Of a stretch of 35,570 bases of DNA, positions 1 to 35,570 are shown in pieces (positions within the stretch are counted from its first letter, which is position 1; each line of letters opens with the position of its first letter). Both the position numbers and the translations under genes were made by a program. The notes beneath the pieces were generated by a model that was given only the letters and a program-made list of their open reading frames with translations, did not search any database and was not told the DNA's origin. This DNA is from Pseudomonadales bacterium (GTDB taxonomy: Bacteria > Pseudomonadota > Gammaproteobacteria > Pseudomonadales > Azotimanducaceae), in assembly GCA_021295875.1 (NCBI GenBank), contig JAGWBN010000043.1:1-35570 (forward strand), given 5' to 3'.

Positions 1-973
1 CGGATTCGAAGTCGAGGCGCTCGCCGTTCACCGGATGCACGAAGCCCAATCGGCTCGCATGCAGTGCTTGACGCGGAAACTTCCTGATCGTCCCCGCCTG
101 GTCCGCCGACGCAGCCGGCGGGACGATCCCGCGCGCACCGTAACGCGTGTCGCCCACCAGCGGATGGCCGAGGGCCGCGAGGTGCACCCGAACCTGGTGG
201 GTCCGCCCCGTCTCCAAGCGGGCCTCGATCAGCGTGTGCGCCTCGAAGCGTCGGCGCACGGCGACATGGGTCAGCGCATGGCGGCCATCGTCGCGAACCG
301 TCTGGCGCAGGCGATTGTGCCGGTCGCGGCCGATGGCGAGATCGACGGTCCCCTCGGCGATCACGACGCCCTCGGCTACCGCGAGGTAGTGCCGTTGGAT
401 CCGTCTCGCTCGCATCGCTTGACCCAGTTTCAGCAGGCTCGCGGCGTTGGCCGCGACCACCATCAGGCCGCTGGTGTCCTTGTCGAGTCGCTGCACCAAC
501 CCGGCCCGAGGCAATAGCGCCAAGTCGGGCCTCAGGCCGAGAAGACCGTTGACCAACGTACCCCGGGGATTGCCGGCCCCGGGATGGACCACCAGTCCCG
601 CAGGCTTGTCCACGACAATGATGTCGGCGTCCTCGTGGACCACCCGGAACTCGAGGGACTCGGCCGAGCGCCAGTCGAAGCGGGTCGCCCGGGTCGCCCG
701 GAGGCGCAGGCATTGGCCGCAGGCGACGGCCATGCTCGGCTTCGCGACACGACCGTCGACGGTGAGTTCGCCCGCCCGAATCCAGCGGGCCAGTTCCGAA
801 CGCGAAACCGCGATGCCGGCATCGGCACCCGCATCTGTGGCGAACAGCCCCACCGCGGCACGGTCCAGGCGCTCGCCATTGAACTTCGGCGGCACGACCG
901 CGTCCAACTCCACGGTTATCGCATCGTCGCTCGAATCGCGCACGTAACGCCTCGTCACCAGGGGGGCAAGCAT
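1..973 (-). CDS. rluD: 23S rRNA pseudouridine synthase RluD-like (3' end truncated by window edge)
   Basis: Minus-strand reading frame from ATG at 973 (MLAPLVTRRYVRDSSDDAITVELDAVVPPKFNGERLDRAAVGLFA...) running off the window with ...ALHASRLGFVHPVNGERLDFES, typical RluD C-terminal motif; S4-like N-terminus; adjacent to bamD as in many gammaproteobacteria. Confidence 0.88.
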   Translation of the reverse strand, partial: MLAPLVTRRYVRDSSDDAITVELDAVVPPKFNGERLDRAAVGLFATDAGADAGIAVSRSELARWIRAGELTVDGRVAKPSMAVACGQCLRLRATRATRFDWRSAESLEFRVVHEDADIIVVDKPAGLVVHPGAGNPRGTLVNGLLGLRPDLALLPRAGLVQRLDKDTSGLMVVAANAASLLKLGQAMRARRIQRHYLAVAEGVVIAEGTVDLAIGRDRHNRLRQTVRDDGRHALTHVAVRRRFEAHTLIEARLETGRTHQVRVHLAALGHPLVGDTRYGARGIVPPAASADQAGTIRKFPRQALHASRLGFVHPVNGERLDFES

Positions 974-1085
974 AGCGTCGGTTGCACGGCGACTGCTACG
1001 ATAGACACCGCGCGTGATCCTCTAGGTCGAGGCGGCTCGCGGGACAGCGCCTCATCGCGCTCTAGGAACCAGTGGGGAGTACGTC

Positions 1086-2000
1086 ATGCCCAGTCACCGT
1101 TGTCTGCTGACGGCCAGTGCCGCATTCGCCCTGGCGATCACGGGATGCGCCTGGTTCGGCGGCGACGACGAGGACGAGCGGGACATTCCGGAGGGAGGTC
1201 AGCAGACCCTCTACGAGGACGCCCGGCGCAGTCTGCAATCCGGCAACTACGCCAGCGGCATCCTCCGCCTGCAGAGGCTCGAGGCGCGGTTCCCGTTCGG
1301 CGACTACGCCGAGCAGGCACAGTTGGAACTGATTCACGCCCACTACATGCTCTCCGACGAGGACGCCGCGCGGGCGGCCGCCGACCGGTTCATCCGGCTG
1401 CATCCCCAGCACACCAACGTGGACTACGCGTACTACATGCGCGGGCTCATCTCGTTGGCGCAGGGTCGCGGAATGTTCACGCGGATCTTCGGTTCCGACG
1501 ACGCGCTTCGCGACGTCACGCATCTCAAGCAGGCCTTCGCCGACTTCGGCGACTTCGTCACACTCTTTCCCGACAGTGAATACGCCACCGATGCACGGCT
1601 GCGGATGATCCATCTGCGCGACGTCCTGGCGCGGGCGGAACTCAAAGTCGCCACGTACTACCTGGGCCGGCGCGCCTACGTCGGCGCCGCCAACCGGGCG
1701 CGATACGTCATCGAGAACTTTTCCAGGACTTCGGTGGCACCCGACGCCTTGGCGATACTCGTGGAGGCCAACTGGCAACTCGGCCTGCACGACGCCGCGA
1801 ACGACGCCCTCGAGGTCCTTGCCTTGAACTTTCCGGCATACCACGCGTTCGACGACGACGGCCGGCTCGTGCTCGCGATGGTGGTCGGCGACCGCGAGCG
1901 CTCGCTGCTGAACCTCGTGAGTCTTGGCCTGCTCGGCCGACCCAGGCTACCACCGCCACTCAAAATCGAGCGCTCAGCCGCCGCCACCGCATCGTCGTAG
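1086..2000 (+). CDS. bamD: Outer membrane protein assembly factor BamD
   Basis: Lipoprotein signal with lipobox (ALAITGCAWFGG), TPR-like YEDARRSLQSGNYASGILRLQRLEARFPFGDYAEQAQLELIHAHY; divergent from rluD. Confidence 0.93.
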   Translation: MPSHRCLLTASAAFALAITGCAWFGGDDEDERDIPEGGQQTLYEDARRSLQSGNYASGILRLQRLEARFPFGDYAEQAQLELIHAHYMLSDEDAARAAADRFIRLHPQHTNVDYAYYMRGLISLAQGRGMFTRIFGSDDALRDVTHLKQAFADFGDFVTLFPDSEYATDARLRMIHLRDVLARAELKVATYYLGRRAYVGAANRARYVIENFSRTSVAPDALAILVEANWQLGLHDAANDALEVLALNFPAYHAFDDDGRLVLAMVVGDRERSLLNLVSLGLLGRPRLPPPLKIERSAAATASS

Positions 2001-2133
2001 ACCCGCTCGCGTCCGTCTCGGGCGACGGCGATCTCGCACATCGAAATCAGCCCTTCGCCAATGGTGTGAAGCGCGCTTCGAGCGCATTCTCGGTGTCCCC
2101 TGGACAATCCGCCAAGCGGTTGGAGGCGGACCG

Positions 2134-2733
2134 ATGTGGAACCCAAGCATCCGCCGCCGGCGCACGGCTCGCGGACTCACCCTGGGCGAACTCCTTGCGG
2201 CGCTGGCAGTGGTCGCGGTACTGGCCGCCGTCGCCGCGCCCGGCATGGCCGGCCTGGTGGCGAACCGGCAGAGCGACGCGGCCTCGGAACAGATGCTGCG
2301 CGCCGTGCGCTACACCCGGAGCCTTGCGGTCACGCGACGCGTCACCGCGACGCTCTGCCCCGGTGCGGGCGAACGATGCGGACCCCGCGACAGTTGGCAC
2401 GAGGGGGCATTCGTATTCCTCGATCGGGATGCAGATGGTCGCCGGGCTCTGGACGAGCCCGTCGCCCGGCGCATGCCGCCACTGCCCCGGGGCTACCGGG
2501 CGACCTGGCGTTCGTTCCGCAACCGCGTCTCCCTGTCGATGCGACCGACCGGACTCACCGACTGGCAGGCCGGCAACCTGCTGATCTGTCCACCGGATGG
2601 CGATCCCAAGGGCGCACGCCAACTCATCATCAATGCCCAGGGCCGTGTGCGCCAGGCCCGCGACAGCGACGGCGACGGCATCGTCGAGAACGCCGACGGC
2701 AACCCGGTGTCGTGCCAGGGAAGGTCTGATTGA
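2134..2733 (+). CDS. fimT: GspH/FimT family pseudopilin
   Basis: Prepilin-like N-terminus RGLTLGELLAALAVVAVLAAVAAPGMAGLVANRQ with Glu+5; FLDRDADG and C-terminal region typical of FimT/GspH. Start chosen at internal ATG 2134 of the longer ORF 1924..2733. Confidence 0.85.
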   Translation: MWNPSIRRRRTARGLTLGELLAALAVVAVLAAVAAPGMAGLVANRQSDAASEQMLRAVRYTRSLAVTRRVTATLCPGAGERCGPRDSWHEGAFVFLDRDADGRRALDEPVARRMPPLPRGYRATWRSFRNRVSLSMRPTGLTDWQAGNLLICPPDGDPKGARQLIINAQGRVRQARDSDGDGIVENADGNPVSCQGRSD

Positions 2734-2745
2734 GACCTTCCCTGG
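2715..2745. terminator. Perfect 13-bp stem-loop across the fimT stop codon (convergent with pilX)
   Basis: CCAGGGAAGGTCT-GATTG-AGACCTTCCCTGG; lies between convergent fimT and pilX; no clear T-tract, so terminator function is inferred. Confidence 0.6.
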
Positions 2746-2789
2746 CGGTCCCTGTACGCGGACGAAGACGGCCGACGACAAGCGTCGCC

Positions 2790-3335
2790 CTACGGGAGTT
2801 CCGTCCAGGACAGGCGGCGTTCGCTGCTGCCGTCACTGACGCGGCCGAATGTGCTCTGCAGGGTCACGGTGACGTTTGCCGTCGCCCCGGTGCTCCGGAC
2901 GGTGATGCGGTAGACATCCATCGTCACCGGGTCGCGCAGGTCGGTGTCGGTGACGGTCGTGAGCCACTCGATGATGTAGCGGGGCTGCCGTTCGACACCG
3001 GACACGGGGCGTGAAGGAACCCGGCTCTCCGCCCAGATCTCCGCGCGCCGCCACGCCGGCTGCTCCCCGTAGGCCCGCCCGGTCGCCAGGCCTCCGGTGC
3101 CCGACTCGGTGAACGTGTCCGCAGGCTCCTGGTCGAGTTCCGCGAGCCATCGTTCGGCATCGGCCCGCGCGGCCTCTGCCGCGTGGAAGGCCACGACCGC
3201 ATCCGTGGCGTTGTGCGCCATGCGCAGTTCCAGGGTTGTCGTCTGCGCCGCCACCAGCGCTCCGACGGTGAGCGCGAGCAGCAGTCCGAGGGCAACGACC
3301 AGGACAAAGCCACGGACGTGTGCGCGGACCATCAT
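2790..3335 (-). CDS. pilX: Type IV pilus minor pilin PilX-like
   Basis: MMVRAHVRGFVLVVALGLLLALTVGALVAAQTTTLELRMAHNATDAVVAFHAAEAARADAERWL; PilX N-terminal pattern; 4-nt overlap with upstream pilW. Confidence 0.82.
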   Translation of the reverse strand: MMVRAHVRGFVLVVALGLLLALTVGALVAAQTTTLELRMAHNATDAVVAFHAAEAARADAERWLAELDQEPADTFTESGTGGLATGRAYGEQPAWRRAEIWAESRVPSRPVSGVERQPRYIIEWLTTVTDTDLRDPVTMDVYRITVRSTGATANVTVTLQSTFGRVSDGSSERRLSWTELP

Positions 3336-4408
3336 CGGTTGCGCAACGCCAGGGTACGGGAGAATCGGCGTGACAGCCCCCGGCCGTCCGCCGCGACGGC
3401 ATCCACACCCGATGCGACCAGCGACAGCCGCACGATCCGCACGGGTGCCGTCGAACTGCCCGGGGGCACGTAGCGCGTCGGCGCGCTCGAACCATCATCG
3501 GGGACGGCGTCGACGCCGAACAGGATCTGCATGTCGTCGATGCCCTGGACAAGTTCCACCGCCCGACCGGTCGATGTCTTGCGCCACAGCGACCAGACAA
3601 CATCGCCCCGGTTGTCGGTACCACTGCCCTCGGCCACGAAGTAGATCTCGGTCACGATTCGAGCGACGGCAGCTGCAGCAGGTCGGTCCCCGTCACCAAA
3701 GGGTTCCAAGGAAGCGAACAACGACGGGCCGGGGCGATTGTCAAACAAGCCGCTGCCGGGGGGACGCGACAGGGTCGTCGTGCCGACCTCCGCGTCGGCA
3801 CCGATGCGGATTAGCGCCGCTTGGCCACAATCGGACACGAGGGCGAAATCGTCCGCCGCCAAGGCGAGGTCCTGGCCCATGATCACGGTCAGCGGGTCGC
3901 CCTCCGTCCTCCAAGGCGCGGCGAGCGGATGAACCGGTGCGGCGACGCGGCGAAAGACGATGACGTCGCTACCCGGTCTCAACCCCGAGGTGCGAATCCG
4001 GTTGGCCGACCGGAAGGCCAGCCCCGTTACGTTGACGCCACGCAGGGGCAGAGCGGAGAGCGTCGGGTTCCAGTCCTCCGGGCGGTTACCTTCGCCGCCG
4101 TCGAACCCGTCCACCGGAACCACGATCTCGACCTCGACGATGCGATCCCAATCACCATGGAGGCCGTTGACGAGTGGAACCCCCGACGAACAGCCGAGGT
4201 AGCCCGCGCCACGCGCCGACCGGGCGAGGAAGTCGAGCGCGTGGCGCACCGACTCCTGCAATGCGGCCTCCCCCGAGAGCAGGACGTTGCTCCTGCTGGT
4301 GGCAGCAAACAGCTGCACCAGCGCGGCTGCAACCACGACACCGAGCGAGGCGGCGAGCAGCACCTCGAGAAGTGAGAACCCCCGCGCCCCGGCCCGTCGC
4401 CGACCCAT
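3332..4408 (-). CDS. pilW: Type IV pilus minor pilin PilW-like
   Basis: Prepilin N-terminus ARGFSLLEVLLAASLGVVVAAALVQLFAATSRSN; size and position between pilV and pilX. Confidence 0.85.
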   Translation of the reverse strand: MGRRRAGARGFSLLEVLLAASLGVVVAAALVQLFAATSRSNVLLSGEAALQESVRHALDFLARSARGAGYLGCSSGVPLVNGLHGDWDRIVEVEIVVPVDGFDGGEGNRPEDWNPTLSALPLRGVNVTGLAFRSANRIRTSGLRPGSDVIVFRRVAAPVHPLAAPWRTEGDPLTVIMGQDLALAADDFALVSDCGQAALIRIGADAEVGTTTLSRPPGSGLFDNRPGPSLFASLEPFGDGDRPAAAAVARIVTEIYFVAEGSGTDNRGDVVWSLWRKTSTGRAVELVQGIDDMQILFGVDAVPDDGSSAPTRYVPPGSSTAPVRIVRLSLVASGVDAVAADGRGLSRRFSRTLALRNR

Positions 4409-4411
4409 CCC

Positions 4412-4909
4412 CTACAGGCCTCCCCGGATGACGAACGTGCGGGGTTTGTGACCTTGCCAGGCCACGGTCACCTCGAAGCCACCGTCGCCCGCCAAGACAA
4501 CGCCACCGTCGCCCTCCGGTAGCCCCGGTTGCTCCCGTGGGTCGCCCAAGAGACCCACGGCGCGAACGGCCGCACAGCTCGACTCGGCGTGCCAGCGGCC
4601 CAGAGAACACTTCCACACGGCGAGGTCGAACGTCGCGAGTGCCCCCGCATCGCAGTCTCGCGCCAGGCAGTCCACGAAGGGCGGTGGCGGCATGCCCAAT
4701 CCCGTGGCGTAGGTCGCCGCGTCGTTCGCCGCGATGCGCTCGGCGATGTCCTCCGCCAGCATCGCCGCCGACGTCGTGTCGAGCGCGCCGCGGGCGTTGC
4801 GCGCGCTCGCGAGCTGCAATCCAGCTACGCCCAGCACGCCCACGGCGACGATCAGCACCGCCACCAGGAGTTCGATCAGCGAGTAGCCGCCGCGCATCAG
4901 TCCGTCCAA
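4412..4909 (-). CDS. pilV: Type IV pilus modification/minor pilin PilV-like
   Basis: GGYSLIELLVAVLIVAVGVLGVAGLQLASARNARGALDTTSAAMLAEDIAERIAAN, typical PilV. Confidence 0.85.
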   Translation of the reverse strand: MDGLMRGGYSLIELLVAVLIVAVGVLGVAGLQLASARNARGALDTTSAAMLAEDIAERIAANDAATYATGLGMPPPPFVDCLARDCDAGALATFDLAVWKCSLGRWHAESSCAAVRAVGLLGDPREQPGLPEGDGGVVLAGDGGFEVTVAWQGHKPRTFVIRGGL

Positions 4910-5352
4910 CGCCGTTCGTCGGCGTCGTCGAAGTCACCGTCGCCATTGCGGTCCCATCGTCGGACGCCGGTACTGTCCAGTTCGACAACGCCTTCCGCCG
5001 CCGCCGCACCGTCGCCGCGCGGCGTGGCCCGCAGCACGAAGTCGGCGGCGGTCGCGGCGTGCAGGCTGATCTCGTAGGCACCGGCCGCGACGGTGCATAG
5101 GTTGGCGGAGACCGGACCGGTGGATGCGTCTCCCACGCCGTCGCCGTCGGTGTCCACCGCCATCGCGTAACTCCTGCTCTCGGTGGCGTGGCGTTCCAGC
5201 CCCTGGGCACAGCGAAACAGATCGGCCTGGGCGTTCACGCGGTGCGCGCGCAGGCTGTACGCGGTGTACACCGGCACCGCCACCGACACGACGATGACGA
5301 GGATCGCCACCGCCACCAGCAGCTCGAGAAGCGAAAACGCCCTGTCGTGCAT
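4897..5352 (-). CDS. pilE: Type IV pilin-like protein, PilE-type minor pilin
   Basis: RAFSLLELLVAVAILVIVVSVAVPVYTAYSLRAHRVNAQADLFRCAQGLERHAT; C-terminal ELDSTGVRRWDRNGDGDFDDADERRW as in PilE-type pilins. Confidence 0.75.
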   Translation of the reverse strand: MHDRAFSLLELLVAVAILVIVVSVAVPVYTAYSLRAHRVNAQADLFRCAQGLERHATESRSYAMAVDTDGDGVGDASTGPVSANLCTVAAGAYEISLHAATAADFVLRATPRGDGAAAAEGVVELDSTGVRRWDRNGDGDFDDADERRWTD

Positions 5353-5389
5353 GTTCGACCCGCCATCGCACGGGCGCGGGCGCTTGGAG

Positions 5390-5866
5390 CTACGGAATGA
5401 CGACCTTCAAGATGGTGACATCGAACACCAGATCGCGTCCCGCCAAGGGGTGGTTGAAGTCCACCACGACCGTCTCCGGGCACACCGAACGCACCACGCC
5501 CGGCAACTCGCCGCCCGCCGCCGCAAAGGCGATCATCATCCCGGGAACGAGGTCCGAGGCGTTAGGGAAATCCGCCCGCGGCAGCGTGCGAATGTTCTCC
5601 TTTCGGCGCAAGCCAAAGCCCTGGGCGGGAGCGATGGGAATACGCTCGTCGTCCCCGGCACGGAGCCCGAAGAGGGCGCGTTCGAAACCGCCCGGCAGGT
5701 TGCCGTCGCCGACCGTGAAGGTCGCGGGTTTCGCGCGCCGAGTGGTGTCGACCTCATCTCCGGCCGCGAGGTGGATCGAGAAGTGCAGAGTCACTCGGGC
5801 ACCAGGGCCGATGGCGACGTCGCCGGCGGGACTTCCCTGCCCTTCCCGGGCGATGAGTCGGCTCAC
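5390..5866 (-). CDS. fkpB: FKBP-type peptidyl-prolyl cis-trans isomerase (SlpA/FkpB-like)
   Basis: Frame within ORF 5390..6301; from GTG 5866: VSRLIAREGQGSPAGDVAIGPGARVTLHFSIHLAAGDEVDTT...FNHPLAGRDLVFDVTIL; FKBP hallmark NHPLAG; GTGA overlap with the lspA stop. Confidence 0.85.
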   Translation of the reverse strand: MSRLIAREGQGSPAGDVAIGPGARVTLHFSIHLAAGDEVDTTRRAKPATFTVGDGNLPGGFERALFGLRAGDDERIPIAPAQGFGLRRKENIRTLPRADFPNASDLVPGMMIAFAAAGGELPGVVRSVCPETVVVDFNHPLAGRDLVFDVTILKVVIP

Positions 5867-6357
5867 TCGGACCTTCCATTCGACCCGGCACCGGCACCAC
5901 GGTCCCGCCTGTTGCGCACCACGTCGGCAACGATCAGTGCTATCCAGCCTGCAGCGCCCAGGGTGATGGCGCTGTCGGCGACGTTGAACACAGGGAAGTT
6001 GAACCAGCCGTAGTGCACATGGACGAAGTCGACGACGCAACCGCGGATCAGGCGGTCCACCAGGTTGCCCACGGCACCCGCCAGGATGAGGGCATTGGAC
6101 ACGCCTTCCAGGGACGTGCTGGTGTAGCGCCAGATCGCCACGATCAGGTAGACCGAGACCAGCACGGCGGCGATGGCGAACAGCCAGCCGAGGTCCTGGA
6201 ACATGCTGAACGCCGCCCCCGTGTTGCAGGTCAGCGTCCAGGACAGGAACGGCAACACGGCGACGGATCCGCTGTCGCGGAGCAGCACGAGCGCAAGCCA
6301 CTTCGTCGCCTGATCGAGCGCCAGAACCCCGACGGCGAGGCCGTACCAGCGGATCAT
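5863..6357 (-). CDS. lspA: Lipoprotein signal peptidase (signal peptidase II)
   Basis: LDQATKWLAL, NTGAAFSMF, GAVGNLVDRLIRGCVVDFVHVHYGWFNFPVFNVADSAI motifs. Confidence 0.96.
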   Translation of the reverse strand: MIRWYGLAVGVLALDQATKWLALVLLRDSGSVAVLPFLSWTLTCNTGAAFSMFQDLGWLFAIAAVLVSVYLIVAIWRYTSTSLEGVSNALILAGAVGNLVDRLIRGCVVDFVHVHYGWFNFPVFNVADSAITLGAAGWIALIVADVVRNRRDRGAGAGSNGRSE

Positions 6358-7316
6358 CCGGCGCCGCTGTCCACGCTCTGCAACGGAGACCGATTGCGGT
6401 GGAAGTACTCGCGGATGCCGCGGATGTCGCGTTCCATCTCGATGCGCAACTCGTCGAGCGACGGAAATCGGCGTTCGTCGCGAATCTTGTGGTGCAACGT
6501 CACCGTCAACAGTCGCCCGTAGATGTCCTCGTCGAAGTCGAGCACGTGGACTTCCAGGAGCGGCTCCTTGCCGCCCACCGTGGGCCGCACCCCGAGATTA
6601 GCGGCACCGAGGCGTTTCGGGCCGAGACCGTCCACGGTCACCGCAAACACGCCTTCGAGGGCCGCCTTGTAGCGCTGCAGGCGGATATTCGCCGTGGGTA
6701 CACCGAGTTCCCGCCCGAGCCGGCAGCCATAGACCACCCGACCCATGATGAAGTACGGACGCCCGAGCAGTTTCTCGGCGAGTCTGAAATCACCCTCGGC
6801 AAGGGCTTCGCGGATTCGCGTACTGCTGACGCGTTCGTGGTCGAACGTCAGGGTTCCCATGTGGCTTACGCCGAAGCCGAATCGGTCCCCGGCCCGCTTC
6901 AGCATCGCGTAGTCGCCCTCGCGATCACGACCGAACTGGAAGTCGTCGCCGACGACGAGATAGCGCACGCCCAGCAGCTCGACCAGGAACCGTTCAATCA
7001 CCTCCTCCGCCGGAATCAGGCGCGTGCGCTCGTTGAACGGGATGCACAGCACGCGGTCGATCCCCGATTCGCGCACCAAGTGGATCTTCTCCCGGAACCG
7101 GGTAAGCCGCGCCGGTGCCGGCGTGTGCTGGAAGTACTCACGCGGCTGCGGCTCGAAGGTGACCAGCAGGCTCGGCGCACCGAGTTCGCGACTCTTGGCA
7201 CCTAGATGGGCAAGCAGCATCTGGTGGCCGTAGTGCACGCCGTCGAACGTCCCGATCGTCGCCACGCACCCGGCATGCCGGGGCCGGATGTTGTGCAGGC
7301 CGCGGATGATCTCCAT
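6354..7316 (-). CDS. ribF: Bifunctional riboflavin kinase/FAD synthetase
   Basis: MEIIRGLHNIRPRHAGCVATIGTFDGVHYGHQMLL...ERFLVELLGVRYLVVGDDFQFGRDREGD...; start ATG at 7316 inside the 887-aa open frame 6354..9017; ATGA overlap with lspA. Confidence 0.94.
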   Translation of the reverse strand: MEIIRGLHNIRPRHAGCVATIGTFDGVHYGHQMLLAHLGAKSRELGAPSLLVTFEPQPREYFQHTPAPARLTRFREKIHLVRESGIDRVLCIPFNERTRLIPAEEVIERFLVELLGVRYLVVGDDFQFGRDREGDYAMLKRAGDRFGFGVSHMGTLTFDHERVSSTRIREALAEGDFRLAEKLLGRPYFIMGRVVYGCRLGRELGVPTANIRLQRYKAALEGVFAVTVDGLGPKRLGAANLGVRPTVGGKEPLLEVHVLDFDEDIYGRLLTVTLHHKIRDERRFPSLDELRIEMERDIRGIREYFHRNRSPLQSVDSGAG

Positions 7317-7366
7317 AGCGCGGGGAGTCTGTAGCACAGCCGCATTAGCGGCAAGTGCGGCGGACT

Positions 7367-9019
7367 TCAAGCCCGATGGCGCAAATCCCTCGGTCTGATG
7401 CCTGCGGCGAGTACGATGGCGGCGTAGACCGCGAGCCCGGCGACGATCACGAGAGAGAGGTGTGCACCGCGCGTCCAGCCAGCCGCCAACGTCCAGTGTG
7501 GGTCGTGGGGAACCAGGGACCAGAGGGCGACGGCCATCGCCGCCGTGGCCAGTACGGATATCGCGATCACGCGGGCCAGGGGACGACCTGGCCGGTAGTG
7601 GCCCCCGGCGACGAGGGCACCGACGAGCAGGCCGGCGTTCACCACGGCGGCCAGACTGGTGGCGAGCGCGAGGCCGATGTGTCCCAACCACCAGAACGTG
7701 CCCAAGCTGGCGGCCACGTTGACGGCTACCGACGCCACGGCGAACTTCAACGGTGTGGACGCATCCTCCCGCGAGAAGAAGCCGGGCACGGCGATCTTCA
7801 CCAGCACCAGCGGCACCAGGCCGATGGCGAACGCGCGCAACGCCGCCGCAGCCATCTCGGCGTCCCGGGGCTGCATCTCGCCGTGCAGGAAGATCGTCGC
7901 CATCAGCGGATAGGCCAGCATCCACAGGGCGACGGCGGCGGGAATGCCGAGCAGCAGTCCGGTTCGCATGCCCCAGTCGAGCGTCGCGTTGTACTTCTCG
8001 CCCTCGCCCTGCTGGTGCAGGCGGGACAGGTTCGGCAGCAGCACCGTGCCGAGGGCGATGGCGACCACGCCGATGGGAACTTCCCAGAGCCGGTCGGCGT
8101 AATACAGCCAGGCGGCGCTGCCTTCCTCGAGGAACGACGTCAACACCGTCCCCACCAGGGCGTTGACCTGGTAGGCGGATCCGGCGAACACGGCGGGAAG
8201 CAACAGGCGGAACACCTTGCCGACACCTTCGTGGCGCCAGTTCGGCACCGGCGCCACCAACAGCCCGACGCGGGCCAAAGGCAGGCCGTGGAACAGCAGT
8301 TGCACCGCGCCGCCCGCGAGCACGCCCCAGGCAAGGGCACGTGCGGCACCGACGACATCGGCGCCGGCACCCGCGGCCCACAGCGCCGCGACGATCAGCG
8401 AGATGTTGAGCAGCACCGGCGTGAACGCCGGCACCGCAAACCGGTTGGCACTGTTCAGCACCGCACCGGCGAAGGCCGTGAACGAGATCAGGCCGAGGTA
8501 GGGGAACATGATGCGCGTCAGGTCGCTGGCCAGCGCGAACTGATCCGTGTCGTCCAGGAAGCCCGGCATGAATACCGCGGCCAACAGTGACGCACCAAGC
8601 ACGCCCGCCACCGACACGGCGATGAGAACCACACCCAGATTCCCGGCTATGGCTGCCAGAAACGCCCGCACGGCGGCCTGGCTGCCCTTCTCCCGGTACT
8701 CGGTCAGGACCGGCACGAGGGCGAGCGCGAACGAGGCTTCCGCGAACAGGCGGCGGAAGAAATTCGGTACGCGGAACGCCAGGATGAAGGTGTCCGCGGC
8801 ATCCGTGGCGCCGACCACGTGGGCCAGCACCCAGTCCCGCGCCAAGCCGGAGATGCGCGACAGCACGGTCATGCCCGCGAAGGTGCCGCCCTGCGCCGCG
8901 ATGTCGCTGTCCGTGCCGCCGCCCGAGCCGACCACGGCCTGGCGCGCGCCGAGAGGATCCTCGCTGTGGCTCACGCTTGTCGATCCATCCTTTCGCGGAC
9001 ACCCGGCAATTTGACACAC
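7367..9019 (-). CDS. murJ: Murein biosynthesis integral membrane protein MurJ (lipid II flippase); true start may be internal
   Basis: MTVLSRISGLARDWVLAHVVGATDAADTFILAFRVPNFFRRLFAEASFALALVPVLTEYREKG; MviN/MurJ family. Confidence 0.95.
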   Translation of the reverse strand: MCQIAGCPRKDGSTSVSHSEDPLGARQAVVGSGGGTDSDIAAQGGTFAGMTVLSRISGLARDWVLAHVVGATDAADTFILAFRVPNFFRRLFAEASFALALVPVLTEYREKGSQAAVRAFLAAIAGNLGVVLIAVSVAGVLGASLLAAVFMPGFLDDTDQFALASDLTRIMFPYLGLISFTAFAGAVLNSANRFAVPAFTPVLLNISLIVAALWAAGAGADVVGAARALAWGVLAGGAVQLLFHGLPLARVGLLVAPVPNWRHEGVGKVFRLLLPAVFAGSAYQVNALVGTVLTSFLEEGSAAWLYYADRLWEVPIGVVAIALGTVLLPNLSRLHQQGEGEKYNATLDWGMRTGLLLGIPAAVALWMLAYPLMATIFLHGEMQPRDAEMAAAALRAFAIGLVPLVLVKIAVPGFFSREDASTPLKFAVASVAVNVAASLGTFWWLGHIGLALATSLAAVVNAGLLVGALVAGGHYRPGRPLARVIAISVLATAAMAVALWSLVPHDPHWTLAAGWTRGAHLSLVIVAGLAVYAAIVLAAGIRPRDLRHRA

Positions 9020-9079
9020 TGGACGTCGATGGGCATGCTACGCCGCCTTCCGCCTACTGGATTCGGATAAGGACGACTC

Positions 9080-9343
9080 TTGGCCAACAGTCCCCAAGCA
9101 CGCAAACGCGCCCGGCAAGCCATCAAACGACGTGCCCGCAACGCCAGCCACCGCTCGCAGGTGCGGACCTACATCAAGAGGGTCGTTTCCGCCGTCGATG
9201 CCGGCGATGCTGGCGCCGCCAACACGGCGTTGGCGGATGCGATCCCGGTCATCGACCGGATGGCGGACAAAGGCATCATGCATCGCAACAAAGCCGCCCG
9301 GCACAAGTCCCGCTTGACCTCGAAGGTGAACAGCCTCGCATAA
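9080..9343 (+). CDS. rpsT: 30S ribosomal protein S20 (TTG start)
   Basis: MANSPQARKRARQAIKRRARNASHRSQVRTYIKRVVSAVDAGD; TTG initiator at 9080 with AAGGA upstream; divergent from murJ. Confidence 0.95.
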   Translation: MANSPQARKRARQAIKRRARNASHRSQVRTYIKRVVSAVDAGDAGAANTALADAIPVIDRMADKGIMHRNKAARHKSRLTSKVNSLA

Positions 9344-9424
9344 GGACGGCTAACGCGCCCATGGGGTGCCCCTGCCCATCTCGGCTGACTCGGGCATCCA
9401 AAACGACCAAGCAACGACGGCCAC

Positions 9425-9466
9425 AACGCGCCCGACGGGTGCGCGAACGCGCCCGACGGGTGCGCG
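9425..9466. repeat. Two perfect tandem copies of a 21-nt GC-rich unit, each an imperfect hairpin
   Basis: AACGCGCCCGACGGGTGCGCG x2 between convergent rpsT and proB. Confidence 0.85.
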
Positions 9467-9505
9467 GTCGCCTCGTACGGGGCATGGCGTGGCCGTGCGT
9501 TGGCT

Positions 9506-10669
9506 TCAAAGGACCACCAGGTTGTCCCGGTGGACGAGTTCGCGTTCGTTCACGTAGCCGAGGATCGATTCGATCTGGTCCGACTTGCACCCGGCCAGCT
9601 TGCGGGTTTCCGCCATGTCGTAGTTCGCAAGACCCTTGGCGACCTCGCCGCCGTCCGGTCCAAGCACCCGGATCATGTCGCCGCGGCGGAAACCGCCATC
9701 GGCGGCTGTGACACCCGCCGGCAGGATGCTCACGCCGCGGTTCGCGATGGCCTCGACGGCACCGGCATCCACGTGCAGCACGCCCCGAGCGCGCAGTTGC
9801 CCGGCGAGCCAGCGTTTGCGGGCATCGAGGGGTGCCACATTGGCCGTCAGCAACGTGCCGACGGGATCGCCATTCGCCAGGGATCGAAGAATGTCCGGTG
9901 CACCGCCATCGGCGATCACCGTGTGGGTGCCGGAGAGCGCCGCCAACCGCGCTGCGGCGAGCTTGGTCACCATGCCGCCCCGGCCTAACCGGCCCGCGCC
10001 GCCGCCGGCCATGCTGTCGAGGCTCGGGTCCGCTGCTTCGGCCTCGGCGACGAGCGGCGCACCCGGCTCGATCCGGGGATCCACCCGGTGCAGACCCTTC
10101 TGGTCGGTCAGCAGCACCAGGACGTCCGCCGACAGCAGGCTCGCGACCATGCCTGCCAGGGTGTCGTTGTCGCCCAGCTTTATCTCCTCGGTGGCCACCG
10201 AGTCGTTCTCGTTGATGACGGGGACGACGCCGAGTTCGAGCAACGTCGTGAGGGTCGTCCGCGCGTTGAGGTAGCGCCGCCGGTCGGACAGATCGTCGTG
10301 GGTCAGCAGGACCAGGCCGATGTGCCGGCCATGGCGCCGGAATGCGTGTTCGTAGGCTTCGCTGACGCCGGACTGGCCGACCGCGGCGGCCGCCTGGAGA
10401 TCGTGGATGGTCACCGGCCGGTCATCGAAGCCGAGTCGCCGGCAGCCCTCCGCCACCGCACCGCTCGACACCACCATCACCCGCCTGCCCTCGGCGAGCA
10501 GGTCCGCGACCTGGCCGCACCAGTTGTCGAGAGAGCCCGCATCGATGCCCTGGCCGTCCCTGGTGAGCAGCGCGCTGCCAACCTTCACCACCCACAACTT
10601 GGCGCCAGCCAGCGCCGCACGTACCGATGTGGGCTGCCGGGCCTGATCGGGACCGGCCGTGCCTACCAC
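9506..10669 (-). CDS. proB: Glutamate 5-kinase
   Basis: [20 protein letters not shown]...[17 protein letters not shown]...[31 protein letters not shown]... with C-terminal PUA-like domain; likely GTG start at 10669. Contained in the artificial 759-aa ORF 9506..11785. Confidence 0.93.
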
Positions 10670-11761
10670 GCCTCCTCCCTTTCCCCGCGACGCCTGCGCC
10701 TGGCCCCGGCGGCGGCGAACCCATGGCGCAGCACGTCGTCGCCGATCCGCTTGTCCAAATCGGCCTCGCGGCGTGCGAAATCGTCGTCCTGCGCCAGCCG
10801 CTCGCCATACCGGTTGACGTGCTGCATGACGGCACCCACGAGGTCGTCCACGCCGACACCGGTCACGGCGGAGATCGCATGGCAGGGCCGGTTCGGGAAC
10901 GCCTCGTGCATCCGCTCCGGCGTCGCCTCGGCCATCGGCAGATCCATCTTGGTCACCACCGTCCAGACGGGGCGCTCGCGAAAACCCTCGCTGTAGGCGA
11001 AGAGTTCGGATTCGATGCGTCGGTAGTTGTCCACGGGGTCGCTGCCATCGAGCGGAGCTCCCTCCACCAGATGCAGCAGCAGACGCGTCCGAGACAGATG
11101 CTTCAGGAAACGAGAACCCAGACCCGCGCCCACGGCCGCGCCGCCGATCAACCCCGGAATATCCGCCATCACGAAGCTCGCGTCCTGGCGTCAGCGTGGT
11201 GAACGGATAGTCCGCGATCTTCGGTTTCGACGCGGACACCCGGCTGATGAGCGTCGACTTGCCCGCGTTCGGCATGCCGAGCAGCCCGACATCCGCGATC
11301 ACCTTGAGTTCCAGGCGTAAACGTCGGTGGTCCCCCGGTCGACCCGGCGTGGTCCGCCGCGGCGCGCGATTCGTGCTCGACTTGAAGTGGGCGTTGCCTA
11401 GGCCGTGCAGGCCACCCTTGGCCACAATCACCGTCTGGCCGCGGTCGTACACATCGCCGATCACCGTCCGCGTCTCGTTCGTTCCCACCGGTACGCGGAC
11501 GCGCAACGTCCGGCCGCTCGCCCCCGTCTTGTCCCGGCCGCCGCCCGCATGGCCGTCCTCGGCTTTGCAACGCGGCATGAAGCGGAAGTCCACGAGGGTG
11601 TTCAAGGCCGCGTCGCCGACGAGTTCCACGGCCCCGCCATCGCCCCCGTTGCCGCCGTCGGGACCACCCTTGGGGAGGTTCGGACCGCGGTGGAAGCTCA
11701 TGCAGCCGTCGCCGCCCTTGCCGGCTTCGACTTCGATCAACGCCTCATCGACGAATTTCAT
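10663..11761 (-). pseudogene. obgE: GTPase ObgE, reading frame disrupted near 11180-11192 (deletion/frameshift or assembly error)
   Basis: 5' part from ATG 11761: [37 protein letters not shown]...[34 protein letters not shown]; 3' part in a different frame: [41 protein letters not shown]... ending at 10663. The linker normally between these two motifs is missing. Confidence 0.88.
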
Positions 11762-11841
11762 GGTCAGGCCCGACCATGTCGGCAACAGCGACCGTCGCGG
11801 TCACCCCTGTGGACAACCGCAAAGCGTCGAGTTGGGGAGAC

Positions 11842-11944
11842 GGGCGACCGCAAGGGTCGCCGCTTCCATGGAACAGCCGTCAAGGGGAACGTAGTGACCC
11901 GCGGCGAATGTTCCATGGAAGACGCGACCGCTTCGCGGTCGCCC
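11842..11944. repeat. REPIN/BIME-like pair of palindromic units in head-to-head inverted orientation
   Basis: Left unit 11842-11874 GGGCGACCGCAAGGGTCGCCGCTTCCATGGAAC; reverse complement of right unit 11910-11944 GGGCGACCGCGAAGCGGTCGCGTCTTCCATGGAAC; separated by 35 nt. Confidence 0.75.
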
Positions 11945-11945
11945 C

Positions 11946-11968
11946 GAGAATTCGCTGCGCGAATTCTC
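11946..11968. terminator. Strong 10-bp stem-loop (possible transcription terminator or RNA structure) in rpmA-obgE intergenic region
   Basis: GAGAATTCGC-TGC-GCGAATTCTC, perfect stem with 3-nt loop; no T-tract, function inferred. Confidence 0.45.
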
Positions 11969-12093
11969 CAACGCGACCACCCGGGCGCGCCGGCGAGGCG
12001 GCGCTGACAGCCAGGCAACAAACGGAGCATTTGTTCGGCCGGAGGCGAACACGGCGCACAGCGAAGCGAAGCGCCGGGGATGGCTTTGGGGCG

Positions 12094-12366
12094 CTACGGG
12101 GCGCCAGTCTCCGACGGCACAACCCGAACGTACCTGCGCACGGGCGCCCCGCGGGCCTCGAACTCGACCACGCCGTCGGCGGTTGCGAACAGCGTGTGGT
12201 CGCGACCGCATCCGACGTTGTCCCCCGGATGAAACTTGGTACCGCGCTGACGGACCAGAATATTGCCCGCGAGAACGCGCTCGCCGCCGAACTTCTTCAG
12301 GCCGAGACGCTTGGATTTTGAGTCGCGTCCGTTGCGTGTACTGCCGCCTGCCTTCTTGTGTGCCAT
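12094..12366 (-). CDS. rpmA: 50S ribosomal protein L27
   Basis: [52 protein letters not shown]. Confidence 0.97.
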
Positions 12367-12393
12367 ACCGGGTCTTCCTCTCTCGAGCGTGCG

Positions 12394-12705
12394 TTAGCGA
12401 CTGATCGCCGTGATTCTCACGTCCGTGAAGGCCTGGCGATGGCCCTTCTTGCGCAGGTAGTTCTTGCGCCGCTTAAACTTGATCACGGTGATCTTCTTGC
12501 CGCGCCCCTGGCTCACGACCTCGCCGGTGACGCTGCCGCCCTCGACGAGCGGCTCACCGATGGCGACGTCATCACCCTCGGCGATCATCAACACCCGATC
12601 AAAGACGATGTTGTCACCCGGCTCGCCGTCCAAGCGCTCGAGGCGCACCACCTCGCCCTCGACAACCCGGTGCTGCTTGCCACCGCTCTCGAATACCGCG
12701 AACAT
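12394..12705 (-). CDS. rplU: 50S ribosomal protein L21
   Basis: [31 protein letters not shown]...[23 protein letters not shown]. Confidence 0.96.
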
Positions 12706-12979
12706 GAATCCGTTCCTTTACCGTCGATCAAGAGACCGACCGCTTCAACTCCGACCGTCCATCCGGCCGCCGCCAAAGGTGTACTACAATGCGGCCATCG
12801 GCCCGACGGTCGTACAAAAAGCGCGTCATTCTATAGGACAGCACGCGGCGATGACAACGCGGCGAGACCATGTGGGACAGCCGCTCGCACAACCCCTCGC
12901 GAGGGCCGTTCAACCAATACTTGCGAGCCCTCCGGCGTAGGAATCTGACCAGCACGAAGGACATCGCACACCCATCATC

Positions 12980-13999
12980 ATGGCTCCACACTCAGTCGCC
13001 GCCCAGACCGCTCTGCCGAGTCTCCCAAGAATGGGACTCTCGGCCATATTCGGCCTCGTCCAAGCCGACTTCGAGCGAGTCAACCGGTTGATTCCAAGGC
13101 AGTTGTGCTCCGGCGTCCACTTGGTCGAGGAGATCGGCCGCTACATCGTCGAGGCTGGCGGCAAGCGCCTCAGGCCGCTGATCGTCCTGTTGACCGCCCG
13201 CGCCTTCGACCAGCATGGCGACGACCACATCCGCCTGGCCGCCATCATCGAGTTCCTGCACACGGCGACCCTGCTGCACGATGACGTGGTCGACAAGAGC
13301 GCACGCCGCCGCGGCCGCGCCACCGCCAACGCCCTGTGGGGCAACGCGCCCAGCGTGCTGGTCGGCGACTTCCTCTACTCCCGCGGGTTCCAGCTCATGG
13401 TGGAACTCGACAGCATGGACATCATGGCGATCATCAGCGACGCCACGAACGTCATCGCCGAGGGCGAGGTCATGCAACTCGCCAACATCGGCCGCGCCGA
13501 CGTGACCGAGGCCGAATACCTCGAGGTCGTGCGCCGCAAGACCGCCATGCTGTTTCAGGCGGCGGCGCACACAGGCGCGGTGCTGTGCTGCGACGAGCCC
13601 GACCTGATCGACGCCCTACGCCGCTACGGTCTGCACTTCGGCATGGCCTACCAGCTCGTCGACGACTGGCTGGACTACGCCGGCGACAGCCGCGTGATGG
13701 GCAAGGACCCCGGCGACGATCTAGCCGAGGGCAAGGTGACCCTGCCACTGATCCACACCATGGCACACGGTCGCGCACCGGATGCGGCCCTCGTCCGGCA
13801 AGCCATCGTCGCCCGCTCGCCCACCGATTTCCCGCGCGTCTGCGATGCCGTGCAGCGCGGTGGCGGCCTCGCCTACACCAAGTCGCGCGCCTTGGAGGCA
13901 TCGGACCGGGCGATGGAGGAAGCGCTGGTCCTGCCGCCAAGCCCGTATCGGGACGCCCTGGAGTCGCTGGCGGCGTTTGCGGTGTCGCGGCTGTCTTAG
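12980..13999 (+). CDS. ispB: Polyprenyl (octaprenyl) diphosphate synthase; start may be ATG 13031
   Basis: GGKRLRPLIVLLTARAF, LLHDDVVDKSARRRGRATANALWGN, GMAYQLVDDWLDYAGD: both Asp-rich motifs; divergent from rplU. Confidence 0.92.
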   Translation: MAPHSVAAQTALPSLPRMGLSAIFGLVQADFERVNRLIPRQLCSGVHLVEEIGRYIVEAGGKRLRPLIVLLTARAFDQHGDDHIRLAAIIEFLHTATLLHDDVVDKSARRRGRATANALWGNAPSVLVGDFLYSRGFQLMVELDSMDIMAIISDATNVIAEGEVMQLANIGRADVTEAEYLEVVRRKTAMLFQAAAHTGAVLCCDEPDLIDALRRYGLHFGMAYQLVDDWLDYAGDSRVMGKDPGDDLAEGKVTLPLIHTMAHGRAPDAALVRQAIVARSPTDFPRVCDAVQRGGGLAYTKSRALEASDRAMEEALVLPPSPYRDALESLAAFAVSRLS

Positions 14000-14031
14000 C
14001 CTTAGCGGTCGTTTGGGCGACCCCACCGTGC

Positions 14032-14047
14032 CCGACCGGCCGGTCGG
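14032..14047. repeat. 16-bp perfect palindrome between convergent genes
   Basis: CCGACCGGCCGGTCGG between ispB stop (13999) and the convergent minus-strand CDS stop (14098). Confidence 0.7.
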
Positions 14048-14097
14048 AATCGGCCTTCTCTCACATCCCCAACTGCCTAGTGGTAGCACGTCGAGAT

Positions 14098-15531
14098 CTA
14101 CGTGAGAGCCGTGTTCTTCGGCTCCAGCAGCAACATCTCCCGCTTCCCACCCTTCAATCCCATCCTGTCCTCGATCATGAAGTGCCTCTCTACCTCCGAC
14201 TGGAAGTTCTCCGCAGTGTAGTCCGCATAGTCCTCGCGCTTGTTCTCGGCCAGCGTGGCGAACATCTCGTCGTCGCGGCCGATGAACTCGACGATGACCG
14301 TCGCGTTCAAGCTCCGTAGCCACTCGACAAGAAGTGAGACGGGTACGTTCGCCGAGACTCGCAGATGGTGGATGAGCGCGAGGCATAGTGCCATGTCGGG
14401 ACTTCGCCTCTCGACGAAAGGGGCACGCTCTCGCCCCGACCAACCCTGGCCGGGCGACGGGTTTGCCAGATCCATGACGAGCGGAATGATGTTTCGCTCG
14501 TCACCCTCGCGCGCTTCGCGGTAGAGAACGTCCACCGCTTCATGATCACCGTCCAACGCGACCACGATCTGCGAGTGCCGCGCCGTGATACGGGAGAACG
14601 TGCCGGTGTTCGCGCCCAGATCCCATAGCAGGCGCGGCTGGCGCATCGAAGCGTGCTTCTCCACGAATGCCATCTTGCGCTCGAAGTCACCCTCATCGTA
14701 CGAGTGCGTCTCCGGGTAACGCGCCCAACCCGACGGGGACGCTCGACCAGGGGACAGTCCCGTCACCAGACGGCGTAGGTTGTCCAACAACGCCAGGAGC
14801 GCGGTCTTGGACTGCCTGCGCCCCAAACGAGATCGTCGTCTCATGCCGCCGCGACTTCGCATCCATCCCTCGACCCTTGCCGGGAACCAGACGTGCGAGG
14901 GCACACCCCTCTTGAACCGCCGCAGCCCATAGAAGTACCTCGCCGCCTCTTCGGGTGGGATTCCCTCCAGGCTCGAGCGCAGCAGCGGCTGATGCGGTAT
15001 GCCGAGATGCGCCGTGAGCATCAGCGGGATCAGAAACATCGAGCAGAACTGTCGGTAGCCCTGCCAGTATTCGCCGTCCTCCCGGGGAACGAACGAGGGA
15101 ATGTCTATGAAGACCGGCTTGGTACCATCCCATTGAATGTTGAACGGGGTGGCGTCCTTGAGTAGCCATCCGGCTCGCACACACGTTGCCAACAGGTGGA
15201 GTTGCAGGAGCGCCGCGTCCTTGAGCATGGCGAAGGGCCACTCATAGGGCCAGGTCAGGAAGTCGACCGCGTCGTGTTCTACGGCCGACGCCCAGCCCCT
15301 GGCCACCACGTCAACGGCGACCGGGTCGTCCGGGCTGAGAAAGCGCGTATTCACCACATCGCCGTCCGCGAGCAGCCGGCTGAAAAAGGGCTCCGCCAAT
15401 AGACTCTCGACCGTGGCTGCCGCCGGGGCTGTCAGTCCGCGGACCACGCGACATCCATCGGCACCGTTCGGCTCCAGCAAATAAACCCGCCCGGACGGAT
15501 CCTTGAAGGACCCGCCGTCCGCGCTCAGCAA
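14098..15531 (-). CDS. NoeA-like class I SAM-dependent methyltransferase with kinase-like N-terminal half
   Basis: LLKDATPFNIQWDGTKPVFIDIPSF (D-x4-N and ID motifs as in small-molecule kinase catalytic loops) followed by LLWDLGANTGTFSRITARHSQIVVALDGD (SAM-binding motif I). Confidence 0.7.
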   Translation of the reverse strand: MLSADGGSFKDPSGRVYLLEPNGADGCRVVRGLTAPAAATVESLLAEPFFSRLLADGDVVNTRFLSPDDPVAVDVVARGWASAVEHDAVDFLTWPYEWPFAMLKDAALLQLHLLATCVRAGWLLKDATPFNIQWDGTKPVFIDIPSFVPREDGEYWQGYRQFCSMFLIPLMLTAHLGIPHQPLLRSSLEGIPPEEAARYFYGLRRFKRGVPSHVWFPARVEGWMRSRGGMRRRSRLGRRQSKTALLALLDNLRRLVTGLSPGRASPSGWARYPETHSYDEGDFERKMAFVEKHASMRQPRLLWDLGANTGTFSRITARHSQIVVALDGDHEAVDVLYREAREGDERNIIPLVMDLANPSPGQGWSGRERAPFVERRSPDMALCLALIHHLRVSANVPVSLLVEWLRSLNATVIVEFIGRDDEMFATLAENKREDYADYTAENFQSEVERHFMIEDRMGLKGGKREMLLLEPKNTALT

Positions 15532-15842
15532 TTTTCCTTCTCGCTGTCGGCATCGCCATCCACGGTGGCCTCGCCGTCGGCACCGTCATCCGTGCCGACC
15601 TCGCTGTGTCCGAACAGCCACTGCTTCGCCCGCGCGATGTAAGACCGCGCCAGGTATCCCATGGAGGAGATGAACCCCAGCACCGCGACGATCACGAAGC
15701 CCGCCACCCCGGGGTCGATGTAGGCGAGCAAGACCTCGACATCCCCGGCCGCGGCGGACGTGACGTCGGCGTCGCCGCACGCAAAGGCGGCCAGCGGCCA
15801 TGCGCAGGCCGAAGCCAAGACCAGAAGCAGGGGGCTACTCAT
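15525..15842 (-). CDS. Small secreted/membrane protein with YIDPG motif
   Basis: From ATG 15842: MSSPLLLVLASACAWPLAAFACGDADV...LLAYIDPGVAGFVIVAVLGFISSMGYLARSYIARAKQWLFG; signal peptide and one TM; overlaps both neighbours by 7-8 nt. Confidence 0.7.
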   Translation of the reverse strand: MSSPLLLVLASACAWPLAAFACGDADVTSAAAGDVEVLLAYIDPGVAGFVIVAVLGFISSMGYLARSYIARAKQWLFGHSEVGTDDGADGEATVDGDADSEKENC

Positions 15843-17718
15843 ACAGGAAGTCCTTGTAGTCGTACGAGTGGTCTTCGGAGAGGGTGGGAGTCCAGAACCT
15901 GTCGCGCCTCGGCTCAAGGAGAGGACTCTGCCCGTCCGACAAACATTCGATTATGGCATGCACCACGTCCAGCGAAGTCATGTAGCCCTTGCGTTCCGCC
16001 TCATCCAACTCCGGGGCACACCTGTCGGGTGGGTAGACGCCGCCTAGGACTCCGAACCGATCTTGCAGGAAGAACGCCGGATCGTCGTCGACATCGAACC
16101 CCCGAGATAGCCACGCCCCGTGGTCGCCAAATACGAACAATATGGAGTCGGGGTCATTGGTCCTTAGGTGTTCGACGATCTGTTCCAGGAAGATGGCCGC
16201 GCTGTTGAAATTTCTCTCGAAGTCCGCGAGAAACCGCTCCCTATCCTCCCCGTTTTCGTAATCGAATATCTTCGGAGTGTGGCCCGGCAAGTAGATGTGC
16301 GCAATCACGAACTGAGGGCTTCCCTTGTCGACATCGGACAGTTGCCGAACAAGGAAGTCACCGTTAGCGATGCGTTCTGCCTCCGGGCGGCGCTCTGACT
16401 CCCATCTCCAGCAGTAGCCCCAGAATGCCAACGCCCTTATGTCAGGGTCCAACAGAGAACAGAGCGTACTCCGTCTGTTGACGGCGTAGTTGTCTATATG
16501 GGCCCCCTGAGTCCGACCGAAGAAAGTGTCTTGGTAGATGGAAGTGGTCTCGTACCCGTTCTGACTGAAAAGCCAGATCAGCGGGCTAAGGTCGTGGCCT
16601 GCAAAATAGCCCGGCAGGCCAGCAGCCTCTCTGTCTTCGAGATAAATGTCCTGGTCGAGCGACATCAACACGTTGAACGAGAAGGTGGTGGGAACCGCGA
16701 TGGCGAACAGGTTCCGAAATCGCCGCATCTGCGTGTCCATCAGCCGATGAAAATCGGTGGTCTCGATTCCCATGTGCTTGTTCATGATGGCCTCTGGGGT
16801 AATTGAGTCGAAGCCCACCAAATAAACGTTGGGCGTCTCGCGGAACGCGATCGACCGCACGTTTGGATGGTCTTCCCATCCATCGCTGTAGTAGCCGCTG
16901 TCACCCTCGCCGAATTCGAGATCAAGCAAGACGATCAACACCGCGAGGCACGCCAACGCCGTCAGCAAGGTGAACCCTCCCCAACGGAAGGGCTGCGCAC
17001 GCCGGGCTAGTAGGTACAGCGCCGTCACGAAGCCACCACATACCAGAACCAGAACGGCCCACATCGCGGGATTGCCTACGTACAACAGCCCGCCGGGTGT
17101 GCTCATGCCTGATCGCAGTTCCGGTCCGATCTCCGGCCACCCGGCGGCGGCGACAGCCAAGGCTGCAACGACCGTGAGCACGATCCCGCCCCAGCGCAAC
17201 TCCTCGATGACCCGGAATGCCGAGAAGAGGGCGAACCACGACGCAGCCAGCACCATGACCATCCAGACTCGGTTCGCGGGATAAAACAGCTCGGTGTGGA
17301 CCACGTATGCGGTGAACACGCCTGCCAGCGTCGCCAACGCCAACGCCGCGTTCGAGACGCGCCTGCCCCATGGAAGTGCGAGAGCCGCGATGAGCAACAT
17401 CCCGCTGAAGGCCATCACCTGCAGCAGGACGCCGCGCAACTCGGACGGGGGGAAGTTGCTAGATCCCGTGTAGGTAAAGCCCAGCGCGGCCACTATCAGC
17501 AACGTCGAGAATGTGAGCTTGAACGCACCCTCCGATGCGGTCGCGAGCCACGAGCAGGAACTGCCTTCCCGATGTTCCGATAACCGGCAACTTTGCACCC
17601 AGTGGACGCCCAAGTGAGACGCGCCATCGTAGGCGGGGATCCTCGCATCCGTCAAATGGCAGCCATCCGCTACGCGCAGATACAAGCAACTGGTTTTCTG
17701 AGCATTCGTCATTCGCAC
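15835..17718 (-). CDS. Membrane-anchored alkaline-phosphatase-superfamily/sulfatase-like protein (start uncertain)
   Basis: N-terminal multi-TM region, then NVYLVGFDSITPEAIMNKHMGIETTDFHRLMDTQMRRFRNLFAIAVPTTFSFNVLM ... FVIAHIYLPGHTPKIFD ... DSILFVFGDHGAWLSRG (GDHG metal-site motif). Confidence 0.72.
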   Translation of the reverse strand: MRMTNAQKTSCLYLRVADGCHLTDARIPAYDGASHLGVHWVQSCRLSEHREGSSCSWLATASEGAFKLTFSTLLIVAALGFTYTGSSNFPPSELRGVLLQVMAFSGMLLIAALALPWGRRVSNAALALATLAGVFTAYVVHTELFYPANRVWMVMVLAASWFALFSAFRVIEELRWGGIVLTVVAALAVAAAGWPEIGPELRSGMSTPGGLLYVGNPAMWAVLVLVCGGFVTALYLLARRAQPFRWGGFTLLTALACLAVLIVLLDLEFGEGDSGYYSDGWEDHPNVRSIAFRETPNVYLVGFDSITPEAIMNKHMGIETTDFHRLMDTQMRRFRNLFAIAVPTTFSFNVLMSLDQDIYLEDREAAGLPGYFAGHDLSPLIWLFSQNGYETTSIYQDTFFGRTQGAHIDNYAVNRRSTLCSLLDPDIRALAFWGYCWRWESERRPEAERIANGDFLVRQLSDVDKGSPQFVIAHIYLPGHTPKIFDYENGEDRERFLADFERNFNSAAIFLEQIVEHLRTNDPDSILFVFGDHGAWLSRGFDVDDDPAFFLQDRFGVLGGVYPPDRCAPELDEAERKGYMTSLDVVHAIIECLSDGQSPLLEPRRDRFWTPTLSEDHSYDYKDFLYE

Positions 17719-19676
17719 AAGCGCCCTGGTGAGATATGCGGCCTAAGTTGATGGGTTCCACGATCTCGTTGCGCATGGCGTCGAGCGTGTCCTTCAGACC
17801 TCGCCAGGCGAGTCCACTCGCGTCGACCACATTCCACCACCCAGCGGTACGAATTGAAATGCCTTGCGAGTGGCGCAGCGGGTAGTCCGTTTTTTCGACG
17901 TATGCGAATGGCATCGAGATTGCCCCGCCAGATTCCCCTAAACGAACCCGAATTGCCTCCGCGCGCCATGATCATCAATACCCTCGGCAGGTACTTCACC
18001 TTCGTCTCGTTTCTCAGCAGCAATCGGAGCATGAAGTCCTGGTCAGAGGAAACCGGGTAGCGAAGATCGAAAGTCCCGCACTGGTCATAGACCCGCCTGC
18101 GCACGAACAACGCCGGGTGCGGCGGCAGCCAACCGTAGTAGAGCTTTGATCGGCGAAATCCCCCCGACCGCCAGCATCGGACGACCCTACCGGACTCGTT
18201 GGCGTAGACAAGATTGCCATAGCAGACGTCAAGCTCCTCATCAGCCTGGAACGCATTCATTACGTCGCGAAGGACGAGCGGGTCCGCGTAACGGTCGTCG
18301 GCACCCAGGTAGTGAACGACGTCATTCGGGCCGCCATCGGTTCTGGATATTCCCTTGTTGACGCCGTCATAGATGCCCTCGTCGGGTTCGCTGATCAAAA
18401 GGGCTACATCCTTGTTGTACCTCTGGACAACATCCAAAGTGCCGTCCGTCGAACAGGCATCAACGATCACCAACTCCCGTTCGTACCCATGCTGCTGGGT
18501 GATGATGGAGTCCAGTGCCCTTCCGATCCGCCGATCATTGAATACGGGAACGACGATCGAGATCTTCAGTTTTTCCGTCGATCTGGTGGGAACAGGGACC
18601 GGAGTTTGATCCGGTCGCGATTGACGTTGCGCAGGTCGCCAACGCGACCGCCCGAACAGGAACCCGGCACCCCAAGCGATGTGTAGCGTAGCCAGCACCA
18701 AGGGCATCAGCACCGCTTCCCCGGATCGCCGCCGGAGTCCTAAGATCAGTGAACCCGCGGCCAACAGAGCCAAATACACGGCTGGAGAAACGGTCGCCGC
18801 CAGAAGGAGTGCGAAGCCAATCTCATGGGAGATCAAATTGGCCAGGAGGCCGCGTGAGGCGAGCCCGCCAATGGCTCCCAACAGGCACGACGCAAGCAAA
18901 AGCAACAGCAGAATGGGTGCCGGGAGCTGTCTCAAACGCAACGACCCCGGGTGTCTGAACAGCACCACCCGTTTCCACAAGCCGTACTCGAAGTACTGCC
19001 TCGCCAAGTCCGCCCAAGTCCCCCTGGGCCGGTATTCGACCACCAACTCCGGATCGAACCACACCGTCTCGCCGGACTTGCGGAGTCGCCAATTCAACTC
19101 GTAGTCCTGATTGCGCAACAGACTCTCGTCGAATCCTCCGACGGCGGTTAGTGCATCGCGACGAAACACCCCCAGATACACCGTGTCCGTCGGTCCTTCA
19201 CGGCCACCCAATCGATAACGAGCATCCCCAACGCCCAGCCAAGTCGTGGTCGCCAGACCGACCACGCGTTCGAATTTCGTGGTACCAACCGCATCCTGGC
19301 GTCCGCCTACCGTCGCGGCACCCGTGCGAAGCAACGTCTCGACCGAACGCGAGATGTAATCCGGAGGGAACACCGAACGCGCATCGCAGCGCACGATGAC
19401 ATCGTGGTGGGCCGCCGCGATCGCTCGATTGAGCCCCGATGGTGTGTTCTGGTCTGGATTCGGGACACGCCGCACTTGCGGAAATCGTTCACAAAGGAGC
19501 TGATCGGTCGTAAGGTCGTCGGATCCATCGGCGACCAGTATCTCGACATCTCCTTCGTAGTCCTGGCTCAGGATCGCTTCCAAGGCTGCGGGCAACCACT
19601 GTTCGTCGTCCCGCGCTGGAATCACCACCGAAACCGCAGGCTTTCTAGGATCGCTACTGCCGGACACGGACTTCAA
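17709..19676 (-). CDS. Fused double family-2 glycosyltransferase (ExoA-like GT2 + TM linker + second GT2)
   Basis: First domain AVSVVIPARDDEQWLPAALEAILSQDYEGDVEILVADGSDD; TM stretches (PAPILLLLLLASCLLGAIGG, IGFALLLAATVSPAVYLALLAAG); second domain ISIVVPVFNDRRIGRALDSIITQQHGYERELVIVDACSTDGT...YLGADDRY. Confidence 0.8.
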   Translation of the reverse strand: MKSVSGSSDPRKPAVSVVIPARDDEQWLPAALEAILSQDYEGDVEILVADGSDDLTTDQLLCERFPQVRRVPNPDQNTPSGLNRAIAAAHHDVIVRCDARSVFPPDYISRSVETLLRTGAATVGGRQDAVGTTKFERVVGLATTTWLGVGDARYRLGGREGPTDTVYLGVFRRDALTAVGGFDESLLRNQDYELNWRLRKSGETVWFDPELVVEYRPRGTWADLARQYFEYGLWKRVVLFRHPGSLRLRQLPAPILLLLLLASCLLGAIGGLASRGLLANLISHEIGFALLLAATVSPAVYLALLAAGSLILGLRRRSGEAVLMPLVLATLHIAWGAGFLFGRSRWRPAQRQSRPDQTPVPVPTRSTEKLKISIVVPVFNDRRIGRALDSIITQQHGYERELVIVDACSTDGTLDVVQRYNKDVALLISEPDEGIYDGVNKGISRTDGGPNDVVHYLGADDRYADPLVLRDVMNAFQADEELDVCYGNLVYANESGRVVRCWRSGGFRRSKLYYGWLPPHPALFVRRRVYDQCGTFDLRYPVSSDQDFMLRLLLRNETKVKYLPRVLMIMARGGNSGSFRGIWRGNLDAIRIRRKNGLPAAPLARHFNSYRWVVECGRREWTRLARSEGHARRHAQRDRGTHQLRPHISPGRLCE

Positions 19677-19710
19677 CCAGCAAGAGACACTGTCAAGCGT
19701 GTCAATCCGA

Positions 19711-20871
19711 TCATTTCGCCATACGGTTCATCGCCCGTCCGTCAATGGCGTCGCGATAGATCGCGCAGAGACGTTCAACGACAATGTCGAAGTCGTACTC
19801 AAGCATCGCCTTAGCGCGATTGTGTCGCCCCATCTGCGCGCGCAATTCAGGTTTGTCGCGCAGGGTGGCCAGGGCATTCGCGAAGCCGTATACATCATCT
19901 TTTTGGATTAAGAATCCCCCATCGGGAACGTCAATCATCTCAGGTACGGCCCCCACGGGCGATGCCACGACCGGCAGACCAACGGCCATGGCTTCGGCCA
20001 CACTGAGGGGGAAGCCCTCGGTCCACGACGGGAACAGGAACACGTCGCAGGAAGGCAACATCGCGAGTACCTCCCGCTGGGATACCGGCCCACGGACCTC
20101 CACTCGTTCCTGCAAACCCCGCGCACGAATGCAACGCAGAAGTTCGGTGCGCGTGTCGGGCGGCCCATCGCCAACGAGGACGAAACGCACGTCGCTCAAC
20201 CGATCCGCCACATCCACGATCGTGAAAACTCCCTTGGCCTCGCTTATCGCCCCACTGAAGAGCACGGTAGTGATGCCGTCGTCTCTCCGAGTCAAGCCCT
20301 CGGGGACATCCCGGAAGTCGATGAAGTTCGGCAATAGGGGAACCGTCTTGTCACGGAAGTCACCTAGCGCCAGTGCACCTCGATAGCTCGGCTGCCCGAG
20401 ACCAATGACCGCGGCCGCTCCATTGAACATCGCACGGTACGCCATCCGGTATAGCCGCGATGCGATGGGGCGCGTGATGGACGGGTCGAACGTACCGCGG
20501 ACGTGGATGACGTAGGGTACGCCGATTCGACGTGCCAGCAGCGAAGACAGCAGGTTTCGAGGGGTCGCCATGTAGGTCGGCGCGACATTCAGGTGCATGA
20601 CCTCGAACCTATTCGATCGAAGCCGCTGGCGCACCTTTCCGAGGATGCTGAAGAATCGCTTCACCTCCGCGCGATTCAAACGTGCCGGGATGTCCTGGTG
20701 ACGCCGCGTGACTCTCGTATCCACGAGCTCGATCTCGAACGGCGGCGGCAGGCCTCGTTGAAGCAGTATCTGCGTCCAGGTCTGAATGCCTCCCGGAGGC
20801 GGCGCTAGCGGCGAGACCAACAGCACGCGTACGGCCCCGGACGAAGCATCGGCGTCGGATGGCAAGTTCAA
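19711..20871 (-). CDS. Family-4 glycosyltransferase
   Basis: VRVLLVSPLAPPPGGIQTW...VVERLC; FPSWTEGFPLSVAEAMAVGLPVVASPVGAVPEMI (E-x7-E motif region). Confidence 0.85.
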   Translation of the reverse strand: MNLPSDADASSGAVRVLLVSPLAPPPGGIQTWTQILLQRGLPPPFEIELVDTRVTRRHQDIPARLNRAEVKRFFSILGKVRQRLRSNRFEVMHLNVAPTYMATPRNLLSSLLARRIGVPYVIHVRGTFDPSITRPIASRLYRMAYRAMFNGAAAVIGLGQPSYRGALALGDFRDKTVPLLPNFIDFRDVPEGLTRRDDGITTVLFSGAISEAKGVFTIVDVADRLSDVRFVLVGDGPPDTRTELLRCIRARGLQERVEVRGPVSQREVLAMLPSCDVFLFPSWTEGFPLSVAEAMAVGLPVVASPVGAVPEMIDVPDGGFLIQKDDVYGFANALATLRDKPELRAQMGRHNRAKAMLEYDFDIVVERLCAIYRDAIDGRAMNRMAK

Positions 20872-22364
20872 CGCATACTCCCCCTGCGCGATTCATCCGA
20901 CGCCAGAATGGTCGGCACCGCGAAGACCAGTCCGATCAGAATGAAGTGAAACCAATCCCCGATAAAGGGACCGTTGTTGTGCAACAGGCTATTGAAGGTG
21001 TAGCCGATCATCGCTCCGACGACGGCGGGTACCAGGAACGCGGGTTGGTGGGCACCCGGTCCCAGGGACCGCACAAACGCGGGCCACAGCGGCTTCACCA
21101 TCTGCAGGTAGAAAACGGCCAGTAGAACGAGGCCCGGGAACCCGTAGTACACGAGGACTACGAGGAACTGATTGTGCGGCCCCCCGGTCAACACCCTGTG
21201 TTTTGTGCGTTCATCGAGTCCCGCGTCCAAGTGCTTTTCCGATGGATAGTAGGTTCCGGTACCCATGGGATGCTCGAGGGCGTAGCGGATGGCGGTCGAC
21301 ACCATGTGCGGGCGCGGGCGCGTCGAGGTGTCCACCAACCTCCAAAGCCGAGCATTGATCTCAAGCCCTTGATCTGCGAGCAGCAGCGCCTCGTACGCAT
21401 GAGCCAGCTTCCATTCGAAACTTCCTCGGGGAGCGTCTCTCAAGGTGCTCCGATCCGCTACCGCGATATGCGGCTCATCCGGGAAGATGACCCTGTCGAC
21501 GGCCAATGTCGGATTGAAGAACACGGCAATCCAAGCTGCGATGAGCGACCAGACGACGGCCAACCGTGCAATGGGTCGCCGCCCCCTCACGTACATCACG
21601 GAGACCACGAGCAGACCAATGCAAACCCCGATGAGCATGGATCGGCTGGAGTTCGCGATCATGGCCGTGACCATGACCATCATCACGATGCCGGCCACCA
21701 TGTCCAATACCCATCGCCCCCTCGCTCCCTTGGGCCAGCCGTAGAGCAGTAGCGCGAAGGCCAAGGGCACGGCCACCGCCAGTTGATAGCTGAATGCGAT
21801 GGGGTCGGGACCCAGACCGGCAAGCCGTTTGGTCGTCAGGACGTCGTAAAGGGTCTTTACCCGGACGTTGTCGGCGATCTGCAGCCAGATCGTGAGGAAG
21901 GGGTCGCCGTAGTAGGCAATGCCGAATCCGAAGACCACAGAGACGAAGGTGGCGAGGACGACCGCAAGCACCAGGGCATACGCCCGACGTGAGGTCGTCA
22001 CGCACGAGAAGACGGCGAACAGCATCCCCAGACCCAGCACCATCTGCCCCAGCCTCCTGGGTAGCAGGGTGTCCGTCGCGAGATACACACAAGCTGCCCA
22101 GATCGATAGCAGTGCCCCCATTGCCAGCACCGGCATGATCGTTACAAAGGGTTCCGCGACGACCTTGAGGCGTCTGCAGCGCGCATAGTCGCTACATACA
22201 CAGGCGGCGGAGGCAAGAACGGCCAAGCCACCGAGCCAGACATTGGGACCACCGAAGGGCAAGTCCGCGCCCGCCGCCCACAGGTGTGCGGGCGCCGTCA
22301 ATAGGATTAGTGAGAGGGCTCCAAGTACCGCGAAATCACCAGAGCGCCATTGCCCGACGCGCAT
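20868..22364 (-). CDS. O-antigen polymerase/ligase-family (Wzy/WaaL-like) membrane protein
   Basis: Many TM segments; GGPHNQFLVVLVYYGFPGLVLLAVF motif typical of the O-antigen ligase/polymerase superfamily. Confidence 0.8.
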   Translation of the reverse strand: MRVGQWRSGDFAVLGALSLILLTAPAHLWAAGADLPFGGPNVWLGGLAVLASAACVCSDYARCRRLKVVAEPFVTIMPVLAMGALLSIWAACVYLATDTLLPRRLGQMVLGLGMLFAVFSCVTTSRRAYALVLAVVLATFVSVVFGFGIAYYGDPFLTIWLQIADNVRVKTLYDVLTTKRLAGLGPDPIAFSYQLAVAVPLAFALLLYGWPKGARGRWVLDMVAGIVMMVMVTAMIANSSRSMLIGVCIGLLVVSVMYVRGRRPIARLAVVWSLIAAWIAVFFNPTLAVDRVIFPDEPHIAVADRSTLRDAPRGSFEWKLAHAYEALLLADQGLEINARLWRLVDTSTRPRPHMVSTAIRYALEHPMGTGTYYPSEKHLDAGLDERTKHRVLTGGPHNQFLVVLVYYGFPGLVLLAVFYLQMVKPLWPAFVRSLGPGAHQPAFLVPAVVGAMIGYTFNSLLHNNGPFIGDWFHFILIGLVFAVPTILASDESRRGSMR

Positions 22365-22428
22365 CTAACTCAAAAGCACCCATGCAAGCTTGCCCATATG
22401 GTACCTATGCAGGGTTGCATCGCAGTGC

Positions 22429-22672
22429 CTAGTGGTCGAACACACTTGTAATGACGTATATGTGGTCGCCGGTGTGTTCCTCGCAAGGCGCGGTCGCGAA
22501 GTCGTACCGGGGTACGTCGAGCGGGCGCAACGCGGCGAGGGCGCGCCCACAAGCGCCCATCCGCGTTGTTGGCACCTCTCGACGTAACCCCGCTATGCCT
22601 TCGAGGCGCCGCCTAGCGGCTGGACGCTTGTGGACGCGCATATACGTCATTACAAGTGTGTTCGACCACTAG
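22429..22672. mobile_element. MITE-like non-autonomous element, 244 bp, perfect 34-bp terminal inverted repeats starting/ending with CTAG
   Basis: 22429-22462 CTAGTGGTCGAACACACTTGTAATGACGTATATG equals the reverse complement of 22639-22672; the interior also shows paired blocks (22479-22489/22597-22606; 22507-22521/22578-22592). Confidence 0.8.
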
Positions 22673-23808
22673 CTCCGCTCGTCTTTTGCAGCGCGAGTGA
22701 TCAGATCGAGATAGGCGTCGATGGAGGACTCTGCGTCGTAGTCGTTCGCTCTCGAGATCAAAGCCCCGCGATCGCACGGATGGTCCAGCGCATGAACGAT
22801 GGCGGTGGCCATGGCCGCCGAGTCGCCTACCGGGATCAGCGCTCCCCACCTGCCGTCCTCCAGAATCTCCCGCGGTCCGCTGGCGCAGTCGGTACTGACC
22901 ACCGGTGTGCCACATGCCATGGCTTGGATCAGTACGTTCGGGGATCCCTCGTAGCGGGATGACAGGACGACCATCCGGGCCTTGGACATGTAGGCGAAAG
23001 GGTTGACCTTGAAGCCTGCGAAATCAACGTTCCGTGCGATGCCAAGTGTTGCCGCAAGCTGGATGAGTTCGGCCCTTTGCGGGCCTTCACCGAGTACCAC
23101 CAAGCGGGCGGGACGCGAACTCACCAGCCGGGCGAACGCATGCAGGACGGTCGCCAGGTCCTTCGGCGGGGACAGTCGCCCCACGCAGAGGATGATGGGT
23201 ACGTGTGCGTCGTCGAACCAATGATGCTCGACCGGCAGGGCCGACTTCTGACGATGATCGCCCCACACGACGGGATTGTGGATCACGTGCACGAGACGCG
23301 CTGCAAGCGGAACTCGCCTTCGAAGATCCTCGGCGACCCCGGGAGAATTGACGACGATCGCCGTAGCCGCGGGCATGAAGAGTTTCTCGATCAATAGCGT
23401 CAGCCGCATCTTGGGCGACCCGTGCGTGTATTCCATCGTGAAGTTCGAGGCACGTCGCAGGATCACGGGGACTTTCACCTTGCTCAGCCAGCGCGCCATC
23501 ATCCCTACGACGTTGGTCTCGGGGAGGGTGATGATCAACACGTCGGGATTGCGCTTGCGCAAATAGCTAATCAGTGGCACGAGGCTGGTCAGCGCACGGC
23601 GAGCTGCCAGGTCAACGAGGCGCACGTGCCCGGGAAGCAGATCGAGGTATGGACCCTCGGCCCTGACCAAGACGAGGTCCGCTGGGACACCGCGTTCGGC
23701 AAGTCCCCTTGCAATGTCCAATATCGCTCGTTCAGCGCCGCCGCCTCCAAGTGAGGGCGCAAGCAACGCGACCGTTGGGCCCGTGGGGTCGGTTTGATGA
23801 GTGGTCAC
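22669..23808 (-). CDS. Family-4 glycosyltransferase
   Basis: From GTG 23808: VTTHQTDPTGPTVALLAPSLGGGGAERAILDIARGLAERG ... SSRYEGSPNVLIQAMACGTPVVSTDCASGPREIL; GTGA overlap with upstream CDS; TAG stop lies in the MITE end. Confidence 0.85.
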   Translation of the reverse strand: MTTHQTDPTGPTVALLAPSLGGGGAERAILDIARGLAERGVPADLVLVRAEGPYLDLLPGHVRLVDLAARRALTSLVPLISYLRKRNPDVLIITLPETNVVGMMARWLSKVKVPVILRRASNFTMEYTHGSPKMRLTLLIEKLFMPAATAIVVNSPGVAEDLRRRVPLAARLVHVIHNPVVWGDHRQKSALPVEHHWFDDAHVPIILCVGRLSPPKDLATVLHAFARLVSSRPARLVVLGEGPQRAELIQLAATLGIARNVDFAGFKVNPFAYMSKARMVVLSSRYEGSPNVLIQAMACGTPVVSTDCASGPREILEDGRWGALIPVGDSAAMATAIVHALDHPCDRGALISRANDYDAESSIDAYLDLITRAAKDERS

Positions 23809-25301
23809 GTTCGCTTGCCCAGCCGCCACCGGGCGGCGGCTCCGAGCCACCGGAGGAAACGCCAACCGGATCGCACATCGCGAACCCGCCGCAACTCCTC
23901 CAACACGCGGTGAATGTCGCTTCCATGGCGCGGCCAATGCCATGGCCTCTTGCCTCTGGCCCTTGGGGCGATCCGCAATCGCATGGTGGCGACGTCGCCG
24001 AAGGCATCGACCAATCGACCCGTCCGACGGGCACGATGCAGAGCCCAAGTGCGTTCAATCGTTGCGTAGTTGCTGCTCCCCCAACGGATGGTTACGGCGA
24101 CGCGGTCGGCGACTCTACGTTGGAGTTCATGAAACGCCCCGCCCGCCAATCCGGGGGCGGTCGCCAGCCGCACCTGAAAGGGCGATACCGGAAACTCATC
24201 GAGGGCCGCCTCGGTAGGGGCGACCAGCACCCGGGGGTCAGACCCGAACCGGGTGTTCACGAGCGAGACGACGCCTTCGTCGAGAACACGCCCTTCGCTC
24301 GGCTCAATCCGGATAGCGAGGTCACCTTCGGGATCAGCGAGCAGGGACTGGACCTGCTCCGCAACCTGGTGGGGTTGGTGGTCGCCCGCTTCCACGGTAA
24401 CGATGTGCCGAGGAACGGCGTATGTCCGTCCGGGAGAGAATGATCGAAACTCGGGAAGCGGTATGAGACTAGCCAACCTTTCTCGCTGGGCGGCAAGGGC
24501 TTCCTCCTTGGCTTGGCGGTTCTCGGCCCAACGACCTTGATGCCAAGCGAACGCCTCCGGCAGCGGCACCAGCAGGCCACCACGAACATACGCTCGATAG
24601 GCCATTTCCGTATCCTCGCCGCCGTACGAAGTGAACGACTCGTCCGTCCCGCCGATCACTTGGTAAAACTCCTTCCTGATCCCGAAGTTGCCTCCTTGTA
24701 CCATCCGAAAGAGATCGTCGTGCCGAGTCGTAAGGTCTTGCGTCCGGATCAGGTGCCGCCGGTTCCACGGTGGGTCAATCATGTCCGATTGGAACAGCGG
24801 GCCCAGCGGTCCCCGATGAGTCCGCACCGCTTCCGGACTCAAATGCCGTGCGTCGGTGTACGAGTGCATTCCCAGCGTCAATGCGTCCGAGACGAGGTGA
24901 TGCCATCTCGCATGGGCGCTCAGGTACCCCGCTTCGGGCATCATGTCGCAGTCTAGGAAAATCAGGATCTCATAGGATGCCGCCCTCGCTCCGGTGTTGC
25001 GCGCACGGGCGAGGCCGAATCCTCGGTCGTCCTGACGGACGACCGCAACCTCAAGGTCCGTCAACGGCGTGTCGAGTGGCGTCGAGGAACCATCGTCCAC
25101 CATGACGACCTCGAAGAGCTCCCTCGGATAGGTCTGGCGCTCAAGTGCGGCAAGAGTCAGTGCCAACACCGAGGGGGCTTCGTAATAGGGCACGACGACC
25201 GAGAGCGGAGCAGACGGCTTGAACTTCGACGCGCCCCGTGAGAGTGCCTCTCGCCAATCGTTGTAACGAACGACGTTTGGCGATGGACCGGTGGAATCCA
25301 T
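23805..25301 (-). CDS. Family-2 glycosyltransferase with C-terminal extension
   Basis: LSVVVPYYEAPSVLALTLAALERQTYPRELFEVVMVDDGSSTPL...ILIFLDCDMMPEAGYL; GGNFGIRKEFYQVIGGTDESFTSYGGEDTEMAYRAY. Confidence 0.82.
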   Translation of the reverse strand: MDSTGPSPNVVRYNDWREALSRGASKFKPSAPLSVVVPYYEAPSVLALTLAALERQTYPRELFEVVMVDDGSSTPLDTPLTDLEVAVVRQDDRGFGLARARNTGARAASYEILIFLDCDMMPEAGYLSAHARWHHLVSDALTLGMHSYTDARHLSPEAVRTHRGPLGPLFQSDMIDPPWNRRHLIRTQDLTTRHDDLFRMVQGGNFGIRKEFYQVIGGTDESFTSYGGEDTEMAYRAYVRGGLLVPLPEAFAWHQGRWAENRQAKEEALAAQRERLASLIPLPEFRSFSPGRTYAVPRHIVTVEAGDHQPHQVAEQVQSLLADPEGDLAIRIEPSEGRVLDEGVVSLVNTRFGSDPRVLVAPTEAALDEFPVSPFQVRLATAPGLAGGAFHELQRRVADRVAVTIRWGSSNYATIERTWALHRARRTGRLVDAFGDVATMRLRIAPRARGKRPWHWPRHGSDIHRVLEELRRVRDVRSGWRFLRWLGAAARWRLGKRT

Positions 25302-25382
25302 ACTAGTGCTAGCGCGACTCCCTTCGGGAGCCGTCCAAGAGCGATTCCAAGCGTTGTTCGAAATGCAACCTGCGTGTAAACA

Positions 25383-26546
25383 TCAGCGCCGCTCAAAGGC
25401 GACCTGGCGGCGCTTGCTCGCCATCGCCACAAGCGAGTCGGCATAGCGAGCCGGGGCATGTTCGGTCTCCACCAGTTCGTAGCTTCGCCGCCCCATGTCC
25501 ACCAACCCTTCCCGGCAAGCCAACATCCCATCCAAGCCATCCACCAGGTCGTCCAAGTCATCCGTACGAAACACGTAGCCGTTCTCGCCGGGTCGAATGT
25601 AGCACCTCGTCCCATTCGTATCGCTGCAGACCACGGGAAGCGAGTGTGCCATGGCCTCCAAGGGCGACACCGCCGCTGGCTCATCGCGACTGGCGAGCAC
25701 GAACACATCGTGCCTGGAGTAGTGGGATTGGACCTCGGCGAACGGCACGTTGAGTTCAATCGTCACTTGGTCATCCAACCCCAAGCGGTGACGGTACTGC
25801 CTGACCCTTGCCAACTCGCGACGGTGTCTACGAGTACTGCACTCACCGATGATCGTAGCACTGACTCGGTGGCGCTGCGAGAGCGCGGCGATCGCGTCGA
25901 GGAACAGGCAATGGTTCTTGCGCGGCTCGAACTTGCCCACCGCGAGAAGGTTCACGGTGCCCGAGACAAACCAACGTTTCGCGTCCGCCGATAGCTGTCC
26001 GGGGATGACGAACGGCACATAGCGAACCGGATCGTCGATGCTCGGATGTGAACCGGAGACACTGAAGACCGGCGTGAACCAGTTCGCGTCCGTCGCACGA
26101 CAAAGTAGCCGGACCAAGAACCGACTTGACGAGTCTGCCCCAAAGTGACGGGAGGATTGGCTGTAGAAGATCAAACGTGAGCCAGCCACCTTCGACGCAA
26201 ACACGGCCAAGAGTCCGAACATCGAACTCGGATTCCTGACGACCAGGACATCCGGGCGCCGGGCGCGAACTTCCAAGATGAAACGAACTACCGGCGGCAG
26301 TCCGCCAACATCGCTATATCCGATACCCGGTACCAGCGATGCCGCGCGACGGATCAGGTCGAAGAACCGAGAAGTTCCGAGCACGACTGGCTCGACGGCC
26401 TCGTACGTCTCACTCTTGCCGCGCCGCAGCACCAGGAAAGACACCTCGTGCCCCGCCGCCAGCAGTGAGCTCACCGGATAGTGCTGGTTGGTGTGGTATC
26501 TGGGTGCCGTGTAGAGGAAATGCATCGAGACTTGAAATTGAGGCAC
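25383..26546 (-). CDS. Family-4 glycosyltransferase
   Basis: VGKFEPRKNHCLFLDAIAAL ... VFVLASRDEPAAVSPLEAMAHSLPVVCSDTNGTRCYIRPGENG. Confidence 0.82.
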   Translation of the reverse strand: MPQFQVSMHFLYTAPRYHTNQHYPVSSLLAAGHEVSFLVLRRGKSETYEAVEPVVLGTSRFFDLIRRAASLVPGIGYSDVGGLPPVVRFILEVRARRPDVLVVRNPSSMFGLLAVFASKVAGSRLIFYSQSSRHFGADSSSRFLVRLLCRATDANWFTPVFSVSGSHPSIDDPVRYVPFVIPGQLSADAKRWFVSGTVNLLAVGKFEPRKNHCLFLDAIAALSQRHRVSATIIGECSTRRHRRELARVRQYRHRLGLDDQVTIELNVPFAEVQSHYSRHDVFVLASRDEPAAVSPLEAMAHSLPVVCSDTNGTRCYIRPGENGYVFRTDDLDDLVDGLDGMLACREGLVDMGRRSYELVETEHAPARYADSLVAMASKRRQVAFERR

Positions 26547-26624
26547 TACCCTGGGCGCTTACGATTCAACGACTCTGTGGTGTCGACCAGGTCAACGACG
26601 ACCGACCAAAATAACCATCGCTGA

Positions 26625-27353
26625 TCAGACCTCGCGGCGTTTAACGACATAGTAGTAATCCGCCACATCCGATTTAACTGGACTCTCCTCATGTTCGCAG
26701 AAGAACTCATCCACCGCCCGTGTTGCGCCCGGCCAAACCGATTTGCCGTACTCGTCGAATGCCACGATCCCCCCCGGCGCCACATGTGGCCACAGTTCCC
26801 GAAGCGCCGTCTTGTAGGACTCGTAGAAGTCGACGTCCAAGTGCAGCAACGCGATTGGAGCACTGTCATATGACGGCAGAGTGTCTTCGAAAAGGCCGGG
26901 TACGAAGGATACCTTCTCCGCAATGAACGACTCAGCAAGCCCGTTGTGTTTGAGCAAGTCGCCGACGTTGTCGACGGAGTGTCGCCACCAACCGGTCTTG
27001 TGGGCATTCTCTACGCCATCTGCCGCGGTTGGCGGGGGTATACCCTCGAATGTATCGAAGCCAATGATGTCTCTGGGCCTTGTCAAGTACTGACTGATAA
27101 TGGCGAAGGCAAAAATCGATCGTCCCGGACCGACGCCGCACTCAACAATGCAACCGTCTACGTCTTCTAGAACTCTCAACACGGACTCGAAGTGTAGAAA
27201 CCGACGAGTGAGTTTCTCATTCATCTCGTAGTACCACACGTCAGCTCGTTTCTCGGGGATCCTAGCGATCTCCAATCCAAATCTGTCTCTCGCGAGCAGT
27301 CGTAGTCCCGTCCGGAGTCTTCTCCCCATCAGCCTGAACAGCATTTCACTCAC
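26625..27353 (-). CDS. TylF/MycF-like O-methyltransferase (copy 1)
   Basis: IVECGVGPGRSIFAFAII...IGFDTFEGIPPPTAADG...ALLHLDVDFYESYKTALRELWPHVAPGGIVAFDEYGKSVWPGATRAVDEFF. Confidence 0.82.
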   Translation of the reverse strand: MSEMLFRLMGRRLRTGLRLLARDRFGLEIARIPEKRADVWYYEMNEKLTRRFLHFESVLRVLEDVDGCIVECGVGPGRSIFAFAIISQYLTRPRDIIGFDTFEGIPPPTAADGVENAHKTGWWRHSVDNVGDLLKHNGLAESFIAEKVSFVPGLFEDTLPSYDSAPIALLHLDVDFYESYKTALRELWPHVAPGGIVAFDEYGKSVWPGATRAVDEFFCEHEESPVKSDVADYYYVVKRREV

Positions 27354-27477
27354 TCAGCCTTACCCCCTCTTGAACTTCCACCATCGAACACAAATTGACT
27401 ACGTCACCAAGTCAGTGGCGGTGCGCAATTCTCCAATGTGACGATTGACCATATCGTTACGGACCATCGATTCGCTA

Positions 27478-28233
27478 TCATCCAACGCGACTTTTGACAA
27501 CATAGTACAGATCCACTACCTCCGACTTCACGGGTCTCTCGCTCCGATTTGCGAAGAACTCATCGACCGCTTTCGTTGCACCGGGAAATACCGGCTTACG
27601 GTACTCGTCAAACGCAACAATCCCTCCCGGGGCTACGTGAGGCCAGAGTTCCCGAAGCGCCGTCCTGTACGACTCGTAGAAGTCAATGTCCAAGTGCAGA
27701 AGGGCGATTGGAGCACCGTCGTACTCCCGCAATGTGTCCTCGAATAGGCCTCGGTGGAAGGAGATTCTCTCCTTGATGAACGACTGTGAGAGCCCATTGT
27801 ATTGCAGCAGCTGCAACACATCCTCCATAGGATGTCTCCACCAGCCGGTCTTGTGCGCATTGCCTTCGCCATCTTCAGCCGTTGGCGGCGGTATGCCTTC
27901 GAATGTGTCGAAACCAACGATCACCCTTGGCTTGGTCACATACTGGCTGATAATGGAGAATGCGAACAATGATCTCCCGGAACCTACGCCGCACTCGACG
28001 ATACGACCATCAATTGCTTCCACCTCCTTCAGGAGCATTTCGAAGTGCAGAAATCGACGAGCATTGTTCCTACTCATCTCATAGCTCCACATGGGAAACC
28101 GCTTCTCAGGAACAGGGATGATCTGCAATCCGAACCACTTCCTTACTATTCGCTGCACCCGTTGTCGGCCCTTTGTGCCTATGAGTTTCCGTAGCAATTC
28201 TCGTACTCCGTTCGTCATTCTAGTTCGCGCCAC
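27478..28233 (-). CDS. TylF/MycF-like O-methyltransferase (copy 2, tandem paralogue)
   Basis: IVECGVGSGRSLFAFSIISQYVTKPRVIVGFDTFEGIPPPTAEDG...GIVAFDEYRKPVFPGATKAVDEFFANRSERPVKSEVVDLYYVVK; strongly similar to 26625..27353. Confidence 0.82.
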   Translation of the reverse strand: MARTRMTNGVRELLRKLIGTKGRQRVQRIVRKWFGLQIIPVPEKRFPMWSYEMSRNNARRFLHFEMLLKEVEAIDGRIVECGVGSGRSLFAFSIISQYVTKPRVIVGFDTFEGIPPPTAEDGEGNAHKTGWWRHPMEDVLQLLQYNGLSQSFIKERISFHRGLFEDTLREYDGAPIALLHLDIDFYESYRTALRELWPHVAPGGIVAFDEYRKPVFPGATKAVDEFFANRSERPVKSEVVDLYYVVKSRVG

Positions 28234-29122
28234 CTTTGATTCGACCTCGCGAGAGAATCACAGTGCAGTAGTCTTCGCCCTGATAGGTGCCGCGCCTCGG
28301 CATTGCAACTGCCTCCATGGACCAACACCCATCGCCAGACTCCATGAACTCGTCCACGGCTCTCTTGACACCGCAAAACCGCTGCTTGACCAACCGATAC
28401 TCTGTCGCCTGCCCCAGTTTAGGGGCGAAGGCCCAAAGTCGTTTCGAGACCCACCCAGTTGCCTGTCCAATCAGCCAGGCGAGAAGGTTCAGGGCCCGTG
28501 ACCGAATCCGACCTACAACTTCGCCGAGATGGTAGTCATCCAATAGGATGACACCCGTCTCCACCATTAGTCCATCCAGCAACGCCAGCTCTTGCCGCAC
28601 GTCCTCGTAGCTGTGACTCCCATCGAGGAACGCGACTCCGATGGGTCCGTGTTTCCAGCTGCTTAGCAACTCCACGGATCTGCCCTTCGCCACAACCACC
28701 GCCGAGGAGCCATCCCGATACCAACGGTCCCATATTTCCCTACGTGAGATCGATAGGCCGACGAGTGGATCGTCCTGACTGTGCTTCTCGATATGCCAGT
28801 TGACGCTTTCGGAATGTCCGACAGTGTCTACGGTGTAGACCGTGCCGATTACCTTTGCATCCTGCATGGCTCGCGCCATGACGAGTGCCGAGAATCCACG
28901 TGCTGTGCCGACATCGAGCGTGATCGCATTGGGTTGGGCCGGCAAGACGGCAAGTGCGAGCTTGTAAAGCAACTTCCCGTGCTCTCCACCGTCACCTCCC
29001 CTCAACACTGTCACGGCACGCCGGTACCAGTCATCCGACAATTCGGCAGTATCGATCCGAGCCAGCCTGTCCTCCAAGCCCACCACGGCAGCATCCTTGG
29101 GAAGTACCAACTTCGCGACCAT
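28220..29122 (-). CDS. Class I SAM-dependent methyltransferase (Methyltransf_24-like)
   Basis: NAITLDVGTARGFSALVMARAMQDAKVIGTVYTVDTVGH...GPIGVAFLDGSHSYEDVRQELALLDGLMVETGVILLDDYHLGEVVGRI; 14-nt overlap with the next gene. Confidence 0.75.
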   Translation of the reverse strand: MVAKLVLPKDAAVVGLEDRLARIDTAELSDDWYRRAVTVLRGGDGGEHGKLLYKLALAVLPAQPNAITLDVGTARGFSALVMARAMQDAKVIGTVYTVDTVGHSESVNWHIEKHSQDDPLVGLSISRREIWDRWYRDGSSAVVVAKGRSVELLSSWKHGPIGVAFLDGSHSYEDVRQELALLDGLMVETGVILLDDYHLGEVVGRIRSRALNLLAWLIGQATGWVSKRLWAFAPKLGQATEYRLVKQRFCGVKRAVDEFMESGDGCWSMEAVAMPRRGTYQGEDYCTVILSRGRIKGGAN

Positions 29123-29124
29123 GA

Positions 29125-30315
29125 TCAGGTTCGCCTCCGCTCCAGCACCCGCCGATAGAGTTCTATGTGGTGATTGACGACAGCAGAAATCGAAAAGCGC
29201 TCAACGGTTTCCAATGCACACTCGACCAAGCGAGCGCGCAGGCTTGGTGTCGTATACAAGCGGACGAGCGCGGATGCGATCTGAGCTGGTTCCGAGGGGG
29301 CAATCAATAGGCCATTGCGGTCGTGTTCAACGAAGTCCGGTATGCCCCCTACCTTGGCGGCCACGACGGCCACACCGAATTTCATCGCCTCGAGAGCAAC
29401 GATGCCAAACGCCTCGAAATGGGACGGGAGACAGTACACATCGCTCGCGCCGAAGTATGCTCGCTTCCTCGCTCCAGTCAGTTCGCCGCTAAACACGATG
29501 CGGTCGGCAAGGCCTTTCCCCTCGACCAGTTCCATGACAGGCTGAGCCAAAGGTCCAGTACAAGCCAAGATCAGCTTCGACGAGCCGAGTTCGTCTCGAA
29601 CCTGGGACATGGCTTCGACCAAGCCGTGAAGGTTCTTGAGCGACCTGCCACTGGACAAACAAAGGATGTACAAACCCCCGTTGGCCAACGGAGGGAGGTC
29701 GACGCTTGAATCGGTTCGCTCCTGTTCTTCGAAGTCATAGTCTCCCGACAGCGGTACGCCATTGTGAATGACTTGAACCGCGCCTTTCGGCGTCCCGGCT
29801 GCGACCGCAAAATCAACCATGTATTGGCTGACCACGACATGCGCCGACAGACGCCGTGTTACGTACCGCGCAAGCATCCTACCTTTGGGACTCCGTAGCG
29901 AGCCATAGTCCAAGCTCGGAATCGACGCCAAATCCTGCCCATGGGACGTCACCACGAGTTTGAACCTGACTCCAGACAAACGGCCTGCCATCAGTACGCA
30001 CAGACCATCCGGCACCAGTGAGTGGCAATGAACAACCTGGGGCCTGACCTGTCTCAGGAGGTGCCCAACTCTCAACGCTAGTCTCGGCAGTTGGCCCTTC
30101 CCAAAGCGGGCAACCCCTAGGTTGTGCACGCGTATGTTTCGAAACCGAACATGCTCGTCGGCACCGTCATTCGGATAGCCGAAGTGCACTTCCAATGCCA
30201 AGTCCTGACCGAGCCGGCGGTCAAGATTGTCGAGAAGCCACTTGAGAAAGTACTGGACGCCTCCAACCACTGGCAGAAAAGTCGTCGAAATGATCAGCAC
30301 ACGAGATGGACACAC
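29125..30315 (-). CDS. Family-4 glycosyltransferase
   Basis: VLIISTTFLPVVGGVQYFLKWLLDNL ... YCLPSHFEAFGIVALEAMKFGVAVVAAKVGGIPDFVEHDRNGLLI. Confidence 0.87.
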   Translation of the reverse strand: MCPSRVLIISTTFLPVVGGVQYFLKWLLDNLDRRLGQDLALEVHFGYPNDGADEHVRFRNIRVHNLGVARFGKGQLPRLALRVGHLLRQVRPQVVHCHSLVPDGLCVLMAGRLSGVRFKLVVTSHGQDLASIPSLDYGSLRSPKGRMLARYVTRRLSAHVVVSQYMVDFAVAAGTPKGAVQVIHNGVPLSGDYDFEEQERTDSSVDLPPLANGGLYILCLSSGRSLKNLHGLVEAMSQVRDELGSSKLILACTGPLAQPVMELVEGKGLADRIVFSGELTGARKRAYFGASDVYCLPSHFEAFGIVALEAMKFGVAVVAAKVGGIPDFVEHDRNGLLIAPSEPAQIASALVRLYTTPSLRARLVECALETVERFSISAVVNHHIELYRRVLERRRT

Positions 30316-30330
30316 GGGCGGACCCTCACC

Positions 30331-31326
30331 TCAACATCGGTGATCAACGGCGTCTTGAAACGCGGCAACGTACTCTCTAGCCGCCCGACCAACGAGGAAC
30401 CGATGGCGGTTCCTACGAACGCGGTCCGTCAACACACGATAGTCTCCGGACAGCGACGTAACAGTCTCCTGCAAGTCGTCCGCGAAGGGCACACCGCACT
30501 CCCCCACAAGTTCAGCATTCCCACCCGAATCCCGATAAACGACCGGCAACCCACATGCCATGGCCTCGACGATGGTATTGGAACAGGGTTCGTTCCAAGC
30601 CGCATGAACGAGTGCATGCGCGGTCCGCATCAATTCCGCGAGCTCATGCGATCTCAACACTCCCGCCAGCTCCACCCTCTCCGGGTCTACTTCCGGACAC
30701 CAGTTGCCTGCGAATACGACTTGCGTACGGGGTACCTTCGACAGCGACGCCAAAGTGGCGAAGCCCTTGCGTCGATTCGGCGACCAGGACGCCGCCACGA
30801 GACGCAAGACTCGCTCGGTACTCGGCGCGTTACGAGCCGGAAAAAAAATATCTGGATCAACACCGTTGTTAACAACGCTCGACCTCTTTGACGGATCGCC
30901 ACCATTTTCCAGAAAGCTCGTACGACAGAACTGACTCTGGAAGATCGTGTGGTCCACAAGTCGGTTCACCGCTGGTTGAACGTCGTCTGCGGCCGTGCGA
31001 TGCCCACGGGTGAGTTCGGGTACGCCATCGACACGATGAACAAGAACGGGACCCCCGCGTGACAGCGTCTTGAAATAGGAAAGGGGCAGCACACGCCCCA
31101 CCAAACTCATCCTGCCGGAATGACGCAGCTCGGCCACCTGGCGAACGCGAAGGCGTCGACCCGAGGCGTAGTTGAATCCATTCAACAGCACGACTTCGGT
31201 GGCGGTGGTCGGCCTGGTCGAAACGTCGTGTCCCATGCGAGCAAGCTCGGCAATGAGGGCCTTCAGGAACTGGTTGCCGCCCCCGGTAGGTACATCGACC
31301 GTGTCGAACAAGATGCAGATATTCAT
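30331..31326 (-). CDS. Family-4 glycosyltransferase
   Basis: MNICILFDTVDVPTGGGNQFLKALIAELARMGHDV ... NEPCSNTIVEAMACGLPVVYRDSGGNAELVGECGVPF. Confidence 0.84.
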   Translation of the reverse strand: MNICILFDTVDVPTGGGNQFLKALIAELARMGHDVSTRPTTATEVVLLNGFNYASGRRLRVRQVAELRHSGRMSLVGRVLPLSYFKTLSRGGPVLVHRVDGVPELTRGHRTAADDVQPAVNRLVDHTIFQSQFCRTSFLENGGDPSKRSSVVNNGVDPDIFFPARNAPSTERVLRLVAASWSPNRRKGFATLASLSKVPRTQVVFAGNWCPEVDPERVELAGVLRSHELAELMRTAHALVHAAWNEPCSNTIVEAMACGLPVVYRDSGGNAELVGECGVPFADDLQETVTSLSGDYRVLTDRVRRNRHRFLVGRAAREYVAAFQDAVDHRC

Positions 31327-31347
31327 TACAACAGTCCGGCGAAATGT

Positions 31348-32031
31348 CTACCCGTATCGGTCTTGCATGGCACTTACTCTCGCCGTGAACCATATGCCGG
31401 ACGGACTGGGGTCAGGCGTCGGCGATCTCTCGCCGACAAGACGCTTTAGGCCGACATGCAGCGGGTAGCCAACCAGAGCCAAGCACAAGCACAAGATCCT
31501 CAACACTCGTCCGACAAACCATCCGCGTATGTGTGGCCGCAGCAGATCGAAGGAGGAGAGAAAGACATTGCCACAACACTCGATGCAGATGGGCTCCAAT
31601 CCCGACTCCAATAGGAGCTTTTCCAACGAACTTGAAGTGTATCTAAAGTAATCATTCGGCGCACCGTGGACCCCGATAGTGAACGGTACCCAGCCGTACA
31701 GTTCGCCAGCCGGTTTCATTACGCGACAGATCTCCGCAAGCGCGGCGCGGTGATCAAATATGTGCTCCAAGACGTTGAAACAAATCACAGAATCCATACT
31801 GTCTCGATCCAACGGCATGTTGGTGGCGGAAGCAACCACGTCGACCTTCGGCCCCGGCTCGATGTCCATTGTCACGACACGCACGAGGTCTGAGTGAGCA
31901 TATTGGAGATAGGTCTGTCTACGTCCTCCCCCGATGTCGAGTACAAGCCCACGAGCCTCGAGGTCGTCCTTGACCTTCAAGTGCATCAGGGCTCGACCAA
32001 CGCTAGTCCCTGAGTAGACTTGGCGGAACAT
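31348..32031 (-). CDS. Class I SAM-dependent methyltransferase (Methyltransf_11-like); alternative GTG start at 32064
   Basis: LVLDIGGGRRQTYLQYAHSDLVRVVTMDIEPGPKVDVVASATNMPLDRDSMDSVICFNVLEHIFDHRAALAEICRVMKPAGELYGWVPF; upstream ORF extension overlaps the flippase and is rejected. Confidence 0.82.
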   Translation of the reverse strand: MFRQVYSGTSVGRALMHLKVKDDLEARGLVLDIGGGRRQTYLQYAHSDLVRVVTMDIEPGPKVDVVASATNMPLDRDSMDSVICFNVLEHIFDHRAALAEICRVMKPAGELYGWVPFTIGVHGAPNDYFRYTSSSLEKLLLESGLEPICIECCGNVFLSSFDLLRPHIRGWFVGRVLRILCLCLALVGYPLHVGLKRLVGERSPTPDPSPSGIWFTARVSAMQDRYG

Positions 32032-32071
32032 GGACGGCCATGCCGAAAGTGGCGGAGAGTTCACGGCACCG

Positions 32072-33385
32072 TCAGATCCGGTGACTTTGCCGCCACAGTT
32101 CGACCACGAACGGAACAAGCACCAAAACCGCTGCAATGGACGACGCAGTTCTTGCCCAAGCCGCTCCGTCCGACAGATAGAGTGGCACCAACCACACGAT
32201 GCCCACCACGGATACGACGAGCCCACCAAGCATGGAGATGATCGAGGGCCAGACGTGGCCAGTGGCGATAGGCAATCCCCCGACGACCGCAGCACTCGCT
32301 ATGAACGCCCCCGGAATCAGGATTAGCAGCAAGGGGGCTACCTCCACGAACGCCGAACCGAGGACGAGGACGGCGATCGGTTCGCGGAAGACTCCAAGTA
32401 CGGTGAAGCCCACGATGGCCAAGGCAAGCGAATAGGTCCCGAATCGAAACAACGTGCGGCGCAATGCCTCGCCTTGGCCCGAATACCACTGTCGACTAAG
32501 TTCCGGTTGGACGCTTGTGCGGATCAGGTGAAATGGGCGTCTCGCCATATCCATGATCCGCCTTGCTGCTCGATAGAGCCCCACATCGGCAGGACCCGCG
32601 AACTGGGCCACTAGGATCGTATCCACGTTCCCCGTCACCACTCCGATGGTCGTTCTCCCGTACGTGCCGACGTGGAACCCTATCACGTCGGCCGGTACCC
32701 GAATCGATGGTGATCGAAACAGGCCTGCGAAACCCGCCTGTCCCGCGAAGATGGCGGCTCCAAGGAGCATTCCCACCGTACCCACTGCCGCCCCCGCCAC
32801 GGTTGCCGACACGACTGTCAACAGGTCACCGCCGGCAAACCAAGCCATCGCAAGGACGGCCACTCGCGTCGCGTTGTCCGCGACGGAAACGCCCAGGTGC
32901 GCGCGCAAGCGATCCGCAAGCCTCAGCACGGCGAGCGCTTCCGACCTCGTCGCCAGCAAGATCCCAACGATGCCGTAGAGAAGCATAGCCCCCGTATGCG
33001 CCTCGTCGATCCTCAACAGACCGCTTACCGTCAGCGTCAGCGTAGCGATCACGCCGTATGCCACGAGTGCGAGTCCAAGGGAAACGGACACCGCAAAACG
33101 AAGAATCGAGGACGCCTCCTTACGGCGCCCGTCGGCGATGCTGCGGGTTGCGAACGTCGTTACCGTGTCGCCACCTGGAATCGCAATGAGACCATGGACT
33201 AGGGTGGTTGTCGCGATGATGACGGCGAGTGCACCGTAGCCTTCCAGTCCGAGAAGCCGAGCGGCTACGAAGATGTGCACGAATGCCCCGAGCACCTCGA
33301 CCGCTGTGACGGCGCCCGTCCAAAGGGTCTGCCGGGTTATGCGACGGTGGGAGTCGTCGGCGACCGCTACGGTAGGGGTGGTCAC
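32072..33385 (-). CDS. Wzx-like oligosaccharide flippase / polysaccharide biosynthesis protein
   Basis: Multi-TM, VAARLLGLEGYGALAVIIATTTLVHGLIAIPGGDTVTTFATR...IGVVTGNVDTILVAQFAGPADVGLYRAARRIMDM. Confidence 0.83.
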   Translation of the reverse strand: MTTPTVAVADDSHRRITRQTLWTGAVTAVEVLGAFVHIFVAARLLGLEGYGALAVIIATTTLVHGLIAIPGGDTVTTFATRSIADGRRKEASSILRFAVSVSLGLALVAYGVIATLTLTVSGLLRIDEAHTGAMLLYGIVGILLATRSEALAVLRLADRLRAHLGVSVADNATRVAVLAMAWFAGGDLLTVVSATVAGAAVGTVGMLLGAAIFAGQAGFAGLFRSPSIRVPADVIGFHVGTYGRTTIGVVTGNVDTILVAQFAGPADVGLYRAARRIMDMARRPFHLIRTSVQPELSRQWYSGQGEALRRTLFRFGTYSLALAIVGFTVLGVFREPIAVLVLGSAFVEVAPLLLILIPGAFIASAAVVGGLPIATGHVWPSIISMLGGLVVSVVGIVWLVPLYLSDGAAWARTASSIAAVLVLVPFVVELWRQSHRI

Positions 33386-33616
33386 GGGTCAGGGATCCTT
33401 CATCGGCTTGGTCGGACTCGTGATCGCATCGCCATCAACGGGATCTGAACGATTGGCTCTGTCGTGTCATTGGTAGCCCCGGTCGGCAACCGGCAAAGCC
33501 GGACTCCCCACCTCCTGGCCCGTCAAGCAGCCGTCGCAGTGACGTGTGGCGAACGCCCTCACCGACGCCTACAATACGCTTCCCGCGAATGGCCGTGCGC
33601 GCCATTCGTCACCCTT

Positions 33617-33693
33617 CGGAGTGTAGCTCAGTCTGGTAGAGCACCGTCTTCGGGAGGCGGGGGCCGCCGGTTCAAGTCCGGCCACTCCGACCA
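33617..33693 (+). tRNA. tRNA-Pro (anticodon CGG), encoded CCA
   Basis: CGGAGTG...CACTCCG acceptor stem, D-arm AGCTCAGTCTGGTAGAGC, anticodon arm CCGTC-TTCGGGA-GGCGG, T-arm CCGGTTCAAGTCCGG, ending ACCA. Confidence 0.96.
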
Positions 33694-34140
33694 ATTCTGA
33701 TCCCGTTGACACCCGAAACCGGAACCGTCGTTCTCGGGCGGATAAAACTCCACTAAAATCAATATATTAACCGCAATCGATTTGCAGCTAAGAGCCCCTT
33801 TTGAACGCTCCCGCAGCGCAGGTAGGCGAGGCCAGCGTGAAGGTAGCAGACGCGGAATTGCCCTTCCGTCGTCAACTCGCGAACGACGGGAACCGAACAG
33901 CACCACGCGGGTTGGAGGGTCTTCGGCTTTAGAACTCGGGCGGTGGCCGGTACTCGGACCCCTCCGCGTCAACGACCTTGTCGACCCGTGCCCTTCTTCG
34001 CAGAGACTCAAGTGGCGGATTGACCGAATCGGTCGGCTTGTGTAGGCCCGCTGCGGCGCGACATTTTCCGACATTTCGCACGCTGGCCATGGCGAATGTC
34101 CGTCAGCGTCAGAGCGTCCGGGGGGCTATCGTGCCCATCC

Positions 34141-35280
34141 ATGGAACCGCTCGATCACGACACCAGCTACAAGGAGATCTACGGCCACCCCTTCATGGTC
34201 GAGGAACTCGCCCGTTGGCTGATACCCGCCTTGGAAGGCGGTCGGGAGCTGTTCGAGGCGCTGGACTTCGCGACCCTGACGCGGCTGCCGGAGCAATCCG
34301 TCTCGGGCGGCCGACGACGTAGCAACGACATGGTCTGGCGGGTGATGTTTCGCGGACGGGAAGGCGCACACCCCGAAGGATGGTTGCACCTGGTGTTGAT
34401 GCTGGAGTTCCAGTCGGAGGTCGACTTTCTGATGGCGTTGCGCTGCCGCCACTACGTCGACGGCTTCTACCTGGAGAACTGGCGCGGGACACGTTTCGGT
34501 GCTGCGGACCGATTGCCCCCGGTGCTGATGTTCGTCGTCTACAACGGCGCTCGGCGGTGGACGGCGGCGCGCCGCGTGGTCGACCTGGTGACCCCCGACA
34601 CCGCGGTTGCCGCAGAGGCGATGGACTTGTCGTGGCCGGGACCACTGTTCGCCGGCGACGGCTACCGGATGGTTGACAGCGGTCGGGTGGTTGCCGACGA
34701 TTGGAAGGAGAACAATGCCGCCGTGCTGCTCGCGGGTCTCGAGCATCCGTCGGTGGACACGGCGGGCGAGTTGGCGGTGCGGCTCTACCGGCACCTGGAG
34801 GCCGAGGAACTACGGCCCTTGCGGGAACTCCTGCTGAACTGGGCGCGTCGGGTGGTCGAGCGACGACTGGGCTGGGACATTGGAGTGGACGACATGGCTG
34901 AAGTGGATCGATTGCACGAGTCGGACGAGTTGGAGGCGTACTTCGAGAAGCGGCGACTGGCGTTCGTGAACGCGTACCGCGAGGAGGGCCGCCGGGAAGG
35001 CCGTGAGGAAGGTCGTGAGGAAGGGCTCAAGGAAGGGCGTGAGGAAGCTCGCAAGGAAGGGCGTGCGGAAGCTCGGGCGCGGGCGCGGGCGCTGCTTCAA
35101 CGCCAGGCGGCGAAGCGGTTCGGCACCCGGACCGCGGCATCGCTGACGGCATTCCTCGAGGGTGTCGACGACGCCGAGCGTCTGGCGGAAGCGGCGGACT
35201 GGATCGTCGACTGCGACACCGCTGCCGACCTGATTGTCCGACTCGAGGCCGCTGGCCACTCAGCCATCGACACCATGTAG
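34141..35280 (+). CDS. Rpn/YhgA-like (Transposase_31, PD-(D/E)XK) family putative nuclease; ORF opens at 34096
   Basis: SYKEIYGHPFMVEELARWLIP...SNDMVWRVMFRG...LHLVLMLEFQSEVDFLMALRCRHY (D...ExQ nuclease-like motif) and C-terminal REEGRREGREEGREEG repeats common in this family. Confidence 0.82.
   Translation: MEPLDHDTSYKEIYGHPFMVEELARWLIPALEGGRELFEALDFATLTRLPEQSVSGGRRRSNDMVWRVMFRGREGAHPEGWLHLVLMLEFQSEVDFLMALRCRHYVDGFYLENWRGTRFGAADRLPPVLMFVVYNGARRWTAARRVVDLVTPDTAVAAEAMDLSWPGPLFAGDGYRMVDSGRVVADDWKENNAAVLLAGLEHPSVDTAGELAVRLYRHLEAEELRPLRELLLNWARRVVERRLGWDIGVDDMAEVDRLHESDELEAYFEKRRLAFVNAYREEGRREGREEGREEGLKEGREEARKEGRAEARARARALLQRQAAKRFGTRTAASLTAFLEGVDDAERLAEAADWIVDCDTAADLIVRLEAAGHSAIDTM
34978..35073 (+). 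repeat. Eight imperfect 12-nt tandem units inside the Rpn-like CDS (REEG/REEA/KEG-type repeat)
   Basis: cgcgaggagggc/cgccgggaaggc/cgtgaggaaggt/cgtgaggaaggg/ctcaaggaaggg/cgtgaggaagct/cgcaaggaaggg/cgtgcggaagct. Confidence 0.85.
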
Positions 35281-35406
35281 TCCAAGGCCATGTGACATTC
35301 TGCGGGCCCGTGCGCTGCGTTCGGCGACCCGGCGGATCTCTCCGGCGCGGATCCGCTGTTGCGCCACGTGATCGCCCGCTGCCGGTTCCTCATGTACGCG
35401 GGGGCG

Positions 35407-35570
35407 TCACGCCAGTCGGCTCACCTCGACGACCACCCAGCCTTCGTTGTTGCCGTACCTGTCCATCAACGGCATGCGAGACTCGAGGTCGTTGGCGAGT
35501 GTCATCAAGCGACCATCGAAGGGGGCCTCGAACTCCGCCTCCAGCCCGATGGGCCACTTGTGCTCGTCGC
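35407..35570 (-). CDS. Partial CDS of unknown function (5' end beyond window)
   Basis: Minus frame ...DEHKWPIGLEAEFEAPFDGRLMTLANDLESRMPLMDRYGNNEGWVVVEVSRLA*; protein-like composition, runs off the window. Confidence 0.5.
   Translation of the reverse strand, partial: DEHKWPIGLEAEFEAPFDGRLMTLANDLESRMPLMDRYGNNEGWVVVEVSRLA

Follow-up and report, generated by a model that had tools for sequence, protein, structure and literature searches.

We suggest that the Rpn/YhgA-like nuclease gene in the window, by which we mean the whole stretch of 35,570 nucleotides analysed here, most probably forms a single-gene RpnL/RpnS toxin-antitoxin unit, in which a toxic nuclease and its inhibitor would be translated from one reading frame. 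The gene has a nuclease domain with intact catalytic residues and an internal start that is conserved in its relatives, among which the number of short repeats in the C-terminal part varies. Its translation into two products, their binding, the inhibition, the toxicity and a role in defence would follow those of the E. coli system. For E. coli, Zhong et al. (2023) have shown that a short protein, RpnS, is translated inside rpn genes and that it inhibits RpnL, the toxic nuclease; a short RpnS is also made from one C. difficile rpn gene expressed in E. coli (PMC10327210). The short forms of E. coli RpnA, RpnB and RpnP2 counteract the long forms in vivo, and that of RpnA does so in vitro as well (PMC10327210). 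The precedent cited in the preliminary description, an E. coli Rpn toxin inhibited by an internally translated short form, is real. The same description placed the gene in a non-enteric lineage, and the lineage is indeed non-enteric, but judging from its named relatives it still belongs to the Gammaproteobacteria.

The long product, rpnL, is a full-length Rpn/YhgA-like nuclease of 379 aa encoded at 34141..35280 on the + strand, as assigned from a PF04754 match, the alignment of homologs and a family profile. ATG 34141 is the probable start, since homologs begin aligning there, and a further upstream ATG at 34096 is also a possible long start; the stop codon occupies 35278-35280. The first ~160 residues match the Pfam family PF04754 (Transposase_31/YhgA-like, PD-(D/E)XK nuclease) with E=2.6e-8 and 34.2 bits against a cut-off of 21, and the match covers residues 6-159 (34156..34617, + strand). 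A profile built from 25 homologs matched E. coli RpnB, RpnE, RpnC and RpnA at 8e-26 to 1.8e-19. When the protein was aligned to E. coli RpnA, D7 (34159-34161), D63 (34327-34329), E89 (34405-34407), Q91 (34411-34413) and R101 (34441-34443), the last four of which span 34327..34443 on the + strand, corresponded to D11, D63, E82, Q84 and R94, and mutation of these RpnA residues altered or abolished its phenotypes (PMC5350276). All of the homologs (119/119) have D63, E89, Q91 and R101, and 112/119 have D7. Profile matches of the window protein to FliH and Yae1 were discarded as low-complexity matches arising from the Glu/Gly-rich repeats. The 'transposase' annotation was not taken as the function of the gene, and the literature speaks against transposition (PMC10327210).

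Inside this frame, the + strand reads ...ggctgggacattGGAGtggacgacATGgctgaagtg... at the internal start. As the preliminary description had it, GGAG at 34882-34885 is followed after an 8-nt spacer by an in-frame ATG at 34894-34896, from which a 128-aa product is predicted, and each of these elements is exact in the sequence. The Shine-Dalgarno (SD) motif (34882..34885, + strand) consists of the Gly codon GGA and the G of GTG and was assigned from the sequence and its conservation in the subfamily. The predicted C-terminal product, rpnS (34894..35280, + strand), is a candidate antitoxin that starts at ATG codon 252, assigned as a conserved Met and as the best start in the linker, which we define as the region from the end of the nuclease domain (W234) up to the repeats. 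The duplex energy of the internal SD with the anti-SD is -6.7 kcal/mol, compared with about -2 kcal/mol for the SD of the long start, and the local accessibility around the internal SD and ATG is moderately high (77th-79th percentile along the transcript) and not decisive.

The AlphaFold2 model of the window protein has a mean pLDDT of 85.7, and its nuclease part shows an order of strands and helices that fits a PD-(D/E)XK core, followed by a helical region. The C-terminal domain of the model is all-helical: a short helix (residues 252-260) begins at the internal Met, one long helix (264-327) holds the repeats, and three short helices follow. Tandem Repeats Finder located the repeats at 34977..35071 on the + strand as an array of 7.9 copies of a 12-nt (4-aa) unit. 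A Pfam profile search gave no match to DUF4351 in the window protein, and no significant sequence similarity was found between its C-terminal domain and E. coli RpnS; profile scores against the E. coli Rpn tails were marginal and driven by the repeats. RpnAS (PDB 7TH0) was returned neither by a profile search of PDB sequences nor by Foldseek, and neither the sequence searches nor the fold searches of the PDB yielded a significant match, the long-helix C-terminal model alone being a poor query for a fold search. The putative inhibitor domain of the window gene and that of E. coli may or may not share a common ancestry, and no fold match was found between them.

Twelve locus pairs among the relatives carry a standalone C-terminal gene directly downstream of an rpn gene, and most of these copies are 81-97% identical to the C-terminus of the parent and keep an SD and ATG, like E. 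coli rpnE/ypaA. One locus (L040) has two copies whose homology to the parent begins at the M252 position. No standalone copy was found near the window gene within 9 kb downstream. The length of the repeat region differs between standalone copy and parent in 9/10 pairs (loci L042, L052, L104, L112, L113, L114, L121 and L065), by +4, +16, +12, -4, -4, -11, -11, -36 and +4 aa, and is equal in L115. By the published rule of repeat matching, copies of differing number should not neutralise their neighbour. This prediction speaks for an alternative, namely that the internal start is used and that the nuclease depends for its activity on the short protein as a structural or assembly subunit, much as Cas10d depends on Cas11d, instead of being inhibited by it. 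The comparative data, too, establish that the start is conserved and do not indicate the role of its product. We nevertheless regard the subunit reading as improbable, because the short forms of E. coli RpnA, RpnB and RpnP2 counteract the long ones (PMC10327210) and the same architecture of nuclease and repeats is found here.

How far the internal signal exceeds chance was assessed first in the window gene itself. ATG 34894 is the best start codon within its linker; synonymous-codon shuffling of the gene gave P = 0.13, and of the in-frame ATGs that Rpn genes carry elsewhere than in the linker, 48/584 (8%) reach an equal or better SD energy. Most single-gene synonymous shuffles were likewise not significant individually (the L037 and L041 rows being left out). 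An in-frame ATG at 34432 (codon 98, in the nuclease domain) even has a lower energy than the internal start (-10.7 vs -6.7 kcal/mol), with a strong GGAGG upstream at a long spacer; its signal is probably due to chance, as only 9/48 homolog clusters have a signal in that region. For comparison across the family, 119 distinct full-length Rpn homologs, selected for their resemblance to the window protein without regard to the signal, were aligned. They came from whole-genome searches and from named genomes, those outside the gene's own phylum being contig-search matches; a single-protein search of contigs gave no relative, and a query in the form of an alignment found relatives. The homologs span several phyla, some of them from records titled Alphaproteobacteria, Gemmatimonadetes, Clostridium, Paenibacillus and Treponema. 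An in-frame linker ATG with an SD energy <= -7 is present in 111/119 homologs, compared with 9 and 4 in the other frames. When the homologs were grouped into 48 clusters at 60% identity, an in-frame SD and ATG in the linker (E <= -6.7) was found in 47/48 clusters, the other two frames giving 3/48 and 3/48 and the other gene regions 0, 9, 2, 4 and 3 of 48. The linker SDs were also stronger than those obtained when synonymous codons were shuffled within the same linkers (mean -10.5 vs -7.5; Wilcoxon 9e-9 across the clusters). The same scan recovered the E. coli starts rpnA M244, rpnB M244, rpnC M241/M242 and rpnE M244 as a positive control; this SD and start are also present in ypaA. Across the 119 homologs, the distance from the Met to the first EG varies, with a median of 18. 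The internal signal is barely above chance in the window gene alone and far beyond chance with its homologs, and the internal start appears to be nearly universal among the sampled Rpn genes. Among the papers searched, we found no family-wide comparison of Rpn internal starts.

These comparisons also bear on the reading in which there is no internal initiation, Met252 being kept for helix packing and GGAG arising from constraints of codon use and composition. The modest SD of the window gene, with its shuffle P value and the 8% of other ATGs that score as well or better, speaks for such a reading. It is rendered highly improbable by the 47/48 clusters that retain the signal although length and sequence of the linker vary strongly among subfamilies, by the low counts in the control frames and regions, by the recovery of the known E. 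coli starts, and by the choice of Gly codons at the SD site. The last point was examined in the close subfamily (roughly 40-50% identity; loci L033-L042 and L062). Its members have TTGGGAG, TTGGGGG or a similar purine-rich SD ~8 nt upstream of the internal Met, which is invariant in 13 aligned members, standalone C-terminal genes included; in L038 the local arrangement at the SD site differs. The SD-forming Gly codon is GGA or GGG in 8/8 separate lineages, compared with 111/338 (33%) of Gly codons overall, among which GGC is the commonest, and the purine bias at the SD site has P about 1.4e-4 if the lineages are independent. In most subfamily members the long-start SD is weaker than the internal SD (the two are closer in L036, L037 and L041), in agreement with E. 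coli, where the short protein is found in excess.

Two members of the subfamily have a strong signal further downstream. L042 has only a weak SD (-4.2) at the conserved Met, and its strong SD and ATG (-10.4) lie 16 codons beyond it. In L041, the conserved Met and an ATG 16 codons further on (-9.3) both carry strong signals, which suggests that members of the subfamily may differ in their exact start. That the short form of the window gene is made from another such internal start, nearer the repeats and closer to the canonical distance, is very unlikely, because the codon equivalent to those ATGs is TTC (Phe) and no ATG, GTG or TTG with a comparable SD lies downstream of 34894 in the linker.

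L033 and L035 are 97.8% identical and differ by 24 nt in the repeat array. In L039 and L040 (G493:C49 and G495:C33), the same kind of palindromic repeat breaks the long frame at the same 5' place, and the internal start and the C-terminal frame are intact despite it; L033/L035, about 96-97% identical to L040, are without that repeat. At least 40 copies of the palindromic repeat occur in every one of four related genomes, and the genome of the window has 17. At L062:1700-1860, the sequence departs from that of L034 by 2 nt immediately ahead of the internal start, so that the nuclease domain and the C-terminal domain are read in different frames; this may be a real split or an assembly error.

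The surroundings of the gene were also inspected. A tRNA-Pro(cgg) found by ARAGORN at 33617..33693 on the + strand lies upstream of the rpn gene and is a possible island boundary. The region at 26001-33385, which ends before this tRNA, has a lower GC content (0.56-0.62) than the left end of the window (0.67-0.69) and encodes a polysaccharide flippase, a methyltransferase and a glycosyltransferase, so that it looks like a surface-polysaccharide island. About 2 kb downstream of the rpn gene and beyond the window (L081:4372-6161, contig 37371-39160), an AAA_21 ATPase and a DUF4276 protein match PADLOC HEC-01A (8.5e-157) and HEC-01B (1.7e-64), a candidate defence pair. On the minus strand at L081:2391-4613 (contig 35390-37612), a gene with a T6SS Tle1-like phospholipase domain (PF09994, 1.6e-68) overlaps the window end, where the contig has masked stretches. 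The genome of the window further contains a 150-aa Rpn-like N-terminal remnant without an evident ExQ motif (G000:C6, L002). It also has an ORF of 423 aa (G000:C49, L003) that ends in a similar EGRQEGHREG repeat tail and is apparently not Rpn in its N-terminal part.

The closest known system is RpnL/RpnS (E. coli RpnA-E, plasmid RpnP2 and C. difficile Rpn; PF04754/COG5464; PMC10327210). The window gene has in common with it the nuclease domain with all five catalytic residues, the in-frame internal SD and ATG at the boundary of nuclease and C-terminal domain, and, within the latter domain, a long helix that bears 4-aa repeats. Further likenesses are the repeat number varying between near-identical orthologs, a hypervariability described by Zhong et al. 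(PMC10327210), the standalone C-terminal copies downstream in relatives of the gene, and nearby candidate defence genes. The repeats follow the internal Met at a distance of about 28 residues, compared with 8-20 in E. coli (PMC10327210), and the predicted short form has 128 aa, compared with about 49 aa in RpnA. The C-terminal domain is also longer than E. coli RpnS and without detectable sequence similarity to it, and the host is an uncultured gammaproteobacterium. The proposal that the gene holds two products in one is supported at the level of sequence, with nearly every testable hallmark present and the internal start conserved in relatives. In type I-D CRISPR, the short form Cas11d is made from an internal start of the Cas10d gene and is needed in the complex. 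Cas10d/Cas11d resembles the window gene in that the C-terminal part of a gene is translated separately, and differs in that Cas11d is a required complex partner and not an inhibitor, and in that the protein family is unrelated.

In the toxin-antitoxin reading, translation from 34141 would give RpnL, a PD-(D/E)XK DNA endonuclease that ends in an oligomerisation domain, and translation from the SD and ATG at 34882-34896 would give RpnS, the 128-residue C-terminal domain alone. RpnS would pair with the identical domain of RpnL via the long helix of 4-aa repeats and hold the nuclease inactive, and it would be in excess over RpnL because the internal SD is stronger than that of the long start. Release of RpnL, plausibly during phage infection, would then lead to the cutting of DNA.

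The internal antitoxin has already been demonstrated in E. coli genes, and the short form from one C. difficile gene; the subfamily described here is divergent and its C-terminal domain apparently unrelated, and it retains the same internal start. Since the internal start is found in 47/48 divergent clusters, one nucleotide signature predicts that a further protein is hidden in a large class of genes whose usual annotation is that of single 'putative transposases', and tests of Rpn toxicity by expression of a single gene should allow for a hidden inhibitor. It is conceivable, if on balance doubtful, that selection has kept the internal start almost universally in PF04754 across phyla and that the C-terminal inhibitor domain has been repeatedly replaced or rebuilt. 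If this is true, Rpn would serve in general as a gene-within-gene platform for toxin and antitoxin in which the inhibitor modules can be exchanged. The downstream standalone copies of differing repeat number would then be non-cognate and might give protection from other Rpn variants.
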